This document shows positions 1 through 64,000 of a DNA stretch of 64,000 nt, in pieces. The notes beneath the pieces are model-generated. The model had not been told where the DNA came from and did no database searches. It saw only the letters and a list, made by a program, of their open reading frames with translations. The stretch comes from Chloroflexota bacterium. GTDB taxonomy: Bacteria; Chloroflexota; Dehalococcoidia; Lucifugimonadales; JADFKI01. Each line of letters begins with the position of its first letter. Position 1 is the first letter of the stretch. Location of the stretch: NCBI GenBank assembly GCA_009840355.1, contig VXNZ01000034.1, positions 1-64,000 on the forward strand, read 5' to 3'. The translations under genes were made by a program, and so were the position numbers.

Positions 1-117
1 GGCTTGGTTGAGTCTCATTTAGCGATTGAACAAATTTCAAACTGATACAGTACCGGCGACCTCAAGCAAGGACTCCTTCCGCACAGGTCCGTCACCAACT
101 GGAATGAATTCGCCAAA

Positions 118-687
118 TTGTTTGACAAAGCCGATGTCGCCAGAGCACGAGAGATGCGCCTTGCATACCGCAGCACAAAGCAAATTACCCAGTACGCAAA
201 CCGCATATTGAAGGATCTGCCCATGCGTACTACCAAGACGCCACAACCTTATGGCCGCAATGGTCAACGCCCCGAACTCGTGCGCTCTCGAAGCGCCGCC
301 GAAATGCACACGGCAATCACCGATGCCATCGACAGATTGCGCGAGTTGGATGATGTTCGCTCGATTGGCGTGCTGACCAAATGGGAAAATACCGCAAAGG
401 ACATCATGCAAGAATTCAGATCAGAGCGAATAGAGGATGTGAGCAGACTTGAAGAGGGCAGCTTGATAATAACCGACATCATCGTCAGCCCCATAATCCT
501 CACCAAGGGCCTGGAGTTCGACGCCGTCATTGTAGCCAATGCGAGCAAGAACAACTTCAGCGAAACATCGGAATTTGATCGCATGCTTCTCTATCTCGCC
601 TGCACTCGGGCCCGACACCATCTCGAAATCCACTGGCACGGCACTCTCTCTCCGATAGTTCCCAGCGTGGAGCGTCTAGCGAGCTAA
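118..687 (+). CDS. C-terminal fragment of a UvrD/HelD-like superfamily 1 helicase, probably a pseudogene
   Basis: The fragment carries the last helicase motifs of superfamily 1A enzymes: an LAYRST motif near residue 16 (motif IV region), TKGLEFDAVIV (motif V) near residue 129 and YLACTRARHHL (motif VI) near the end. Full-length relatives unwind DNA or act on RNA polymerase and are several hundred residues longer, with Walker A and B upstream. The frame stays homologous upstream of the TTG at 118 (GDLKQG, motif III-like, at about 58-75) but a TGA at 43-45 interrupts it. Either the gene is broken or only a C-terminal product is made. The rest of the gene lies outside the window, so its state there cannot be judged. 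A hairpin follows at 746-784. Confidence 0.55.
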   Translation: MFDKADVARAREMRLAYRSTKQITQYANRILKDLPMRTTKTPQPYGRNGQRPELVRSRSAAEMHTAITDAIDRLRELDDVRSIGVLTKWENTAKDIMQEFRSERIEDVSRLEEGSLIITDIIVSPIILTKGLEFDAVIVANASKNNFSETSEFDRMLLYLACTRARHHLEIHWHGTLSPIVPSVERLAS

Positions 688-708
688 TCCACGCGAATTA
701 GCGCGCCC

Positions 709-733
709 GTCCTGTCCATTCATGTGAATCACC
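709..733 (+). repeat. Copy A of a dispersed intergenic repeat (CCTGTCCATTCATG)
   Basis: The motif CCTGTCCATTCATGT lies just downstream of the helicase fragment. It resembles sequences at 6073-6104, 22158-22173, 62641-62662 and 63581-63602, all directly after stop codons. This copy is in the opposite orientation relative to its gene from the other four and is one of the more diverged. Function unknown. Confidence 0.4.
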
Positions 734-745
734 CCCCTTGCCATA

Positions 746-790
746 TAGCCTCAATGCGCCTAACCTTACGGAGCGTTGAGGCTATTGCTT
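746..790 (+). terminator. Hairpin with 12-base arms followed by TTGCTTTT, between helicase remnant and monooxygenase
   Basis: TAGCCTCAATGC (746-757) pairs with GCGTTGAGGCTA (773-784) with one G-T position, and T-rich sequence follows. It ends only about 8 bases before the GAGGAGG ribosome site of the next gene. It may terminate transcription from upstream, or act as a leader structure on the monooxygenase message; the sequence alone does not decide. Confidence 0.5.
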
Positions 791-806
791 TTGAGGAGGG
801 TTCCAG

Positions 807-2009
807 ATGTTCTTGATGCGATTCACCGAGCGCGCGTACTACCACTATACGGAAGAGGATGTGCGCAATAGCTACCGCAGCGCCGTCCGGCTGACCTTCC
901 CCAACTCGCATTTCGACACGGGCAAAGCGTCGCACATGTACAACTACTATCTCGACGAGTACGAGTACTGCGAAGAGGTCGGCTTCGATGGGCTGATGCT
1001 CAACGAGCACCACAATACGCCCACCTGCATGGGCGCCGCGATGAACCTCGAAGCGGCGATTTTGGCGCGCACCACCAAGAAGCCCAAGATTGTGCTGCTC
1101 GGCAATCCCCTGCCCATTCAGGAAAACCCAATCAGAATGGCTGAGGAACTCGCCGAGATTGACCTGATTTCGCGCGGCAGGCTTGTCTCCGGCTTTGTGC
1201 GCGGCACCGGCGTCGAGTCCTGGGCGACGAACACAAACCCGGTGCACAACCGAGACCGATTTCAGGAAGCGCACGACCTTATCCTCAAGACATGGACGAC
1301 GCCGGGACCATTCCGCTGGGACGGCAAGCACTACGAATTCCGCGTGGTCAACCCATTCGTGCGCCCGCTTCAAGAGCCGCATCCACCCGTGTGGGTGCCG
1401 GGCAGCGCAAGCCCTGAGACGATGATTTGGGCGGCGCAGCGGCACTATCCGTACGTCTTCCTCGAGGCTGACCCTGATGTGGTCGGCGATGCCAAGCGCA
1501 TCTACGCGGAAGCGGCGAACGAAGTCGGATACGAACCGGGCCCCCAGAACTTCGGCTATCTGTTCCGCGTACATGTTCAGGACACGGACGAGAAGGCGTA
1601 CGAAGTGGGCAGGGGCTTCTTGTCCGGCAACGCCGGTGTCGGTCGCGTGCCAATGCCGCCGGAGTATATGAACCCACCGGGCTATAGCTCCATCGAAGGT
1701 CGCAAACGGCTCGCGAACATCAATCTCAGACCGGACAGGCTGGTAGGCGGCGTAGATGCGGCGGGCTACGACAGGGTCGTGCAACTCAATCGCATCGTCG
1801 TGGGCAGCCCGGATACCGTAATCAAGAAACTGCGCGAAGTGCTGTCGGTAGTGCGTCCCGGCATACTCGCGGTGTGGACGAATGACGGCAGCATCAGCCA
1901 CGAAGATACGATGAATTGCCTGCGCCTGATGAAGGACGAAGTGCTGCCCGCCCTCCGCGAACTCGGCAAAGAACTCGAATTGCCCGGCCCGTTTGAAGTG
2001 GCGCCGTAA
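807..2009 (+). CDS. LLM-class flavin-dependent monooxygenase (luciferase-like)
   Basis: A 400-residue protein of the bacterial luciferase-like fold, a cytosolic TIM barrel that uses reduced FMN and oxygen to oxidise organic substrates. Family marks are the LNEHHN segment near residue 70, the GNPLPIQENPIRMAEELAEID stretch ending near residue 120, a GFVRGTG loop, and PPVWVPGSASPET near residue 200. ATG 807 is preceded by GAGGAGG at 793-799. The alpha/beta-hydrolase-fold gene, aldolase and dehydratase downstream on the same strand suggest a multi-step catabolic route in which this enzyme makes the first oxidation. The substrate cannot be read from the sequence. SAR202-type Chloroflexota are known for many paralogues of this family. 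Confidence 0.88.
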   Translation: MFLMRFTERAYYHYTEEDVRNSYRSAVRLTFPNSHFDTGKASHMYNYYLDEYEYCEEVGFDGLMLNEHHNTPTCMGAAMNLEAAILARTTKKPKIVLLGNPLPIQENPIRMAEELAEIDLISRGRLVSGFVRGTGVESWATNTNPVHNRDRFQEAHDLILKTWTTPGPFRWDGKHYEFRVVNPFVRPLQEPHPPVWVPGSASPETMIWAAQRHYPYVFLEADPDVVGDAKRIYAEAANEVGYEPGPQNFGYLFRVHVQDTDEKAYEVGRGFLSGNAGVGRVPMPPEYMNPPGYSSIEGRKRLANINLRPDRLVGGVDAAGYDRVVQLNRIVVGSPDTVIKKLREVLSVVRPGILAVWTNDGSISHEDTMNCLRLMKDEVLPALRELGKELELPGPFEVAP

Positions 2010-2081
2010 GCAGACTTCACTCCAATTTCCAATTCCGCCATTTAAGTACGGTTTGGGCATTGTCCAAATGACGAGGAAAGC

Positions 2082-2858
2082 ATGACAGAAGCCAACAACT
2101 CAGATAATTATATCGAAATTGCGGGCGCGAAAATCCATATGCTGAAGGCTGGCAGCGGCGACGCGGTGCTTTCACTGCACAGCATCGAAGGCAATCTTGG
2201 ATGGCTGCCGTATCTCGAAGCCCTGTCGCGGTCTGCTTGCGTATATGCGCCCACGCACCCCGGCTTTGGCACATCGGAGCGGCCCGACTGGCTGGAGACT
2301 ATCGATGACCTAGCGCGCTTCTACCTCTGGGCGCTTGACGAACTTGGACTGGGCAGGGTGCATCTCATCGGCGGCTTCATGGGTGGCTGGATCGCGGCGG
2401 AGATGGCGGTGATGTGCCCGCAGGTTCTGCAAAGCCTAACGCTCATCGGCACCGCCGGAGTCCGCCCGACAGACGGCGAGATTGCGGATATTTTCCTGCT
2501 CGGCGAAGAAGAGACCATCAACCTAGCCATCGGTAATTCCGATGTGCTCGCCGCGGCAATCGATGCGGAAGAACCCAATCTGCGAATACGCGGACGCGAA
2601 ATGACGACGCGCCTATGCTGGAAGCCGTATATGCACGATCCTAGCCTCATCCACCTACTGCCGCGCGTGCAAGTTCCGACGCTTGTCGTTTGGGGGGAGA
2701 ACGACTGCATCGTGCCCGTCAGCGCAGGCGAGCAGATCGCCGATGCTATGCCGAACGCCAGTCTTGAAGTGTTTGAAGGCGCGGGGCATCTTCCTCACAT
2801 CGAAAAGCCGGAGCAGGTTACGCCTTTGTTGCTGGAACACATGGGGCTATCGGGTTAA
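2082..2858 (+). CDS. Alpha/beta-hydrolase-fold protein lacking the usual nucleophile serine
   Basis: This 258-residue protein has the canonical alpha/beta hydrolase layout: HSIEG at the oxyanion position (about 33-37), PGFGTSERP in the cap-proximal loop, WGENDCIVP with the acid Asp near 208, and GAGHLPH with the catalytic His near 236. The nucleophile elbow, normally G-x-S-x-G, reads IGGFMGGW, so the serine position (99) is Phe (codon ttc). That predicts either no classical hydrolase activity or a different chemistry. The gene lies 72 bases after the flavin monooxygenase, a common pairing in which such proteins cleave or rearrange oxidised products. The fold call is firm and the activity is open. 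Confidence 0.85.
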   Translation: MTEANNSDNYIEIAGAKIHMLKAGSGDAVLSLHSIEGNLGWLPYLEALSRSACVYAPTHPGFGTSERPDWLETIDDLARFYLWALDELGLGRVHLIGGFMGGWIAAEMAVMCPQVLQSLTLIGTAGVRPTDGEIADIFLLGEEETINLAIGNSDVLAAAIDAEEPNLRIRGREMTTRLCWKPYMHDPSLIHLLPRVQVPTLVVWGENDCIVPVSAGEQIADAMPNASLEVFEGAGHLPHIEKPEQVTPLLLEHMGLSG

Positions 2859-2908
2859 ACTTATCGCGCATCACATAGCTAACGCTCTGAAATGAAAGGA
2901 CGCCAATA

Positions 2909-3673
2909 ATGGCAATCAACGCAATCAACACCGCAAAGCAGCGTATGCTCAATGGCGAGCCCGCATTTGGCGCAGAGGTCAACCTTGGATCGGCGCTTTC
3001 GGCCGAACTTCTGTCACCGCTCGGCTTCGATTTTATTCTTGTGGACAACCAACACGGAACTTGGAGCGACGACTCCTCCATGGCCGCATTTCGCAGCATC
3101 GCGCTTGGCGTGGCGATGCCGATGGCGCGCGTCCGACGCAACGAATTCGGCGCTATCGGCAGGCTGCTCGACCGCGGCGCAATGGGCATCGTCGTGCCAA
3201 TGGTGAACTCGGTGGAAGAGGCAGAAGCGGCAGTCGAAGCGGCGCGGTATCTGCCTCTTGGCGGACGCTCGGCGGGCGCGTTCGGCACGGGCTTTCTTGG
3301 CGGCGACTATATGAGCTGGGCGAACGATGAAATCTTCCTCGCAGTTCAGATTGAATCGGTAAGGGCTGCGGAGAACGCCGAAGCCATCCTGTCCGTAGAA
3401 GGCATAGACGCATGCTGGATAGGCCCCGGCGACCTCATGTACTCAATGGGAGTTGACCTGTCTGATCCTGCCGGCTGGCAGGCGCACGACGACCTGATTG
3501 TCAGCGTATTCGAGGCATGCAAGCGCGCGGGCAAGATACCCGGCATATACACGCCGAGCGCATCCGAAGCGCTACGCCGCGCAGAACAAGGCGGGCTGTT
3601 CTTGACCGCAGGCGGCGATGGTCCATGGGTCGTGGAAGGCGCGAGGCGGACGTTGGACGAGCTGGGCAGGTAG
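2909..3673 (+). CDS. HpcH/HpaI aldolase family protein
   Basis: A 254-residue class II (metal-dependent) aldolase of the HpaI type, which cleaves 2-oxo-4-hydroxy acids to pyruvate or glyoxylate plus an aldehyde. Visible marks are FDFILVDNQHGTWS (usual D-x-E/Q-H motif), ARVRRNEF with the substrate Arg, GIVVPMVNSVEEAEAAV, the GGRSAGAFG loop, VQIESVRAAENAEAIL with metal-binding Glu, and GIDACWIGPGDLMYSMG. Length is typical. ATG 2909 follows AAAGGACG. It sits in the monooxygenase cluster and probably splits a carbon skeleton produced there. Relatives include 4-hydroxy-2-oxoheptanedioate and 2-keto-3-deoxy-sugar-acid aldolases; the exact substrate is unknown. Confidence 0.88.
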   Translation: MAINAINTAKQRMLNGEPAFGAEVNLGSALSAELLSPLGFDFILVDNQHGTWSDDSSMAAFRSIALGVAMPMARVRRNEFGAIGRLLDRGAMGIVVPMVNSVEEAEAAVEAARYLPLGGRSAGAFGTGFLGGDYMSWANDEIFLAVQIESVRAAENAEAILSVEGIDACWIGPGDLMYSMGVDLSDPAGWQAHDDLIVSVFEACKRAGKIPGIYTPSASEALRRAEQGGLFLTAGGDGPWVVEGARRTLDELGR

Positions 3674-3698
3674 GATTCTTGAATTAACATCGGCGCTG

Positions 3699-3727
3699 TT
3701 GACAATGCGAGCGGGCGTTCATATAGT
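3699..3727 (+). promoter_or_regulatory. Sigma-70-type promoter, TTGACA-N17-TATAGT
   Basis: A perfect -35 hexamer at 3699-3704 and TATAGT at 3722-3727 are separated by 17 bases. The site lies in the gap after the aldolase and would start transcription about 70 bases before the dehydratase at 3806, giving that gene its own promoter in addition to read-through. Confidence 0.7.
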
Positions 3728-3805
3728 CAAGGCGCTGGATTCAGATGACCTAATCACGCAATAATTGATCACCCGATACTCAATCACGCAACAGAGGTGC
3801 AATCG

Positions 3806-4930
3806 ATGAAAATCACTGACATACAAGTAAATCAGCTGCGCAGTTTCCTTGGACCGGACGACCAATCGTTCATCGGGCAGGGCGGCAGGCTCATCGTGCG
3901 GGTCTATACGGACGGGGGCATCACCGGCATCGCGGAAGGTTCGCGCGGGCTGGACGTGTTCCGCGCGTATGTGGACTCAATGATTAAGCCTCTGCTAATT
4001 GGCGAAGACCCGCGACAACCTCGACAAATTTGGGAAAAGCTCTCGCTTGGCACGGGGCAGCAGGCGACCCGCGTCCCGCCGCAGATTGCGGGCGCGATAG
4101 ACATCTGTTGCTGGGACATTATGGGCAAAGCTGCAGGATTGCCGGTTTACGCGATGCTGGGCGGCGCGCGGCGCACCGAGATTCCTTTGTACTGGAGCCG
4201 CGGCAATGGCTGGCGCAAGTCGCCCGGCGAGATGCTCGAAGAGGTGCAGGAAGGCTACGACAAGGGCTTCCGCGCGTTCAAGGTGCGCATGGACTGGCGC
4301 GACTACCGGCAGGACAGCAACCCGCGCAACGACTTCGAGATATTCCGCGCCGTTCGCGAGTGGCTGCCCGACGATGTGCCGCTGGGATTTGACGCGAACA
4401 ACGGCTATTCCGTGCCGACCGCGATTCAGCAGGGCAGACGGCTGGAAGAGATGGGCGCGGCGCACTTCGAGGAGCCACTGCCACAGTACGACCTGCGCGG
4501 TTTGCGCCAAGTCGTGGACGCGCTCGACATGGCGGTGTCAACGGGCGAGCAGGAAACATCCGCGTGGCGCTTCCGCGACCTGATAGACCTGTCCAACCCG
4601 GACATTCTGCAGCCGGACATTCTCAATGTCGGCGGTCTGTCCGAGATAGTCAGGGTCTATGAGATGGCAGTCTCCGACAACAAGGTCATAATGCCGCATA
4701 GCCCGAGCGTTGGCGTGAACTCGGTCGCGAGTCTGCACGCCTACAGCACCGTCACCAATGCCGTGCGCCCGCACGAGTTCTCTGAAGAGTTCACTGGACC
4801 GGCAGAGCGCATAGCCGCCCTGTTCCAAGAGCCGATAATCCCCGAGAACGGCAAAATCACCCTGCCCGATCGCCCCGGCTTCGGGCTAGACTTCGACGAA
4901 GCCGAGCTGGAGAAGGCGATAATCGCCTAG
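3806..4930 (+). CDS. Enolase-superfamily (mandelate racemase/muconate lactonizing type) dehydratase
   Basis: The protein has the capping domain and C-terminal barrel of the mandelate racemase group, which abstracts the alpha-proton of carboxylates using Mg2+. Metal ligands are visible as FDANNG (Asp near 196), FEEPLPQYD (Glu) and STGEQET (Glu). FKVRMDW supplies the K-x-R/K base motif near residue 155, and MPHSPSVG carries the C-terminal His. The open frame begins at GTG 3797, but ATG 3806 is preferred because ACAGAGG at 3791-3797 is correctly spaced before it. Most relatives act as sugar-acid dehydratases. It is the last gene of the cluster and is followed by a terminator. Confidence 0.87.
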   Translation: MKITDIQVNQLRSFLGPDDQSFIGQGGRLIVRVYTDGGITGIAEGSRGLDVFRAYVDSMIKPLLIGEDPRQPRQIWEKLSLGTGQQATRVPPQIAGAIDICCWDIMGKAAGLPVYAMLGGARRTEIPLYWSRGNGWRKSPGEMLEEVQEGYDKGFRAFKVRMDWRDYRQDSNPRNDFEIFRAVREWLPDDVPLGFDANNGYSVPTAIQQGRRLEEMGAAHFEEPLPQYDLRGLRQVVDALDMAVSTGEQETSAWRFRDLIDLSNPDILQPDILNVGGLSEIVRVYEMAVSDNKVIMPHSPSVGVNSVASLHAYSTVTNAVRPHEFSEEFTGPAERIAALFQEPIIPENGKITLPDRPGFGLDFDEAELEKAIIA

Positions 4931-4954
4931 GGAACCGGAGGACGACAATAGTAC

Positions 4955-4998
4955 AGCCTAGATTCGAGCAATTGCCTTGAATCTAGGCTTCTTGTTTT
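4955..4998 (+). terminator. Intrinsic terminator after the catabolic cluster
   Basis: AGCCTAGATTC at 4955-4965 and GAATCTAGGCT at 4979-4989 form an 11-base perfect stem, followed by TCTTGTTTT. The next gene converges from the minus strand, so the element may serve both directions. Confidence 0.75.
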
Positions 4999-5027
4999 CA
5001 TTGACACGAATAGAGCCCGCCGCCGCT

Positions 5028-6050
5028 TCAGCGCACGAGACGAATTCGATGGTTTTCGCTGTCGGCTATGTACATGGCGCCTTCGTTGTCCACTACTGCG
5101 CCGTGCGGTCGCGCCAAGCCAGCGCCTATCGCGGGGCCGCCATCGCCGTCGGGTCCCTCGTGGCCGCCTGCTACGGTGGTGATAATGCCCGTTGCGGCGT
5201 CGTATTTGCGGATGGCGTGATTTTCGGTGTCCACGATTAGCACGTTGCCGTCGGCGTCGCAGCGGATTGCTTTGGGGCCATTGAAATCGCAAGCGATTGC
5301 GGGCTCACCGTCGCCGGTGTAGCCTTTTGCGCCTGTACCGGCGACCGTGGTGATAATGCCGTCCGCGTCGATGCGGCGCAGCGTGTTGCCCTCGCGCTCG
5401 CAGATGTAGGTGTTGCCTTTGCCGTCCACGCATACGGCGCGCGCGCCGAAAATGCCCGCGTCAGACGCCCTGCCGCCATCGCCGGTGTGCGCCTTATCGC
5501 CCGTGCCTGCGAATGTTGTGATAACGCCGCTTGCGATGTCCAGCCGACGGATACGCTGATCTTGCACATCGGCGATTAGCAAGCCGCCGTCGCCGTCCAA
5601 GATGAAGTCGTTGGGTTCGCGCATTTGTGCTTGTGTGGCGGGCCCGCCGTCGCCCGAATAACCGACGGTAGCATTACCCGCGACCGTGCTTATCACGCCT
5701 GTTGCCGCGTCAATCTTGCGGATGGACGGGTTGAATCGCTGCAGGATATAGACATCGCCGTTAGCATCCACCTGAATCGCGTAGATTTCGTCGATTTTGG
5801 CGTCTGTCGCCGGTCCGCCGTCGCCGGTATGCCCGGATTCACCCGTGCCGGCGAATGTGGTTAGCTCGCCCGTCTCCCTGTCAAGCCGTCGTATCGCGTA
5901 GTTGAAGCAGTCCGCGATGTAGAGATAGCGATACGACGGGTCGAATTCCACATGGAAGGGGTTGTCCATCGTGGCATCGGTCGCCTGTCCGCCATCGCCG
6001 GAATAGCCCTGCGCGCCCGTCCCTACGATGCTGGAAATACTCGCTGCCAT
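5028..6050 (-). CDS. NHL-repeat beta-propeller protein
   Basis: A protein of about 340 residues built almost entirely of six repeats with the signature [IL]-[ST]-T-[VF]-A-G-x-G, G-[YH]-[ST]-G-D-G-G-P-A and I-R-[RK]-[LY]-D, the pattern of NHL six-bladed propellers. No signal peptide or other domain is seen with the chosen start. NHL propellers act as binding platforms or, less often, as lactonases or lyases; no catalytic set is evident. The frame is open to 6134, which would overlap the upstream gene, but ATG 6050 is preceded by GAAAGGA and starts directly at the first repeat. It is last in a minus-strand gene string. Confidence 0.8.
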   Translation of the reverse strand: MAASISSIVGTGAQGYSGDGGQATDATMDNPFHVEFDPSYRYLYIADCFNYAIRRLDRETGELTTFAGTGESGHTGDGGPATDAKIDEIYAIQVDANGDVYILQRFNPSIRKIDAATGVISTVAGNATVGYSGDGGPATQAQMREPNDFILDGDGGLLIADVQDQRIRRLDIASGVITTFAGTGDKAHTGDGGRASDAGIFGARAVCVDGKGNTYICEREGNTLRRIDADGIITTVAGTGAKGYTGDGEPAIACDFNGPKAIRCDADGNVLIVDTENHAIRKYDAATGIITTVAGGHEGPDGDGGPAIGAGLARPHGAVVDNEGAMYIADSENHRIRLVR

Positions 6051-6072
6051 TTTGCAAAATATCCTTTCAATA

Positions 6073-6104
6073 CTGTTCATCCATGTCCTGTCAATCGATG
6101 TCAA
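6073..6104. repeat. Copy B of the dispersed intergenic repeat (CTGTTCATCCATGTC)
   Basis: CTGTTCATCCATGTC is followed by a related CTGTCAATCGATGTC, giving an imperfect tandem. It lies between the stop of the acetyltransferase and the start of the NHL gene. See the copies at 709, 22158, 62641 and 63581. Confidence 0.4.
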
Positions 6105-6112
6105 ATCGCGTC

Positions 6113-7315
6113 CTATAGTTCGTGAGGCCACCACGCCTTCAGCCGCGCCTTGAACATCGCATCTACCTTGCGCGCGACATCCGGGTTGGCGACTTCTGCG
6201 CGAGAGGCGCGCGCCAATACGCTCAAATCCGCGCCGCCCAAGTATATCGCCGCGAGCGAGGCTGCGGGCAGTGTAACGTCAGGAGCCGCTGTCGTAGGCT
6301 TGCATGCCGCGCCGCCTTGCCCTGCCTCCAATACGAACCGGCCGGAGTTCCAAGCGCAGAAGTCGTCCACCACATCGAACACCACGCGTCCTTCTACAGC
6401 GTAATCTCGCACCTCAAGTGCGGCGGGCACATCCACGATGCGCAACCACATGCCATCGTATGGCACGCGCTCAAGGCGGCGCGGGTCGGCGAGCATCCAC
6501 GGCAGCGGATCGTCCACCGGGCGGCTGCGCGATTCTATCCTGTTCCGCAGGTCTATACCGAAGCAGAACTGCCAGAGAGCGGTGTATGCCGTATCCGTAA
6601 CTGCCATTAGGTCACCCACGATGACAGTCCGTTCACGCAGGCGATAAATGACATAGCCGTTTGCCTGCCCGTCTTCTTCATATAGCACGAAGCTCATCGC
6701 GCTGGCGCCATTTCGTTCGAGCTCCAAGTCCGCCATAAAGAAGTCCCAATGCTCCTCACGAAGCGGGACGAATGCGGGTCTGTCCGCGCAGGCACGATTA
6801 GCCACATCCATCAGCGTGGATTGCGCGCCATCCTTGTTTATGAATCGCAGGCTACCTGTCGGTGTGGGCGCGAACTGCATCGCGGTATGCGCGCGGTCAA
6901 TGCCCCAGCGTTCGTGCTGCGCCGCGATGCCATAGCCGTAGCGTCCGTAGATGATGCTCTCGGACGCTCCGAGTATCGCCACCGATTCGCCGCGCTCGTG
7001 CGCCGCGCGCATCTGGCAGTCCATCATTCGCGTGAGTATGCCTCGCCTGCGGTGAGTGGGCAGCACCGCGACATTGGACACTACGGCGGTGTGAACGCGC
7101 CTTCCCTCCGGCACATTCATGTCAAGCGGAAATACGGTGAAGCCGCCCACGATGTCGCTGCCATCATACCCCGCGACAGACCTGCCGTTCTTCAACGGGC
7201 GCTTGAACGCAGCGAGGATATCGTCATCGTCCATCGGCGTCCCAAAGCCCTGCGACACGCTCTTGATTAGCGGTTCGTGTTCGTCTTCACCCACGAATCT
7301 GATTTCTATCGTCAT
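6113..7315 (-). CDS. Eis-like GNAT N-acetyltransferase
   Basis: At 400 residues this has the length of the Eis family (two GNAT folds plus a C-terminal sterol-carrier-like domain), cytosolic acetyl-CoA-dependent amine acetyltransferases that can act on many positions of aminoglycosides. The acetyl-CoA loop is NVAVLPTHRRRGILTRMM near residues 85-102. The family segment ASESIIYGRYGYG follows near 128-140. The C-terminal third (VFDVVDDFCAWNSGRF... LAAIYLGG) matches the SCP2-like tail that closes the active site with the C-terminal carboxylate. Drug acetylation in this organism is not shown; the natural substrate is unknown. It is on the minus strand between the dehydratase and the NHL gene. Confidence 0.85.
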   Translation of the reverse strand: MTIEIRFVGEDEHEPLIKSVSQGFGTPMDDDDILAAFKRPLKNGRSVAGYDGSDIVGGFTVFPLDMNVPEGRRVHTAVVSNVAVLPTHRRRGILTRMMDCQMRAAHERGESVAILGASESIIYGRYGYGIAAQHERWGIDRAHTAMQFAPTPTGSLRFINKDGAQSTLMDVANRACADRPAFVPLREEHWDFFMADLELERNGASAMSFVLYEEDGQANGYVIYRLRERTVIVGDLMAVTDTAYTALWQFCFGIDLRNRIESRSRPVDDPLPWMLADPRRLERVPYDGMWLRIVDVPAALEVRDYAVEGRVVFDVVDDFCAWNSGRFVLEAGQGGAACKPTTAAPDVTLPAASLAAIYLGGADLSVLARASRAEVANPDVARKVDAMFKARLKAWWPHEL

Positions 7316-7408
7316 TCAAACTCCTAGCCGTCGAATGGATGCGGTCTGATAATGTAATGTCTGTGTTCAGTGGCAAATCTGGTGGAATTGCCGCAGATAA
7401 TTGCGATT

Positions 7409-8554
7409 CTACTGGTCAACTACGGAGCCGTCGCGGTGGAGGCGGACGTTAATCTGACCGTAGGTTCGCGGTGGCGCTTTTTCTTGCGCGTCGTCGGCGA
7501 TTTCGATGCCGATGCCCGGAGCGTCTGGGATAATCAGGAAGCCGTCTTCGACTGCGATAGGCTCTTTCACCATCACATTCTTCGGGAAGTCGTGTTCGCC
7601 GGTTGGGTATTCCTGGATGGCGAAGTTCGGCGAGCATGCCGCAATTTGCAGGCACGCAGCCGTACTTATCGGACCAAGTGGATTGTGCGGCACTACACCG
7701 ACGTAGCTGGCCTCGGCAAGCGCTGCAATCTTCTTGGTGTGCGTGATGCCGCCAGCCAAGCACACATCCGGGCGGATGTACTGCACCGCGCCGCGCTTGA
7801 GCAGCATGTCGAATTCGTGGATGGTCTGGAATCGCTCGCCAGTGGCAATCGGCACGGTAATCTGGTTCGCTACCAATCCCATCGCGTCGTAATGCTCCGG
7901 CAGGATAGGGTCTTCGTAGAACATCGGGTGGAACTCGGCGATGCCCTGCGCCAATACGACAGCTTCGGCGGGTGTCAGCCGGCGGTGAATCTCGATGCAC
8001 AGGTCAACTTCGTTGCCCGCAGCCTCACGGTATAACCGCACGGCGTCAATAGCGTCCGCCATCTTGTCCGCATGCGACTTGTAGTACGGCACGGCGCGAT
8101 CTTCGTCAAGGAACGGAGTCAGGTGTCCGACTGCCGTAAAGCCCATTTCCTTCGCCGCCTTCACACCGGACACCAACTCTTCGCGCGTGGAGCCGAACAC
8201 ATGGTAATAGACGCGCGCTTTGTCGCGTACCTTGCCGCCGAGCAGTTGGTACACGGGAACGCCGAAGTGCTTGCCGGCGATGTCCCACAGCGCGATGTCC
8301 AGCGCGCTTATACCCGCCATTATCGCCGCGCCGCGGAAGTGTCCGGTGCGATACATCGTCTGCCAGTGATGCTCGATGAGCAGCGGGTCTTTGCCCACCA
8401 GATACGGCGCGAACTTCAGGCGGATGGCGGCTTCGGTCGCTTCTAAGTGTCCCCAAGCGCCTGCCTCGCCGTAGCCCGTTATCCCCTCGTCCGTGTGCAC
8501 CTTCACGAACAGATACCTGTCCACCGGATATGTTTCGACTGATGTAATTTTCAT
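7409..8554 (-). CDS. Enolase-superfamily dehydratase, D-galactonate/mannonate dehydratase-like
   Basis: A 381-residue mandelate-racemase-group enzyme. Metal ligands are spaced as in sugar-acid dehydratases: LCIEIHRRL, FYEDPILPEHYD and ATGERFQT. The C-terminal VVPHNPLGPI motif is characteristic of DgoD-like dehydratases, which convert aldonates to 2-keto-3-deoxy acids. The HRRLTPAEAV segment supplies a candidate catalytic His in the first barrel half. ATG 8554 follows AGGAGAAAC. It is 34 bases after the last of four TauE/SafE genes, suggesting co-transcription. The exact sugar acid is not readable; substrate annotation in this family is often wrong without biochemistry. Confidence 0.87.
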   Translation of the reverse strand: MKITSVETYPVDRYLFVKVHTDEGITGYGEAGAWGHLEATEAAIRLKFAPYLVGKDPLLIEHHWQTMYRTGHFRGAAIMAGISALDIALWDIAGKHFGVPVYQLLGGKVRDKARVYYHVFGSTREELVSGVKAAKEMGFTAVGHLTPFLDEDRAVPYYKSHADKMADAIDAVRLYREAAGNEVDLCIEIHRRLTPAEAVVLAQGIAEFHPMFYEDPILPEHYDAMGLVANQITVPIATGERFQTIHEFDMLLKRGAVQYIRPDVCLAGGITHTKKIAALAEASYVGVVPHNPLGPISTAACLQIAACSPNFAIQEYPTGEHDFPKNVMVKEPIAVEDGFLIIPDAPGIGIEIADDAQEKAPPRTYGQINVRLHRDGSVVDQ

Positions 8555-8588
8555 TGTTTCTCCTCACAGAATTGTTTGGGTAATGCTA

Positions 8589-9350
8589 TCACACGCGCAC
8601 CAGTTTCATAGCCTCCGGCAACAGAACAGCCATACTCGAAAGAATGACTATTCCCAATGCCACATAACGAAATATCCTCTCGCTCATGCGCTGAATCAGC
8701 AGCGCGCCCAACCCGAATCCGATGAAGGACGGGATTAGCACAATAGCGACCAGCGTCAGGCGTTCCGCGTTGTACAGTCCGGCGGAGGCATAAGCGACTA
8801 CTCCAATCCCGGCAATGACGAGAAGGTAGAGCGCCATCGCTCCACGCACCGACCGTCTTCCTAGATTCCTCGCGAGCAGAAAAAGGACGATCAGCGGGCC
8901 GCCCACGGCAAACGCCGTCAGGGTAGCGCCAACTAGAAAGCCCGCGATAGCTCCCAGCGTGCCCGCAAATGGTATTTCACCCTTGAACTCCTTCATCGAC
9001 AGGGCAGCGAGCGCCAAAATCAGCACAACTATGCCTATGCGAACGATGGTAGGGTCCGCAAACTTTAAGATCGCCGTCCCGAATGGAACTCCGAAAATAC
9101 CCGCCACCACAATCGGAACAATCTCCCTGTATGGAATATCATTTCTCGCCTGAATCGCTATCAGGATACCGGCGCTTACGCCAGCCGTGTTCACCACCAC
9201 AACCGCCGTCTGCGGGTCGCCTACGGCAAGCAGCATAATCGGCATGGAGACCATCGCGATGCCGAATCCTGTCGCGCTGTACACTGTGCAGCCCGCAAGC
9301 AGCGCAAAGAGCGCAAACGCGACCTGATTCCAACCTATTGCCAATTCCAT
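8589..9350 (-). CDS. TauE/SafE-family membrane permease, fourth of four tandem copies
   Basis: A 253-residue, strongly hydrophobic protein with about eight predicted membrane spans and two half-repeats. Family marks are YSATGFGIAMVSMPIMLL near the N terminus, PQTAVVVVNT, IPYREIVPIVVAGIFGVPFG and AFAVGGPL. The family exports sulfite, sulfoacetate or other small organosulfur anions, but many members are uncharacterised. ATG 9350 shares one base with the stop of the preceding copy (TAATG), so translation is probably coupled. Copies 2 and 4 look most alike by eye. It is followed by a sugar-acid-dehydratase-like gene. Confidence 0.87.
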   Translation of the reverse strand: MELAIGWNQVAFALFALLAGCTVYSATGFGIAMVSMPIMLLAVGDPQTAVVVVNTAGVSAGILIAIQARNDIPYREIVPIVVAGIFGVPFGTAILKFADPTIVRIGIVVLILALAALSMKEFKGEIPFAGTLGAIAGFLVGATLTAFAVGGPLIVLFLLARNLGRRSVRGAMALYLLVIAGIGVVAYASAGLYNAERLTLVAIVLIPSFIGFGLGALLIQRMSERIFRYVALGIVILSSMAVLLPEAMKLVRV

Positions 9351-10096
9351 TAAAGATTTACCAATTCCTGAGCGATTGCCACCAAGCTGGAGAAGATGAT
9401 GATGCCAATCACGGCATATTGAAACGCCCGCTCGTTGATGCGCTTGATGATGAATGCGCCTAGCGCCAAGCCTATCAGCGCAGGTATCGCCGCGACGCTT
9501 ATCAGCATCAGCCGCTCTTGCGTGTACAAGCCGGCAAGCGCGAATTGAACGACCGCGACCGTAGTCAGCGTCATCAGGAAGAATGCCATCGCTGCCCTGA
9601 CGGTCTGGCGTTCCCAGTTCTTTGTCATCAAATAGAGCATCACCAGTGAGCCTGCGACGCCGGTCGTCGGCAGCAGCACGCCCACGATGAAACCCGCCAG
9701 TATCCCTAGCGGCGTCGAGTACGGCAGTTCACGCTCCACCTTGAAGAACGATCCGACAGCGAAGAGTATAATAAACCCGGCGATAACTATGCTGAGCACG
9801 CTCGCGTCCGCGTTGCTGAGTATGTACACGCCGATAGGCGAACCAACCACTGCAGCCAGCGCTATGGGGACTACCTGCTTGAAAGGCACATCTCGCCACG
9901 ACTTCCAGATTATCCAGACGGCCACTCCCATTCCCAGGGTTCCCGGCACAATAATGGCGGACTGCGGCCCATGGGCAAGTAGCATGATGGGCGTGGAAAC
10001 CATGCCTATCCCGAAACCCGTCGCGCTGAACACCGTAGCTCCCAGAAACATCGCAGCCATCGCCACAGCCGCCTCCAGCCAACCCATTTCAATCAA
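9350..10096 (-). CDS. TauE/SafE-family membrane permease, third of four tandem copies
   Basis: A 248-residue multi-span membrane protein of the TauE/SafE family. It has FSATGFGIGMVSTPIMLL at residues about 22-39, then PQSAIIVPGT, VPFKQVVPIALAAVVGSPIG and TTGVAGSLVMLYLMT. The conserved VGG of the second half is VAG here. TTG 10096 is favoured as start because GGGAGGTGG lies 8-10 bases upstream; an internal ATG at 10087 has no such site. The TTG overlaps the TGA of the preceding copy by 4 bases (TTGA). Substrate unknown; probably an anion exporter or importer in the cytoplasmic membrane. Confidence 0.86.
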   Translation of the reverse strand: MIEMGWLEAAVAMAAMFLGATVFSATGFGIGMVSTPIMLLAHGPQSAIIVPGTLGMGVAVWIIWKSWRDVPFKQVVPIALAAVVGSPIGVYILSNADASVLSIVIAGFIILFAVGSFFKVERELPYSTPLGILAGFIVGVLLPTTGVAGSLVMLYLMTKNWERQTVRAAMAFFLMTLTTVAVVQFALAGLYTQERLMLISVAAIPALIGLALGAFIIKRINERAFQYAVIGIIIFSSLVAIAQELVNL

Positions 10097-10830
10097 AGGC
10101 TTGCCACCTCCCTGACCAGCACAGACAGGCTGGACAATACAATCAACATCACGACCGCATAGCGAAATACGCGCTCGCTCATCATCTTCAGAATCACAGA
10201 ACCAAGCCCCAATCCCAGCAGCATCGGTATCACCATAAGCGCAATCAGGTTCAGCCTCTCAGCCGTGTAAAGACCCGCCACAGCGTACCCTGCTATGCCG
10301 AATACGTCCAGTGCAAGCAGATAGAACGCCATCGCGGCCCTGATTGACTGCCTGCCCCAGCTTCGCGTAAGGAGGTACAGCGTAACCAGTGGCCCGCCCA
10401 CCCCAAACGCCGGGAGCACGACACCTACTCCGAACCCCGACAGAATGCCGACCGCCTTTGAAAAGGGAAAATCTCTCTGGAAATTAACCGCAGCAGTGGC
10501 TGCTAACGCAATTATCAGCGCGGAGATGCCGATACGCATTATGCTCGGATCGGCAAACTTCAGGATGTACACAGCGAACGGGACGCCTAGTGCCCCTGCA
10601 GCGGCAATCGGCAAGACATCCCGGAACGGTATATCCTTGCGAGCCTGTACGACTACCCACGCCTCGACTGCTATCGCCACCGTGTTCAGTACAACAACCG
10701 CAGTCTGCGGCTCCAGTACGAACAGCAGGCCGGGCATTGCCACCATTCCAATACCGAAACCCGTCGCGCTCAGGGCAGTGCAGCCCAGGAACATCATCAG
10801 GGCGGCTACCCCAATCTGAATCGCGCTCAC
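10093..10830 (-). CDS. TauE/SafE-family membrane permease, second of four tandem copies
   Basis: A 245-residue hydrophobic protein with about eight membrane spans. Motifs are LSATGFGIGMVAMPGLL, PQTAVVVLNT, IPFRDVLPIAAAGALGVPFA and AFGVGGPLVTLYLLT, the two half-repeat signatures of the family. It starts at GTG 10830, which overlaps the stop of the first copy as GTGA, a coupling arrangement repeated through the array. This is the copy closest to the family consensus. The neighbouring amidohydrolase and sugar-acid dehydratase suggest uptake or release of an organic acid rather than sulfite, but that is inference. Confidence 0.87.
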   Translation of the reverse strand: MSAIQIGVAALMMFLGCTALSATGFGIGMVAMPGLLFVLEPQTAVVVLNTVAIAVEAWVVVQARKDIPFRDVLPIAAAGALGVPFAVYILKFADPSIMRIGISALIIALAATAAVNFQRDFPFSKAVGILSGFGVGVVLPAFGVGGPLVTLYLLTRSWGRQSIRAAMAFYLLALDVFGIAGYAVAGLYTAERLNLIALMVIPMLLGLGLGSVILKMMSERVFRYAVVMLIVLSSLSVLVREVASL

Positions 10831-11588
10831 AACAGGCTAATAGCCTCCCTCGCCAGAACCGTCACGCTCGTGCCCATTATCGCCGCAATGACCAATCGCC
10901 GGAACATCACTTCGTTTATGTGGCGCAAAATTAGCATTGCCACCCCGAAACCTAGTACAACCGGCAGCGCCGACACCGCGATAAGCAGCATGCGCTCCTG
11001 TGTCAGCAGCCCCGCAACGCCGTATCCTATGACACCGGCGCCCTCTACGGCAAGAAAATACAGCGACAGCGAGCCGCGCAGCGCCTGACTCGAGAGGCGC
11101 CGGGATAGCAGCGCCAATGCCAACAGCGCGCCGCCAACGCCGAACGCATTCACCATAACGCTCACCACGAACCCGGCACCCGCACCAATCCACGAGGATT
11201 TTGGCAGTGTCCGGCGCGTGTTAAATGCGGCAAGTAGAGTTAGCCCCAAAATGAGCGATGCAATGGCGATACGGAGTAGCGTGTCCGGCGTGTCCGTCAG
11301 AATGAAAATGGCGAACGGCACTCCGATGATACCGGCAACGACGATGGGTAACACCTGACGCACCGGGATGTGCTGCCAAGTTCGCCATATCACTAGCGAG
11401 AACATAAACAGCGAGACCGTGTTGATGAGCACCACAGCGGTCTGCGTGTCGAGCAGCAATAGCAGCAGCGGTATCGCTGTTACGCCGATACCGAATCCGA
11501 CGGTGCAATAGACGAGAGCGCCCGCGAACACCATCGCTACAACCAGCAGTAGCTGCTCGCCCGTGAGACCGACCGATAACGCATCCAA
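10827..11588 (-). CDS. TauE/SafE-family membrane permease, first of four tandem copies
   Basis: A 253-residue membrane protein, the most diverged copy: the family TGFG motif appears as YCTVGFGIGVTAIPLLLL, with TQTAVVLINT, IPVRQVLPIVVAGIIGVPFA and AFGVGGALLALALLS following. About eight membrane spans are expected. The apparent start is TTG 11588, with AAGGGCG upstream. It begins 29 bases after the stop of the D-aminoacylase-like gene, so all six genes from 13195 down to 7409 are probably one transcript. Function as a small-anion permease is a family inference. Confidence 0.84.
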   Translation of the reverse strand: MDALSVGLTGEQLLLVVAMVFAGALVYCTVGFGIGVTAIPLLLLLLDTQTAVVLINTVSLFMFSLVIWRTWQHIPVRQVLPIVVAGIIGVPFAIFILTDTPDTLLRIAIASLILGLTLLAAFNTRRTLPKSSWIGAGAGFVVSVMVNAFGVGGALLALALLSRRLSSQALRGSLSLYFLAVEGAGVIGYGVAGLLTQERMLLIAVSALPVVLGFGVAMLILRHINEVMFRRLVIAAIMGTSVTVLAREAISLL

Positions 11589-11617
11589 GTTGACGCGCCC
11601 TTATGTTTGCCGCGCCA

Positions 11618-13195
11618 TTACGGCACCGCCTGCCCCGCGAATACGCCCGTGCACCGCTCGCTGTCCACCGCGACCTGCCCGTTGACCAGCACATACGGAA
11701 TACCCGTCGGAAATTGGCAGGGATCGTCGTAGGTGGCATTGTCGTTGATGCGGTCGGCGTCGAAGACCGTGATGTCCGCGAACGCGCCGGTCTCGATGCG
11801 GCCTCGTCCTGTCAAGCCAAATCGTTGCGCCGCGTTGTCCGTCATTCTCTGCACCATGCCTTCAAGGGTGAGCATGCCGAAATTGCGCCGCAGCCGCCCG
11901 AGGAAGCGCGGGAAGCAGCCGTATGCGCGCGGATGCGGCATGCTGCCCACATGGATGGCGTCGCTGCCGACCATGTAGTCGGGACGAGATAGCAGTTCGA
12001 CGCAGTCCTTGCTGACCTGTTGCCATACCTTCACACTGTCTGGCGGAGCGCCGCGGTAGCCGACAGACAATTCCTCGTCTTCTAACAGCCACAGCAGAGT
12101 CTCTTCCTTGAGTTCGCCGCGCTCGGCGGCAATATCGCGCAGGCTCATGCCTTCGAGGTGGTTATTCTTCGGCAGATATGTGAACACGGCTGACGCCAGA
12201 TCGTTAGGCTGCTCTATCACGTATTCAAGCATGCGCTGCCGTTCGGCAGGATCGCGTAGCCGCTCGAGGAGCGCGTCGGGTCCGCCGTCGTTCACATCTG
12301 GCGGCAGGTAGCGAATCGGGAAGCTGCTTCCTGTCGGATACGGGTACAACTCAAGCGAGCAGTCAACGCCCTCGGCTTTCGCCTCGTCAATCAGCGCGAC
12401 CCGCTCGGCGACTTTGCCGGCGTTCTCGGCGCTTGTGCGGTAGTGCGAGAAGTGTACTTTGACGCCGGATCGCCTGCCGATTTCCAGCGCTTCCGGCACA
12501 TCGCCGCCGCCGAAACCGCGCTCGGGGTGTACATCGCGCAGGTGCGTAACATACACGCCATCATATTCCGCCACAACCTTGCAAAGCTCAATGAGTTCTT
12601 CGGTGTCGCTCCAGGCGTTCGGCATGTACGACATACCGGTGGCAAGCGCAACCGCGCCCTGCTCCATGCCTTCGCGGATCATCTGCTTAGCCTTGTCCAG
12701 CGCGTCCCCCACGAGCGGCTTGTCGTAGAAGCCGACCGTCTCCAAGCGGATCGCCCCGTGCGCTATGCAGTAGGCGGTGTTGATTGCCGTCTTCTTGTGA
12801 TAGTGCGATCGGAACGCAGCCACACTGCTCATATCGAGGTCGATCGGCGGCTCGCCTAATATGCCCGTGAGGTATCGCCGGTTCATACGATAGTTTTCAG
12901 GCGAGAGTTGCGCGTAGGACAGCCCATCCTGCCCGAGTATCTCGGTGGTGACGCCCTGCCGCAAGCCGTTCGCGTGCTGCGGGTCGGTCAGCAGTATAGC
13001 ATCGGAATGAGTATGGGTGTCGATGAAGCCCGGCGATACGGTCAGCCCCGTCGCGTCGATAACACGGCGCGCATCGGATTGGGACAGATCGCCGATGGCA
13101 GCAATCGTTTCGCCTTCTACTCCGACATCCGCGCGAAACGCCGCCGCGCCCGTTCCATCAACTACGCTCCCGCCAATAATGACAACATCAAACAT
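11618..13195 (-). CDS. N-acyl-D-amino-acid deacylase family amidohydrolase (D-aminoacylase-like)
   Basis: A 525-residue metal-dependent amidohydrolase. The N-terminal strand-rich part (MFDVVIIGGSVVDGTG) and PGFIDTHTHSDAILL, with the H-x-H metal site near residue 60, are family hallmarks. VTTEILGQDGLS, YVTHLRD and HFSHYRTS follow, and the C-terminal part closes the small beta domain (ADITVFDADRINDNATYDDPCQFPTG). The family removes acyl groups from N-acyl-D-amino acids or opens related imides. A paralogue of nearly equal length lies at 20572-22137. It heads a minus-strand string with four TauE/SafE permeases, so the permeases may move its substrate or product. The precise substrate is unknown. 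Confidence 0.88.
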   Translation of the reverse strand: MFDVVIIGGSVVDGTGAAAFRADVGVEGETIAAIGDLSQSDARRVIDATGLTVSPGFIDTHTHSDAILLTDPQHANGLRQGVTTEILGQDGLSYAQLSPENYRMNRRYLTGILGEPPIDLDMSSVAAFRSHYHKKTAINTAYCIAHGAIRLETVGFYDKPLVGDALDKAKQMIREGMEQGAVALATGMSYMPNAWSDTEELIELCKVVAEYDGVYVTHLRDVHPERGFGGGDVPEALEIGRRSGVKVHFSHYRTSAENAGKVAERVALIDEAKAEGVDCSLELYPYPTGSSFPIRYLPPDVNDGGPDALLERLRDPAERQRMLEYVIEQPNDLASAVFTYLPKNNHLEGMSLRDIAAERGELKEETLLWLLEDEELSVGYRGAPPDSVKVWQQVSKDCVELLSRPDYMVGSDAIHVGSMPHPRAYGCFPRFLGRLRRNFGMLTLEGMVQRMTDNAAQRFGLTGRGRIETGAFADITVFDADRINDNATYDDPCQFPTGIPYVLVNGQVAVDSERCTGVFAGQAVP

Positions 13196-13482
13196 TGCAC
13201 CCCTCCAAAATATGCAATACCAGCAGCGCGCAGTATAACACAGAGCGCACGATGGTACGATTAGACTATGGGACTACGCATTGCCGTGCGTTGACGGCAT
13301 GCGAATCAGATGATGCGGTTAATCGCGTAATACCTGACGAACGTCATGCAATGCAGAATACAATTGCCGCGCTTGCAGTTCCTTCGCTCTCGATGGGGAT
13401 GATAGGGATGGAAGGGACTATTCGTTGTATCACGGTAATCTATGCCCACGATGCTCACGCGAGACTTACTTGCCTGATAAGC

Positions 13483-16400
13483 TCATTTTCCTGATATTGC
13501 GCGGAACATGTGCTCCGGCGCGGGCGTCAGGTATTCCGGCGTGATGCGCGATTCCGGCTGTTTGGGCGGTGTCCATAGGATTTCGAATAGGGGCGAATTG
13601 TCGCCGGTTTGGTATTCCAAGCGGATACTGTGCCTGCCTTCGAGGAGTTCTTTCTCCCTCTCCCGCTCGCCCCGTGTGTCAAGCAGCGTTTCGCCGTCTA
13701 ACGATATTCGCATTTCGCCACGCACTTCACCGAACTTGAACCTGTATCGGCCGGACATCGGCACATTCAGGTTGCCGTCCCAAACTGCGAGGTGTGCGCC
13801 GTCCACGACCGAGTTGTACCAGAATGCGCCGCCTATTCCGGGCGTGATTTGCATCGCGTCGGGAATTGCGCCGTCAATCTCGTTTGCGTCATCGATGCCT
13901 TTGAAGTACCGTCCTGCCAGCCCAACAGGTCGAACATCGCCGTGATATAGATTACTTGCGGTTATTGGCTTGAATTGCGGCTCACCTGCGTTTTCTTCTT
14001 TGTCGAGATCGTCTTCGATCGGCGGCGGTGGCTGTTTCCAGAGCAGCCTTAGTATGCCGTCCGGATTATCGACTTTCGAGCGTACTTCAAACATGTGCAA
14101 GCCGACGGCAGGTTCGACCGTCACCTGCTGGCCGTTTTCGGACAGGATTACCTTGCCGTCCAGCACGACCGTTGCAGGGGAATCACTGTCCAGCATGAAT
14201 TCGTACTCACCGGGATGCGTGATATGCAGTGCCCCTGCCCACTCGACAGCGAAGGTGCCATCCTGATCGTATGTCTCCAGCGCCCAGACACTTTCGGTGC
14301 TGCGCTTCATCTCTTCGACGACTTCGCCGTCCGCCGCTGTGCGCCGCGAAATGATCCCCTGCGCCGCCTCTAGTTCCTCGCTGCTGATGTACATCGCGTA
14401 GTACATCACATCTCCGCCCGTTGGCGGTCTGATTTCAGCATAATCGGCGTCAGGGTAGTATGCCTTAAGAGTGTCGTAGAATCCGGATTCGCGCGGTTCG
14501 AGGTATATCGCCGCGCCGCGCCATACCGCATCCGAGTTCAGCGGAATGTTCGCCGGCGCGCCTATCGTTTGACGCGGGAAGCGGAAGCCGAACAGACTCG
14601 CAACAAGGCTGTGCCTGAACTGCCGCGACACCATCGGGCTGTATCCTCGCGTCGCCTGCTCCGCTAAATCGCGCGCCATCAGCGTTTCGTCTGTAGAATA
14701 TGCCGAATACACATCCGGGTCGTTCGCCTGCTGCCCGAAGTATGCATTGATGTTCGTGTAAGCGATTGCCGCGAGTAGCACTGCGACTACGCAAGCCGTG
14801 CCTACGCGCGCCAACGGCAATTGAATGGATCGCCCAACATTCCATAAGAAACCTATCGCAATCGCAATCAGCGCGATGACGGCGGGTATGACCGTGATGC
14901 TACGCAGCGATTGCGGCGCTTCCCAGGGAATAGTCAGCACTCCAGGCATAATCATTACCAGAATCCACACCGGAAGCACAATATACGCAGCCTTGCGCCA
15001 CCGCGCCACTGCGATTGCCAGTCCAAACAGCATCAGCAGCCCCGAAAGCAGATCAAGCATCGGCTCACGTGGAATATTGTGCCGACCATTGGGATCGCCC
15101 TCGATGTGGAACATCTTCAGATGCGTCCACAGACTACTCGCTAACGCGCCCACGCGTTCCTCTTCGCTTACATGCGAGAATAGAGATGTAACTTCTGTGC
15201 GCCGGAAGAACTCATCTGGATGCGTCGCCGCGAACTGAATGAGCGGCAATGTAACAATCACTGAGAACAGTGCCATGACGCCGATGTTAAGCAGGAGACG
15301 CCGTCTGCCACTTCCGGCGAAAGCGAGCGCGTGCAACAGTACGAACCCTATCACTATCGGAAACAGGCGAAACGGCGAGTAGAACCACATTCCCAATCCC
15401 ATAGACGCGCCAGCCAACGCGAAATCTACGGCACGCTCTCTTTTCAACGCCCGATATGTCAGCCATGCGGTCAGCGCGGCGAAAAGCGGCGCGGTTATAC
15501 CATGCATCCCGACGCGCGCCCATGTTATGTCCCAGCGTGTTACGGCGGTCAGGAACGCCGCCACGAGCCCCGCCAGTATTCCTCCCATAATGCGCGCCAT
15601 CAGGAATATCGCCACTATGCCCGCCAGTCCGAAGGCTACGGCAACGAGCCTGCCTGTTGTGATAGAAATGCCCGCAAACTTGATTACCAGAGCAATCGGC
15701 AGCAACAACAAACTAGGCAAGCCGCTCCAAGCATTGTACACCGTCAAAGAAGCGGGATTATCTGCTATATGCTTGGCTTGGTCTATATTGTCAGCCTCAT
15801 CGAACCACAACCCCGGCGGAAATCCATCAAGGTTATACAGCCGAACCAACAAGGCGAATAGCAATATCGCGCCGAGTGCGGCCCATGGCAGAAGTCCGCG
15901 CGGCTCAAACGAAACACGATACCCGCGCCGAAATCGCGCGATGAACGCCGACCAGCCGCCCTCGAACGCCGGCACAGCCGCAAGCGTTAACGCGACCGAC
16001 AGCGCGAAGCTCCACCATGCCAGCGCGTTGGGGGCCCCTTTGGGGAACATATACAGGCTGAACGCCGCCGCCAGCAGTCCCAAGATGAACAGCAGCCCAC
16101 CGATTTGCCGCTCGGAAATACCCAAGGCTGTAATTGGACTGACTTGTAATGGACTTGCGGGTATTGGAGTAGCATACGCCGGTGCGTCAGTCTCTTCGAT
16201 TTCAGTTATCCCACTTGAAGGAGTCGAAGGCGCGACATTCTCTTGCGAAGTGGTAGGCACTTCATGTGAAGGCGGCTTACTGGGCGCGTCGCCAAGCATC
16301 AGTTGGAAGTCTTGCCAGAACAGCGAGAGCGAGCGGCGCGACATTCTGCCTAAGGACATGGCAAAAGCCAGCGCGCTCACCGCAAGCGGCGCGAGCGCCC

Positions 16401-16518
16401 ACACGATGCCGAAGAAAGCATAGGCAAACAGCGCGATGACTAGAAGCGACACGGCTGACGCGATAAGCGAGAAGCGCAGTCGCGCGCGGTTCATCGTGGT
16501 AGGACTGACGGATTCCAT
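13483..16518 (-). CDS. Membrane glycosyltransferase (GT39/PMT-like) with C-terminal PA14 domains
   Basis: A 1011-residue protein. The first part has two early hydrophobic spans, a linker rich in Thr, Pro and Glu (about 90-130), then a long multi-span region. Between spans lies GLWFDEADNIDQAKHIA (near 235-250), the first extracytoplasmic loop with the acidic D-E pair typical of GT-C transferases that use polyprenyl-phosphate sugars. The C-terminal 350 residues are extracytoplasmic and contain two PA14-like stretches (ETYDQDGTFAVEWAGALHITHPGEYEF near 720-745 and GAFWYNSVVDGAHLAVWDG near 900). PA14 modules usually bind carbohydrate. It starts 6 bases after the CoA-transferase stop. Acceptor and donor are unknown. 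Confidence 0.8.
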   Translation of the reverse strand: MESVSPTTMNRARLRFSLIASAVSLLVIALFAYAFFGIVWALAPLAVSALAFAMSLGRMSRRSLSLFWQDFQLMLGDAPSKPPSHEVPTTSQENVAPSTPSSGITEIEETDAPAYATPIPASPLQVSPITALGISERQIGGLLFILGLLAAAFSLYMFPKGAPNALAWWSFALSVALTLAAVPAFEGGWSAFIARFRRGYRVSFEPRGLLPWAALGAILLFALLVRLYNLDGFPPGLWFDEADNIDQAKHIADNPASLTVYNAWSGLPSLLLLPIALVIKFAGISITTGRLVAVAFGLAGIVAIFLMARIMGGILAGLVAAFLTAVTRWDITWARVGMHGITAPLFAALTAWLTYRALKRERAVDFALAGASMGLGMWFYSPFRLFPIVIGFVLLHALAFAGSGRRRLLLNIGVMALFSVIVTLPLIQFAATHPDEFFRRTEVTSLFSHVSEEERVGALASSLWTHLKMFHIEGDPNGRHNIPREPMLDLLSGLLMLFGLAIAVARWRKAAYIVLPVWILVMIMPGVLTIPWEAPQSLRSITVIPAVIALIAIAIGFLWNVGRSIQLPLARVGTACVVAVLLAAIAYTNINAYFGQQANDPDVYSAYSTDETLMARDLAEQATRGYSPMVSRQFRHSLVASLFGFRFPRQTIGAPANIPLNSDAVWRGAAIYLEPRESGFYDTLKAYYPDADYAEIRPPTGGDVMYYAMYISSEELEAAQGIISRRTAADGEVVEEMKRSTESVWALETYDQDGTFAVEWAGALHITHPGEYEFMLDSDSPATVVLDGKVILSENGQQVTVEPAVGLHMFEVRSKVDNPDGILRLLWKQPPPPIEDDLDKEENAGEPQFKPITASNLYHGDVRPVGLAGRYFKGIDDANEIDGAIPDAMQITPGIGGAFWYNSVVDGAHLAVWDGNLNVPMSGRYRFKFGEVRGEMRISLDGETLLDTRGEREREKELLEGRHSIRLEYQTGDNSPLFEILWTPPKQPESRITPEYLTPAPEHMFRAISGK

Positions 16519-16524
16519 AGGAGA

Positions 16525-18867
16525 CTACGATTGAGGCGGCTCTTCGGTGGTCAGCACGCCCTTCTCGTACAGGTCGTCGATGTCCGCGGCAGAATAGCCT
16601 AGCGCGGCGAGCTTTTCGCGGTTGTGCTCGCCTAACAGCGGCGTAGGTTTGCCATTGATGGCGCGCGTCTCGCCAAAAGTCACGCAATTAGCGCAGTAGT
16701 GCATCTTGCCGTATGTCGCGTGCTGGTGCTCGACGAGCATGCCGTTGGCGAGTACCTGCTCGTCTTCAAAGAAGCCGACGTTGTACTGCTCGGTTACATC
16801 GGCGCAGCGTACGCCTGCCGCTCGCAAGCGCGCAATCCACTCGGACGCAGGCTTTTGCGCGAATTCATCGGTGAGCAAGTCCCACAGCGTGTCGTCATTC
16901 TCCTCTCGCTTGGATGCGGTCGCAAAGCGGTCGTCATCCGGCAAATCGCTCCGTTCAATAACGGCGCAAACGCCTTCCCATTCTTCCTGGCTCTCGGCGA
17001 TGAGATAAACCCAGCCTTGCTTGGTCTCGAAGAGCCTGTGCAGCGCATTCAGCCCGTACTGTCCGCCGTCTGCGATTGGCGGCGATGTCTTGCCTTCATA
17101 GCGCAGGAAGTCGTCTTCGCGCAGGGTTGCGCCGGCGTTTAGCAGGTTGCAATCCACCTTTTGCGCGACACCAGTTCGTTCGCGCGCGTACAGCGCCATT
17201 ATCGCTCCAAGTGCGACCATGCCGCCGGATGAGAAGTCTGTCGGCGCAAGCTGCGCGAGGAACACCGGGGGGTTGCCGCGTCCGCCCTGCGCGAACTGCA
17301 ATCCCATCCACGCCTGCGCCAGGGGGTCAACGCCGGGGCGATGGGCATACGGTCCATCCCAGCCAAATGCGGTCGTATGCGCCTGAATGAGCGCGGGATT
17401 GACCCGCTGTAGGTCTTCGGCGGATAGTCCCATACGGTCGGTGGCGCCTGGCCGCATATTCGCAAGCATAATGTCAGCATCGGCGGCGAGTTTCTGCGCG
17501 ACCGCCTGCCCTTCAGCCGTCTTAGTATTTGCCGCGACTGAGCGCTTATTAGAGTTCAGGTACAGGAAATACTGCGCTCCCGCCGGTCGGGAAATATCGC
17601 CGTAGGGCGGCTCGAACTTGATGACATCCGCGCCAAGATCGCCAAGGCATTTACCTGCAGCCGGTCCGGCTATGACATTGGTCATCTCCATAACGCGAAC
17701 GCCTTCGAGCGGCGGTGCGTCATCTCGCGGCTGAACATCAGTCGGTTCAGGCAATTCGACACCGGCGAATTCGGCGAGAACGCTGTTGGTGTGCTGACCG
17801 CGTGTGGGACGCGGCGCGCGAACCACGCCCGGCGTGTGCGTGAACTTGATAGGACTGCCCATCTGCCTGACATCGCCGACGATTGGGTCGTGCATGTCTA
17901 GCAGCATGTCATTGGCGATGACCTGCGGGTTGTCCATCGAATCGGGCGTGGTGCTGGCGCGCGCATACGGCACATCGGCGTCCTCAAAGATACGCTCCCA
18001 CTCGGCGCAGGGCTTGGTCTTGAGCACGCCCGCCACGATGTCGAACAGCTCGGCGCGCGCCTCTTCGCTTTCAGGACGTCTGCCATCGCCGTATCGCGGA
18101 TTGGCGAGCAGCTCGGCGATGCCCATGACCGTTGCGGCGATGTCCACGAACCCGCCGTGAATGCAGCCAATCTGAATCCAATTGCCGTCCGCGCACTCAA
18201 ACACGCTGTAGAACGGACCGCCGCCCGCCGTCGTGAGTTGGAATGGTCGCTGTTCTAAGCGCTCGCCGATGACTTTCGGCGCAAACATCATCGCGCCTGC
18301 CATAACGGACGTGTCCACCTTGCGCCCGAATCCTGTCTTCTCGCGCGCGTACAGCGAAGCGGTAATGCCCTGCGCGGCGAGAACTGCTGTCCCAAGGTTT
18401 ACGACCGGATGCACCACATGCACAGGACCTTGGCGAAAGCCGGGCTGCGACGCCAGAATGCCCATGCGCGCCATTACCAGATGCTCGTCGCCGGGTTCGT
18501 CGCGCATGGGTCCTTGCTTGCCGTAAGCGGTGATGGAGCAGTGCACAAGACGCGGGTTGATACGGCGCAGTTCGCCGTAGTCAACAAGCGTCTGATGCGG
18601 CGAGTGCGGCTCGAAGTCTTCAAGCAGCACATCGACTTGAGACGCCAATTTGTGGAAGACATCGGGATGCGCGGAAATATCCAGCGAGACGCTTTCCTTG
18701 CCGCGATCCCAGACCATATAGATTGGCTGCGCGCGGTCGTTGTCATCGTCCGGAAGTTCGAGACGGATTACGCGCGCGCCGTTGTCGCATAGAAACATGC
18801 CGGCTAAACTGCCCGGCCTCTGCCTCGTCAGGTCAAGCACTGTAATTCCGTCTAGTGCGCTCGGCAT
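16525..18867 (-). CDS. Fused tandem family III CoA-transferase (CaiB/BaiF), first half lacking the catalytic Asp
   Basis: Two complete CaiB/BaiF units are fused in 780 residues, where ordinary members are about 400. Unit 1 starts LDGITVLDLTRQRPGSLAGMFLCDNGA. Unit 2 starts near 386 with LEGVRVMEMTNVIAGPAAGKCLGDLGADVIKFEPP. These cytosolic enzymes transfer CoA between acyl groups via an aspartyl-CoA intermediate. Aligning the halves by eye, unit 2 keeps the Asp (APTDFSSGGM, residue 544) while unit 1 has Asn at the same place (HPVVNLGTAV, residue 157). Family III enzymes are interlocked dimers, so the fusion may make a pseudo-heterodimer with one active site. Substrate unknown. Probably co-transcribed with the glycosyltransferase downstream. 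Confidence 0.87.
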   Translation of the reverse strand: MPSALDGITVLDLTRQRPGSLAGMFLCDNGARVIRLELPDDDNDRAQPIYMVWDRGKESVSLDISAHPDVFHKLASQVDVLLEDFEPHSPHQTLVDYGELRRINPRLVHCSITAYGKQGPMRDEPGDEHLVMARMGILASQPGFRQGPVHVVHPVVNLGTAVLAAQGITASLYAREKTGFGRKVDTSVMAGAMMFAPKVIGERLEQRPFQLTTAGGGPFYSVFECADGNWIQIGCIHGGFVDIAATVMGIAELLANPRYGDGRRPESEEARAELFDIVAGVLKTKPCAEWERIFEDADVPYARASTTPDSMDNPQVIANDMLLDMHDPIVGDVRQMGSPIKFTHTPGVVRAPRPTRGQHTNSVLAEFAGVELPEPTDVQPRDDAPPLEGVRVMEMTNVIAGPAAGKCLGDLGADVIKFEPPYGDISRPAGAQYFLYLNSNKRSVAANTKTAEGQAVAQKLAADADIMLANMRPGATDRMGLSAEDLQRVNPALIQAHTTAFGWDGPYAHRPGVDPLAQAWMGLQFAQGGRGNPPVFLAQLAPTDFSSGGMVALGAIMALYARERTGVAQKVDCNLLNAGATLREDDFLRYEGKTSPPIADGGQYGLNALHRLFETKQGWVYLIAESQEEWEGVCAVIERSDLPDDDRFATASKREENDDTLWDLLTDEFAQKPASEWIARLRAAGVRCADVTEQYNVGFFEDEQVLANGMLVEHQHATYGKMHYCANCVTFGETRAINGKPTPLLGEHNREKLAALGYSAADIDDLYEKGVLTTEEPPQS

Positions 18868-19097
18868 CGTTGCGTTCCCGTTTCACTTAATTCTTGCGTG
18901 TGCTGGCAGCCGTCGCGCAAGGCACGCCTACCCGCCAGTCCAAAGATGCCGCAAATTGTAACATGAGCGGTGCCAGAATACAGGTCAATTTCGTCAGACT
19001 GGCGTCTGGTTCGTCGGTTGGTCGGTATTTCCGCTAGTCGGTGGTGAGGAAATACGATGGTTTTCCGGCTTGCCTTGTAATCAGCACGAGCGCCGAA

Positions 19098-20213
19098 TCA
19101 ATCCAGCGTAGCAACCTTATGCGCCTCAATCCAATCCCAATCCAGCTCATACCCCAGCCCCGGCGCGGTTGGCGCTTCGATTACTGCCCTATCATTTGGG
19201 ACTATGTCTTTGATTAATCCGAACTGGTGTGCTTCGGTTGGCAGCCAGTATTCGTAGTAGGCGCAGTTCTGCACTGACCAGATTACATGCAGGTTTGCGA
19301 TGTTGAGCAGCGAGTTGCCTGCCGTGCCTATCTCGCAGTTCATGCCAAAGCCTTCTGCCATTGAGCATAGCTTCTTCAAGCCCGTAATACCCAATTTTCT
19401 CGCGGTACCGCGCACTAGGCGCAGCGCCTTCAGACGGATGTAGTGGTAGCTGGTCTGGAACTGGTTCTCCGGCTTGTCGCTCATGCAGATTGGCGTTACG
19501 AGGCGGCGGCTCAGCTCGGCGATGTTGTCGTATTCGTGCGCGGGTATTGGGTCTTCGAACCAGTAGAATCCTAGTTCGTCCGCCGCGCTGCCAATCGCTA
19601 ATGCCTTGCGAAAGTCGTAGCCGTTATTCGGGTCGAGCATCAGCTCCATATCGTCGCCTACAATGTCGCGGACACCCGCCATCATCTCGATGGTGTCAGA
19701 TGTACTCATCACGCCCGGGTGAATCTTGTACGCGCGAAAGCCGGCATCTCGCAGCTGCCGCGCTTCGTCGAAATAGCCTTCCGGCGTCTCGTGGCGCGGT
19801 GGGTATGTGGCATAGAATTCGGTCTCGTCGCGGCTTGCGCCGAGCAACTTGTACACAGGCACGCCAGTCGCTTTGCCCGCGATGTCCCAAAGCGCCACGT
19901 CCACCGGCGCCCAGGCGTTCATGTTCAACCCGCGCCGTCCGCTCAGAATCGGCAGTCGATTCCACAGGCGCTCTCTGCCGAACGCGTCCTGCCCGACGAT
20001 TTCGGGCTTGAGCACATTGAGAATTGCGCCGAACTGCCCATGCCCGCCGCCTCTGAAATCGCCGACGAAGCAGTTGCCTTCCACGCCTTCATCCGTCAAG
20101 ATACGCAGTACGCCCTGCTCCACTTCGCCGCGAAAGCGCCCCAAGTCGGAGTCCAGCCCTGTATCGGGCAGCGTGCGTCGCACAACTTCGATTCTTACAT
20201 CAATTACTTTCAT
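19098..20213 (-). CDS. Enolase-superfamily (mandelate racemase group) enzyme
   Basis: A protein of about 371 residues with the mandelate-racemase capping domain and barrel. Ligand and base positions seen are FRAYKIHPG (K-x-H at the usual K-x-K position), LMLDPNNGYD (Asp), YWFEDPIPAHEYDN (Glu) and a following ICMSDKPEN where a third acidic ligand is expected. The C-terminal segment has GMNCEIGTAGNSLLN and EYWLPTEAHQF. The K-x-H variant points to a subgroup different from the other three family members in this window. The frame is open to 20270 but ATG 20213 has GGAG upstream and matches the family N terminus (MKVIDVRIEVV). It is divergent from a D-aminoacylase-like gene. Confidence 0.85.
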   Translation of the reverse strand: MKVIDVRIEVVRRTLPDTGLDSDLGRFRGEVEQGVLRILTDEGVEGNCFVGDFRGGGHGQFGAILNVLKPEIVGQDAFGRERLWNRLPILSGRRGLNMNAWAPVDVALWDIAGKATGVPVYKLLGASRDETEFYATYPPRHETPEGYFDEARQLRDAGFRAYKIHPGVMSTSDTIEMMAGVRDIVGDDMELMLDPNNGYDFRKALAIGSAADELGFYWFEDPIPAHEYDNIAELSRRLVTPICMSDKPENQFQTSYHYIRLKALRLVRGTARKLGITGLKKLCSMAEGFGMNCEIGTAGNSLLNIANLHVIWSVQNCAYYEYWLPTEAHQFGLIKDIVPNDRAVIEAPTAPGLGYELDWDWIEAHKVATLD

Positions 20214-20571
20214 TGCTGTTCTCCGTCCGGTGAGTTCAGTACGGTTTAGTTCTCCGATTGGCGACTGCATTGTTTGCGCTTGTTGCCGTTGCCTTAAGAC
20301 GCGCCTATTGTAGCAGGCGGATGTGTAGAATCGCCGATTTTACAATAAGCCTGTTATCATCCGTAGAATCCATTATAGAATCTAATCTTCCCGCACAAGG
20401 GATTCAATTTCACTCATTTCAACACTTGCCGGTATGCGTAGAGGCGAACTACTGGTCACTCCTAGCGTCTTTAAGCCGCCGCGAGTTGGACTTCGGACTT
20501 CGGGCGGACACGCTGCATAGTCTGCTACCATTTCACATCATAGAAAATCTCTCAGAGCATTGGAGACGATT
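20214..20571. other. Divergent intergenic region, AT-rich, between dehydratase and D-aminoacylase-like gene
   Basis: No gene is seen in these 358 bases. The middle (about 20330-20400) is AT-rich and has TAGAAT repeated three times. TTACAA at 20340 with TAGAAT at 20364 (18-base spacer) is a weak candidate promoter for the plus strand. It probably holds the promoters for both divergent genes. Confidence 0.4.
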
Positions 20572-22137
20572 ATGCTGGACATTCTGATTACAAACGGGCA
20601 AGTTGTGGACGGCACGGGCAGCGCGGGGTACTACGCCGCTGTCGGTGTGCAGGGCGATACGGTGTCCATTCATAGGGGCGATGTATCGCACGTCGAGGCA
20701 GCGAGGGTAATTGACGCTACGGGGTATGTGGTCTGCCCCGGCTTCATCGACCTGCACTCGCATGCGGGCTTGACGATACTGGGCGAGCCGCACCACGATC
20801 CGAAGGTGAGGCAGGGCGTAACAACCGAACTCATGGGAATTGACGGCATATCGCACGCGCCGTTCAAGACGCAGGACGAGCTTCACCGTTACATCTGGCT
20901 GGACTCCGGGCTGAACGGCTACCCGCCGATGCCCGCCGATTGGCTGTCGGTCGCGGACTATCTGGGCAAGTTCGACAATACCGTCGCCATCAATGTCGCG
21001 TACATTCTCGGCAACTCGCCGGTGCGGATATGGTCGGTCGGCTGGAACGACAGACCCGCGACGGCTGACGAGATGGCGGACATGAAGGCGGTCGTGCGCG
21101 AGGCGATGGAAGAGGGCGCGTGGGGTCTTTCCACCGGCCTCGATTACCCGCCCGGCGCATACGCATCGACAGACGAACTTGTGGAATTGTCCGAAACGGC
21201 GGCAAGTCTGGGCGGCCATTACCATACGCACACTCGCGCCAGTCTGCGAGCGCAAGGGTTGCTCGCGCCGTGGGAAGAGGCGCTCGAAATTGGGCGGCGA
21301 TCCGGCATTCCCATCCACCTGACACACTACCGGCAGAGCGAACAGGGCGTAGGCAGCCACCTTGATTATCTCGGGCTGGTGGAAGACGCCCGCGACGAGG
21401 GCATGGATGTAACGTTCGACTGCTATACATACCCGTACTCAGGCACGACCATCACAATAGGGCTGCCGCACTGGGCGAAGGACGGCGGACCGGAGCGGCT
21501 GATGGCGGCGCTGCGAGATCCGCACGACCGCGCGCGAATGGCAGTCGAAGTGTCGCGGGAAAGGCTGCGCGATAACTGGCTCACGAACTTCACGCAGCCA
21601 CAGAACAAGCAGTACGAAGGAAGGCTCATCACCGACATAGCCGAGATGCGCGGGCAGGAGCCGGCGGACGCGCTATTCGACCTGCTGCTGGAAGAGAACT
21701 TGGGCATATCTACGGTTGGGCTTGGCACAAACCCGCAGACTTTGCACGCCTTCGTGTCGCATCCGGCCGGGATGATCGCATCGGACGCGATACTGTTCGG
21801 CGAATACCCGAATCCGCGCACATACGGCTGTTTCCCCATTGTGCTGGCGGAGTTCGTGCGCGCGGAGAAGCACCTACGTCTGCCTGAGGCTATCCGCAAA
21901 ATGACATCGTTCCCGGCGCAACGGCTCGGCCTGCCGGACAGGGGTATCCTGCGCGACGGCTTCAAGGCAGACATCGTCATCTTCGACCCGGCGACGGTCA
22001 AAACGCACGCCACACGCGAAGACCCGCACCACTATCCGGTCGGCATCGACTGGGTGATAGTCAACGGCGAAGTGGTCATCGAAGATGGCGAGAACAGCGG
22101 CGCGCTGCCCGGTCGCGCGCTGCGGCGGGGACGCTGA
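20572..22137 (+). CDS. N-acyl-D-amino-acid deacylase family amidohydrolase, second paralogue
   Basis: A 521-residue amidohydrolase of the D-aminoacylase group. Marks are MLDILITNGQVVDGTGS at the N terminus, PGFIDLHSHAGLTIL with the H-x-H metal pair near residue 60, VTTELMGIDGIS, HYHTHTRAS and PIHLTHYRQS with further metal-site His, and ADIVIFDPATVKTHATREDPHHYPVG near the end. It is clearly paralogous to the protein at 11618-13195. ATG 20572 is chosen over TTG 20560 because GGAG at 20562-20565 is well spaced before it. The divergent neighbour is an enolase-superfamily enzyme, so both may serve one pathway. Substrate unknown. Confidence 0.88.
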   Translation: MLDILITNGQVVDGTGSAGYYAAVGVQGDTVSIHRGDVSHVEAARVIDATGYVVCPGFIDLHSHAGLTILGEPHHDPKVRQGVTTELMGIDGISHAPFKTQDELHRYIWLDSGLNGYPPMPADWLSVADYLGKFDNTVAINVAYILGNSPVRIWSVGWNDRPATADEMADMKAVVREAMEEGAWGLSTGLDYPPGAYASTDELVELSETAASLGGHYHTHTRASLRAQGLLAPWEEALEIGRRSGIPIHLTHYRQSEQGVGSHLDYLGLVEDARDEGMDVTFDCYTYPYSGTTITIGLPHWAKDGGPERLMAALRDPHDRARMAVEVSRERLRDNWLTNFTQPQNKQYEGRLITDIAEMRGQEPADALFDLLLEENLGISTVGLGTNPQTLHAFVSHPAGMIASDAILFGEYPNPRTYGCFPIVLAEFVRAEKHLRLPEAIRKMTSFPAQRLGLPDRGILRDGFKADIVIFDPATVKTHATREDPHHYPVGIDWVIVNGEVVIEDGENSGALPGRALRRGR

Positions 22138-22157
22138 CTCTTGCGGGTCGAATTAAC

Positions 22158-22173
22158 GGATGGACAGGATTTT
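22158..22173. repeat. Copy C of the dispersed intergenic repeat (GGATGGACAGGATTTT)
   Basis: GGATGGACAGGATTTT lies about 20 bases after the stop of the D-aminoacylase-like gene and is the reverse complement of the CATCCTGTCCATCC core at 62641. Shorter than the other copies. Confidence 0.35.
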
Positions 22174-22294
22174 GTGGTGGAATGTTATCGAGACCGGGTA
22201 GGCTATATCTGCGCTCGCCCGTCAACCCGATGGCGCGTTTATGGCACACACTCTTGGCGATTCGTGCTGCAGTGATTTCGCCAATTCGCGCACA

Positions 22295-23119
22295 TCACCC
22301 AATAAGCGCTTGCTGCAAACGGCTAAGGAACAGCACAACCTCCGGCACACCGTTAAGGCTATAATCGGCGCTGTCAAACACTGAAGCGGGCGTGCCGTCC
22401 TGAATGACCGCGATTCCGGTGCCGTCTATCGCGCCGGAAGCCTTGCGCTGTTGCAACGCTTGCAGGGCGTCGGCGTCTGTCGTGTCGTCTCCGAGAAATA
22501 CAACACTGTTCGGACCCCACTTCTCTATCAGCCAGTCTAGGGCAACCCCTTTGTTCACGCCGTTGCGCGCGCGGATTTCCAGTATCTTGTTGCCCCAGGA
22601 CAGTTCAAAGCCACCCATGTCGGGCATAGACTCCACCGCCGCACGCAAACGCTCCACGACTCCGGCTTCGTCCATCGCACGGCGATAGTGCAAGGAAGCG
22701 CTGTACCTCTTATTTTCCAGAACCAGCCCGGGGTCGTCCGCCGCGTCCGCCAGGCTTTCGAGCATGCCTTGCAGGTAGTGCTCGGCTTCTTCCGAGCCCT
22801 CCGACGCGCTCAGCGTCCCATCCACAATCCGCTCCACGCCATGATTGCCGATGTACACGATGCCCGCTATCCCGACGCGCCGCTCCACATCGCGCGCCGC
22901 CCGTCCGGACATCACGCCCACGAGCGCCAGCCGATCCGTGAGCCGTCGAAGAGGTGGCACAACATCGGGATGTATGACGGCGTTCTCGAGCACCGGCACG
23001 AACTCGGACAGCGTACCGTCGAAGTCCAATACCAGAGCCAGACTGTCGGCATTCAGGTTGCCGATAGCTGAATCGAAGTTCGCTAATAGGTTCGGCGGGC
23101 GGCGGCTAGTTAGGCTCAC
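22295..23119 (-). CDS. otsB: Trehalose-6-phosphate phosphatase
   Basis: A 274-residue haloacid-dehalogenase-fold phosphatase. Motif I is LALVLDFDGTLSEF near residue 28 (nucleophile Asp plus acid Asp). VGVMSGRAARDVERRVGIAGIVYIGNHGVE is the OtsB signature. GVNKGVALDWL supplies the motif III Lys and VVFLGDDTTDADAL the metal-binding Asp pair. It hydrolyses trehalose-6-phosphate to trehalose, an osmolyte and stress protectant. No OtsA synthase lies in the window. The GTG start at 23119 overlaps the stop of the molybdenum hydroxylase FAD subunit by 4 bases (GTGA), an unexpected coupling of unrelated functions. Confidence 0.88.
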   Translation of the reverse strand: MSLTSRRPPNLLANFDSAIGNLNADSLALVLDFDGTLSEFVPVLENAVIHPDVVPPLRRLTDRLALVGVMSGRAARDVERRVGIAGIVYIGNHGVERIVDGTLSASEGSEEAEHYLQGMLESLADAADDPGLVLENKRYSASLHYRRAMDEAGVVERLRAAVESMPDMGGFELSWGNKILEIRARNGVNKGVALDWLIEKWGPNSVVFLGDDTTDADALQALQQRKASGAIDGTGIAVIQDGTPASVFDSADYSLNGVPEVVLFLSRLQQALIG

Positions 23120-24114
23120 TGCAATGCGTCCCGGTCGTCTTGAAGCAAAGTTCTCACGGCGCGCGCGACTAAGCCGGACGCCAAGCGCACCTTGTAGCCG
23201 TTGTCGGATAACGGTGCCGCGCCTCGCACCGCTGCCTGTCCGATTGCACCGGCATCGATGTTGCTAACGGGCTTTCCGACGATCGCTTGCTCAGCATTGG
23301 TAGCCTTGTAGGGCACGGGTGCGACGCCGCCAAGCGCAATGCGAGCGCTCGCTACCACATCGTCCACTACATCCAACGACAGCCCGACGCTTGCCAGGGC
23401 GAAGTCCATCGCCTGCCGTTCCTTCGCCTTCAGGAATATGTTGCGGCTGTTGGGAGATGGTGTGGGAATGATGATTTGCGAGAGTATTTCGCCCGCGCCG
23501 AGAATATTCTCCGTAGTTACATCAGCGCTTGAGGACGAGAAGAAGCTTTGCATAGGCAAAGAGCGAATTTCGTTTGGCGACGCAATCATAACGCTCGCGT
23601 CCAGCGCTGATAGCGCGACGGCGGTGTCGGATGGATGCACGATGGGACAGGCGGCATTGTCGAATATCGCGTGGAACTTGTTCGCGCCGTCAATCGCAAA
23701 GCATTCTACGCCGCCTTTCTTGCGACAGTCGAACAGCGGACTGCGATAGTACCAGCAGCGCGGTCGCTGGCAGAGATTGCCACCAAGCGTGCCGACATTG
23801 CGAATTTGCGGTGTCGCCACGGAGTCGCAGGCCTGCGCGAGCGCGCTGTAATGCGAGCGTATGACGGGATGCGCCGCAATATCGGCGATAGTCGTCATCG
23901 CCCCAATCTTCGCGCGTTGACCATCGACTACGATGCCGCGAAGGTCGTCCAAGCCTTGCAGGCTCACGAGCCTTTGCGGACTCAGCGTGCCTTGCTTTAG
24001 TTCGCCCAGCAGGTCGGTGCCGCCCGCGATGATATTGGCGACTGTGCCATTTTCTGCCAGACGTCTGCCGGCATCATCCACGCTCTGCGCGTTCACGAAC
24101 TCGAAGCCGTACAT
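23116..24114 (-). CDS. Molybdenum hydroxylase FAD-binding subunit, PaoB/YagS-like with extra cysteines
   Basis: A 332-residue FAD subunit of the xanthine dehydrogenase family. ANIIAGGTDLLGELKQ binds the FAD pyrophosphate, ATPQIRNVGTLGGNLCQ is the second FAD loop, and the C-terminal CO-dehydrogenase-flavoprotein domain follows (LALGGVAPVPYKA). Between them lie cysteines at RPRCWYY, FDCRKK, GVECFA and NAACPIVHPSDTAVALSALDA, spaced as in E. coli PaoB, whose FAD subunit carries a [4Fe-4S] cluster. That suggests a four-cluster enzyme. It passes electrons from the Mo subunit upstream (5-base gap) to a soluble acceptor. The substrate, an aldehyde or N-heterocycle, is not identifiable. Confidence 0.86.
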   Translation of the reverse strand: MYGFEFVNAQSVDDAGRRLAENGTVANIIAGGTDLLGELKQGTLSPQRLVSLQGLDDLRGIVVDGQRAKIGAMTTIADIAAHPVIRSHYSALAQACDSVATPQIRNVGTLGGNLCQRPRCWYYRSPLFDCRKKGGVECFAIDGANKFHAIFDNAACPIVHPSDTAVALSALDASVMIASPNEIRSLPMQSFFSSSSADVTTENILGAGEILSQIIIPTPSPNSRNIFLKAKERQAMDFALASVGLSLDVVDDVVASARIALGGVAPVPYKATNAEQAIVGKPVSNIDAGAIGQAAVRGAAPLSDNGYKVRLASGLVARAVRTLLQDDRDALQ

Positions 24115-24119
24115 TGCCG

Positions 24120-26393
24120 CTATTCCTCGCCTTGTTCGTCTAGTGCGTTCAGCGCGTTCAGAATCTTATCGGGCGTGGCTGGCAGGTCGGTAATTCGCAC
24201 GCCAACGGCGTCGTAAATCGCGTTGATGACGGCAGGCGCGACTCCAACACTCGGCGGCTCGCCTAATGCCTTTGCTCCGTACGGTCCTATCGGATCGACC
24301 ACATCGGCAAAAATTACCTCGACCGGCGGGTACTCGCGAATTGTCGGGCTCTTATGCTCCAAGAAGCTCGCATTCAGCGTCGCGCCGGATTGCGGGTCGG
24401 TCAGCATCTCCTCAGACAGCGTGAAACCCAGCATCTGCGATACGCCGCCCTCGACCTGATTCGTGGCGAGACGCGGGTTGAGGATGCGTCCGGAATCATG
24501 CGCCGCCACATAACGCAGTACGCGCACATTGCCCGTTTCCGTGTCCACTTCAACTTCCGCGAAGTGCGCGCCGAATGTGTTCACGATGTAGTCCGTGCTA
24601 CCCGGCATCACCGATGCCGCCGCTTCGAGCGTCTCTCCATCCGTCCGCGATGCAATGTCTGCAAGTGTAAGTCTCTTATCGCCGCTTGCACTGACTATCT
24701 GTCCATCCACAATATCGAGACTGCCGGTATCTCCGTTTAGGTGCGCAGCCGCGATTTCAAGCACCTGTACCTTCAACTCTTCGGCTGCCTGTTTTACCGC
24801 TGTGCCGGTGGAGAATGTCGCGGTTGAGCCTGCTGTGATGGGCGCTTCAGGCGTGTCCGCGGTGTCGCCGAAGGTGACGTGCACGCTGTCGTATGGTACG
24901 CCGATCGCCTCCGCGACAATCTGTGCGATGACCGTCGTGCTGCCCTCGCCCACGTCCATGAGACCGGCGATGACCTGCACACTGCCATCGTCGTTCAGGC
25001 TGACTTTCGCCGCCGACCTGCCGCCCGGTCCGCCTCGATATATGAGCATGCTCATGCCCCTGCCCGTCTTCAGATGATCCTCGGACGTCGAAGTCGCAGC
25101 GTCCCTGTTCTGCCAGCCGAATGCCTCCGCGCCGCGTTCTAAGCATTCCCGCAAGCCATTCGAGGAGAACGGTATGCCGCCTTCGACGGGCTGCGTGTCG
25201 ATTATCTCGTTCGCGGGCGTTATTCGCTCGCCCGCCTGTCCTTCGATGCCCACATGATTTCGCAGCCGAAAGTCCAACTGGTCGATGCCGAGTTCGTCCG
25301 CGATGTGGTTCATCGTAACTTCGAGCGCGAAGTGCCCTTGCGGAGCGCCAAGCGCGCGATAAGACGCCGCCGACGGCTGGTTCGTATAGACAAGGTAGCC
25401 GTCGTAACGCACATTCGCACAGCGATACAGGTAGAGCGCCGCCTGACCAGCGCGCCGCACAACGCCGGGTCCCGATGCCAAATACGCGCCCGTGTCCATC
25501 AGTGTAGTGGCGTGAATCGCGGTTACTGTGCCGTCGCTTTGCACGCCGACTTTCACCGTCGTTTCTGTGGAATGGCGCTTTCTGCCCGCGACGAACTCTT
25601 CCTCACGGGTCGCTTCAACTTTCACGGGCTTGCCCGCCCTGCGCGCCAGTTCGGCGGCAATGACGGACAGACGCGATTCGTCCTTGCCACCGTATCCCGC
25701 ACCGAGAGTCGCGCCTATCACACGCACCTGCTCGCGTCGCACGCCTAGCGCGGATGCGAGGCTCATCCTGTCCGCGTGCACCCCGCGCGATGTCTTCCAC
25801 ACGGTCAGGTTGTCGTCTTCCCATATCGCTACGGCAGCTCGTGGTTCAAGCGGAGCGGGCGAGTGCGCGGGCGTGCTGAAACTCATGCTGAACACGCGAT
25901 CAGCTTGCTCAAAGCCTTCGTTAACATCGCCGCGTGTGAGCGTTAAAGGCTCGCCGCCCAGCAGATTGCCATCGGCGTGAACGCGGGCATCGTCAGATTC
26001 CAACGCTTCTCGTGCAGCCGTAACGAATGGCAGCGGTTCGTAATGCACATCAATTAGGCTTGCGGCGTATTCCGCCAAGTCTTCGTCGTCGGCAGCGACG
26101 GCGGCAACTTCATCGCCAACATAGCGAACTTCGCTGTCGAGAATCGCCACATCGGGCGCAAGCCTGCCGGGTGGCACATCGAAGGGCGTAATTATGGCGC
26201 GCACGCCGGGCAGTTGCTCAGCCTGCGCGGTGTCAACGGATACGATGCGCGCGTGCGGATACGGACTGCGGACAATCTTGCCGTACAGCATGCCTGGCAG
26301 CTGTACATCACTTGTATATTGTGCCTGACCCGTCAGCTTCTGCGGCAGGTCGCGGCGCGCAACCGAATTGCCTATTACCGAGTTCGCCTTCAT
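24120..26393 (-). CDS. Molybdenum hydroxylase large (molybdopterin-binding) subunit, xanthine dehydrogenase family
   Basis: The catalytic subunit, about 757 residues, carries the molybdopterin cytosine dinucleotide site and hydroxylates aldehydes or N-heteroaromatics with water as oxygen source. Family features include GQAQYTSDVQLPGMLYGKIVRSPYPHARI at the N terminus, GATLGAGYGGKDESR (Q/G-rich pterin loop), YRALGAPQGHFALEVTMNHIADELGIDQLDFRLRN, and KALGEPPSVGVAPAVINAI with the catalytic Glu. The frame is open to 26453, but ATG 26393 overlaps the TGA of the Fe-S subunit gene as ATGA and begins the typical N terminus (MKANSVIGNSVARRD). Order Fe-S, Mo, FAD as in many such operons. Confidence 0.88.
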   Translation of the reverse strand: MKANSVIGNSVARRDLPQKLTGQAQYTSDVQLPGMLYGKIVRSPYPHARIVSVDTAQAEQLPGVRAIITPFDVPPGRLAPDVAILDSEVRYVGDEVAAVAADDEDLAEYAASLIDVHYEPLPFVTAAREALESDDARVHADGNLLGGEPLTLTRGDVNEGFEQADRVFSMSFSTPAHSPAPLEPRAAVAIWEDDNLTVWKTSRGVHADRMSLASALGVRREQVRVIGATLGAGYGGKDESRLSVIAAELARRAGKPVKVEATREEEFVAGRKRHSTETTVKVGVQSDGTVTAIHATTLMDTGAYLASGPGVVRRAGQAALYLYRCANVRYDGYLVYTNQPSAASYRALGAPQGHFALEVTMNHIADELGIDQLDFRLRNHVGIEGQAGERITPANEIIDTQPVEGGIPFSSNGLRECLERGAEAFGWQNRDAATSTSEDHLKTGRGMSMLIYRGGPGGRSAAKVSLNDDGSVQVIAGLMDVGEGSTTVIAQIVAEAIGVPYDSVHVTFGDTADTPEAPITAGSTATFSTGTAVKQAAEELKVQVLEIAAAHLNGDTGSLDIVDGQIVSASGDKRLTLADIASRTDGETLEAAASVMPGSTDYIVNTFGAHFAEVEVDTETGNVRVLRYVAAHDSGRILNPRLATNQVEGGVSQMLGFTLSEEMLTDPQSGATLNASFLEHKSPTIREYPPVEVIFADVVDPIGPYGAKALGEPPSVGVAPAVINAIYDAVGVRITDLPATPDKILNALNALDEQGEE

Positions 26394-26866
26394 TGCTGCG
26401 CCGCCGCCTGCTTGACGGACTCGATGATGCGCCCGTAGGCGTTGCACCTGCACAAATTGCCGGACAGCGCCTGCCGGATTTCGTCGTCGGTCGGGTTGGG
26501 TGTATGGTCGAGCAATGCCTTCGCGCTAATCAGGAAGCCCGGCGTGCAGTATCCGCACTGCCCGCCGTCGTTATCAAGGAAAGCTTGTTGTATCGGGTGC
26601 AGATTGTCGCTGTCGCCGAGTGCCTCTATGGTGGTGATGCTCTTGCCGGCGGCTTGCAGCGCGAGCATCTGGCAGGCGTACACGGCACTGCCGTCTAGCA
26701 GCACGGTGCAGGCGCCGCATTCGCCTCTGTCGCAGCCGCGTTTTGCGCCGATCAGCGCCAGCGACTCGCGCAGCACGCGGAGCAGCGTCCAGTGATGGCG
26801 CACCTCTACGGCGCGAACATCGCCGTTCACTTCCAAGTCGATTTGCGCCGTGAAATCCTGCACCAA
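26390..26866 (-). CDS. Molybdenum hydroxylase [2Fe-2S] subunit
   Basis: A 158-residue subunit with two [2Fe-2S] domains. The plant-ferredoxin-type cysteines are GAKRGCDRGECGACTVLLDG with a later Cys in VYACQM. The C-terminal helical cluster domain has GGQCGYCTPGF and GNLCRCNAYG. It relays electrons from the molybdenum centre to the FAD subunit. No twin-arginine leader is present, so the complex is probably cytoplasmic. The start is TTG 26866 or the adjacent GTG 26863; ribosome-site evidence is weak for both. It lies 51 bases after the SDR gene and overlaps the Mo-subunit start. Confidence 0.88.
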   Translation of the reverse strand: MVQDFTAQIDLEVNGDVRAVEVRHHWTLLRVLRESLALIGAKRGCDRGECGACTVLLDGSAVYACQMLALQAAGKSITTIEALGDSDNLHPIQQAFLDNDGGQCGYCTPGFLISAKALLDHTPNPTDDEIRQALSGNLCRCNAYGRIIESVKQAAAQQ

Positions 26867-26917
26867 GTTCGCCTAAATCGCTTGAATCGCCTCGTTCGCA
26901 ATGTCCGACATTTGTCG

Positions 26918-27667
26918 CTACTGCGCAGTTATGCCGCCGTCTATCACCAGCTCCGAGCCGGTCATGAACGACGCCTCGTCCGATGCAAGGAAAAGCGCGC
27001 CATAGGCAACATCGTCCACCGTGCCGACCCTGCCGAGCGGCACGCGTCCCACGGACGCCGCAAGTCCTTCAGGCGTGCCGATGTTGTCCGCGATCATCTC
27101 AGTATCTATGGGGCCCGGGTGGATCGAATTGGCGCGAATGCCGTCCGGCGCGAGCTGAATCGCAGTGTTCTTGGTGAACAGCCGAACGCCGCCCTTCGAT
27201 GCCGTATATGCGCCGCCGCGCGGGCTGCCAACGAGGCCGGCAGTGGACGATATGTTGATTATGGAGCCGCCACCCGATTCGCGCATCGCCGCAATTGAGT
27301 GCTTCGTGCCGAGAAACACGCCCTTAAGGTTAATGTCGATGATGCTGTCCCACTCCTCTTCAGAGGCGTGTTCGATTGGCACGCGGCTGTAAATCGCGGC
27401 ATTGTTCACGAGAATATCCAGTTTGCCGAATGTCTCGACAGTCTTCGCTACGGCGGACTGCCATTCGTCGGCGCTGGTTACATCGAGAGGCACGAACAGC
27501 GCCCTGCCGCCCGCTTCGTTGATTTCGGCTTCGACCTGCTTGCCCTCGTCGTGCAGGATGTCCGCGATGACGACCGCGGCGCCTTCCTGCGCGAAAAGCT
27601 TCGCCTCGGTCGCGCCCTGTCCACGCGCCCCACCGCTTATCAGAGCCACCTTGCCTTCAAGTCTCAT
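26918..27667 (-). CDS. Short-chain dehydrogenase/reductase (classical SDR)
   Basis: A 249-residue classical SDR with SGGARGQG (cofactor loop, T-G-x3-G-x-G variant, residues 11-18), LDVT, NNAAIYS, the catalytic Ser in INISSTAGLV, the Y-x3-K pair in YTASKGG near residue 152, and HPGPIDTEM. VIADILHDEG with Asp after strand 2 favours NAD over NADP. It oxidises an alcohol or reduces a ketone; the substrate is unknown. It is the first gene of the minus-strand string that continues with the molybdenum hydroxylase, so it may make the aldehyde or ketone that feeds it. Confidence 0.88.
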   Translation of the reverse strand: MRLEGKVALISGGARGQGATEAKLFAQEGAAVVIADILHDEGKQVEAEINEAGGRALFVPLDVTSADEWQSAVAKTVETFGKLDILVNNAAIYSRVPIEHASEEEWDSIIDINLKGVFLGTKHSIAAMRESGGGSIINISSTAGLVGSPRGGAYTASKGGVRLFTKNTAIQLAPDGIRANSIHPGPIDTEMIADNIGTPEGLAASVGRVPLGRVGTVDDVAYGALFLASDEASFMTGSELVIDGGITAQ

Positions 27668-27765
27668 AACTCAACCTCTCTTGGAATCAGCGCTAAGGCG
27701 GCGCGTTCTAGCCGTGCTAGGACGAGTGCCAGCCATAGACTTGGATGCGTAATTGCTTGAGCAAG

Positions 27766-27794
27766 ATTCTACCACTAATGGCAATTCAAGACAA
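27766..27794 (-). promoter_or_regulatory. Candidate extended -10 promoter for the SDR/molybdenum hydroxylase genes
   Basis: Read on the minus strand, TTGTCT and TAGAAT are separated by 17 bases, and TGG directly before TAGAAT gives an extended -10. It lies about 100 bases before the SDR start at 27667. Confidence 0.55.
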
Positions 27795-27969
27795 AGCGAT
27801 GGGCCGTTCGATACGTCCTTCCCCAATAGTCCTAGTAGTACATGGAGTTGCGAGCCGCTGCGACTTGATTGCCGCCACGCAAAGTATCCCTTCCCTTCCC
27901 TTCTGACGGAAAAGGGGCAGAAAAAAGATGAGGACCCTCAAACTCCGCCGTAGTAAGCGCACAGTCTGC

Positions 27970-27987
27970 AATTTCGGCAATTTCGGC
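27970..27987 (+). repeat. Two direct copies of AATTTCGGC
   Basis: The nonamer AATTTCGGC occurs twice back to back at 27970-27978 and 27979-27987, about 20 bases before the -35 box of the KOW/FtsZ promoter. A nine-base phase is close to one helical turn, so it may be an activator site. Unproven. Confidence 0.4.
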
Positions 27988-28005
27988 AGAACACGAACAA
28001 AGGTA

Positions 28006-28035
28006 TTGACAAGAACGCTCGTACTGTTCTAAAAT
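28006..28035 (+). promoter_or_regulatory. Strong promoter TTGACA-N18-TAAAAT upstream of the KOW-like and ftsZ genes
   Basis: A perfect -35 hexamer lies at 28006-28011 and TAAAAT at 28030-28035, giving transcription from about 28042. An inverted pair, AGAAC (28012-28016) and GTTCT (28026-28030), sits between and against the hexamers, where a bound repressor would block polymerase. Confidence 0.7.
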
Positions 28036-28049
28036 GTTCGCCAAGAAGT

Positions 28050-28068
28050 ATGTTCTATTACAGAACAT
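28050..28068. promoter_or_regulatory. Perfect palindrome ATGTTCT-N5-AGAACAT, putative operator or leader hairpin
   Basis: Seven-base perfect arms at 28050-28056 and 28062-28068 lie directly before the GGAGG ribosome site (28069-28073). Seven GAAC/GTTC half-sites crowd 27989-28066 (GAAC at 27989, 27995, 28013, 28063; GTTC at 28026, 28036, 28052). The spacing differs from the GAAC-N4-GTTC box of Gram-positive LexA, so the regulator is unknown. As RNA, the palindrome would form a hairpin touching the ribosome site. Confidence 0.6.
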
Positions 28069-28079
28069 GGAGGATGACC

Positions 28080-28355
28080 ATGACGAACAACACCCACACC
28101 GCCACCATTCATCAGTTCCGACTTCCCGGCTTTCAGCCGGACATTGCTCACAAGCCCACTCCGAAATCTGCCACTTGCTGCAGCGTACACGTTGGGCAGC
28201 AGGTGGTATATATGGGCAGCATCCACGGCGGTCCGAGACACGGCAGCAGCGGCATCGTAACCGAGGCGCTGCGGCGCAAGGCAGTAGTGGACATGGGCAA
28301 GTCAGGGGTGTGGAACATCCCTTATCACTTCCTGACAGTCCCGCAAGCCGCCTAA
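28080..28355 (+). CDS. Small KOW/SH3-like protein of unknown function
   Basis: A 91-residue protein. The last 50 residues (VGQQVVYMGSIHGGPRHGSSGIVTEALRRKAVVDMG) have the alternating pattern and G-x-V-x7-V spacing of KOW or SH3-like barrels that bind RNA or protein. Two adjacent Cys precede it (SATCCSVH). The frame is open from ATG 28050, but that codon lies inside the operator palindrome; ATG 28080 has GGAGG six bases upstream and is preferred. It has a strong, probably repressed promoter and is followed on the same strand, after 139 bases without an evident promoter, by ftsZ. No family is recognised. Confidence 0.65.
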   Translation: MTNNTHTATIHQFRLPGFQPDIAHKPTPKSATCCSVHVGQQVVYMGSIHGGPRHGSSGIVTEALRRKAVVDMGKSGVWNIPYHFLTVPQAA

Positions 28356-28494
28356 GCACGGCTGACTGTATATTCGCATAGTTGCGGCACACCCACATAA
28401 TGCCGGGCAGCAGACGATAGCTTCGGGCTGCTCTACCCGCTATTTCACCAAAACGGGCACCAGCACATCCACCAGAACAGATCGAGGTAACCCT

Positions 28495-29637
28495 ATGTTC
28501 AACGACATCATTAAGGCATTGGCATTCGGCAGCGCTCCGAAGAACATGCCTGACATGCAGCAGCTCACAACAGGCATCAACGTCAAGGTTGTCGGCGTCG
28601 GCGGCGCAGGCGGCAATGCCGTCTCGCGTATGGTCAGGACAGGACTAACACAGGTTGACACTCTCGTTCTGAACACCGACATACAGGCGCTAGACACTAT
28701 GCCACACATCCTGTCCTACGCGTTAGGGCCTGAGACCGTGAATGGCATGGGATCCGGCGGTCGCCCCGAAGTGGGACGCAAGGCGGTGCGGGAAAGCCAA
28801 GCAGACATTGCCGAACTGCTCGATGGATCGGACATGGTGTTCGTAACCGCCGGCATGGGCGGTGGCACTGGTACCGGCGCGTCCGCAACCGTCGCGGACA
28901 TCGCACGTAAGAAAGGCGCGCTCACGGTTGGTGTGGTTACACTGCCGTTCTCATTCGAAGGCACGCGTCGGCGCGAAGTTGCGGAGCAAGGTATTCGCAG
29001 CCTGAGGCAGAAGGTCGATACGCTGATAATCGTGGAGAACGACCGGCTATTACCGTCGCTCAAAGGCAATGTAACGCTTGAGCGCGCATTCGAGGCGGCG
29101 GACGATGTGCTGCGGCAAGGCGTCAAGGGCATTTCGGATATCGTCACCGTATCCGGGATGATAAATGTCGATTTCGCCGATGTTCGATCTGTGATGGCAA
29201 ACGGGGGCCCTGCATTCATGGCATACGGCGAGGGCAAGGGCAAGTGGGCGGCGATAGAAGCGGCACGCTCTGCGCTGGCGAATCCGCTTTTCAACGCGCC
29301 GCTGGAAGGCGCAACCGGCATCCTGTTCAATGTAACCGGCGGCAAGGATCTGACGCTTGGGCAGGTACACGAAGTAGCGGAGATTATCCGCAAGGCAGCG
29401 AAGTCCGACGCCAATGTCATCTTCGGCGTAGTGCAAGAAAGGCAGATGAAGAGGCGCGTGGGCATCACCCTAATTGGCACGGGTGTAGGCAGCAAACCAC
29501 AGAAAGAGACGATTCCGAAGGACGAGAGTAAGAGTGCGGTAACCCTGTCGGATGCGGAGCTTAACCGGCTAATCAATGCTCCGAGCAGCAACGGGCATCT
29601 TCAAGCCGACCTGACGCAGACCGCAAGGCTTCTGTAG
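28495..29637 (+). CDS. ftsZ: FtsZ-family tubulin-like GTPase, divergent paralogue
   Basis: A 380-residue FtsZ. The glycine loop VVGVGGAGGNAVSRM (near 32-46), the signature GGGTGTG at 122-128, PFSFEGTRR and the T7 synergy loop NVDFADV (224-230) are intact, so polymerisation-coupled GTP hydrolysis is expected. FtsZ builds the cytokinetic ring at midcell. Oddities: FMAYGEGKGKWAA replaces the usual LMGIG.A.GENRA stretch, and the C terminus (HLQADLTQTARLL) lacks the conserved peptide that binds FtsA, ZipA or SepF. No other division gene is nearby. It is probably co-transcribed with the small KOW-like gene. This may be a second FtsZ with a specialised role. GAGGTAACC precedes ATG 28495. Confidence 0.85.
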   Translation: MFNDIIKALAFGSAPKNMPDMQQLTTGINVKVVGVGGAGGNAVSRMVRTGLTQVDTLVLNTDIQALDTMPHILSYALGPETVNGMGSGGRPEVGRKAVRESQADIAELLDGSDMVFVTAGMGGGTGTGASATVADIARKKGALTVGVVTLPFSFEGTRRREVAEQGIRSLRQKVDTLIIVENDRLLPSLKGNVTLERAFEAADDVLRQGVKGISDIVTVSGMINVDFADVRSVMANGGPAFMAYGEGKGKWAAIEAARSALANPLFNAPLEGATGILFNVTGGKDLTLGQVHEVAEIIRKAAKSDANVIFGVVQERQMKRRVGITLIGTGVGSKPQKETIPKDESKSAVTLSDAELNRLINAPSSNGHLQADLTQTARLL

Positions 29638-29654
29638 CCGCGAACCCGCTAACG

Positions 29655-30119
29655 TTACCCGTTAATGCTGACTGACGACCTGTAGCTTTGCATTGCCTGC
29701 GTCAGCGCGGACAATGGCAGCAGCGCGCACTTTATCCGTATAGGGTAATCGCGGACGCCGGCGAGATTAGCGAGATCGCCCTCGTGGAAGAGCGCTTCTT
29801 CGGCTTCCGTGTCTCCCTGCATCATCTTGCGGTACAGCGCGACAAGGGTATCAATTTCGTCGAAGTCCTTGCCCTGCACCGCCTCAGCCAACATCGAACC
29901 GGCGGCTATGATTATAGAGCAACCTTCAGCCTGCAAACCAATGTCGCTGACGCGCCGGTTCGCGTCTATGTTCATTTGCAGGTGGATTTCGTCGCCGCAG
30001 AAGGGATTTATCGCCTCACCCACAATGTCGGGCGCACTGAGAGGTTCGTGATTTCGCGGATTGCGCCGGTGGTCGAGTATCGCGTCCCGGTATAGGTCGT
30101 CAATCCTACCCAGCGCCAT
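29655..30119 (-). CDS. sufU: SufU-like iron-sulfur cluster assembly protein, downstream copy
   Basis: A 154-residue SufU/IscU-family protein. The three conserved cysteines are in NPFCGDE, EGCSIIIAAGS and RIKCALLP. In Gram-positive-type systems SufU binds zinc and carries sulfur from SufS to the SufBCD scaffold. The helix after the second Cys is IIIAAGSML, whereas the other copy in this operon (32266-32712) has the usual ISKASASMM, so the two are not recent duplicates. It overlaps the end of sufS by 14 bases and is the last gene of the suf string, convergent with ftsZ. Confidence 0.87.
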   Translation of the reverse strand: MALGRIDDLYRDAILDHRRNPRNHEPLSAPDIVGEAINPFCGDEIHLQMNIDANRRVSDIGLQAEGCSIIIAAGSMLAEAVQGKDFDEIDTLVALYRKMMQGDTEAEEALFHEGDLANLAGVRDYPIRIKCALLPLSALTQAMQSYRSSVSING

Positions 30120-31347
30120 TGCCGAAATACCTCAACGCCTCGCGCAGCGCATCTACAAGCTCGTCCACTTCCTCTTCCGTGTTGTACAAGTACATGCTCG
30201 CCCTAGCCGTAGCGGGCACGCCCAGGCTGCGCACCATCGGCATAGAGCAGTGATGCCCTGTGCGTATGGCGATGCCGCGCCTGTCCAGCAGTGTGCCTAG
30301 GTCGTGTGGGTGCACATCCGGATGATGGAACGATACGATAGCGCCGCGCTTACTGGGGTCTTTGGGCCCGTACACGTCCAACTCTTCTTCAAACTGCTTG
30401 AACGAATCGAGAGCGTACTTCGTCAGCTGTATCTCGTGCTCGCGGACATTTTCCATGCCCAGATTTTGCAGATAGTCCACAGCCGCGCCCAGACCGACTA
30501 CGCCTGAGATGTTCGGCGTGCCTGCCTCAAAGCGCATCGGCAATTCGTTCCAAGACGCATCTTCATAGGACACCGCCAGCACCATGTCGCCGCCGGTCAG
30601 GAACGGACTCATGCGCTCTAGCACTTCGCGCTTCACATACAATCCTCCTATGCCGGTTGGCCCCAGCATTTTGTGTCCGGAGAACGCGAGAAAATCGCAG
30701 TCTATGTCCTGAACATCTACGGGCATGTGCGGAACGCTTTGCGCGCCGTCCACCAGCACGGCAGCGCCAACCGCGCGAGCCTTCTTGGCGAGTTCCTTGA
30801 CCGGAACGATGGTACCGACAGCGTTGGATTCGTGCACCATCGCCAAAAGTCTGGTGCGCGGGCTGAGGATGTCGTCAACCGCGTCCATGTCGAGCGTGTG
30901 CTCTTCGGTGATGGGCAGGATGCGCAGGTTCGCGTCCTTCTTGCGTGCGAGTTGCTGCCACGGCACGAGGTTGCTGTGATGTTCGAGCGCGGTTACCACG
31001 ATGTCGTCGCTGGCCCTTATGTTGTCCTCGCCCCAGCTATTTGCCACGAGATTGATGGACTCGGTGGTGTTGCGCGTCCATATCACGGTCTCGGGGCTAT
31101 CGGCGTTTATGAGCGCTGCGACCTTCGCACGCGCCTCGTCATAGCGCTCCGTGGATTCCATGCTGAGCGCATGAACGCCACGATGCACATTCGCGTTGTA
31201 GCCCTCGTAGTAGTCAACAAGCGCCTGGATGACCTGGCGCGGCTTTTGGGAGGTCGCTGCCGAGTCAAGCCATATCAGCGGCCTGCCGTCATAGACCTTC
31301 TTAGAGAGAACGGGAAAGTCCTCTCGGATCTTCCTCACATCTAGCAT
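30106..31347 (-). CDS. sufS: SufS-type cysteine desulfurase
   Basis: A 413-residue group II PLP-dependent cysteine desulfurase. It shows WLDSAATSQKP near residue 26, TRNTTESINLVA, the cofactor-stacking His in LEHHSNLVPWQ, DGAQSVPHMPVDVQ with the PLP Asp, FSGHKMLGPTG with the Schiff-base Lys, and the active-site Cys in RTGHHCSMP. It releases sulfur from L-cysteine as a persulfide and hands it to SufU. Length is normal. It lies 50 bases after the Rieske gene and overlaps the second sufU, consistent with a SufS-SufU pair made together. Confidence 0.92.
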   Translation of the reverse strand: MLDVRKIREDFPVLSKKVYDGRPLIWLDSAATSQKPRQVIQALVDYYEGYNANVHRGVHALSMESTERYDEARAKVAALINADSPETVIWTRNTTESINLVANSWGEDNIRASDDIVVTALEHHSNLVPWQQLARKKDANLRILPITEEHTLDMDAVDDILSPRTRLLAMVHESNAVGTIVPVKELAKKARAVGAAVLVDGAQSVPHMPVDVQDIDCDFLAFSGHKMLGPTGIGGLYVKREVLERMSPFLTGGDMVLAVSYEDASWNELPMRFEAGTPNISGVVGLGAAVDYLQNLGMENVREHEIQLTKYALDSFKQFEEELDVYGPKDPSKRGAIVSFHHPDVHPHDLGTLLDRRGIAIRTGHHCSMPMVRSLGVPATARASMYLYNTEEEVDELVDALREALRYFGNGAG

Positions 31348-31397
31348 AATGTTACCTGCCGCGCCATTTGCGCCGATTACTGGGTTAGACCACGGAG

Positions 31398-31703
31398 TTA
31401 AATGTCAACTTCGATGGCGTCGCCTTCGACCCTTACCGTAAAGGTGTCAACCGGCACCACGGCCGGCAGCTCGGTGGCAGAGCCGTCGGTCACATCAAAG
31501 CGCGCGCCGTGCCGAGGACACTCGATCTCACAGCCGTCCAGTTCGCCCTGTTCGAAGGACGCGAAGTCGTGTGTGCACACATCCTCGATGGCGTAGTAAT
31601 TGCCGCTGACATTGCACACGGCTACCGCCTTGTCGCCGACCTCGTACACCTTGAGCGACCCGGCGGGGATGTCGCCCACGCTTGCAACTTTCTGAAAAGC
31701 CAT
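31398..31703 (-). CDS. Rieske [2Fe-2S] ferredoxin
   Basis: A 101-residue Rieske ferredoxin of the BphF type. The cluster motifs are VCTHDFASF (C-x-H) and CPRHGARFD (C-x2-H). These soluble proteins carry one electron to oxygenases, but members inside suf operons are common in actinobacteria and Chloroflexota and may supply electrons or serve as cluster acceptors in assembly. No oxygenase gene is adjacent. GGGAGGG precedes ATG 31703. It sits between the Rrf2 regulator and sufS. Confidence 0.88.
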   Translation of the reverse strand: MAFQKVASVGDIPAGSLKVYEVGDKAVAVCNVSGNYYAIEDVCTHDFASFEQGELDGCEIECPRHGARFDVTDGSATELPAVVPVDTFTVRVEGDAIEVDI

Positions 31704-31768
31704 TCTAACCCTCCCTGATTGATTGGCTGATACCTGCCTGACACCTAATTGATACGCGAAGACGATTG

Positions 31769-32230
31769 TCAGACCGCCGTCTTCATCACTATGGGCTGCA
31801 TGCCCTTCTCGCTTTCCAGTCGAATGAGCGTGCTGTTCACCAGATCCTGGATAGTCGTGGAATCAAGAATGTCGTACACCGCCTCGGCTACCGAGCGCCA
31901 GACATCGCGCTGGGCGCAGCAGGTGATGTGAATGCACGCCGAACTGTCCGAAAGGCAGGCGACCGGCGACTCAGTGCCGCCAAGACTCATCATCACGCTG
32001 CTCAGGCGAATGTCCGCAGGCTGCATAGCGAGGAAATGCCCGCCGCGCGGTCCACGATGGCTGCCCGTGATGCCGCTCTTGTTCAGCGAGTAGAGCACCT
32101 GCGCCAGAAATTGTTCGGGTATTGCCGTGCGCTTGGCGATTTCACTAGCGCGGACGGGTCTATCATCGCCGTTCAGCGCCAAGTCAACCAGCGCACGCAC
32201 GCCGTAATCGACCTTGATTGGGATATACAT
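31769..32230 (-). CDS. Rrf2-family transcriptional regulator of the suf operon
   Basis: A 153-residue winged-helix protein of the Rrf2 family (IscR, NsrR, RsrR). The N-terminal YGVRALVDLAL and the helix-turn-helix (VRASEIAKRTAIPEQFLAQVLYSLNKSGI... HRGPRGGHFLA) are typical. The cluster loop has CLSDSSACIHITCC near residues 92-105, enough cysteines to bind an Fe-S cluster, so it probably senses cluster supply or oxidative stress. ATG 32230 with GGGAG upstream is chosen over TTG 32236. A likely target is the palindrome at the suf promoter (37409-37431), an inference from position only. Confidence 0.87.
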   Translation of the reverse strand: MYIPIKVDYGVRALVDLALNGDDRPVRASEIAKRTAIPEQFLAQVLYSLNKSGITGSHRGPRGGHFLAMQPADIRLSSVMMSLGGTESPVACLSDSSACIHITCCAQRDVWRSVAEAVYDILDSTTIQDLVNSTLIRLESEKGMQPIVMKTAV

Positions 32231-32265
32231 AGGCAACTCCCCTAGCCGCCCGCTCGCCGGTACGC

Positions 32266-32712
32266 CTATTCGATGGTAACCGTCTTTGAGTTATCGTCTG
32301 CCAGCGCGGAATTGAACGCATGCCACGGCAGCGTGGCACACTTTATCCGCGCGGGGAAGCGCGAGACACCTTGCAGCAGCTCCGCATCGCCGAGCACATC
32401 GGGGTCGAAGTCTTCCTGCGTTATCATGCTGCGGAATTCATCGAACACCTTTTCGGCTTCTTCCAATGATAGACCTTTTACGCTCTCCGTCATCATCGAC
32501 GCCGACGCCTTAGATATGGCGCAGCCGATAGCTTGAAAGCCAATATCCGCAATTTTGTTGTCTTGGACAGAAAGATAAACTGTAATTTGGTCGCCGCATA
32601 GCGGGTTGAACCCTTCGACCTGCCGGTTCGTGCATTCCGGCTTGCGGTAGTTACGCGGCCGGCGATTGTGGTCCATCACTACTTCTTGATATAGGTCGTC
32701 CAGATCGTACAT
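32266..32712 (-). CDS. sufU: SufU-like iron-sulfur cluster assembly protein, upstream copy
   Basis: A 148-residue SufU-family protein with MYDLDDLYQEVVMDHNRRPRNY at the N terminus and cysteines in NPLCGDQ, AIGCAISKASAS and RIKCATLPW. The Asp after the first Cys, a metal ligand in SufU, is present (CGDQ). The frame is open to 32838 inside sufD, but ATG 32712 has AGGT upstream and gives the family N terminus. It lies 31 bases after sufD. Having two sufU genes in one operon is unusual; this copy is closer to the standard sequence than the one at 29655. Confidence 0.87.
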   Translation of the reverse strand: MYDLDDLYQEVVMDHNRRPRNYRKPECTNRQVEGFNPLCGDQITVYLSVQDNKIADIGFQAIGCAISKASASMMTESVKGLSLEEAEKVFDEFRSMITQEDFDPDVLGDAELLQGVSRFPARIKCATLPWHAFNSALADDNSKTVTIE

Positions 32713-32743
32713 ATTTACCTGATTATTCTGCCTTAGAGTCTGC

Positions 32744-34072
32744 CTAAAATTCGAACTTGTAACTGGGGAGAGAGTCGAGGAACAGCCTCTCAAGAAAGTC
32801 CCTGAGGTCGTCGTCCTCAACCGTGTCGATGATTTCACTGGCGAAGCCGAATATCAGCAGGCGGCTCGCAGTTTCCAAATCGATGCCGCGGCTTCGCATA
32901 TAGAACACCGTGTCCCTGTCGATGTTGCCTGCTGTTGCGCCGTGTCCGCACTTAACATCGTCCGCCCAGATATACAACGAAGGCTTGCTATCGACCTCCG
33001 CGTCCGGCGAAAGTACCAGGTTTTTGTCTTCCTGATGCGATTCGGTTTTGATAGCGCCGCGCTGCACATACACCGTGCCGCCGAACACCGCGCGAGACCT
33101 GCCGTCCAAGATGCCCTTGTAGTACAGGTTGCTGCTGGAGTGCGGTTTGTTGTGGTTGATGTTGATATAGTTGTCCATGTGCTGGCGGCCGGACGTGAAG
33201 TATAGCCCTTGCAGGTCGCATGACGAATTTTCGCCGTCGATGTTCGTGTACAAGTCGAATCTGCCCAGCCCGACTTGGCGCTCGAACACTTTCGAGTTGT
33301 ACGTGCTGTCCGCGCTCTGCTGCACTCGCGCAACGCCGACATGAAAAGCGTCCTCACTTTCCATCAGCAGCCGGTAGTGTTCAAGCGTAGCATCGTCGCC
33401 GAGTACGAATTCCGCCACCGAGTTCGTCAGGCAGCGATTGCCCGGCACGCCGATATAGCTTTCCACGATGGCGGCGCTGCTGCCGCGACCGGCAGTAAAT
33501 AGCACTCTGGGATGCGAAACCGTCTGCGCGCCGTCCGTCGTAACGAAGACGAGGTGGATCGGCAATTCGACGGAAGCATCGCTGACAATCTCGATGAGCG
33601 CGCCGTCGTCGATGAACGCCGTGTTCAGCGCGATAAAGCCGTCTTCTTCGATGTCTGCGTATCGTGCCAAATGCTCTTCAACGACTTCGCTGCCGGATGC
33701 GATTGCGTCCGCGAGGCTGGAAATTGACACACCGTCCGCGCCGTCCAGCGCAGACGAAAGCGTATGCGAAAATCGCCCGTCGATAAACACAACGCGCGGA
33801 CTATCGCCCTGCGGTGGCGCGACTGCGTTGAGTTCGCCAACGCTGAATATGGAGTCGCCATCCGCCGCGAGCGCAAGTTCAGCGCCGGCGATGGGCGCTA
33901 TGTTCGTGTACTTGTACGGCTCGTTGCCGCGCCGTGCCGTCGGCAGCCCAACATTGCGAAAGCGCTGCCACGCCGCCGCGCGAATGTCGCGCAGCCAGAC
34001 AGGCTGCTCAACATCGCCCAGCGAATCGAAGTCTGTGGTGTACTGTTCGTACCGTGTGAGAGTTTGTGTCAT
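32744..34072 (-). CDS. sufD: Fe-S cluster assembly protein SufD
   Basis: A 442-residue SufD-like protein. It forms the SufBC2D scaffold on which clusters are built. The N-terminal WLRDIRAAAWQRFRNVGLPTARRGNEPYKYTNI and the C-terminal CGHGATAGNIDRDTVFYMRSRGIDLETASRLLIFGFASEII are diagnostic and shared in outline with SufB. The beta-helix core lies between. In most suf operons sufD follows sufB and sufC directly; here two unrelated small genes (34137-34844) separate sufC and sufD. Confidence 0.91.
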   Translation of the reverse strand: MTQTLTRYEQYTTDFDSLGDVEQPVWLRDIRAAAWQRFRNVGLPTARRGNEPYKYTNIAPIAGAELALAADGDSIFSVGELNAVAPPQGDSPRVVFIDGRFSHTLSSALDGADGVSISSLADAIASGSEVVEEHLARYADIEEDGFIALNTAFIDDGALIEIVSDASVELPIHLVFVTTDGAQTVSHPRVLFTAGRGSSAAIVESYIGVPGNRCLTNSVAEFVLGDDATLEHYRLLMESEDAFHVGVARVQQSADSTYNSKVFERQVGLGRFDLYTNIDGENSSCDLQGLYFTSGRQHMDNYININHNKPHSSSNLYYKGILDGRSRAVFGGTVYVQRGAIKTESHQEDKNLVLSPDAEVDSKPSLYIWADDVKCGHGATAGNIDRDTVFYMRSRGIDLETASRLLIFGFASEIIDTVEDDDLRDFLERLFLDSLPSYKFEF

Positions 34073-34136
34073 GTGTTTCCGTCAGTTATTAGTGTTCAGT
34101 TGGTCAGGCTTCAGTAGCGTGTTTAATATGTAGCGT

Positions 34137-34331
34137 CTATCCTGTCAGATTACCAACCCATACCGATGCCAGAACTGCTGCGCCGATTCCCAGAATCCAG
34201 TACAGAATTCGATTTTGCGCCGCTTCTATTCGGTCAAGCCTTGCATTCATTTGTGAGACTTCACCTTCAAGGCGTCCAATGCGGCTGTACACTTCAGCGG
34301 CATCAACTTGTTCTCGCGTTTCAGTTGTCAT
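34137..34331 (-). CDS. Small coiled-coil protein with one C-terminal membrane span
   Basis: A 64-residue protein. Residues 10-40 (VYSRIGRLEGEVSQMNARLDRIEAA) have heptad spacing of a short coiled coil. Residues 43-60 (ILYWILGIGAAVLASVWVG) form one membrane span. The layout resembles small phage XhlA-like or related bacterial proteins, but no family is assigned. ATG 34331 has AGGATAA upstream. It lies 18 bases after the nuclease-like gene, and a protein with the same layout is coupled to the restriction-modification gene at 40352. Confidence 0.6.
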   Translation of the reverse strand: MTTETREQVDAAEVYSRIGRLEGEVSQMNARLDRIEAAQNRILYWILGIGAAVLASVWVGNLTG

Positions 34332-34349
34332 AAGTTATCCTATCGTCCT

Positions 34350-34844
34350 CTATGTTTGCTGCTTAGACCACAGGATAGACATATTTTCCATCCAGTCTAT
34401 CCATTCGCTACCGACAGGAGCAGGCTTCCGTCTGAACCACTTGCCCTCGTCTATAAGTATTGAGTAGGCGACTTTCGCATATTTTGACGAAACATAGTCC
34501 TTTACGCGATGAATGTCTTTTTCCACTTCTGTCCAAGAGACAACCGGAAATTTACCTTTGGGAATATCGCCACACAAATCCGCATTTCGGTTATGAGACG
34601 GCTCATATTTGAACTCAGCGGCTATCTCAACAATGTTGTTGTTGAGGATAACTAAATCTGCCCGCCGTTTTTGTAACAAAGTATAGTCGTTGAATACACG
34701 ATGCGGCATATTATGCCTTGTAATTTCGGAGTTCAAATGCGTTTGCACAGTCCAAACTATATCGCGCTCCGTATAGAATCGGTAGTTGGAATAATTCTGC
34801 TGCAACCATTCAATGGCACTTTCAAATAGATCAGAAGATTTCAC
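34350..34844 (-). CDS. Predicted PD-(D/E)XK-like nuclease, inserted in the suf operon
   Basis: A 164-residue protein without a recognised family name. RRADLVILNNNIVEIAAEFKYE (around residues 60-80) fits the D...E-x-K core of the PD-(D/E)XK nuclease fold: Asp in RADL, hydrophobic strand, then E-F-K. Trp- and Tyr-rich segments flank it. The DNA is visibly more AT-rich than the suf genes on either side, suggesting transfer from elsewhere. It starts at GTG 34844 with GGGGTTGGA upstream. With the small membrane protein downstream it makes a two-gene cassette between sufC and sufD. A defence role is possible but unproven. Confidence 0.55.
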   Translation of the reverse strand: MKSSDLFESAIEWLQQNYSNYRFYTERDIVWTVQTHLNSEITRHNMPHRVFNDYTLLQKRRADLVILNNNIVEIAAEFKYEPSHNRNADLCGDIPKGKFPVVSWTEVEKDIHRVKDYVSSKYAKVAYSILIDEGKWFRRKPAPVGSEWIDWMENMSILWSKQQT

Positions 34845-34923
34845 TCCAACCCCTACTACTCTTTTATTAAATAAATTGTTGGTCAGTTTTCAGTATGAGG
34901 ACTGCCCACTGATAACTAGAACT

Positions 34924-35706
34924 CTACGCCGGCACCTCTTCCCGCAACCATTCGTAGCCCTTATCTTCAAGCTCGAGCGCGAGTTCACGACCGCCGGACA
35001 GGGCTATGCTTCCATTTAGCAGCACGTGCACGAAGTCGGGCGTGATGTAGTTTAGGATGCGCTGGTAGTGCGTTACCATCACAATGGAACGGTCGTCGGA
35101 CTTGAATTTGTTCACGCCTTCGGACACAATGCGCAGCGCGTCGATGTCAAGGCCGGAGTCGGTCTCGTCGAGCAGCGCCAGCGTCGGCTCAAGTAGCGCA
35201 AGTTGAAGTATCTCGTTGCGCTTCTTCTCGCCGCCGGAAAAGCCTTCATTCACCGAGCGGCGCACTAGGTCGGCGTCTATTTCGACCGTGTCCATCGCGG
35301 CATCGAGCAGGCGGTCGAATTCGCGTACTCGCAATTCCCTTTCACCGCGGTGCTGCCGTATAGCATCAACCGCCGACTTCAGGAACTGCCACGAGCGCAC
35401 GCCCGGCAGCTCTACCGGATACTGAAAGGCGAGGAATACGCCCTCACGCGCCCGAGTCTCAGGGTCCATTTCCAACAGGTCTTGCCCCTTGTACAGCACT
35501 TCACCGCCGTCTATGGAATATTCCGGCCTGCCCGCGAGCACATTAGTGAGCGTGCTCTTGCCGGAGCCGTTCGGCCCCATAATCGCATGCACCTCTCCGA
35601 TGTTCACGGTGAGGCTTATGCCCTTCAATATCTCGGTGTCTTCGATGGACACCTGAAGGTCGCGTATCTCAAGAAGGGGCGCATTGTCGTTCATCGCGTC
35701 TGTCAT
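34924..35706 (-). CDS. sufC: Fe-S cluster assembly ATPase SufC
   Basis: A 260-residue soluble ABC ATPase. Walker A is GPNGSGKST near residue 40, the signature is GFSGGEKKRNEI, Walker B is LALLDETDSGLDIDAL, and the H-loop is IVMVTHYQRIL. The Glu of the consensus LDE is present. SufC binds SufB and SufD and drives conformational change during cluster assembly. Length and motifs are normal. It is 118 bases downstream of sufB and is followed by the inserted cassette. Confidence 0.93.
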   Translation of the reverse strand: MTDAMNDNAPLLEIRDLQVSIEDTEILKGISLTVNIGEVHAIMGPNGSGKSTLTNVLAGRPEYSIDGGEVLYKGQDLLEMDPETRAREGVFLAFQYPVELPGVRSWQFLKSAVDAIRQHRGERELRVREFDRLLDAAMDTVEIDADLVRRSVNEGFSGGEKKRNEILQLALLEPTLALLDETDSGLDIDALRIVSEGVNKFKSDDRSIVMVTHYQRILNYITPDFVHVLLNGSIALSGGRELALELEDKGYEWLREEVPA

Positions 35707-35824
35707 TTCTTTCCGATTCTTCCTCTTTCAATCCGTTCGTCCAATTCGTGCTAGTTCAACTATGGATTGCCGTCTCGCGTTCTGTAGAACTGCCTAGCCT
35801 TCACATAGCTGCGGCGGCGCGGCG

Positions 35825-37285
35825 CTATCCCACCGTGCCTTCTAGGTTCACGCGCAGGAGCTGCGAGGCTTCTGCGGCGAACTCGAATGGCAATTCCTTG
35901 AAGATGCCGCGGCAGAAGCCGTTGATTATCATGTAATTCGCCTCTTCCAAGCCGATGCCGCGCTGCTGAAGGTAGAAGAGCTGGTTGTCGTCCACCTTGC
36001 TCGTGGTCGCCTCGTGCCCCATCTGTGCCGTTGGGTTGCGCACCTCGATGTAAGGCACGGTGTGCGCGCCGCACCGGTCGCCGATGAGCAGCGAGTCGCA
36101 CTGCGTAAAGTTGCGCGCGTTGGACGCAGACGGCATTATCTTCACCTGCCCGCGGTAGGTATTCTCCGCCTGCCCTGCCGAAATGCCCTTGGCGATTATC
36201 GTGCTCTTCGTGTTCTTGCCGATGTGGATCATCTTCGTGCCGGTGTCCGCTTGCTGATAGTTGTTCACAAGCGCCACCGAGTAAAACTCGCCGACCGAGT
36301 TGTCGCCCTGCAGTAGCACGCTCGGGTACTTCCAAGTAATCGCAGAGCCGGTCTCGACCTGAGTCCACGAAATCTTGGAGTTTTTGCCCCGCGCCGCGCC
36401 GCGCTTCGTTACGAAGTTGTACACGCCGCCGATGCCGTCCTTGTCGCCCGGATACCAGTTCTGCAGCGTGGAGTACTTTATTTCCGCATCGTCCAGCGTT
36501 ACCAGCTCGACGACGGCTGCGTGCAGTTGGTGAGTCTTGCGCATCGGCGCGGTGCAACCTTCAAGGTAGCTCACATACGCGCCCTTGTCTGCGATGATAA
36601 GCGTGCGCTCGAACTGTCCGGTATCGAGTTCGTTGATGCGGAAATATGTCATCAGCTCGATGGGACAGCGCACTCCCGGCGGCACATAGACGAACGAACC
36701 GTCGCTGAACACGGCGGAATTAAGCGCGGCGTAGAAGTTGTCGGTGTACGGTACGACCGTGCCGAGATACTTCTTCACTATCTCAGGATGCGTCTTGACC
36801 GCTTCACTGACCGAGCAGAAAATCACGCCCGCGTCTTCGAGCATTTTGCGGTAAGTAGTCGCCACCGATGCGCTGTCCAGCACCGCATCCACCGCGACGC
36901 CCGTGAGCCGCTTCTGCTCTTCGAGAGGGATGCCCAGCTTATCGAACGCCTCGCGAATCTCCGGATCGACCTCATCTAGGCTCTGCGGCGCGTCCGCTTG
37001 GGACTTCGGCGCTGCGTAGTAGATGATGTCTTGGAAATCGATGGGCGGGTAGCTGACATTCGCCCACTTCGGCTCTTCGTTATCCAGCGTAAGCCAGTGG
37101 CGATACGCCTTCAGCCGCCATTCGAGCATCCAGTCCGGCTCGCCCTTCTTCGCCGAGATGAGCCTTACGATGTCTTCGCTCAGACCGCGCGGCGCGATGT
37201 CCGATTCTATATCGAACTCAAAGCCCCACTTATATGCCTGGTCTTCCACGCCAGTCTCGCGCGAGATGACCTGCTGTGTAGTCAT
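35825..37285 (-). CDS. sufB: Fe-S cluster assembly protein SufB
   Basis: A 486-residue SufB, the main scaffold of the SufBC2D complex. Seen are [40 protein letters not shown] at the N terminus, [26 protein letters not shown] with a conserved Cys, and [44 protein letters not shown] near the C terminus. The frame is open to 37822, well into the divergent gene; ATG 37285 with GGGAGAGG upstream is the family start. It is the first gene of the suf operon, with a leader of about 150 bases. Confidence 0.93.
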
Positions 37286-37408
37286 GGTAATCGCCTCTCC
37301 CTGTCGCTGATGTCTGCGCCAAGATTTTCTTGTCGGAGCGCTGATATACGCTATTGGCAATGCTAGGATGTGTCGCCTGAATGCCTTTGCAATATGCTGC
37401 CCAAAGTG

Positions 37409-37431
37409 TTGTTGATTAAATCGGTCAACAA
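37409..37431. promoter_or_regulatory. Palindrome TTGTTGA-N9-TCAACAA at the suf transcription start
   Basis: Seven-base perfect arms at 37409-37415 and 37425-37431 lie just downstream of the predicted -10 box of the suf promoter, covering about +5 to +27. The position fits a repressor site; the Rrf2 protein encoded in the operon is the obvious candidate. Confidence 0.55.
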
Positions 37432-37441
37432 TTACATGAGC

Positions 37442-37471
37442 AATATAACAAAGTATGTAAGTGGGGGTCAA
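37442..37471 (-). promoter_or_regulatory. Promoter of the suf operon, TTGACC-N18-TATATT
   Basis: On the minus strand TTGACC (37466-37471) and TATATT (37442-37447) are separated by 18 bases. Transcription would begin near 37435, about 150 bases before sufB. Confidence 0.6.
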
Positions 37472-37502
37472 TGATTTAAGCATTCTAAACAACAGACGCC
37501 GA

Positions 37503-37531
37503 TTAGCAATTTTCAAGTATGGTAGTATAAT
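37503..37531 (+). promoter_or_regulatory. Promoter of the restriction-modification gene, TTAGCA-N17-TATAAT
   Basis: A perfect -10 hexamer at 37526-37531 lies 17 bases after TTAGCA (37503-37508). It is divergent from and about 30 bases away from the suf promoter, and about 50 bases before the chosen start at 37581. Confidence 0.6.
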
Positions 37532-37580
37532 TGCAAGCAAACGAATGTTCCTTACTTGCAACGGAGGTTCTAGTATCCCT

Positions 37581-40355
37581 ATGACGACAGAACACGAACA
37601 TACGCTGAATGTCTGGACTGCCGAACTGCTGCGGGACATGCACGGACTTGACGCCAAGCAGGAGCGGAAGCAGGCAGACCGCAAGCGCATCGACATAGAA
37701 ATTCGTATCGGCCCCGTCAAGATTGCATTTGAAGCCGAGCAGGGACAGACAACTACCAAAAAGCGCGAAGCTATCAGCGACGCCGACAAGCGGCTCAAGC
37801 AGAAAAACGCCGACTGCGCCATCGCCGTCTGCTACCCCGACGGGATCTCCGAGAAGCAACAGATACCTGACAGTCGAATGCTCTGGACCATCCGCGCGCC
37901 CGGAAGCCAGATTCCATATAACGATGTAAAGTGGACGGAAGCCAATCTTGGCGAACTGGCGTCGGTCATACAGTTCGCGCCGATGCAGCTTGGCAACCCC
38001 GATTTGGCGGCGGCGGGCTTGTCCGCAAGCCTTGACAGGGCGGTTGGGCGGCTGAGCGACACCCAGATGCGTATGCTTGCTGAGGCACTTGACCTACCCG
38101 GCTGGGTGCGGAGTAGTGGGAAAATCAAGGCGAGCAACGCACCCAATGCGCGATATGACAGAGCCGCAAAGCGCGCGCTTCTGGTTGTAGCCACCGCCGT
38201 GATGTTCCACTCCCGTCTGGACGCCTACCGCGCCGAACTCAAGCCAAAGTACGACAACCGACAACCGGAGCGGACGCCTTTCAATGGCGAATGGCCTCCC
38301 ACCATGGCGCAGCACTGCGTCAAGCACGCGGACCCGATTGGCGCTTTCTACGACGCATGGGAACTCTGGCTTGCCGTGGACTACAAGCCCATATTCTCAA
38401 CCGCGCAGACCGCGCTCAACGGCTGTCCGCATGACTCCGCTTTCACCGCCGCGATACGCGAAGTTAGCGAAGCGGCGCTAGCTCTTACCCGCGACATCGC
38501 CGGCTTGCGCCACGACCTGCTCGGTCGCATCTTCCACACCGTTCTCGATACCGCCCGCTACGACGGCTCTTTCTACACTACGACCGCCGCCGCGACCCTC
38601 TTGGCGTCTCTCGCCATCACAAACGACATGTGCGACTGGAACGACATCGACGCCATATCCAAGCTGCGTATCACCGACCCCGCCTGCGGCACGGGAACGC
38701 TGCTGATGGCGGCTGCCGAGCGCATCCATGAACTCGCGCCTGCCGCGAGAGACGACGCCGAATTGGGGCAGGCGTTAATCGAGAATGTTCTTGCGGGCTA
38801 CGATGTCAACCTCACCGCAACGCACATGGCGGCAACCACGCTGGGCTTGCTCTCGCCCACCACGCGCTTTCAAAACATGAAAATCGGACGCGCATTCCTA
38901 GGCGTGGACGACGCGGGCAAAGCGCACCTCGGTTCGCTGGAGTTCCTTGATGCGCAACCGATGATGATGCCCTGGCCCGGCATGGCGCAATCCGTATCGC
39001 AGGTTGACGACGGCAGTGAAATGGCGCAGCCTGATCCGTCCGACATTGTGATAATGAACCCGCCCTTCACCCGCGACAGCCTACGACATGACCAGTTTAG
39101 CAGTGCTGACGAAGCGAAGCTTAAGGCGCGCGAAAAGAGATTGTTCGCCAACAAACCTGTTCATCTTTCCAGCAACGGCAACGCTTTCGTCATTCTAGCG
39201 GACTTCATGCGAAAGCGCGAAAATGGAACTATAGCGTCAATCCTACCACTGGTTACCGCTACAAATGCGTCATCTCTGGACATACGCAAGTTCTTGGGTA
39301 GGGACTACCACATAGACACACTGGTCGTATCGCACGACCCACAACGCATTTACTTCTCGGAAAACACCAGCATCGGCGAGATACTGTTGGTGTGCCGACT
39401 GCGGGAAGATGCCACCAAGCAAAAGCCGCCAACTCGCGTTGTAAATCTCGCAGTCAATCCCTCTACGCCCGCCGAAGCTATCGCGGTTGCGCGGGCAATT
39501 GAGGGTGGTATGCTGCAAAGTTCCGGCGCTGGCACTGTGCAGTATGCATCAGCGCAAGAAATTGCCGACGGAAACTGGGGCGCAGTGCAATTCCTTTCAG
39601 AATACTTGGTCAAAAACTTCGCTGCGTTAAGACGCAGCGAAGTTTTTGACAGCATTCCCTTGAGCAAGGTTGCTGAAATAGGACCTGACGGTAGGGGATT
39701 AAGAGGCGCATTCAGCCGCTCGAAAATGCCCAGCGCGGACGGCATGGTTGCGTTGTGGGACCACAACACTGATGCCACTCAATCAATGTCTGCTCAGTTT
39801 GACACACACGCAGTAGCTAAGCGTGGGAAAGAGAAGCAGGCGAGAAATCTTTGGAAGAAGCGCGGAAGGATGTTGTTGCCAACACGCATATTTCTGCCAA
39901 CAGTTAGGGTTATGTCCGTGCGATTGGAATCCCCAGCGCTGGGGTCCGCTTGGGTTCCTTGCAAGTCTACTGCGGATGATGTCAGCAAGCAAGACCAAAT
40001 TGAAAGGGCACTTTGTACATACCTTAATTCGTCGGTAGGCATATTGGCGGTATTGGGAGACCGTTCCAACAGAAAGCCGACCTATCCCAACTTGTCAATG
40101 GATGACCTCCGCAAGATTGTCGTCCCTGACTTCACCACGTTGGATGACGACGCACTAGAAACGCTGGTATCAGCTTATGACGCCCACGCCCACAAGACGC
40201 TGCTCCCCCTGCCACAGATGAACGCCTGCGATACGCGCCGCGCCCTGGACGCCGCGGTGTGCGCCGCCCTAGGCATAGATGCGGAGGACATCGCCACAAT
40301 CCGACGCAATCTAGCCGCCGAGCCGTCGGTTACGGGCAGGCGGTATGGACAATGA
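37581..40355 (+). CDS. Type IIG-like restriction-modification protein: nuclease-like N terminus fused to N6-adenine DNA methyltransferase
   Basis: A 924-residue fusion. Near residues 35-60, [21 protein letters not shown] fits a PD-(D/E)XK core with an E-x-E ending of the kind seen in BamHI. A helical linker follows. The methyltransferase has the AdoMet motif [13 protein letters not shown] (near 370) and the catalytic NPPF motif (near 490), the N6-adenine type. The C-terminal 300 residues look like a target-recognition region. One-chain restriction enzymes of this style cut and modify DNA and protect against phage. ATG 37581 is chosen; GGAGG lies 13 bases upstream, and the open frame begins at 37461. 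A 42-base perfect palindrome lies inside the gene at 39609. It is coupled to a small membrane protein. Confidence 0.78.
39609..39650. repeat. Perfect 19-base inverted repeat with 4-base loop inside the methyltransferase gene
   Basis: Left arm 39609-39627 (GTCAAAAACTTCGCTGCGT), loop TAAG 39628-39631, right arm 39632-39650. As RNA it forms a long hairpin with a GC-rich top and a 3' run of five U, like an intrinsic terminator, on either strand. It codes for [14 protein letters not shown], between the methyltransferase domain and the likely target-recognition region. Confidence 0.85.
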
Positions 40356-40525
40356 TCGCCCACGACTCAAACGCCACCGCCCCCGACTGGCTGACCGATA
40401 TCAACGCCGTGGAAACGCGACTGACCAACCGCATCGAAAGGCTGTTCTTCGCAATACTGGGCGCGGGCAGCGGCATTATCATTGCCCTCATCGGCTTAAT
40501 CGTCGCCAAAATCCTGAAAGACTAA
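40352..40525 (+). CDS. Small membrane protein coupled to the restriction-modification gene
   Basis: A 57-residue protein. Residues 10-32 (APDWLTDINAVETRLTNRIERLF) suit a short amphipathic or coiled-coil helix, and residues 33-53 (FAILGAGSGIIIALIGLIVAKIL) form one membrane span. ATG 40352 overlaps the TGA of the methyltransferase gene (ATGA), so the two are translated together. It has the same layout as the protein at 34137-34331, which also sits right after a nuclease-like gene. Function unknown; it might anchor or regulate the partner enzyme. Confidence 0.6.
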   Translation: MIAHDSNATAPDWLTDINAVETRLTNRIERLFFAILGAGSGIIIALIGLIVAKILKD

Positions 40526-40533
40526 CCCGCGCT

Positions 40534-41433
40534 CTACCCCCACAACAGCCCTCGCATGAACGCCAGCGCTTCGGCGCTCTGCACGGCTACCGCCACGTCC
40601 ACGCTCCCGCCCCTCTCATAGTCTGCGGCAACCTCCCCGACACGCTCACCCTCCGTCTCCACGCTCACGGCAGCCGCTCGCGTCTCTATCAGGTCCGGCC
40701 GCAGCGCCGCCATTATTGTTACCGGGTCGTGCATGCTGAACCGTTGGCGGTGCTCGGCTTCGTCTAGGTCGAACCACTTTTCCAGCACTTGCGCCGCTAG
40801 TCGTTCGCCCGGTGTGTCGCCGTTTTGCCAAGATTCGTCGTCGCGCGGGATCGATGTTTGGCGAGATATGTTTAAGCCGAGCAGCGTCACCGGCGCTCCG
40901 GAGCCGAATACGACATTCGCGGCGTGCGGATCGTCCCAGATGTTGAACTCGGCGTAAGGCGTAACATTGCCGGAGCCGTCGCCTTGCCCGCCCATAATGT
41001 ACACGCGCTTAACGGCGTCCTTCAGGCGCGGCTCTTGCCTCAGGGCGCGCGCCACGTTAGTGAGCGGACCAAGCGCGAACAGCGTTATCTCGCCGGGCGA
41101 TGCCATCGCGGTCTCGATGATGTAGTCCACGGCGTTGCCGTCAGCCGGGGTGTTATCGGTATCGGGCAGGCGCACGGTCAAGCCTTCGTCGCCATGCACT
41201 TCGTAGGCATGATGAAACTCGCCCACGAGCGGCATCGATGAGCCTGCGTACACCGGAATGTCGCCGTGTCCCATGTACGCCAACAGGCGCAGCGCGTTCG
41301 CGGTCGTGTGCTCCAAGCGGGCGTTGCCCTCGACCGTCGTCAACGCCAATATGTCGAGGTCAGGGCTGTTCAGCGCCATTATGAGCGCCAGAACATCGTC
41401 CGCGCCCGGGTCTGTGTCGATTATGCACTTCAT
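40534..41433 (-). CDS. Inosine-uridine-preferring nucleoside hydrolase family protein
   Basis: A 299-residue nucleoside hydrolase. The calcium-binding N-terminal motif IIDTDPGADDVLALIMAL is intact, and ALGPLTNVARAL, VYIMGGQGDGSGNVTPYAEFNIWDDPHAANVVF and the catalytic-region His in FSMHDPVTIMA follow. The enzyme cleaves the N-glycosidic bond of ribonucleosides for purine and pyrimidine salvage in the cytosol. Length is close to the usual 310. It converges with the small membrane protein 8 bases away and is not part of the restriction-modification unit. Confidence 0.9.
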   Translation of the reverse strand: MKCIIDTDPGADDVLALIMALNSPDLDILALTTVEGNARLEHTTANALRLLAYMGHGDIPVYAGSSMPLVGEFHHAYEVHGDEGLTVRLPDTDNTPADGNAVDYIIETAMASPGEITLFALGPLTNVARALRQEPRLKDAVKRVYIMGGQGDGSGNVTPYAEFNIWDDPHAANVVFGSGAPVTLLGLNISRQTSIPRDDESWQNGDTPGERLAAQVLEKWFDLDEAEHRQRFSMHDPVTIMAALRPDLIETRAAAVSVETEGERVGEVAADYERGGSVDVAVAVQSAEALAFMRGLLWG

Positions 41434-41499
41434 GGTTCTACTCGCTCACAAGATTTGCAGAATAAATAGGGCCGATGGCAAGCGTGGATAAATGGCATT

Positions 41500-42384
41500 T
41501 CATCTCTTGGCGCGTCGCAGCGACAGCGCGGACAGCAAGCCGCTCAATCCGAGCCGTGCGAGCAGCATCAGTTTTTCGGGCTTGCTCAATCCGATGCGCC
41601 GCTCGAACACATTGTATCCCGACTGCTCTATGCGTTCTAGTATGCCGCCGTATGTCGCGTGCATCAGCTGCGGGCAGGCGCGGGCGTCCGCAGCAATCAG
41701 CGGGAACAGCGCGCGGCTGCGGTCGTAGTATTCCTGTGCGCGCTGTGCCTGATGCGCCATCAATGCCCGAAAGCCGTCAGTCATCGCACCGCGTTCAAGT
41801 TCGGCTTCGGTGTATCCAAAACGTCGCATTTCGTCTTGCGGAATGTAAACTCGGCAGCGCTCTATATCTTCCTTCACATCGCGCAGAATGTTCGTCAGTT
41901 GCAGCGCAAGCCCCATATCAGCGGCGTATTCTTCGGCATTCGCGTCGGTGTAGCCAAAAATCCTGATGCAAACCAGCCCCACGACCGACGCAACCTTGTA
42001 GCAGTATTCGCGCAGTTCGTCGAAGTCGGCGAACCGCGTCTTCACCATGTCCATCTCGACGCCCTGCAGAATCTCGTCCAAGTATGAATACGGTATGCCG
42101 AATGTTTCCGCGGCGTGCCGTAAAGCGAGATACATCTGCGCGTCCTCGCCCGTCGTCGTGGACGATTGCAGATTGCGCCGCACCTCCGCGAAGCCGCGAT
42201 ACTTCTCATCGATAGGCAGGTCCCCATCCGCGATGTCGTCGCACAGGCGGCAGTAGGCGTACACGGCATAGATTGCGCGGCGCTTGTCTCGTGGCAGCGG
42301 AAGAGATGCGTAGTAAAAGCTGCGCGCGTTTTGCTTGGCTACGCGCTGGCAGTGGTCGTAAGCTAGGTCGAGTTCGGTAGCCAT
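41500..42384 (-). CDS. Squalene/phytoene synthase family protein
   Basis: A 294-residue head-to-head prenyl synthase. The two Asp-rich motifs are CRLCDDIADGD (near 45-55) and QLTNILRDVKEDIERCRVYIP (near 160-180), both needed for Mg2+ and diphosphate binding. SFYYASLPLPRDKRRAIYAVYAYCR is the typical N terminus. It joins two farnesyl or geranylgeranyl diphosphates to give squalene or phytoene, the first step to hopanoids or carotenoids; the sequence does not tell which. A polyprenyl diphosphate synthase gene lies just upstream on the same strand and would provide the substrate. Confidence 0.88.
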   Translation of the reverse strand: MATELDLAYDHCQRVAKQNARSFYYASLPLPRDKRRAIYAVYAYCRLCDDIADGDLPIDEKYRGFAEVRRNLQSSTTTGEDAQMYLALRHAAETFGIPYSYLDEILQGVEMDMVKTRFADFDELREYCYKVASVVGLVCIRIFGYTDANAEEYAADMGLALQLTNILRDVKEDIERCRVYIPQDEMRRFGYTEAELERGAMTDGFRALMAHQAQRAQEYYDRSRALFPLIAADARACPQLMHATYGGILERIEQSGYNVFERRIGLSKPEKLMLLARLGLSGLLSALSLRRAKR

Positions 42385-42496
42385 CAGTCGCTGTCAGTTT
42401 CACACTCCGTCTTGCAAATCCGCAATCCGGCAGCAGGGCAACGCGACAGTTTGGCGCACATCGTCGGCGAAAGCGCGCATGGGTAACTGCATGGAA

Positions 42497-43564
42497 TTAG
42501 TGCTCACGATACAGCAGGAACTCTACCAGATTCTTGTACTCTTGCCGCGCGCGCGCGTCCATTTCCACACCGGCTAGGGCTTCTATCGCCGCTTCACCTT
42601 CATCGACTGCTAGGATGTGCGCGTGTTCTCGTACGCCTAGACCGTCCATGATATGCAGCACGTCCTCCACATCCGTGTCATCCGGTTCGTCTTTGCGGTA
42701 TATGTCGAGCAGGCGGCGCTTGTCCGCGCCCTTCGCAGCAGACATTGCGTAAACGGCGGGAAAAGAGTTCTTCTTGCGTCGGATGTCCGCGCCTACTGGC
42801 TTGCCGGTGCTGCGTTCATCGCCCCATATGCCGAGAATGTCGTCGCGCACCTGGAAGATGAAACCCAGCGCTCTACCGCTTTCCTTGAACGACGCAGCAT
42901 CTTTATCCGCGTCAGTCGAGCCTATCACCGCGCCAATCGTGAAGGCGCAGCGAATGAGCGCACCGGTCTTGCGCGCGATCATATGGAGGTATTGCTTCAA
43001 GCTAATCTCGCTCCGTCCCTCGAAATAGATGTCGAGGTATTGCCCTTCGATCATCTCAATGTACGCGTTCGTGAGCTGGTTCACCACGGATATGACTCGG
43101 CTCGGCGGCACGCCTGCGGATTGCAGATCGTCAAGCGTGCTGTCCGCGACTATTCGCAGCACATTGCCCGCCACCAGAGCCTTCGGTATGCCCCAAATTG
43201 CCCACAGCGTCTTGCGATGGTGGCGCGTCTCGTCGCGGTCCTGAATGTCGTCATGAATCAGAGAAAAGTTGTGGATGAGTTCGAGCGCGGCGGCAGCGGG
43301 CATGGCGTTCTCACGAGAGCCGCCGACCGATTCACACGAGAACAGACATAGCGTCGGGCGCACATACTTGCCTTCCGTACCGGCGGCGGGATTGCCTTGC
43401 GGGTCAACCCAACCCATGTAGTAGCGCAGCAGGTCGAAGGCGGGGCGGTCTTTGTCCAGCGCCTCTCGCAGCGCGGCGCCTATTCCGGCGCGGTATTCCG
43501 CGAACATGCTCGGCAGTTCAGGGCGCGGTCTTTCGGCGATGTTCGCGGCTTGGGCTTGGCTCAT
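42497..43564 (-). CDS. Polyprenyl (geranylgeranyl/farnesyl-type) diphosphate synthase
   Basis: A 355-residue trans-prenyl synthase. The first aspartate motif is SLIHDDIQDRDETRHHRKTLW, the second is FQVRDDILGIWGDE with GKPVGADIRRKKNSFP following. KYVRPTLCLFSCE supplies the isopentenyl diphosphate Arg. It condenses isopentenyl diphosphate with an allylic primer. Chain length cannot be fixed by eye. The frame is open to 43648 but ATG 43564 gives a family-like N terminus. The squalene/phytoene synthase gene follows after 112 bases. Confidence 0.88.
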   Translation of the reverse strand: MSQAQAANIAERPRPELPSMFAEYRAGIGAALREALDKDRPAFDLLRYYMGWVDPQGNPAAGTEGKYVRPTLCLFSCESVGGSRENAMPAAAALELIHNFSLIHDDIQDRDETRHHRKTLWAIWGIPKALVAGNVLRIVADSTLDDLQSAGVPPSRVISVVNQLTNAYIEMIEGQYLDIYFEGRSEISLKQYLHMIARKTGALIRCAFTIGAVIGSTDADKDAASFKESGRALGFIFQVRDDILGIWGDERSTGKPVGADIRRKKNSFPAVYAMSAAKGADKRRLLDIYRKDEPDDTDVEDVLHIMDGLGVREHAHILAVDEGEAAIEALAGVEMDARARQEYKNLVEFLLYREH

Positions 43565-44071
43565 AAGGCACTTTGCTGGGAATAGTCTGCAGGCGTTCGG
43601 CGCGCCACAACACGGGCGACTTCTTGCGTGATAATTCACGTAGTTCAATGTGGCAAATGCGTGCGTCCAGTCTGAGTCAGGTTAGCACCGCGCCCGATTC
43701 TAGTCAATGTGCGCGCATGGCTGAATCGGGCTGTGCAAATGGCAGAACACGTACACCCTAGCCTACTCCCACCTTAACCTTCCTCTGACAAGGGCAAGTA
43801 TCTGCTTTCGTACCCGGTATGTCATTATCCCTAGGGGCGACCGGCCAGTCCCATCTACCGTCCTTGCGTTCCGCCCATTCAATCTCAACGTTAACATACC
43901 CCAATCAGGACGAAGGCAAGGGAGGAACTAATGAAAGCGGCGCGTTCACAGTGCGTTAATGCGCGGTGTGGCAGCGACAGTTCGCGCCACCCATTCTGCC
44001 CTATTTCGCTTGCAATCATCTCGCGCGCTATGCTATATTCACCGCGAGAAAGGGATTGCCATTGCCAAGAA
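43565..44071. other. Divergent region between isoprenoid genes and the nuo operon
   Basis: The 507 bases hold the nuo promoter (44010-44039). From 43931 an ATG with a good GGGAGG site opens a frame continuous with nuoA, which would add 47 residues not typical of NuoA; the promoter lies downstream of it. No RNA gene or other conserved frame is seen in 43565-43930. Confidence 0.5.
44010..44039 (+). promoter_or_regulatory. Promoter of the nuo operon, TTGCAA-N18-TATATT with extended -10
   Basis: TTGCAA lies at 44010-44015 and TATATT at 44034-44039, preceded by TGC, an extended -10 element. Transcription near 44046 would leave a leader of about 26 bases before nuoA at 44072. Confidence 0.6.
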
Positions 44072-44467
44072 ATGCTTGACGATTACTTCCGACAATACGG
44101 TTACATAGCCATATTCGCCGCGATCGCGGTTGCCGTCCCCGCAGGCATGCTGCTTGCGTCTTGGGCGCTCTCGCTGTTCAAGATTCGGCCGCAGATGCCC
44201 AGCGCCATCAAGGAGAGCATCTACGAGTGCGGCTTCGAGACGCTGACCGGCAGGTGGAGCCAGTTCAACTTTCGGTTTTACGGCTTTGCGCTGCTGTTCG
44301 TGATCTTCGATGTAGAGGTCATATTCCTCTTTCCGTGGGCGGCGAGTTTCGGCTACATGAGCCGTGAATTCGGCGTGTTCATATTGCTGGAGATGATGGT
44401 CTTCATCGCCATCCTCATCGTCGGCTGGCTATACGCTTGGCGCAAGGGTTCGCTTGAATGGAGTTAG
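44072..44467 (+). CDS. nuoA: NADH-quinone oxidoreductase subunit A
   Basis: A 131-residue membrane subunit of respiratory complex I with three spans. The conserved loop [13 protein letters not shown] with its Cys is followed by [27 protein letters not shown], the family signature. It helps close the quinone channel at the arm junction. ATG 44072 gives the standard length. The frame extends to ATG 43931 with a strong ribosome site, but the added residues do not look like NuoA and the promoter lies inside them. First gene of an 11-subunit operon. Confidence 0.9.
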
Positions 44468-44468
44468 T

Positions 44469-45089
44469 ATGACCGAGAACAGCACGCAGTCAAGCGCCGG
44501 CCTAGTCATACCGCTCGCCCAGCAGAGCTGGGAAGTGGACATAGACGAAGGCGAGGTCATCAACCACATCAAGGCTACGCATACCTCTATGCTGACCGAG
44601 CCTGTCATCGAAGTGCCGGACGACTTGGAGCGCAATGTCGCCGTAACATCGGTGGATGCGCTGGTGAACTGGGGCAGAAAGTCTGCCGTTTGGCCACTGT
44701 CATTCGGACTAGCATGCTGTGCCTTCGAGATGATGGCGAGCGCGATGTCCCGCTTCGACCTCGCGCGCTTTGGCATGGAAGCGTTTAGGCCCTCACCGCG
44801 CCAAGCCGACCTGATTATCATCGCAGGCACGGTCACTTGGAAGATGGCGCCCGCAATTCAACGCGTTTATGAGCAGATGGCGGAACCCAAGTGGGTCATC
44901 TCCATGGGCGTGTGTGCGACCAGCGGCGGTCCATATTACGGCAGCTACAGCGTAGTGCCCGGCGTTAACCACATCATCCCGGTCGATGTGTATGTGCCCG
45001 GCTGCCCACCTCGTCCGGACGCGCTGCTCTACGGCATTATGCAGCTGCACGAGAAGATTAAGCGATACTCCATCGCCCGCAAGAAGTGA
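44469..45089 (+). CDS. nuoB: NADH-quinone oxidoreductase subunit B
   Basis: A peripheral-arm subunit of about 206 residues that binds cluster N2, the last iron-sulfur centre before quinone. The ligands are the adjacent cysteines in [11 protein letters not shown], the Cys in [10 protein letters not shown] and the one in YVPGCPPRP. An N-terminal extension of about 60 residues precedes the core. ATG 44469 directly follows the nuoA stop, with GGAG upstream. All four ligands are present, so the subunit should be functional. Confidence 0.93.
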
Positions 45090-45102
45090 GAATATACTGC
45101 CT

Positions 45103-45555
45103 ATGACCAGAACTCTTGCCGGGGCGGATGTAGCAAGGCGGATTAACGCCGACTTGCCGGGCGCTGTCGTCAGATCCAGCGGCGGCGATGTCTGGATCGA
45201 ACTCGCCTCTATCGCCAATGTCGCGGCATTCTTGCGGGACACGGAAGGGCTTGAGTTTTCCTTCCTGTCTTCGATAACCGCCGTTGACTATGTGGAATAC
45301 TTCGAGCTTGTCTATCACCTGACATCGTTGACGCGCAACCAAAGCGTCGTGCTGAAAGCGCACTGCTACGGCAGAGACGACCTGAGCGCTCCGTCAGTCT
45401 GCGGCATCTGGCGCGGCGCGGATTTTCAGGAACGCGAAGTCTGGGACTTGTTCGGCATACGATTCGATGGGCATCCCAACCTCAAGCGCATCCTACTGTG
45501 GGAGGGCTTTCCTGGGCATCCGCTGCGCAAAGACTACCTTGGGCAAGACCCATAA
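45103..45555 (+). CDS. nuoC: NADH-quinone oxidoreductase subunit C
   Basis: A 150-residue hydrophilic subunit (30-kDa family) that supports NuoD near the quinone site. The signature FQEREVWDLFGIRFDGHPNLKRILLWEGFPGHPLRKDY ends the protein. It is separate from nuoD, unlike the fused NuoCD of E. coli. ATG 45103 is chosen inside a longer open frame because it follows the nuoB stop by 13 bases and gives normal length. Confidence 0.91.
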   Translation: MTRTLAGADVARRINADLPGAVVRSSGGDVWIELASIANVAAFLRDTEGLEFSFLSSITAVDYVEYFELVYHLTSLTRNQSVVLKAHCYGRDDLSAPSVCGIWRGADFQEREVWDLFGIRFDGHPNLKRILLWEGFPGHPLRKDYLGQDP

Positions 45556-45622
45556 GCCCCTTTAGGACAAGCAGCCAATACCAAACGGGCAGAACGATTA
45601 CCCTAAGAAAGACAGCAAGCAC

Positions 45623-46729
45623 ATGACCGTTAAGACCGAGCCGGTCACCATTAATTTGGGGCCCCAACATCCGAGCACGCACGGCGTGTTCAGACTCCGC
45701 GTCACCTTCGACGGCGAAGTTATCGTTGATGTGGAACCTGTGCTCGGCTACCTTCATCGCGGCTCGGAAAAGCTCGCGGAAGGGCGCACCTATGTGCAGA
45801 TTGTTACACTTACCGACCGCATGGATTATATCGCCAGCATGTCCAACAATCTGGCATATGTACGCGCGGTAGAAAAGCTCGCGGGTATTGAAGTGCCTGA
45901 GCGCGCGCAGTACATCCGCGTCATAAGCGCGGAGTTGCAGCGCATCGCAAGCCACCTGATGGCGACAGGATTCCTGCTGAACGACCTCGGCGCGCTTGCC
46001 ACGCCGCTGATGTATTGCTTCCGCGAGCGCGAGCGCATACTCGACCTGTTCGAGATGCTCTGCGGCGCGCGCATCACGCTGAGCTACATGCGGCCCGGTG
46101 GCGTGTTCCAAGACACGCCACCTGAATTCTGGCCTGCGCTCGAAGAGTTCATCGGCAATATGCCTACATACATCGACGAACTCGAACGCCTCATTTCCGG
46201 CAACGAAATCGTTCTGACGCGAACACGCGAAGTCGGCTTGCTAAACGATGTGGACGCGGTGGACTACTCGATTTCCGGACCAATGCTGCGAGCGGCAGGC
46301 GTCGAATGGGACTTGCGCAAGGCAGACCCGTACGAGATATACGACAGGCTGGATTTCGACATTCCTATCGGCGCACTTGGCGATACATTCGACCGCTACA
46401 TCGTGCGCATTCAGGAAATGCGGGAGAGCATCCGGATCATACGGCAGTGTATCGACGCGATTCCTCCGAATGGTCCGATCCGTGCGGAGACGCCGTTCTT
46501 CATACGACCGCCGGAGGGTGACGCTTATGCCGCGGTCGAATCGCCGAAGGGCGAGCTGGGCTTCTATCTCGTCAGCGACGGGGGCATTTCGCCGTACCGT
46601 TGCCATGTACGCGCGCCATCCTTTATAAATATCACGCCATTGCGCGAAATGTTGCTGGGCTGGAAGATGAGCGACCTTATTATCATCTTCGGCTCAATCG
46701 ACATCGTGCTGGGCGAGGTAGATAGGTAA
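45623..46729 (+). CDS. nuoD: NADH-quinone oxidoreductase subunit D
   Basis: A 368-residue subunit (49-kDa family), related to the large subunit of NiFe hydrogenases but without the metal cysteines. LGPQHPSTHGVFRLRV carries the conserved His near the quinone headgroup. GYLHRGSEKLAEGRTY and TDRMDYIASM follow, and the end (SDLIIIFGSIDIVLGEVDR) is typical. It forms the quinone-binding pocket with NuoB. All expected segments are present. Confidence 0.93.
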   Translation: MTVKTEPVTINLGPQHPSTHGVFRLRVTFDGEVIVDVEPVLGYLHRGSEKLAEGRTYVQIVTLTDRMDYIASMSNNLAYVRAVEKLAGIEVPERAQYIRVISAELQRIASHLMATGFLLNDLGALATPLMYCFRERERILDLFEMLCGARITLSYMRPGGVFQDTPPEFWPALEEFIGNMPTYIDELERLISGNEIVLTRTREVGLLNDVDAVDYSISGPMLRAAGVEWDLRKADPYEIYDRLDFDIPIGALGDTFDRYIVRIQEMRESIRIIRQCIDAIPPNGPIRAETPFFIRPPEGDAYAAVESPKGELGFYLVSDGGISPYRCHVRAPSFINITPLREMLLGWKMSDLIIIFGSIDIVLGEVDR

Positions 46730-46742
46730 AGGCGACTGGAAT

Positions 46743-47939
46743 ATGGACTTCTCTGAGACGGGCATACTGAGCTTCCACGGCATTTACGGCATATTCGCGC
46801 TGTTCCTGCCGGGCTGGCTCGCGTACGCCGCGACATGCGGGGTGCTCGCCTTCATCGTGATAAACGCGATGGTGATGGCGACCGCGCTCTACACATGGTT
46901 CGAGCGCCGCATGATTGGCAGGTTTCAGGCGCGGCTCGGTCCAAATCGCTGGGGCCCATTCGGCTTGCTGCAGCCATTCGCCGATGTCATCAAGCTCATC
47001 GTCAAGGAAGATACCGTTCCTTCGACTGCGGACAAGATTGTGTTCGCGCTCGCGCCTATCGCATTGTTCGCGCCGACTGTACTTACAATCGCCATCATAC
47101 CCTTTGGCGAGAGCTCCTTTCTAGGCAAGCTCAATATAGGCGTCCTATTCCTAATCGGCGTCACCTCCGTAAACACGGTCGCTGTCTTGGCGGCCGGCTT
47201 TGCTTCCCGCAACAAGTACGCCATGCTGGGTTCGATGCGCGGCGTAGCGATGCTGTGCAGTTACGAAGTGCCTATGGCGCTTGCACTGGTGGGCGTTGTG
47301 CTGATAGCCAATTCCATGTCGCTCTACGAAATTGTGCAGGCGCAGAGCGTGCCTTTTCTGCTGGTTCAGCCGCTCGGTTTTTTCGTGTTCATGGCGGCGG
47401 CTTCCGCTGAAATGAGCCGCACGCCCTTCGACCAAATAGAGGCAGAATCCGAACTTGGATCCGGTTACCATACCGAATACAGCGGAATGAAATTCGCCAT
47501 TTTCCAGCTCGCCGAATTCATGGCGCCCATAGTCGTGAGCATCATAGCCGTGGTGCTGTTCTTGGGCGGCACGCGCGGCTTCGACCCGATACCGGGGCAG
47601 CTCTGGTTCATCATAAAGGTCGTGCTCGTTCTGTTCGGACTGCTTTGGATTCGCGCCACCTGGCCTAGGCTGCGCATCGACCAGATTATGGGCTTTGCGT
47701 GGAAGGGCTTGTTCGCTCTCGCCATCTTGAACATTTTCGTCATCGCCATCGAGGTGATGCTGTTTCAAGACGGCGAGGGGAACATAACCACGCGCGGAAT
47801 GTGGACAATGGCTGCTGTCAACTGGGCTATTACTCTTGCCGCTATCGCGATTATGGTCAATGTGCTCGGCGGCAAGAAGCTGGAACGCCCGGCGCCAAAG
47901 CCTTCACCCCTTGCAAACATGTACGCGGAGGCAGACTAG
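46743..47939 (+). CDS. nuoH: NADH-quinone oxidoreductase subunit H
   Basis: A 398-residue membrane subunit with eight or more spans, connecting the quinone site to the proton pumps. Marks are YTWFERRMIGRFQARLGPNRWGPFGLLQPFADVIKLIVKED (first conserved loop), SAEMSRTPFDQIEAESELGSGYHTEYSGMKF (acid-rich loop), and LWIRATWPRLRIDQIMGFAWK. It has a hydrophilic C-terminal tail of about 20 residues. It follows nuoD by 13 bases. Confidence 0.93.
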   Translation: MDFSETGILSFHGIYGIFALFLPGWLAYAATCGVLAFIVINAMVMATALYTWFERRMIGRFQARLGPNRWGPFGLLQPFADVIKLIVKEDTVPSTADKIVFALAPIALFAPTVLTIAIIPFGESSFLGKLNIGVLFLIGVTSVNTVAVLAAGFASRNKYAMLGSMRGVAMLCSYEVPMALALVGVVLIANSMSLYEIVQAQSVPFLLVQPLGFFVFMAAASAEMSRTPFDQIEAESELGSGYHTEYSGMKFAIFQLAEFMAPIVVSIIAVVLFLGGTRGFDPIPGQLWFIIKVVLVLFGLLWIRATWPRLRIDQIMGFAWKGLFALAILNIFVIAIEVMLFQDGEGNITTRGMWTMAAVNWAITLAAIAIMVNVLGGKKLERPAPKPSPLANMYAEAD

Positions 47940-47941
47940 CC

Positions 47942-48613
47942 ATGTATGGAACAGGACTGCTAAAGGGCTTGAGCATCACCATGAAGAACTTGGTGAAGCC
48001 CGGACGGATGTTCACGCTTAATCAGTATCCGGACAGGAAAATCGGGCTAATCGGCTTGGCGAAGATGCAGAACACGAACGCTCTCTCATTCGCGGTCAAG
48101 AAGCCCGGCACGGCGGTGAAGGCGCTTGTCGGCATGGTCAGCGTGCCTGACCGCATGCCGCAGCACGGTCGCTTTCGCGGCGAAGAGTTTAGCTGGTACG
48201 AGCAGCGCTGCACCGGATGCGCGAGCTGCGCCAAATACTGCCCGTTGGGCATCATCCGCATCGTAACGCATCCAAGCGAGCAGCAGATACCGGAAGGCGA
48301 CAAGTACTTCATCGATGTGTTCGACATTGACATCGGGCGCTGCATGTTCTGCGGCTTGTGCGTCGAGGCGTGTCCGTATGACGCACTGCACATGGGCAGC
48401 GGGTTTGAGGAAGGCAAGTACCGCCGGCACGACCTGGTAATCAACAAGCAGATGCTCAACGAGTCGCCCAAGCGCCCAAGTCTGTGGTTCCGCCCGCAGA
48501 TAGAAGACAAGGACTACCATCCGCATAGCCACGAAGAGATCGAATGGCAGAACGCCGGACGGCACGAACGCCCGACGGTCGAGCAGCAGCAAGAAAGGTG
48601 GACTGAACGCTGA
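47942..48613 (+). CDS. nuoI: NADH-quinone oxidoreductase subunit I
   Basis: A 223-residue ferredoxin-like subunit with two [4Fe-4S] clusters (N6a, N6b). The motifs are CTGCASCAKYCP and CMFCGLCVEACP. An N-terminal amphipathic stretch (GLLKGLSITMKNLVKPGRMFTLNQYP) lies along the membrane, and a charged C-terminal tail of about 60 residues follows. In an enzyme without NuoEFG, NuoI is a plausible docking site for ferredoxin. ATG 47942 is two bases after the nuoH stop. Confidence 0.92.
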   Translation: MYGTGLLKGLSITMKNLVKPGRMFTLNQYPDRKIGLIGLAKMQNTNALSFAVKKPGTAVKALVGMVSVPDRMPQHGRFRGEEFSWYEQRCTGCASCAKYCPLGIIRIVTHPSEQQIPEGDKYFIDVFDIDIGRCMFCGLCVEACPYDALHMGSGFEEGKYRRHDLVINKQMLNESPKRPSLWFRPQIEDKDYHPHSHEEIEWQNAGRHERPTVEQQQERWTER

Positions 48614-49197
48614 TGTTGGGTCAGGGCACTGAGGCAAGCCTGCTTGCGGACATAGTTTTTTGGGTTATCGCCGTCTCCAGCATCATCGCGGCGCTGGCGG
48701 TCGTCCTACTCAAAGACCTGTTCAGGGCAGCCCTCTTTCTGATAGTATCCTTCCTCGGCGTGGCGGGAATGTTCGTCCTGCTGCGCGCCGAGTTCCTGGC
48801 GGTCGTGCAGGTGCTGGTGTATGTCGGCGCCATATCCGTGCTGATAATCTTCGCCATCTTGATGACGCGCGATGTGGAAGAAGGCAGCCCGGCGAACAAG
48901 TTCCGGCTTCCGATGGCGATATTCTCGGCGTTGTTCGCGGCGGTTGCGATATATGTCGCGGTAAGCACCAACTGGAACACGCTCGAATCGGCAATCGCCA
49001 GTGGCGCTATCGCCGAAGAGACCACCGCGAAAATCACGGAGGTCTATTCCAACACCATCCCTTGGATAGGACGACTGTTGCTGCGCGACTTTGTACTTGC
49101 GTTCGAGGTAGCGTCAGTGGTGCTGCTTGCGGCGCTCATTGGCGCGCTGGCGCTCATTCGCGAGCGCGAGTCAGCCGGCAATTCAGAGTCTGACTAG
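48613..49197 (+). CDS. nuoJ: NADH-quinone oxidoreductase subunit J
   Basis: A 194-residue membrane subunit with five spans. The third-helix motif LAVVQVLVYVGAISVLIIFAILMTRD is the family signature and forms part of the pi-bulge region next to the E-channel. The start overlaps the nuoI stop by one base. The C-terminal tail is short and polar. Confidence 0.91.
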   Translation: MLGQGTEASLLADIVFWVIAVSSIIAALAVVLLKDLFRAALFLIVSFLGVAGMFVLLRAEFLAVVQVLVYVGAISVLIIFAILMTRDVEEGSPANKFRLPMAIFSALFAAVAIYVAVSTNWNTLESAIASGAIAEETTAKITEVYSNTIPWIGRLLLRDFVLAFEVASVVLLAALIGALALIRERESAGNSESD

Positions 49198-49223
49198 AAG
49201 TAGAAGCCGAAAGGTCGAAATAC

Positions 49224-49577
49224 TTGAGCCTAGAGAACTTCCTGATAGTAGCGGCGATAATCTTCGCAATAGGCCTGTACGGCGCGATAACGAAACAGAA
49301 CGCCATCGCAGTCCTTATGTCGCTCGAGCTGATGTTCAACGCGGTCAACATCAGCGCGGTCGCCATGTCGCGCTACATCGTGCCCGCCAGCATCGCGCAG
49401 AACCCGCAGACGGGCGCGGACCAGGCGGTGCAATTCCTGCTGACGGGTCAAGTCTTCACGGTATTCATCATCACTGTCGCGGCGGCGGAAGTCGCGCTGG
49501 GGCTTGCTATCGTGCTGTCTATATTCCGGCAGCGCGCGAGCATATTCGTCTCCGATGCCGCCGAGCTGAAGAACTAG
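49224..49577 (+). CDS. nuoK: NADH-quinone oxidoreductase subunit K
   Basis: A 117-residue, three-span membrane subunit. LMSLELMFNAVNISAVA has the conserved Glu of the proton path on the second helix. FIITVAAAEVALGLAIVLSIFRQR carries the second conserved Glu. The start is TTG 49224, followed by the usual SLENFLIVAAIIFAIGLYG. The loop between helices 2 and 3 is about 15 residues longer than in the shortest members. Confidence 0.91.
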   Translation: MSLENFLIVAAIIFAIGLYGAITKQNAIAVLMSLELMFNAVNISAVAMSRYIVPASIAQNPQTGADQAVQFLLTGQVFTVFIITVAAAEVALGLAIVLSIFRQRASIFVSDAAELKN

Positions 49578-49590
49578 CAAGGGCTTTACT

Positions 49591-49785
49591 ATGTGGACCG
49601 ATTACAAGAGAGCATCAAACCTTATGAGCGCGCAGATGTGGAAGGATGTGTTGGAAGGCGACGGACTGCCGACCAAGATCCTGCCCGAAGGCGACATACT
49701 GACATGGAGCGAGCGCTCCACATTCCGCGTCCTCGTCCCAAAGGGCCGCGAGCATGTCGCGGATGAAATACTGAGGAAGCTGTAA
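49591..49785 (+). CDS. DUF2007-like small protein inside the nuo operon
   Basis: A 64-residue soluble protein. Its pattern (MSAQMWKDVLEGDGLPTKILPEGD... FRVLVPKGREHVADEIL) matches DUF2007-type putative signal-transducing proteins with a small ACT-like or PII-like fold: helix choosing between strands, then V-x-V-P-x-x-x-x-x-A. Its role is unknown. It sits with 13 bases after nuoK and 3 bases before nuoL, so it is made with complex I and could be an assembly or regulatory factor. Confidence 0.7.
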   Translation: MWTDYKRASNLMSAQMWKDVLEGDGLPTKILPEGDILTWSERSTFRVLVPKGREHVADEILRKL

Positions 49786-49788
49786 ACA

Positions 49789-51762
49789 ATGCCAGAAGTA
49801 GCCGCTTGGCTAATCCTGTTCCTGCCCCTCGCGTCGTTCGCGCTAATTTCACTTGTCATCCGCCCTATCAGAGGCGCGGAGTCGCAGACCGCGGCGTATG
49901 TAACCATCGTCGCAATCGGGCTGACATTCGCGCTGTCGATATGGGCGCTCGTCAGCACGGTCTCGACACACGGCGAGAGCCACTACCCGGTGCACACATG
50001 GATTAGCGCGGGCGAGTTTGAGTTCGCCGTAGGCATCCTGATGGACCCTCTCACCGCGGTGATGCTTGTCGTGGTCAGCGGCGTAAGCCTGATGGTGCAG
50101 ATATACTCAGTCGGCTACATGCACGGCGATTCAGGATATGCGCGCTACTTCGCGTATATGTCGCTGTTCACCAGCGCCATGCTGGGGCTGGTACTCGCGA
50201 ATAACCTAATCCAGATGTTCGTCTTCTGGGAGTTGGTAGGGCTTGGCTCTTACCTCCTCATCGGCTTCTGGTTCGACCGCCCGGCTGCGGCGGCTGCAGC
50301 GAAGAAAGCCTTCATCATCACGCGCTTCGCGGACTTCGGCTTTCTACTGGGCATCCTGTTCCTGTTCTTCAATTCTGATGCGTTTGCCGCGCAGGGTTTG
50401 AATGTATTCGTAGTAACCGACATATACCAGGGCATTGAGCTTGGCTTGCTGACGGTCGGCGTGGCGCAGTGGGTTGCTCTGGGCATATTCGCCGGGGCGA
50501 TGGGCAAGTCCGCACAATTCCCACTGCACACTTGGCTGCCCGACGCGATGGAAGGTCCGACGCCGGTCAGCGCGCTGATTCACGCCGCGACGATGGTGGC
50601 GGCAGGCGTGTTCTTGGTCGCCCGGTTCTTCCCCGTGTTCGAGCTATCCATGGTCGCAATGAACACAGTCGCCATTATTGGCGGCATCACGGCGATATTC
50701 GCAGCGTCGATGGGATTGGTGATGAACGACATCAAGCGCGTGCTCGCCTACTCCACCGTCAGCCAGCTCGGTTATATGATGCTCGCGCTCGGCACGGGCG
50801 CATACGGCGCGGCGATATTCCACCTGTTCACGCACGCCTTCTTCAAGGCGCTGCTGTTCCTCGGCTCCGGAAGCGTGAACCACGCAACCGGCACATTTGA
50901 CATGCGCTATATGGGCGGACTCCGCACCGCGATGCCTTGGACATATATCACTTTCATCATCGGCAGCCTTAGCCTCGCAGGTATCGTTCCGCTCGCGGGC
51001 TTCTGGAGCAAGGACGAGATTCTGACGCACGCATTCAATCGCGGCGTAAACGGCGACACTATCAGCATGGTCGTGTTCTTGCTCGCGCTTATTGCCGCGT
51101 TCATGACTGCGTTCTACATGTTCCGCGCGGTGTTCATGACATTCCACGGCAACTTCAAGGGCGGCGCGGAAAGAGACCCGGACGCCCACGCAGAGCATCC
51201 CGTTCACCTAGAAGAATCGCCGAAGACAATGACCTTACCGCTGATAATCTTGGCGGTGCCGGCGATAGTCGCGGGCTTCCTGGCCAACTCTATCTTCGAC
51301 TTGGGAATAATCCCAGGGCACTGGATGTCGCACTTCCTAGACTACATTCCGTCCGTGCATGTTGAGACGGCGGTGTTCAGCGTTGGCATAGCGGCACTGT
51401 CGAGCGTGGTCGCGCTGCTGGGCATCGGCATGGCGTATCTGATGTACATCCGCCGCGCCATATCCCCAGAGGGCATGGGCAACGCACTACGGCCAGTGCA
51501 CACGCTGCTCTACCGCAAGTACTTCATGGACGAGCTGTATGAGACGGTGGTGGTCCGGCATGTCTTCTACAGCGGCATCTGCTACGCGCTCGACTGGGTG
51601 GACAAGTCCATTGTTGACAAGATAGTCAACTTCTGCGGCTGGCTGGGCGCGAACACCGGCACAGCAATCCGTCAGGTGCAGACCGGGCAGATGCAGGCGT
51701 ACGGCATGGGCATCTCGGTCGGCATACTCATCATATTCGCAATCTTCCTGTTCTTGGGCTAG
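49789..51762 (+). CDS. nuoL: NADH-quinone oxidoreductase subunit L
   Basis: A 657-residue antiporter-like proton pump with about 16 spans and a lateral helix. The conserved Glu is in FVFWELVGLGSYLLIGFW and the Lys in AGAMGKSAQFPLHTWLPDAMEGPTPVSALIHAATMVAAG. The second-half motif HLFTHAFFKALLFLGSGSV follows. It is the distal pump of complex I. The long C-terminal part after residue 480 is the lateral helix, ending in a membrane anchor (VGILIIFAIFLFLG). Confidence 0.93.
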   Translation: MPEVAAWLILFLPLASFALISLVIRPIRGAESQTAAYVTIVAIGLTFALSIWALVSTVSTHGESHYPVHTWISAGEFEFAVGILMDPLTAVMLVVVSGVSLMVQIYSVGYMHGDSGYARYFAYMSLFTSAMLGLVLANNLIQMFVFWELVGLGSYLLIGFWFDRPAAAAAAKKAFIITRFADFGFLLGILFLFFNSDAFAAQGLNVFVVTDIYQGIELGLLTVGVAQWVALGIFAGAMGKSAQFPLHTWLPDAMEGPTPVSALIHAATMVAAGVFLVARFFPVFELSMVAMNTVAIIGGITAIFAASMGLVMNDIKRVLAYSTVSQLGYMMLALGTGAYGAAIFHLFTHAFFKALLFLGSGSVNHATGTFDMRYMGGLRTAMPWTYITFIIGSLSLAGIVPLAGFWSKDEILTHAFNRGVNGDTISMVVFLLALIAAFMTAFYMFRAVFMTFHGNFKGGAERDPDAHAEHPVHLEESPKTMTLPLIILAVPAIVAGFLANSIFDLGIIPGHWMSHFLDYIPSVHVETAVFSVGIAALSSVVALLGIGMAYLMYIRRAISPEGMGNALRPVHTLLYRKYFMDELYETVVVRHVFYSGICYALDWVDKSIVDKIVNFCGWLGANTGTAIRQVQTGQMQAYGMGISVGILIIFAIFLFLG

Positions 51763-51833
51763 CCCTTGAAACAGGTTTAATCACTACACGGCACGACAAC
51801 AACACGGCAATCGAAAGCGCATCGAGGTAAGGT

Positions 51834-53369
51834 TTGGAGTTCACAGGCTTGTTAAGCGCGGTGGTGTTCCTGCCATTGGCAGGGGCAGTAATCATCGCCC
51901 TTGTGCTCAGAAATTATTCCCACGCGCGGCTGTTCGCGGCAGCGGTAGCGGTCGTAGATTTCATACTCGCTATCGTAGCGTTCGCGGTCTATGACACGAA
52001 CGCGGGCGGAATACAGCTGGTTGACCGCTTCTCCAACTGGATACCCGGACTCGGTGACGACGGCTTCGCGGTGCAATACTTGCTGGGAATAGACGGTCTC
52101 AGCGCGCCGCTTGTGCTGCTGACGGGCTTGCTCGGGTTGGTTGCGGTGCTGGCGTCGTGGCACATCCAGTTGCGCGTCCGCGAGTATTTCATCTGGCTGC
52201 TGGCGTTGCAGACGGGCGTTATGGGCGTCTTCACATCGCTTGACTTCCTGCTCTTCTTCCTGTTCTGGGAGCTTGAGCTAATCCCGATGTTCTTCCTCAT
52301 CGCCATCTGGGGCAGCGATCCCAAGAGCAAGCGCGAATACTCGGCGATGAAGTTCCTGATATTCACCATTTTGGGCAGCGCGTTCATGCTGGTGGGCATA
52401 CTCGTTCTGTTCTTCTCAACCGGCACATTCGACATGACGGCGCTGCCGGACGCCATTCGAGGCGCGAACCTGCTGCTGCCGGCTGGCGTCGTGTTCGCCC
52501 TGCTGTTCGTGGGATTCGCGGTCAAGCTGCCGCTCTGGCCGCTGCACACATGGCTGCCGGATGCACACACGGACGCACCAACGGCGGGTAGCGTCATTCT
52601 CGCCGGCGTGCTGCTAAAGATGGGCGGCTACGGCATGTTCCGCGTGTCCGTCAGCATGTTCCCCGATGTCGCGCAGAACGCGGCTTGGCTATTCGCGGCT
52701 GCTGGCGTCATCAATGTGATATACGGCGCGATAGTCGTGATGCGACAGACCGATCTAAAGCGCCTCATCGCGTTCAGCAGCGTCAGCCACATGGGATTTG
52801 TGATGATTGGCTTAGCGTCCGTAGTGGGCGTGAACGGCACCGTATCTACGCTGGGGCTCACCGGCGCGGCGATGCAGATGTTCACGCACGGCACGATAAC
52901 GGGCTTGCTGTTCCTACTGGTGGGCATGGTGTACGATAAGGCGCACACGCGCTACATCCCGGATTTGGGCGGTCTCGCCAAGCGGATGCCTTTCCTCGCC
53001 ATCGCGCTGCTGGTCGCCGGACTCGCGTCACTGGGCTTACCGGGGACAAGTGGATTCGTTGCGGAGCTGCTGATATTCCTCGGCGCATTCAAGATGTGGG
53101 CTATACCGACGGCAATCGCGGCGTTCGGCGTAGTGCTTGCCGCCGCGTACATACTTTGGACGATACAGCGCGTTATGTTTGGGCCTATCAAAGACCGGTT
53201 CGCGGACATTACCGATGTTTCGGGCATACAGTATGTACCGATAGCGCTGCTGGTCATCGCCATCATCGCGGTTGGCGTGTTCCCATCGTACATTTCCGAC
53301 GTCTTCTCCAGCGGCGTCGAGCCGATAGCGAATTCGCTGGAGCAAGTGGCGCAGGCGCGCTTGCGTTAA
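51834..53369 (+). CDS. nuoM: NADH-quinone oxidoreductase subunit M
   Basis: A 511-residue antiporter-like pump of about 14 spans. LFFLFWELELIPMFFLIAIWG carries the conserved Glu. FAVKLPLWPLHTWLPDAHTDAPTAGSVILAGVLLKMGGYG has the Lys and the NuoM signature. The second Lys region is AFSSVSHMGFVMIGLASV. The start is TTG 51834 with GAGGTAAGG upstream, a less common initiation codon used also by nuoK here. Confidence 0.93.
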   Translation: MEFTGLLSAVVFLPLAGAVIIALVLRNYSHARLFAAAVAVVDFILAIVAFAVYDTNAGGIQLVDRFSNWIPGLGDDGFAVQYLLGIDGLSAPLVLLTGLLGLVAVLASWHIQLRVREYFIWLLALQTGVMGVFTSLDFLLFFLFWELELIPMFFLIAIWGSDPKSKREYSAMKFLIFTILGSAFMLVGILVLFFSTGTFDMTALPDAIRGANLLLPAGVVFALLFVGFAVKLPLWPLHTWLPDAHTDAPTAGSVILAGVLLKMGGYGMFRVSVSMFPDVAQNAAWLFAAAGVINVIYGAIVVMRQTDLKRLIAFSSVSHMGFVMIGLASVVGVNGTVSTLGLTGAAMQMFTHGTITGLLFLLVGMVYDKAHTRYIPDLGGLAKRMPFLAIALLVAGLASLGLPGTSGFVAELLIFLGAFKMWAIPTAIAAFGVVLAAAYILWTIQRVMFGPIKDRFADITDVSGIQYVPIALLVIAIIAVGVFPSYISDVFSSGVEPIANSLEQVAQARLR

Positions 53370-53412
53370 GCATGCGCTAGACCGCCTAACCTGAGAATTA
53401 TCGGAGTAACGG

Positions 53413-54906
53413 ATGTCAGCTTTCGACCTATACCTGTTAGCGCCGGAGCTAAGCCTCGCCGCACTGGCGCTGGTTCTGGTACTAGTGGACTTGGTCGTCA
53501 GGAACAAGACGGTACTGCCCGTATTGGCGGTGCTGGGACTCGCCGTGCCGCTGATTTTCAGCCTGATGCTCTGGTTTGATCTGTCGTCCGGCGACACGAT
53601 GCAAATGCACGGCATGTTCAACACGCTCGTTGTGGACAAGTTCAGCCTGTTCTTCAAATTCCTGCTCATCGCAGCGGCGGGCATCGTCATTCTGTCGTCA
53701 ACCGACTATGTGAAAAAGTTCGCGCGCTTCCAAGCGGAATACTACGCGCTGGTGCTGTTCGCCACCACCGGCATGATGCTGCTTGCGTCCACAACCGAGC
53801 TCATCACCATATATATATCGCTTGAACTCACCGCCCTGCCCATAGCTGCGCTCGCAGCGTTCATTCGGGACGGCCGCTCCACAGAGTCAGGCATGAAGTT
53901 CCTGGTACTGAGCGCCATCAGCTCGGCGGTCCTACTGTATGGCATGGTCATCGTGTACGGCTACACCGGCACGACATCGCTGCCGCAGATTGCCGAGCAG
54001 ATAGGCAACCTTAGCCTGAGCGGTGGATCGCCATTCGGCAGCAACGCGCTGCTGTTCGGCATCGTGCTGATGATTGCGGGCTTCGGCTTCAAAGTGGCGA
54101 GCGTGCCGTTCCAGATGTGGGCGCCCGATGTGTACGAAGGCTCGCCCACGCCGGTTACCGCATTCCTGTCAGTAGCGAGCAAGGCGGCGGGCTTCGCGGT
54201 CATATTGCGCGTCTTCTACGGCGCATTCCCGGCGGACACGCTCAGCCTTGACTGGAGCGCGACATTCGCCGTGCTCAGCGCGCTGTCAATGACCATCGGC
54301 AATCTCGTCGCAGTCCGGCAGGACAACATTAAGCGGCTGATGGGCTACAGCACCATCGCGCACGCGGGCTACATTCTGGTGGGGCTTGCGGCTGTCGCGG
54401 CGCGGACACCCGGCGCGGAAAGCATAGGCCCATCCGGCGTGCTGTTCTACCTAGGCGGCTTTGCGGCAACGAACTTGGCGGCGTTCTCGGTGATAATTGC
54501 CATATCAAACCGCATCAACAGTGACCGCATCGACGATTACGCGGGCATGGCGCGCCGTGCCCCGGTGCTTGCGACCGTGCTAACGCTGTCCATGATTTCG
54601 CTTACCGGCATTCCGCCTGCGGTTGGTTTCTGGGCGAAAATCTACCTGTTCAGCGCGGCGGTCGAGGCGAATCTCGAATGGCTCGTTGTCATCGGCGTGG
54701 TGAACAGCGTAATTTCGGCGTACTACTACCTGCGCGTGGTCAAGGCGATGTTCCTGTCGGAGCCGGCATCGGAAGAGCGGGTCGCGTTCGGATTGCCAAT
54801 GCAGCTCGCGGTCGCGCTCGGGTTCATCGGCACGCTCATCTTCGGCATCTACCCAACGCCGCTCCTCAATCTCGCCCGCACCGCCGCTGGCGTCCTGCTC
54901 TCATAA
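53413..54906 (+). CDS. nuoN: NADH-quinone oxidoreductase subunit N
   Basis: A 497-residue antiporter-like pump of about 14 spans. TTELITIYISLELTALPIAALAAF carries the conserved Glu. GFGFKVASVPFQMWAPDVYEGSPTPVTAFLSVASKAAGFAV has the Lys and the NuoN signature. YSTIAHAGYILVGLAAV follows. It closes the operon: nuoE, nuoF and nuoG, the NADH-oxidising module, are absent from the cluster. Confidence 0.93.
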   Translation: MSAFDLYLLAPELSLAALALVLVLVDLVVRNKTVLPVLAVLGLAVPLIFSLMLWFDLSSGDTMQMHGMFNTLVVDKFSLFFKFLLIAAAGIVILSSTDYVKKFARFQAEYYALVLFATTGMMLLASTTELITIYISLELTALPIAALAAFIRDGRSTESGMKFLVLSAISSAVLLYGMVIVYGYTGTTSLPQIAEQIGNLSLSGGSPFGSNALLFGIVLMIAGFGFKVASVPFQMWAPDVYEGSPTPVTAFLSVASKAAGFAVILRVFYGAFPADTLSLDWSATFAVLSALSMTIGNLVAVRQDNIKRLMGYSTIAHAGYILVGLAAVAARTPGAESIGPSGVLFYLGGFAATNLAAFSVIIAISNRINSDRIDDYAGMARRAPVLATVLTLSMISLTGIPPAVGFWAKIYLFSAAVEANLEWLVVIGVVNSVISAYYYLRVVKAMFLSEPASEERVAFGLPMQLAVALGFIGTLIFGIYPTPLLNLARTAAGVLLS

Positions 54907-55051
54907 CCGCTCGCAATCTGCGCCGCCAATGCCTTTCCCACAGAACGGCTGACAGGTTAGGATGGAAACAGGCAGGCAGACGAATGCCGCGCGATTGCCG
55001 CGAATAGGCCTGTGTCATCCATAAGTGTTAGGCATAAGTGTTAGGCTCGAT

Positions 55052-55927
55052 ATGACAACCTCCCGCTGTCTCATAGGCTTCGTGTACAACGCGCAGCACG
55101 CCACCGCCTTGCAAATGACGAAGTCGGTGATGAACGCGCTGGGGCTGGGTGAAGACTGCTGGCTGAGCGCCGCCGAAGACCTCGACAGTATGCGACCGGT
55201 TCTGCACGACACGCGCTTCATCGTAGTCGCCGGCGGAGACGGCACTATTTTGCGCGTTGTCCGCACGACGGCCGAGTACGGCGTGCCGCTGGTCGGCATC
55301 AACATGGGCAGAATCGGCTTTATGGCGGAGTTGCAAGTGCAGGAAGCCATCGAAGAGATTCCGAGCTACATGAACGGCGGCGCGCGCCTCGAAGAGCGCA
55401 TGATGCTTGAAGTCAACGTGCGGCGCGGCGACGACCAAGAGCCGTCTCTCACGCTGCACGCGCTGAACGATGTCGTGGTCGGCAGAGGCGGCTCCGCGCG
55501 GCTGCTGGACATCCTGACGACCATTGACGGAGTAATCCTGACGAGCTACCGCGCCGATGCGGTCATCGTATCCACGGCGACCGGCAGCACGGGTTACGCG
55601 CTCTCCGCAGGCGGGCCGATAATGTATCCGGAAACGAAGGCGATGCTCATTCAGCCTGTCGCGGCGCACACGGGCTTGCGCAGCGGCTTGATTTTGCCGG
55701 ACACAACAACATTGGAATTGCAGGCAAGCGACGGACACGAGGCGCAATTGGTCGTGGATGGATTCACGGACACGTTACTGCGCGGCGGGGACCGCGTAAC
55801 GATTCGTAGGAGCGAGTATGTTACTCGCTTTCTGCGCCGCCATGCGTCGACAGCCTTCTACGCCGCACTCACGCGCCGCACATTCGGCATGGACACGCCG
55901 TCGTACAGCCCGCCGCCTGCGACATAG
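55052..55927 (+). CDS. nadK: NAD kinase
   Basis: A protein of about 291 residues with the NAD kinase core. It has VVAGGDGTILRVVRTTAEYGVPLVGINMGRIGFMAEL (GGDGT catalytic motif), then ALNDVVVGRGG, and ADAVIVSTATGSTGYALSAGGPIMYP (substrate-binding loop). It phosphorylates NAD to NADP in the cytosol. ATG 55052 is chosen; GTG 55025 in frame would add 9 residues. Length is usual. It is separate from nuoN by 145 bases without a clear promoter. Confidence 0.9.
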   Translation: MTTSRCLIGFVYNAQHATALQMTKSVMNALGLGEDCWLSAAEDLDSMRPVLHDTRFIVVAGGDGTILRVVRTTAEYGVPLVGINMGRIGFMAELQVQEAIEEIPSYMNGGARLEERMMLEVNVRRGDDQEPSLTLHALNDVVVGRGGSARLLDILTTIDGVILTSYRADAVIVSTATGSTGYALSAGGPIMYPETKAMLIQPVAAHTGLRSGLILPDTTTLELQASDGHEAQLVVDGFTDTLLRGGDRVTIRRSEYVTRFLRRHASTAFYAALTRRTFGMDTPSYSPPPAT

Positions 55928-56005
55928 CAGCGCATTGACACCGCGCACCTTTTTCCATGGCGGTTTATAGTCAAGTAGTCCCATACATCCGGAAAGGTAT
56001 AAGAT

Positions 56006-56539
56006 ATGCAGCCGGAAGAGCAGATTGCCAGCCGAGAAATCTACGACGGCAAGATAATCAAGGTGCGCGTTGACGACATCCTGATGCGCAACGGCAACCA
56101 GTCCGTGCGCGAAGTCGTTGACCACGCGAACGCGGTCGTCATCGTGCCAATCGACGACGATGGCAATGTGCATCTCGTGCGCCAGTATAGATACGCGGCG
56201 CAGCAAAACGTGCTTGAAGCGCCCGCCGGACTCGTCGAAACGGGCGAAGACCCGGACGACTGCGCCCAACGCGAGATGGCGGAAGAGATAGGCTACGCAT
56301 CGCGCAATCTCCGCATACTTGGGGGATTCTGGTCGTCCCCCGGCTTCTGCACCGAGTTCATGTACGCCTACCTCGCCAAGGACCTCGTGCCACGCAGCCT
56401 TCAGCCAGACGACGACGAAGACATTCAGGTGGAAAAAGTGCCGCTGTCGCGCATCCCGCAGCTCATAAGGCTAGGCGAAATCCAAGACGCCAAGACCATC
56501 GCCGCCCTTCTAATGGCAACCTGCATCTTCAACGCCTAG
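56006..56539 (+). CDS. NUDIX hydrolase (ADP-ribose pyrophosphatase-like)
   Basis: A 177-residue protein with a complete Nudix box, G-x5-E-x7-R-E-x2-E-E-x-G: GLVETGEDPDDCAQREMAEEIG near residues 76-97. LVRQYRYAAQQNVLEAPAG ahead of it is typical of ADP-ribose pyrophosphatases, which remove toxic ADP-ribose to AMP and ribose-5-phosphate. ATG 56006 follows GGAAAGG. It is downstream of NAD kinase, so the pair may maintain nicotinamide nucleotide balance. Confidence 0.88.
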   Translation: MQPEEQIASREIYDGKIIKVRVDDILMRNGNQSVREVVDHANAVVIVPIDDDGNVHLVRQYRYAAQQNVLEAPAGLVETGEDPDDCAQREMAEEIGYASRNLRILGGFWSSPGFCTEFMYAYLAKDLVPRSLQPDDDEDIQVEKVPLSRIPQLIRLGEIQDAKTIAALLMATCIFNA

Positions 56540-56543
56540 CTGT

Positions 56544-56599
56544 CCCGTGTTGAGTCCTCCAATACACGGGCTGGTAAAGTCCCTTCTCTCCAGGGGACT
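56544..56599 (+). terminator. Two consecutive hairpins after the NUDIX gene
   Basis: CCCGTGT (56544-56550) pairs with ACACGGG (56564-56570), and AGTCCC (56578-56583) with GGGACT (56594-56599). No U-run follows, so a terminator is possible but unproven. Confidence 0.4.
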
Positions 56600-56643
56600 A
56601 GGGGAATTCTAGGGTGGGCGGTAGGCTAACATTAAGCCGCGCC

Positions 56644-56671
56644 TTGAAACCCCAACCCACACTGCTATACT
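56644..56671 (+). promoter_or_regulatory. Promoter of the M20 peptidase gene, TTGAAA-N16-TATACT with extended -10
   Basis: TTGAAA at 56644-56649 and TATACT at 56666-56671, the latter preceded by TGC. Transcription would begin near 56678, about 39 bases before the ATG at 56717. Confidence 0.6.
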
Positions 56672-56716
56672 AACCCGACGACCAATGAACTGATTTACTA
56701 TTCTGGAGGAATTCCC

Positions 56717-58075
56717 ATGCCCACTCTCGAAGAGTTATTCGCCCAAGTTGACGAACAACGAGAGGAAATTATCGCCCTCGAACAGGCGCTAGTGCGCATT
56801 CCTTCCGTGAACACCGGCATCATGCCGACCGGCGACGAAACACCTGTCTGCGAGTATGTGCGCGACTGGCTTGCCGAAGACGGCATAAAGTCCGAAATCC
56901 TTGCACGCGTACCCAATCGCGGCAATATCATCGCCCGAATCGAAGGCGCGAACCCGGAAGCGGGACTGATGTTCATGTCGCACACCGATGTCGTGCCGGT
57001 CGAAGAGGAGGACAAGTGGCGATTCCCGCCGTTCAGCGCGACCATCGCGGACGGCAGGATATTCGGACGCGGCGCGACCGACTGCAAGGGCTTACTCACA
57101 GCACAGATGTACGCAATGCGGCTTTTGATGCGCAACGGCATCAAATTGCAAGATAGCCTGATACTCGCGTCCGGGGCGGACGAAGAGCACGGCGGTCGAT
57201 ACGGCTTCGGCTGGCTTGCGGAAAACTATCCCGAAAAAATTCGCGCGCCATTCGCGGTCAACGAAGGCGGCGGCACGCCCATCGATTCTCCGAGCGGACT
57301 GACATATCTTCTTGGTACAGGCGAAAAGGGACGCCTCCAAGTCGAGATCGACATCAAGGGTACGAGCGCGCACGCGTCCGTGCCGTGGCAGGGCAGCAAC
57401 GCGCTGTACACGCTGCACCGCATTCTGAAGCGCATCGAAGACTACGAACCGGAGCGCGACACATCAACCAGCCTGTTCGAGCACCTGTCGGTCTTCGCCA
57501 TCGAGCACAAGCCGTCTGCGGAGAACATCGACGACATTATCGCTGAAATGGAGCCGTTGAACCCCCGCTTCGCCTCGCTGATGCGCGCGCTGTCGCGAAT
57601 GACGCTGACGCCCACGATGATTAACGGCGGCATCAAGTCCAACAGCGTGCCGGAGTCTATACGCCTGACCTGCGATGTGCGCACGCTGCCGCATCAGAGC
57701 GACGACTACCTGCGCGAGCAGCTCGACATGATACTCGAAGGCATCCCCAATACGACATACGAGATAGATTACATGGCAGTGCCCAACTCGTCCGCTTTCG
57801 AGACACGGCTCGGCAGGAGTATCCGGCACGCGACGGCGGCGGCGCTCGGCGTTGACGACATCCAATGGGTGCCGGCAATCAGCACGGGCTTCACGGACTC
57901 GCGCTTCCTACGGCCGTTGGGCACGATAACCTACGGCTTCGTCGGTTCGCACCCGGACGACGACCCAATGCTAGACCATGTACACGGCACCGACGAATCC
58001 GTAGGCATCAGCAGCCTAATCAGCGGCACAAAGATAATGCTCGCCTTGGCCATCGACGTCCTCAACGGCGAGTAA
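56717..58075 (+). CDS. M20-family metallopeptidase (ArgE/DapE/aminoacylase-like)
   Basis: A 452-residue dizinc hydrolase. MFMSHTDVVPVEEEDKWRFPPFSATIADGRIFGRGATDCKG holds the first metal His and the bridging Asp. SGADEEHGGRYG has the catalytic Glu and a ligand. A dimerisation domain follows from about 195 (KGRLQVEIDIKGTSAHASVPWQGSNAL), and the last ligand region is HVHGTDESVGI. Such enzymes remove acyl groups or cleave dipeptides in the cytosol. The substrate is not defined. GGAGGAATTCCC precedes ATG 56717 and a good promoter lies upstream. Confidence 0.9.
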   Translation: MPTLEELFAQVDEQREEIIALEQALVRIPSVNTGIMPTGDETPVCEYVRDWLAEDGIKSEILARVPNRGNIIARIEGANPEAGLMFMSHTDVVPVEEEDKWRFPPFSATIADGRIFGRGATDCKGLLTAQMYAMRLLMRNGIKLQDSLILASGADEEHGGRYGFGWLAENYPEKIRAPFAVNEGGGTPIDSPSGLTYLLGTGEKGRLQVEIDIKGTSAHASVPWQGSNALYTLHRILKRIEDYEPERDTSTSLFEHLSVFAIEHKPSAENIDDIIAEMEPLNPRFASLMRALSRMTLTPTMINGGIKSNSVPESIRLTCDVRTLPHQSDDYLREQLDMILEGIPNTTYEIDYMAVPNSSAFETRLGRSIRHATAAALGVDDIQWVPAISTGFTDSRFLRPLGTITYGFVGSHPDDDPMLDHVHGTDESVGISSLISGTKIMLALAIDVLNGE

Positions 58076-58120
58076 ATCTCCGCTAAAGCGATGGCCGGAG
58101 TTTCTTAGTATCATTCCAAG

Positions 58121-58357
58121 ATGAACGACTTCTACATAATCGAACAGATAGATGAAATCGAAACCATAGCAGCTAGTAGTTCTATCCGTGATAATCGGCG
58201 GTTGCGTAGAGCGTATGGACAAGGCAGATGGCGCAAGCTAAAAGGGACTACGACGGCAATCCTGCCGGATGGTACAATACGCCTTGTAGAAGTTCATTGG
58301 TATGAAGCTCACGGCATCGGAAGACGCGAGTTCAAAATAAAGCGCATACTTGACTAG
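58121..58357 (+). CDS. Small conserved-looking protein of unknown function
   Basis: A 78-residue protein, not recognised. The N-terminal helix is followed by GQGRWRKLKGTTTAILPDGTIRLVEVHWYEAHGIGRREFKIKRIL, a strand-rich segment with many aromatic and charged residues. Codon pattern and the ending in K-I-K-R-x-L look like a real gene. It has no clear ribosome site at ATG 58121. It lies 45 bases after the peptidase gene and 16 bases before another small gene. Confidence 0.55.
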   Translation: MNDFYIIEQIDEIETIAASSSIRDNRRLRRAYGQGRWRKLKGTTTAILPDGTIRLVEVHWYEAHGIGRREFKIKRILD

Positions 58358-58373
58358 CAGACAGGACCCCTCA

Positions 58374-58586
58374 ATGAACACAAAATACGTCGTTTGCGTC
58401 AAAAACCAAGACTACCCCGCCTCGCTCGAAGTCGGCAAAATCTATCGAACGCTGCCCGACGACGGCGCAACAAAGCATGGGCTACTTCGTGTCATAGATG
58501 AATCCACCGAGGATTACCTCTACCCCGACGCCTTCTTCATCCCCATCGAACTGACCGCAGAGATAGAGAAGGCACTTTCATTCTGA
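58374..58586 (+). CDS. Small hypothetical protein
   Basis: A 70-residue protein, MNTKYVVCVKNQDYPASLEVGKIYRTL at the N terminus, then RVIDESTEDYLYPDAFFIPIELTAEIEKAL. The pattern (two strands, D-E-x-x-E-D-Y-L-Y-P) recurs in short bacterial proteins of unknown role that are often linked to small stress or toxin-antitoxin loci, but that link is weak. ATG 58374 has AGACAGGA upstream and is preferred to the in-frame 58350. Confidence 0.55.
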   Translation: MNTKYVVCVKNQDYPASLEVGKIYRTLPDDGATKHGLLRVIDESTEDYLYPDAFFIPIELTAEIEKALSF

Positions 58587-58635
58587 CCCGCGCCCACGAG
58601 AACCACCTTATTCAGGCAGCCGATTAGACGCTTGC

Positions 58636-59589
58636 CTAGCTGACCTTGGCGAGCTTGGTGAAGCTGCGGAGTTCTTTGGGCGGGTCCATTCGGCTGCCGC
58701 GGATGGTGTACGAGACCTCGCCGACGTATATATTCCCGTGGCTGTCAACTCCCATGCCGTGCGGAGCTATGAACGCGCCCGACTCCACGCCCTCGTCGTC
58801 CGCGCCTAGCAGTGCGAGTCGTCTGCCGCTGTTGTCGTAGATACTCACGCGGTGTCCATGTCGAGGCGGCGTAGGGTCGGCCTGGGTCGCGCCGGGTAGT
58901 TCACCCACGTATATATTGCCGTCCGGCCCGATGGTCATGCCGTTGGGCATATGTATATTGTTCCAAACGTCCAGCACGTTTCCGTCTCCGTCGAAGACCT
59001 GTATCCGGTGCGCCTCGCGGTCCGCGACCAGCACGCGGTCGTCGTTGTCCACCGCGATGTTGTGTGGGCGCAGGAACTCGCCCGGATCGATGCCAGGTCC
59101 GCCCCAGCTCTTCACATACTCGCCGTCGCCCGTGTACTTGTGGATGTTGAAGTTGCCGTAGCCGTCGGAAATGTATATGTGGCCGGTCTTCCTGGACACC
59201 GCCGCGTGGGTGGGCCTGTTGAACGGCTCTCCCTTCCATATTTCCGAGGACACGCCTGACGTCCCGATGGTCATTAGCAGTTCGCCCTCGCGGGTGAATT
59301 TGGTGATAGTGTGTATGCCGTCGTCCACACAGTAGATGGTGTCCTCCGGACCGACGTATATGCCGTGCGTACGGTTGCCGAATATGCCCTTCCCGAATCC
59401 GCGCACGAAGCCGCCGTCCTGTCCGAACACCATAACCGGGTAGTCCGGATTCCGGCTGAACGCGTAAACATCGTCCTGCGAGTCCACCGCCACGCCCGGC
59501 GTCTCGATAAGCCTCGCGCCCTCCGGCATCTTATGCCAGTCAATTATGTGCTCATACCTGAAGTCGCCTTCACCGATTATCGCGCCCAT
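58636..59589 (-). CDS. NHL-repeat propeller, peptidylglycine-alpha-amidating-lyase-like
   Basis: About 317 residues with five or six NHL-type blades (PGVAVDSQDDVYAFSRN, HGIYVGPEDTIYCVDDG, THAAVSRKTGHIYISDGYGNFNIHKYT, HNIAVDNDDRVLVADREAHRIQVFD, GMTIGPDGNIYVGE, HGMGVDSHGNIYVGE). The DGYGN and REAHRIQ segments resemble the lyase domain of peptidylglycine alpha-amidating enzymes, which use zinc and calcium. Bacterial relatives have no assigned role. ATG 59589 with AAGGAGG eight bases upstream is chosen over GTG 59628. Without a signal peptide at this start it would be cytosolic. Confidence 0.75.
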   Translation of the reverse strand: MGAIIGEGDFRYEHIIDWHKMPEGARLIETPGVAVDSQDDVYAFSRNPDYPVMVFGQDGGFVRGFGKGIFGNRTHGIYVGPEDTIYCVDDGIHTITKFTREGELLMTIGTSGVSSEIWKGEPFNRPTHAAVSRKTGHIYISDGYGNFNIHKYTGDGEYVKSWGGPGIDPGEFLRPHNIAVDNDDRVLVADREAHRIQVFDGDGNVLDVWNNIHMPNGMTIGPDGNIYVGELPGATQADPTPPRHGHRVSIYDNSGRRLALLGADDEGVESGAFIAPHGMGVDSHGNIYVGEVSYTIRGSRMDPPKELRSFTKLAKVS

Positions 59590-59641
59590 GCCAGCGCCTC
59601 CTTGCAATGCAATCTGCTTAGTGTTCACGTCGGATACTACT

Positions 59642-59797
59642 TCAGCCGCGCCATGTAGTCAAACGGGAGTAATCATCAAGCGCGCCTCTGCCGTAATCGC
59701 CCACCACCGCCAAGTATTCCTCGGCTTCGGCGACAGTCCTCAAGCCTATTCGCACCAGCTCATGGTCATCGACAATCACCAGCCTAATGGATTTCAT
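59642..59797 (-). pseudogene. Truncated NarL/LuxR-type response regulator (receiver N terminus only)
   Basis: Only 51 codons: MKSIRLVIVDDHELVRIGLRTVAEAEEYLAVVGDY is the start of a receiver domain, with the Mg2+-binding acidic pair in VDDHELVR, and then it diverges and stops. The phospho-acceptor Asp, the rest of the receiver and the DNA-binding domain are missing. GAGGAGG precedes the ATG, so the remnant could still be translated. Two palindromes of the sort bound by such regulators lie upstream at 59899 and 59956. It is probably a decayed gene. Confidence 0.7.
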
Positions 59798-59898
59798 TCG
59801 TCCTCCTCGGTGTGCGAACACGGCAAAATTGCGGCGCTGATTATACACCATCACCCCACTCCCGCAAACCACCCAATAGTCCGAATGTACCATAGGGC

Positions 59899-59916
59899 AT
59901 AGTCCATTCGGACTAT
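59899..59916. promoter_or_regulatory. Palindromic operator ATAGTCC-ATTC-GGACTAT, copy 1
   Basis: Perfect seven-base arms separated by ATTC. A second copy with ATTT lies 57 bases on. Symmetry and length suit a dimeric helix-turn-helix response regulator. Confidence 0.65.
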
Positions 59917-59955
59917 ACGACATAGTACGTCGCGCCCGCAAAAATAGTACATGAA

Positions 59956-59973
59956 ATAGTCCATTTGGACTAT
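59956..59973. promoter_or_regulatory. Palindromic operator ATAGTCC-ATTT-GGACTAT, copy 2
   Basis: Same arms as the site at 59899; the centres are 57 bases apart, between five and six helical turns. Together they lie about 100-180 bases from both flanking start codons. Confidence 0.65.
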
Positions 59974-60144
59974 ATGCAAAACACCAGACCTCCCCTACGC
60001 TTGCCCGCATGCACTCACACGGACAAAAGGAGGTGCCAGAAAAAACATATTCTCAAAATCACGACTTGTCATCGTGTCCGGCGATTAGTGCGTATGTCGG
60101 CAAAAGGCAAACTTTACACTGGCAAAGACGAGGAGGTTCTAATA

Positions 60145-60579
60145 ATGACTAAGTTCTTCATAATAAGCGCGGTCGCTTTCGCTATCGTGATGAGCATGGC
60201 AATTTTCACGACCGCTTGGGCATCCAATAATCACCCAGAGGAAGACAAAGCATTTGACTGCGATCTGAAAACCGAAAGGCCTCACAGTTCGACCGCTTGG
60301 GACCAAGTTTCCGTGAAAGGTTTCACAAGATGTGAAACTTCGAAAGACATTCTAGTCGTAGAAACAACTCTTTATGTCAAATCAGGCGGGAGCTTCATTT
60401 CCCTAGGTCCTCCAAGTAGTCGAACAGTACATAACAGTAGGTATTCCGGTAAAGTTCGTGACGAAACAGGTCCTTGCCAGGACGGCACCTACATGGGTTT
60501 AAGCAAGCACATTATCATTGACGGTGACGCAACAAGAGTAATGTTCACTCAAAATATAAGATACGTAACTTGCTCTTGA
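60145..60579 (+). CDS. Small secreted protein of unknown function
   Basis: A 144-residue protein. The first 27 residues (MTKFFIISAVAFAIVMSMAIFTTAWAS) form a signal peptide with a likely cut after AWA. The mature part has four Cys (FDCDL, TRCETS, GPCQDG and a penultimate Cys), probably two disulfides outside the membrane, and is rich in strands. No family was recognised. ATG 60145 has AGGAGG upstream; the frame is open from 59965. It is next to the palindrome array, which might once have controlled it. Confidence 0.65.
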   Translation: MTKFFIISAVAFAIVMSMAIFTTAWASNNHPEEDKAFDCDLKTERPHSSTAWDQVSVKGFTRCETSKDILVVETTLYVKSGGSFISLGPPSSRTVHNSRYSGKVRDETGPCQDGTYMGLSKHIIIDGDATRVMFTQNIRYVTCS

Positions 60580-60635
60580 AAGCCATTTCGTTCGACCTAT
60601 CTTGCTTGTGACTCATGAAGTTTAATTGGTAATTG

Positions 60636-60686
60636 AATGGATTGAAGTGTTAGCATGGTATATCCCATCTAGACTTCAATCCATTC
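60636..60686. repeat. Long inverted repeat with 14-base perfect arms
   Basis: GAATGGATTGAAGT (60636-60649) is repeated inverted as ACTTCAATCCATTC (60673-60686) around a 23-base loop that can pair again (ATGG with CCAT). There is no U-run, so it is either a factor-assisted terminator of the secreted-protein gene or a remnant of a small mobile element. Coordinates good to one base. Confidence 0.6.
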
Positions 60687-60746
60687 GCCTATGAATACGA
60701 AAAATGACATCGGTTTCCGGCGTTTTTCTTACAAAGGATGAAAGAT

Positions 60747-61724
60747 ATGGATACTTTCTTCTTGGAAGATAGTGCAGGTTACCACCATAGCGTTACGGAA
60801 TGGAATCCAAACTATCACGAGGATGGACTCGATGAAAGGGCCACAGCCTTACTAAGATCACCAGTTGGCAGAGCCTTCATCGCCATCTCCGCCGCAACTG
60901 GTTTCACGCCCGACCAACTCACCGAACCTGCCACAGCCTTGTACATAGCGGCACAGGCAGCAGATGACATCGAGCTGTACCATACGAAGATTGATCGACA
61001 GAAAGAAATGCGATTCCTGCGCGAAGAAGCACCACGACACTTCCGCTTGGCGCGCCAAATCCTCACCCACCCCGACGCCGCGTGGTGGTTCGCCCCGTTA
61101 GACCTCCACAACCAGATTTGGGTATCTGAAGACCATAGCCCGCCTAATCAGCAGCCCAGCGAACCATCATGGATACACTCAGATCCACGGCGAAACCTTT
61201 GGGCATTCATAACCTCCACATCCACCGCCGACACAGCGTCCATGCTCGCTGCCGTCGATCTGCAAATCTGCGACATTGGCTATGGCTACCACGAATACGC
61301 CAGTCCACCTTTCGCCTTATGGCACATGAAGCCCAAACTCGACGCCCGCATATTCGAGATTGATAGCCCGCACGCATGGCACGAACTCTGTGTAAATTAC
61401 CGTCACCGGGCCAAATATCCTCTCCAAGACATAGTGTACTCCGACCTCGACATGGACTCATATCTCGAACCCGACTGGTCAAAAGTCGCAGAAGACTGGG
61501 ACGCCGTTCATCTCACGCTAGGCGGCTTACTCACATCCCATCAGGTCGCCGTTAAATCGAAAGACTTCTGGACATACCACCACGGCTGGGACGCCGAGCA
61601 AACATGGTGGCTCCGCTGGGTATTCACAGAACACGAGCGACTCCACGACAACACCCCTACATTCCAAATCAAAGAAATCCTAGAAGATAAGTCCATCTAC
61701 CGATTTATGCGTGGCTGGACATAG
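60747..61724 (+). CDS. Unrecognised protein of about 325 residues
   Basis: No known domain was recognised. The sequence is soluble, rich in Trp, His and Asp, with segments PVGRAFIAISAATGFTPDQLTEPATALYIAAQAADDIELYH (helical, residues about 35-75), FRLARQILTHPDAAWWFAPLD, and TYHHGWDAEQTWWLRWVFTEHERLHDN near the end. No signal peptide or membrane span is seen. ATG 60747 is preferred because AAAGG lies nine bases before it; ATG 60738 is too close to that site. The next gene follows after 46 bases and is also unrecognised, so they may be functional partners. Confidence 0.6.
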   Translation: MDTFFLEDSAGYHHSVTEWNPNYHEDGLDERATALLRSPVGRAFIAISAATGFTPDQLTEPATALYIAAQAADDIELYHTKIDRQKEMRFLREEAPRHFRLARQILTHPDAAWWFAPLDLHNQIWVSEDHSPPNQQPSEPSWIHSDPRRNLWAFITSTSTADTASMLAAVDLQICDIGYGYHEYASPPFALWHMKPKLDARIFEIDSPHAWHELCVNYRHRAKYPLQDIVYSDLDMDSYLEPDWSKVAEDWDAVHLTLGGLLTSHQVAVKSKDFWTYHHGWDAEQTWWLRWVFTEHERLHDNTPTFQIKEILEDKSIYRFMRGWT

Positions 61725-61770
61725 ACCCACAATGCCGCCCACCTGGACCCGGTTACGGAGAATAGCAGTC

Positions 61771-62586
61771 ATGTCCACAACGCTCTTCCTTGAGGCTTTC
61801 GGACGGCTATCCGGCCCAGCGACTATCGATTCCCGGGAAGAAGACCTCCACAGCGTCTTCAGAGAACGAGCCGAATTGATGCACTGGGCAACCACATACA
61901 ACGACCACCCTCTGCTATGGTCAATGGAGGAAGCAGAGATAACCGCCGACACTGACCCACATCGTATCGGATGGGTGCAGGTCGGGCTGGATGTCAATGA
62001 CTTTGAGCCGGCCCGACCATCCTCTGGTCCCGTTCAAGGTTGGGCTTATGCGCCGCTTGCGGTACACCGACGCGCCATAGAACCGTCTCTTGCGCTGCCG
62101 GCATTGGTTCAGTGCTTCCACGACGCACTCAGTCGGTTTGGAATCGTAGATATGGAAGGCATCCAGGTGACAGTTAGTTACCTGGACGCCGAACCACAGC
62201 CCTGCCTTGGCTACCTTGTGTCCGTGTTAAACTGGTTCAATACGGCAGCTGACACAAGAGCCGAGGCGATAGTTGCCTTCGACGAGAATTTCCTTGGAGG
62301 ACATGCAGAGGCAGAGTTGTTAGGCAACCTACAGTGGAGGAACACCGGACAGTTTGATTTCGGACCTGTAGTTACCGCGCCTGGGCAACATTCCATTAGA
62401 ATAGGAGCTGAAACCCCAATACGCTCCATATCTCCTGCACGTTCGGGCCTCGGCATATCGGTTACGTTGCCCGAATGGACGCCGAGTGCGGCGGGATGGG
62501 TGCTCGCCAGTGTGGTCGATGCGGCACGACTCATCAATCCGAACGCAACCGACTTCGCGCTTCGGCTGACACGGGTTCAAGGCTAA
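61771..62586 (+). CDS. Unrecognised protein of about 271 residues
   Basis: No domain was recognised. It is soluble and has no signal peptide. Notable stretches are HWATTYNDHPLLWSMEEAEIT near the N terminus, RIGWVQVGLDVNDFEPARPSSGPVQGWAYAPLAVHRRAIEPSLALPALVQCFHDAL, GIQVTVSYLDAEPQPCLGYL and GLGISVTLPEWTPSAAGWVLASVVDAARLINP. Strand-helix alternation suggests an alpha/beta fold. ATG 61771 with CGGAG ten bases upstream is preferred to the in-frame 61711. It is probably co-transcribed with the gene before it. Confidence 0.6.
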   Translation: MSTTLFLEAFGRLSGPATIDSREEDLHSVFRERAELMHWATTYNDHPLLWSMEEAEITADTDPHRIGWVQVGLDVNDFEPARPSSGPVQGWAYAPLAVHRRAIEPSLALPALVQCFHDALSRFGIVDMEGIQVTVSYLDAEPQPCLGYLVSVLNWFNTAADTRAEAIVAFDENFLGGHAEAELLGNLQWRNTGQFDFGPVVTAPGQHSIRIGAETPIRSISPARSGLGISVTLPEWTPSAAGWVLASVVDAARLINPNATDFALRLTRVQG

Positions 62587-62589
62587 GCC

Positions 62590-62629
62590 TGTCCTGAATT
62601 TGCCGAAGGATTAGGGGGTGAGCAGGACA
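62590..62629. repeat. Degenerate copy of a common palindromic repeat (TGTCCTGAATTTGCCGAAGGA)
   Basis: TGTCCTG at 62590-62596 pairs with CAGGACA at 62623-62629. The start (TGTCCTGAATTTGCCGAAGG) resembles the widespread bacterial CCTTCGACAAGCTCAGGAC repeat family. It lies between convergent genes. Confidence 0.4.
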
Positions 62630-62640
62630 AAATTTCCTCC

Positions 62641-62662
62641 CCATCCTGTCCATCCCTGTCAG
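62641..62662. repeat. Copy D of the dispersed intergenic repeat (CCATCCTGTCCATCCCTGTCAG)
   Basis: CCATCCTGTCCATCC then CTGTCAG. It differs from copy E (63581) at two positions of 22. The stop codon of the dehydrogenase gene lies inside it (62659-62661). Confidence 0.55.
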
Positions 62663-63570
62663 CCCCCACTCCCACGCCCCAACACCACCCGCGCCCGCTC
62701 CTCCTGCACCTGCACAATCGCCGACCCGCCAAGATGCCCGATCCCAGCCGCAACCGCCGCCACATACTTCTGGTCCACCGCAGCCGCGATGTCCGCAGGC
62801 ACATCCACCTCGCGCGCAAGCTCCGTCGCCAGCCGCACATCCTTCGCGTCGGACCGCACGAACGCATGCCCCGCCGGCTCGAAATTCCTGTCGAACACCG
62901 CCTCATACCTCGGCAACTTCGGACTCGACGCCGACCCCGCAGCCATCACCGTCGCCAGCGTCTCCAGTTCCACCCCCGCCTTCAGCCCAATCGTAAGCGC
63001 CTCCGCCACCACGCTGAAAGTCGTATGCGCCACAAGATTGTTGCACAGCTTCACGGTCGCCCCCGCTCCCACAGGCCCGCAATGATAGATAAGCTCCGGG
63101 TCCCCAATCGCCTCAAGCACAGGCATCACCCGCTCCAGCGTATCCGGGTCGCCCCCCGCCATCACCGTCAACACTCCCCGGTCCGCCGAATCCGACCCCG
63201 ACCCCTTGCTCACCGGCGCGTCAATATACTCCACGCCCCTCTCCGCGCATATCGCGTGCAACTTACGCACCATGCTCGGCGAGTTCGTCGCCAGATCGAT
63301 ATACACAGAGCCCGCCGCAGCCCCATCCAGCACGCCCTGCTCCCCGTTCACCACCGCCTCCACCTCCAGCGGCCCCGGCAGCGATCCCATCACCACGTCG
63401 CATGCCCGCGCAACCTCCGCCGGCGTCTCAGCCCACGTCGCGCCCGCCTCCAGCAAGTCCGTCGCCGCCGCCCGCCGAATGTCATGCACCGTAGTCCGAT
63501 GCCCGGCATTCACCACGCACAACGCCATCGGCTTCCCGATATTCCCCAGCCCAATAAACCCCACATTCAT
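62659..63570 (-). CDS. 3-hydroxyisobutyrate dehydrogenase family NAD(P)-dependent oxidoreductase
   Basis: About 303 residues with the beta-hydroxyacid dehydrogenase pattern: VGFIGLGNIGKPMALCVVNAGH (cofactor loop, residues 3-24), VMGSLPGPLEVEAVV, YIDLATNSPSMVRKL, YIDAPVSKGSGSDSADRGVLTVMAGGD (substrate loop), GPVGAGATVKLCNNLVA (catalytic Lys) and KDVRLATELA. It interconverts a 3-hydroxy acid and its semialdehyde. ATG 63570 has GGAGGGG upstream and gives the family start; the frame is open to 63636. It follows an enolase-superfamily gene, so both may act on sugar acids. Confidence 0.87.
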   Translation of the reverse strand: MNVGFIGLGNIGKPMALCVVNAGHRTTVHDIRRAAATDLLEAGATWAETPAEVARACDVVMGSLPGPLEVEAVVNGEQGVLDGAAAGSVYIDLATNSPSMVRKLHAICAERGVEYIDAPVSKGSGSDSADRGVLTVMAGGDPDTLERVMPVLEAIGDPELIYHCGPVGAGATVKLCNNLVAHTTFSVVAEALTIGLKAGVELETLATVMAAGSASSPKLPRYEAVFDRNFEPAGHAFVRSDAKDVRLATELAREVDVPADIAAAVDQKYVAAVAAGIGHLGGSAIVQVQEERARVVLGRGSGG

Positions 63571-63580
63571 CCTATCCCCT

Positions 63581-63602
63581 CCATCCTGTTCATCCATGTC
63601 AG
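63581..63602. repeat. Copy E of the dispersed intergenic repeat (CCATCCTGTTCATCCATGTCAG)
   Basis: Nearly identical to copy D at 62641. It contains the stop codon of the upstream enolase-superfamily gene (63599-63601) and ends about 10 bases from the next start codon. Confidence 0.55.
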
Positions 63603-64000
63603 TCCCCGTTCCGGTAACGCCCATAGCGCTCCACAATCTCTGAATTCAGCACAGCCCCCAAACCTGCGCCCTTCGGCATCCACAGCCTGCCCGATTCCAC
63701 CCGCTCGTATGGCAGCACCACCTCAGCCCGCCAGTCCGTCTCATACACCGCGTGCTCCAGGTGAATCGCCCCCGGCATCGCCGCCGTCGCATGCCCGCCC
63801 CCGATCAGCGACACCGGCCCCGTCGGGCTGTGCAGCGACACATCGCCGCCCGCAGCCATCGCCGCCAGTCCCGCCGCGCGCGCCTCCGCAAGACCTCCGC
63901 AATGCTTCACGTCCGGCATCACCACATTCAGCGCCCCGCACTCCACAACCGCCCCGAAGAACTCGCGCCCATACCCCGACTCGCCGCCCGCCGTTATCAT
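63599..64000 (-). CDS. C-terminal part of an enolase-superfamily enzyme (runs off the window)
   Basis: The last 133 residues of a mandelate-racemase-group enzyme. GGESGYGREFF carries the third metal Glu, followed by VVMPDVKHCGGLAEARAAGLAAMAAGGDVSLHSPTGPVSLIGGGHATAAM, the seventh and eighth barrel strands with the C-terminal His (SLHSPTGP). The N-terminal capping domain and first two metal ligands lie beyond position 64000. It is the fourth member of the superfamily in the window. The dehydrogenase gene follows 28 bases after the stop. Confidence 0.83.
   Translation of the reverse strand: MITAGGESGYGREFFGAVVECGALNVVMPDVKHCGGLAEARAAGLAAMAAGGDVSLHSPTGPVSLIGGGHATAAMPGAIHLEHAVYETDWRAEVVLPYERVESGRLWMPKGAGLGAVLNSEIVERYGRYRNGD

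What the first reader, a model, noticed from the sequence alone, without database searches (positions are those of the whole stretch)
39609..39650. 42-base perfect palindrome inside a restriction-modification gene
A 19-base perfect inverted repeat with a four-base loop is kept in frame inside the methyltransferase fusion, between the catalytic and likely recognition parts. In RNA it has the form of an intrinsic terminator. In DNA it could be a recombination point. Target-recognition swapping through inverted repeats is established for type I hsdS and BREX pglX genes, but not, to my knowledge, through such a short perfect hairpin here. It could cause premature termination and thus tune enzyme level.
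Basis: partly seen in the sequence, partly recalled or inferred. Interest (0 to 1): 0.7.

Follow-up and report, generated by a model that had tools for sequence, protein, structure and literature searches.

The report
Flippable DNA hairpin inside restriction-modification gene
A perfect 42-base DNA hairpin inside a bacterial restriction-modification gene was most likely made and kept perfect by DNA polymerase switching templates, and flipping its four-base tip turns a normal codon into a stop codon, a flip that a sister species appears to have undergone, so the gene could be switched off and on without any dedicated enzyme.

Summary
The palindrome is real (39609-39650: 19-bp arms, loop TAAG) and far beyond chance. 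It lies in a 924-aa type IIG-like nuclease/N6-adenine methyltransferase/TRD gene of a Chloroflexota (probably Dehalococcoidia) genome, at the entrance to the target-recognition domain. It is not an inserted element (orthologs without it align gap-free), its arms are not repeated elsewhere in the genome, and it is not a convincing terminator. In a congener (65% aa) the same codons hold an 18-bp hairpin: the outer 11 bp are identical, the inner 7 bp differ but still pair perfectly, and the loop is reverse-complemented (CTTA), placing an in-frame TAG in it. Flipping that loop back on paper removes the stop and restores a Leu found in all eight close orthologs compared. The ~230 codons after the stop are not decayed. 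Flipping the window's loop would create TAA at the same codon. This fits the known mutation 'template switching with arm homogenisation and spacer inversion'. I read the hairpin as a template-switch product that is also a potential recombinase-free ON/OFF switch. That it was selected as a phase-variation switch is not shown: stop-toggling is not enriched genome-wide, and no within-species variants could be examined.

The parts
37581..40352 (+). 924-aa type IIG-like restriction-modification fusion (N-terminal nuclease-like region, N6-adenine methyltransferase, C-terminal TRD)
   Evidence: PF02384 2.5e-08; PADLOC type I/II/IIG MTase hits; AF2 model and PDB fold matches CamA, M.BseCI, DrdV, BpuSI, MmeI, PglX
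37581..37980 (+). N-terminal nuclease-like region (RIDIE...FEAEQGQ); nuclease activity inferred only
   Evidence: sequence pattern read by eye; whole-length alignment to DrdV (model 1-897)
38502..39602 (+). N6-adenine methyltransferase core, about residues 308-674 ([13 protein letters not shown])
39609..39627 (+). left arm of hairpin (GTCAAAAACTTCGCTGCGT); the outer residues V677-N679 depart from the ortholog consensus, so probably the overwritten arm
39628..39631 (+). loop TAAG (part of codons L683 TTA and R684 AGA); its inversion gives TCT TAA, a stop at codon 684
39632..39650 (+). right arm of hairpin (ACGCAGCGAAGTTTTTGAC); conforms better to ortholog consensus, so probably the donor arm
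39633..40289 (+). C-terminal target-recognition domain, about residues 685-903, lost from a product that stops in the loop
   Evidence: AF2 model and VIA-align ranges; no family name in NCBIfam

Best explanation
The palindrome is the footprint of replication template switching at a quasi-palindrome in the coding sequence, not an inserted element, terminator or recombinase site. In the common ancestor of the two congeners the left arm was probably overwritten with the reverse complement of the right arm, leaving an outer 11-bp inverted repeat (TCAAAAACTTC / GAAGTTTTTGA). Each lineage then extended it inward on its own. In the sister species (G002) one intermolecular switch suffices: it rewrote the left inner arm as the reverse complement of the right inner arm and inverted the loop, creating TAG at codon 684 and cutting the protein before its recognition domain (OFF). 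In the window the loop has the open orientation (ON), and the same flip would create TAA. Since loop inversion at perfect repeats is reversible, the hairpin behaves, at least potentially, as an enzyme-free ON/OFF switch of a single-gene restriction-modification system. Shown: the hairpins, the reverse-complemented loop, the stop, restoration of Leu683/Arg684 on flipping back, and an undecayed C-terminus after the stop. Inferred: the switching mechanism, order of events, reversibility in this organism, and any selective benefit.
For: Congener L009: TTC ACC TTG CCT TAG CAA GGT GAA GTT TTT GA against window TTC GCT GCG TTA AGA CGC AGC GAA GTT TTT GA, with arms perfect in both. The L009 loop CTTA is the exact reverse complement of TAAG (1 in 256 by chance for a random 4-mer). 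Flipping it back gives LVKNFTLLRQGEVFES with no stop; flipping the window gives LVKNFAAS*RSEVFDS. Leu683 is invariant in all 8 outgroup orthologs aligned here, whereas L009 as assembled reads Pro-stop. Direction of copying: left-arm residues depart from the family (mean BLOSUM62 -0.17 outer, -1.12 L009 inner) while right-arm residues conform (1.97-2.06, 1.75). Orthologs without a hairpin align gap-free across the site, so nothing was inserted. All 7 outer-arm codons are identical between the congeners against a 50% background at conserved residues (p = 0.0075). L009 residues after the stop are as similar to six outgroups as the window's (for example 0.513 vs 0.500, 0.594 vs 0.543), so OFF is recent or reversible. 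Perfect hairpins exceed shuffled expectation in this genome (arms of 12 or more: 8 vs 0 in 370 kb, one mononucleotide shuffle). The mechanism is documented: template switching homogenises arms and inverts short spacers in yeast coding genes, reversibly (PMC8604942), and creates hairpins and flips loops in RNA genes, bacteria included (PMC8794818).
Against: Only two species carry it, so the flip is inferred between species at 65% aa identity, not seen within one; no reads or strain variants were available. An ordinary nonsense mutation in L009 is possible in principle, although it would not explain the reversed loop. Stop-toggling is not rare a priori: 6.5% of short in-gene hairpins, but about a third of all possible stop-free 4-nt loops in the window's frame and closing pair. 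In 834 kb of the genome only the window and one 13-bp/12-nt hairpin toggle, so no genome-wide selection is seen. The other homologs examined (about 130 loci, some overlapping) lack it.
Confidence: 0.68

Rival explanations
1. Selected contingency locus: the hairpin is maintained by selection as a recombinase-free phase-variation switch of the restriction-modification enzyme.
For: Opposite loop states in two congeners, undecayed OFF allele, unusually conserved outer arms. Restriction-modification genes are common phase-variation targets. A homolog in another family (G017, L022) independently carries a 21-bp hairpin within about 12 codons of the homologous place, and its loop flip also gives an in-frame TAA.
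Against: The L022 hairpin is absent from about 30 orthologs, lies in a hypervariable linker and is not at the homologous codons. Toggling is not enriched genome-wide, and a third of stop-free loops in this frame would toggle anyway. No within-species variation has been seen.
Confidence: 0.25
2. Selected RNA hairpin: an internal attenuator/terminator or mRNA stability element, with compensatory changes in the stem reflecting selection on structure.
For: Very stable fold (z -6.9), A5/T5 tracts in both congeners, and inner stem pairs replaced on both sides between congeners.
Against: The hairpin sits inside translated coding sequence; no U-tract follows the full stem and the scan did not call a terminator. 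It does not predict a reverse-complemented loop or a nonsense codon in the loop. It is absent from all other orthologs, and one template switch explains the multi-base compensatory change.
Confidence: 0.08
3. Recombination site for swapping recognition domains, or a site-specific recombinase site, as in hsdS or pglX shufflons.
For: Position at the MTase/TRD boundary.
Against: No second exact copy of the arm core in the genome; 1-mismatch hits equal the reversed control. The outer palindrome is in 2 of 250 genomes of the order, one site each. Neighbouring genes read as SUF, nucleoside hydrolase and isoprenoid genes, with no hsdS or recombinase seen by eye.
Confidence: 0.03
4. Inserted palindromic repeat element (RPE- or REP-like) or assembly artefact.
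For: Palindromic repeats are common in bacteria, and this genome has another repeated palindrome.
Against: Gap-free alignment to hairpin-less orthologs; no other copies; a related but non-identical hairpin in an independently assembled congener.
Confidence: 0.03

Closest known systems
Template-switch mutations at inverted repeats in coding genes (S. cerevisiae; PMC8604942)
   Same: Perfect in-frame inverted repeats with short spacers; arm homogenisation; whole-spacer inversion; in REG2 both together, as inferred for L009.
   Different: Those changes were amino-acid replacements; orthologs with premature stops were excluded. Here the flip toggles a nonsense codon, in a bacterial restriction-modification gene.
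Template switching creating and maintaining RNA hairpins (PMC8794818)
   Same: Multi-base compensatory changes and loop inversions from single events, including bacterial rRNA.
   Different: RNA genes with selected structure, not a protein-coding gene.
Coding palindromes in Nematomorpha mitochondrial genes (PMC6649704)
   Same: Perfect inverted repeats inside functional coding genes, probably kept perfect by arm conversion.
   Different: Many and much longer there; no ON/OFF loop flip described in the passages read.
Intragenic invertons (Chanin et al. 2024, cited in PMC11868660)
   Same: Inversion inside a gene that can switch coding.
   Different: From my own knowledge: longer invertible segments, usually attributed to recombinases. 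Here only 4 nt would flip and no recombinase is implied.
Phase-variable restriction-modification genes (hsdS, pglX, repeat-tract type III/IIG)
   Same: Restriction-modification gene with potential heritable ON/OFF states.
   Different: No simple-sequence repeat, no second specificity cassette and no recombinase.

Membership tests
Template-switch (quasi-palindrome) mutation product | Perfect arms made by copying one arm into the other, without insertion | tested here: met
   Gap-free orthologs; right arm conforms and left arm departs from the family
Template-switch (quasi-palindrome) mutation product | Spacer/loop inversion relative to a relative | tested here: met
   TAAG vs CTTA at the same codons in two congeners
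Template-switch (quasi-palindrome) mutation product | Event seen between ancestor and descendant on a dense tree | not testable with these tools
   Only one congener with the hairpin; no strains or reads
Phase-variable (contingency) locus | Reversible ON/OFF allelic states within one population | not testable with these tools
   Opposite states seen only between species
Phase-variable (contingency) locus | OFF allele otherwise intact | tested here: met
   One TAG only; C-terminus not decayed
Recombinase-dependent inverton / specificity shufflon | Inverted repeats flanking an invertible segment, or a second copy elsewhere | tested here: not met
   No second copy of the arm core; only a 4-nt spacer
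Intrinsic terminator | GC-rich stem followed by a U-tract | tested here: not met
   T5 is inside the stem; not called by the scan
Type IIG restriction-modification enzyme | Nuclease, gamma-type N6-MTase and TRD in one chain | tested here: inconclusive
   MTase and TRD folds matched; DrdV aligned over 1-897 and BpuSI matched; nuclease domain not tested on its own
Inserted palindromic element (RPE/REP-like) | Multiple genomic copies and insertion relative to empty orthologs | tested here: not met
   Single copy, no length gain

The most novel reading that the evidence does not exclude
A phase-variation device with no recombinase and no repeat tract: a perfect intragenic hairpin whose 4-nt loop is flipped by replication template switching, turning a Leu-Arg codon pair into a stop and back, so that a restriction-modification enzyme is switched ON and OFF.
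Probability: 0.25. Interest if true: 0.82.

Novelty: new variant of a known kind. Interest (0 to 1): 0.56.

Why it matters
If loop flipping occurs within populations, it would be a very simple heritable switch: about 40 bases, no enzyme of its own, and able to arise in any gene by a single template switch. Read-based inverton searches that require longer invertible segments would miss it. It also offers a concrete case in which a known mutation process (spacer inversion) has a clear protein-level ON/OFF outcome in a defence gene. Even if it is only a mutational footprint, it is a clear bacterial coding example of template-switch arm homogenisation with loop inversion, and a caution against reading compensatory stem changes as proof of a selected RNA structure.

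Tried and rejected
Intrinsic terminator. Further arm copies or alternative TRDs. Rfam: only sub-threshold chance hits to a miRNA family. Insertion element: gap-free orthologs. Idea that the hairpin is a conserved feature of the whole family at this place: L022 (21-bp hairpin) looked like a second case, but about 30 of its orthologs lack it and it is about 12 codons off. Idea that in-frame stops of other homologs lie in hairpins: no. Idea that stop-toggling hairpins are enriched genome-wide: no. Literature searches for phase variation by hairpin-loop inversion found no such report in the held library, which is open-access only. PDB sequence search with the single protein found nothing; the profile found HsdM/MTase chains.

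Full report
OBSERVATION. The palindrome is exactly as described: arms 39609-39627 and 39632-39650, 19 bp, perfect, loop TAAG. No other hairpin in the window has arms longer than 10 bp, and the arm has no other copy in the window even with three mismatches. The 42-mer folds far better than shuffles as DNA (z -9.5), and its surroundings as RNA (z -6.9). It lies in frame in ORF 37581-40352 (924 aa; ATG preceded by GGAGG), with an N6_Mtase domain.

THE GENE. PADLOC and NCBIfam give only weak type I/II/IIG and PglX-like hits. A 16-sequence alignment gave a good AlphaFold model (pLDDT 83.7, pTM 0.86). Its best structural neighbours include CamA, M.BseCI, PglX, DrdV, MmeI and BpuSI. Type I M-type subunits mostly align up to residue about 674 and whole MTase-TRD enzymes up to about 903, so the hairpin (codons 677-690: last helix 674-684 and the following turn) is at the doorway to the recognition domain. 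A stop in the loop would leave residues 1-683, without the TRD. Close relatives in the named collection are Chloroflexota MAGs, several labelled Dehalococcoidia.

THE CONGENER. In genome G002 (same genus) the 65%-identical ortholog L009 has, at the same codons, TCAAAAACTTC-ACCTTGC-CTTA-GCAAGGT-GAAGTTTTTGA: an 18-bp perfect hairpin. Outer 11 bp: identical. Inner 7 bp: mostly different, yet complementary in each species. Loop: the reverse complement of the window's. That orientation puts TAG in frame at codon 684, the only stop in an otherwise open frame. Flipping the loop back on paper gives F-T-L-L-R-Q-G-E, matching the family pattern F-x-x-L-x-x-G-E and restoring Leu683, which is invariant in the eight outgroup orthologs; flipping the window's loop gives S-stop. 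The C-terminal ~230 residues of L009 after the stop are as close to six outgroups as are the window's, so the stop is recent or reversible.

ORIGIN. Hairpin-less orthologs at 52-65% identity align across the site without a gap, and those at 47-50% differ there by a few residues, so nothing was inserted. Compared with eight outgroups, left-arm residues (V677 K678 N679; T681 L682 in L009) are the odd ones and right-arm residues (E687, F689; Q685 G686 in L009) conform, so the right arm probably served as template for the left. In L009 a single intermolecular template switch, copying the reverse complement of loop plus right inner arm over left inner arm plus loop, gives the observed sequence. This event type (arm homogenisation with spacer inversion) is described for the yeast gene REG2, and pure spacer inversions at perfect repeats for nine more genes; the authors call such inversions reversible, and they excluded orthologs with premature stops (PMC8604942). 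PMC8794818 reports the same process creating and maintaining hairpins and flipping loops, in bacteria too.

IS IT A SWITCH? For: opposite states in two congeners, intact OFF allele, outer arms with 7/7 identical codons against a 50% background (p = 0.0075), and a gene class often phase-variable. Against: toggling is cheap. In-gene hairpins with 7-9-bp arms toggle in about 6.5% of cases, but for the window's frame and closing pair 61 of 182 stop-free loops would. Across 834 kb of this genome perfect hairpins with arms of 12 bp or more are common (roughly one per 40 kb, well above a shuffle), yet only the window's and one 13/12 hairpin toggle. A homolog in G017 (L022) has its own 21-bp hairpin nearby whose flip also gives TAA, but it is lineage-specific and not at homologous codons. 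No within-species data could be examined. I therefore rate template-switch origin as likely and a selected phase switch as possible (about 0.25).

ALTERNATIVES. Terminator: T5 is inside the stem, the scan is negative, and it does not explain the reversed loop. Shufflon or recombinase site: no second copy of the arm core. Inserted repeat or artefact: single copy, no length gain, related hairpin in an independent assembly.

NOVELTY. The mutation process is known. A hairpin-loop flip acting as ON/OFF switch of a restriction-modification gene was not found in the open-access library, which is not proof of absence. I file it as a new variant of a known kind.

Noticed in passing
L022:1380-1425 (G017 C1 about 2905997-2906042): A homologous MTase gene in another family carries a 21-bp perfect hairpin with a 4-nt loop whose inversion gives an in-frame TAA; absent from about 30 orthologs.
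   Followed up: yes
L115:11752-11789 (G000 C25): A 19-bp-arm perfect palindrome with no spacer: GAAAAGCCCTTTACATTTCGAAATGTAAAGGGCTTTTC.
   Followed up: no
L118:6573-6600, L201:2854-2881, L204:5049-5076; partial at window 43833-43848: Repeated palindrome GTAGGGGCGACCGGCCGGTCGCCCCTAC (one copy GACCGACCGG), a REP-like interspersed repeat; the window holds a half-site TAGGGGCGACCGGCC.
   Followed up: no
L079:2208-2246 (G198 C2): An ortholog is broken by a frameshift whose overlap contains a 14-bp/11-nt perfect palindrome.
   Followed up: partly
L025/L033 (G004 C5 about 570103-572770): A congener keeps only the two ends of the same gene as degenerate remnants with stops.
   Followed up: partly
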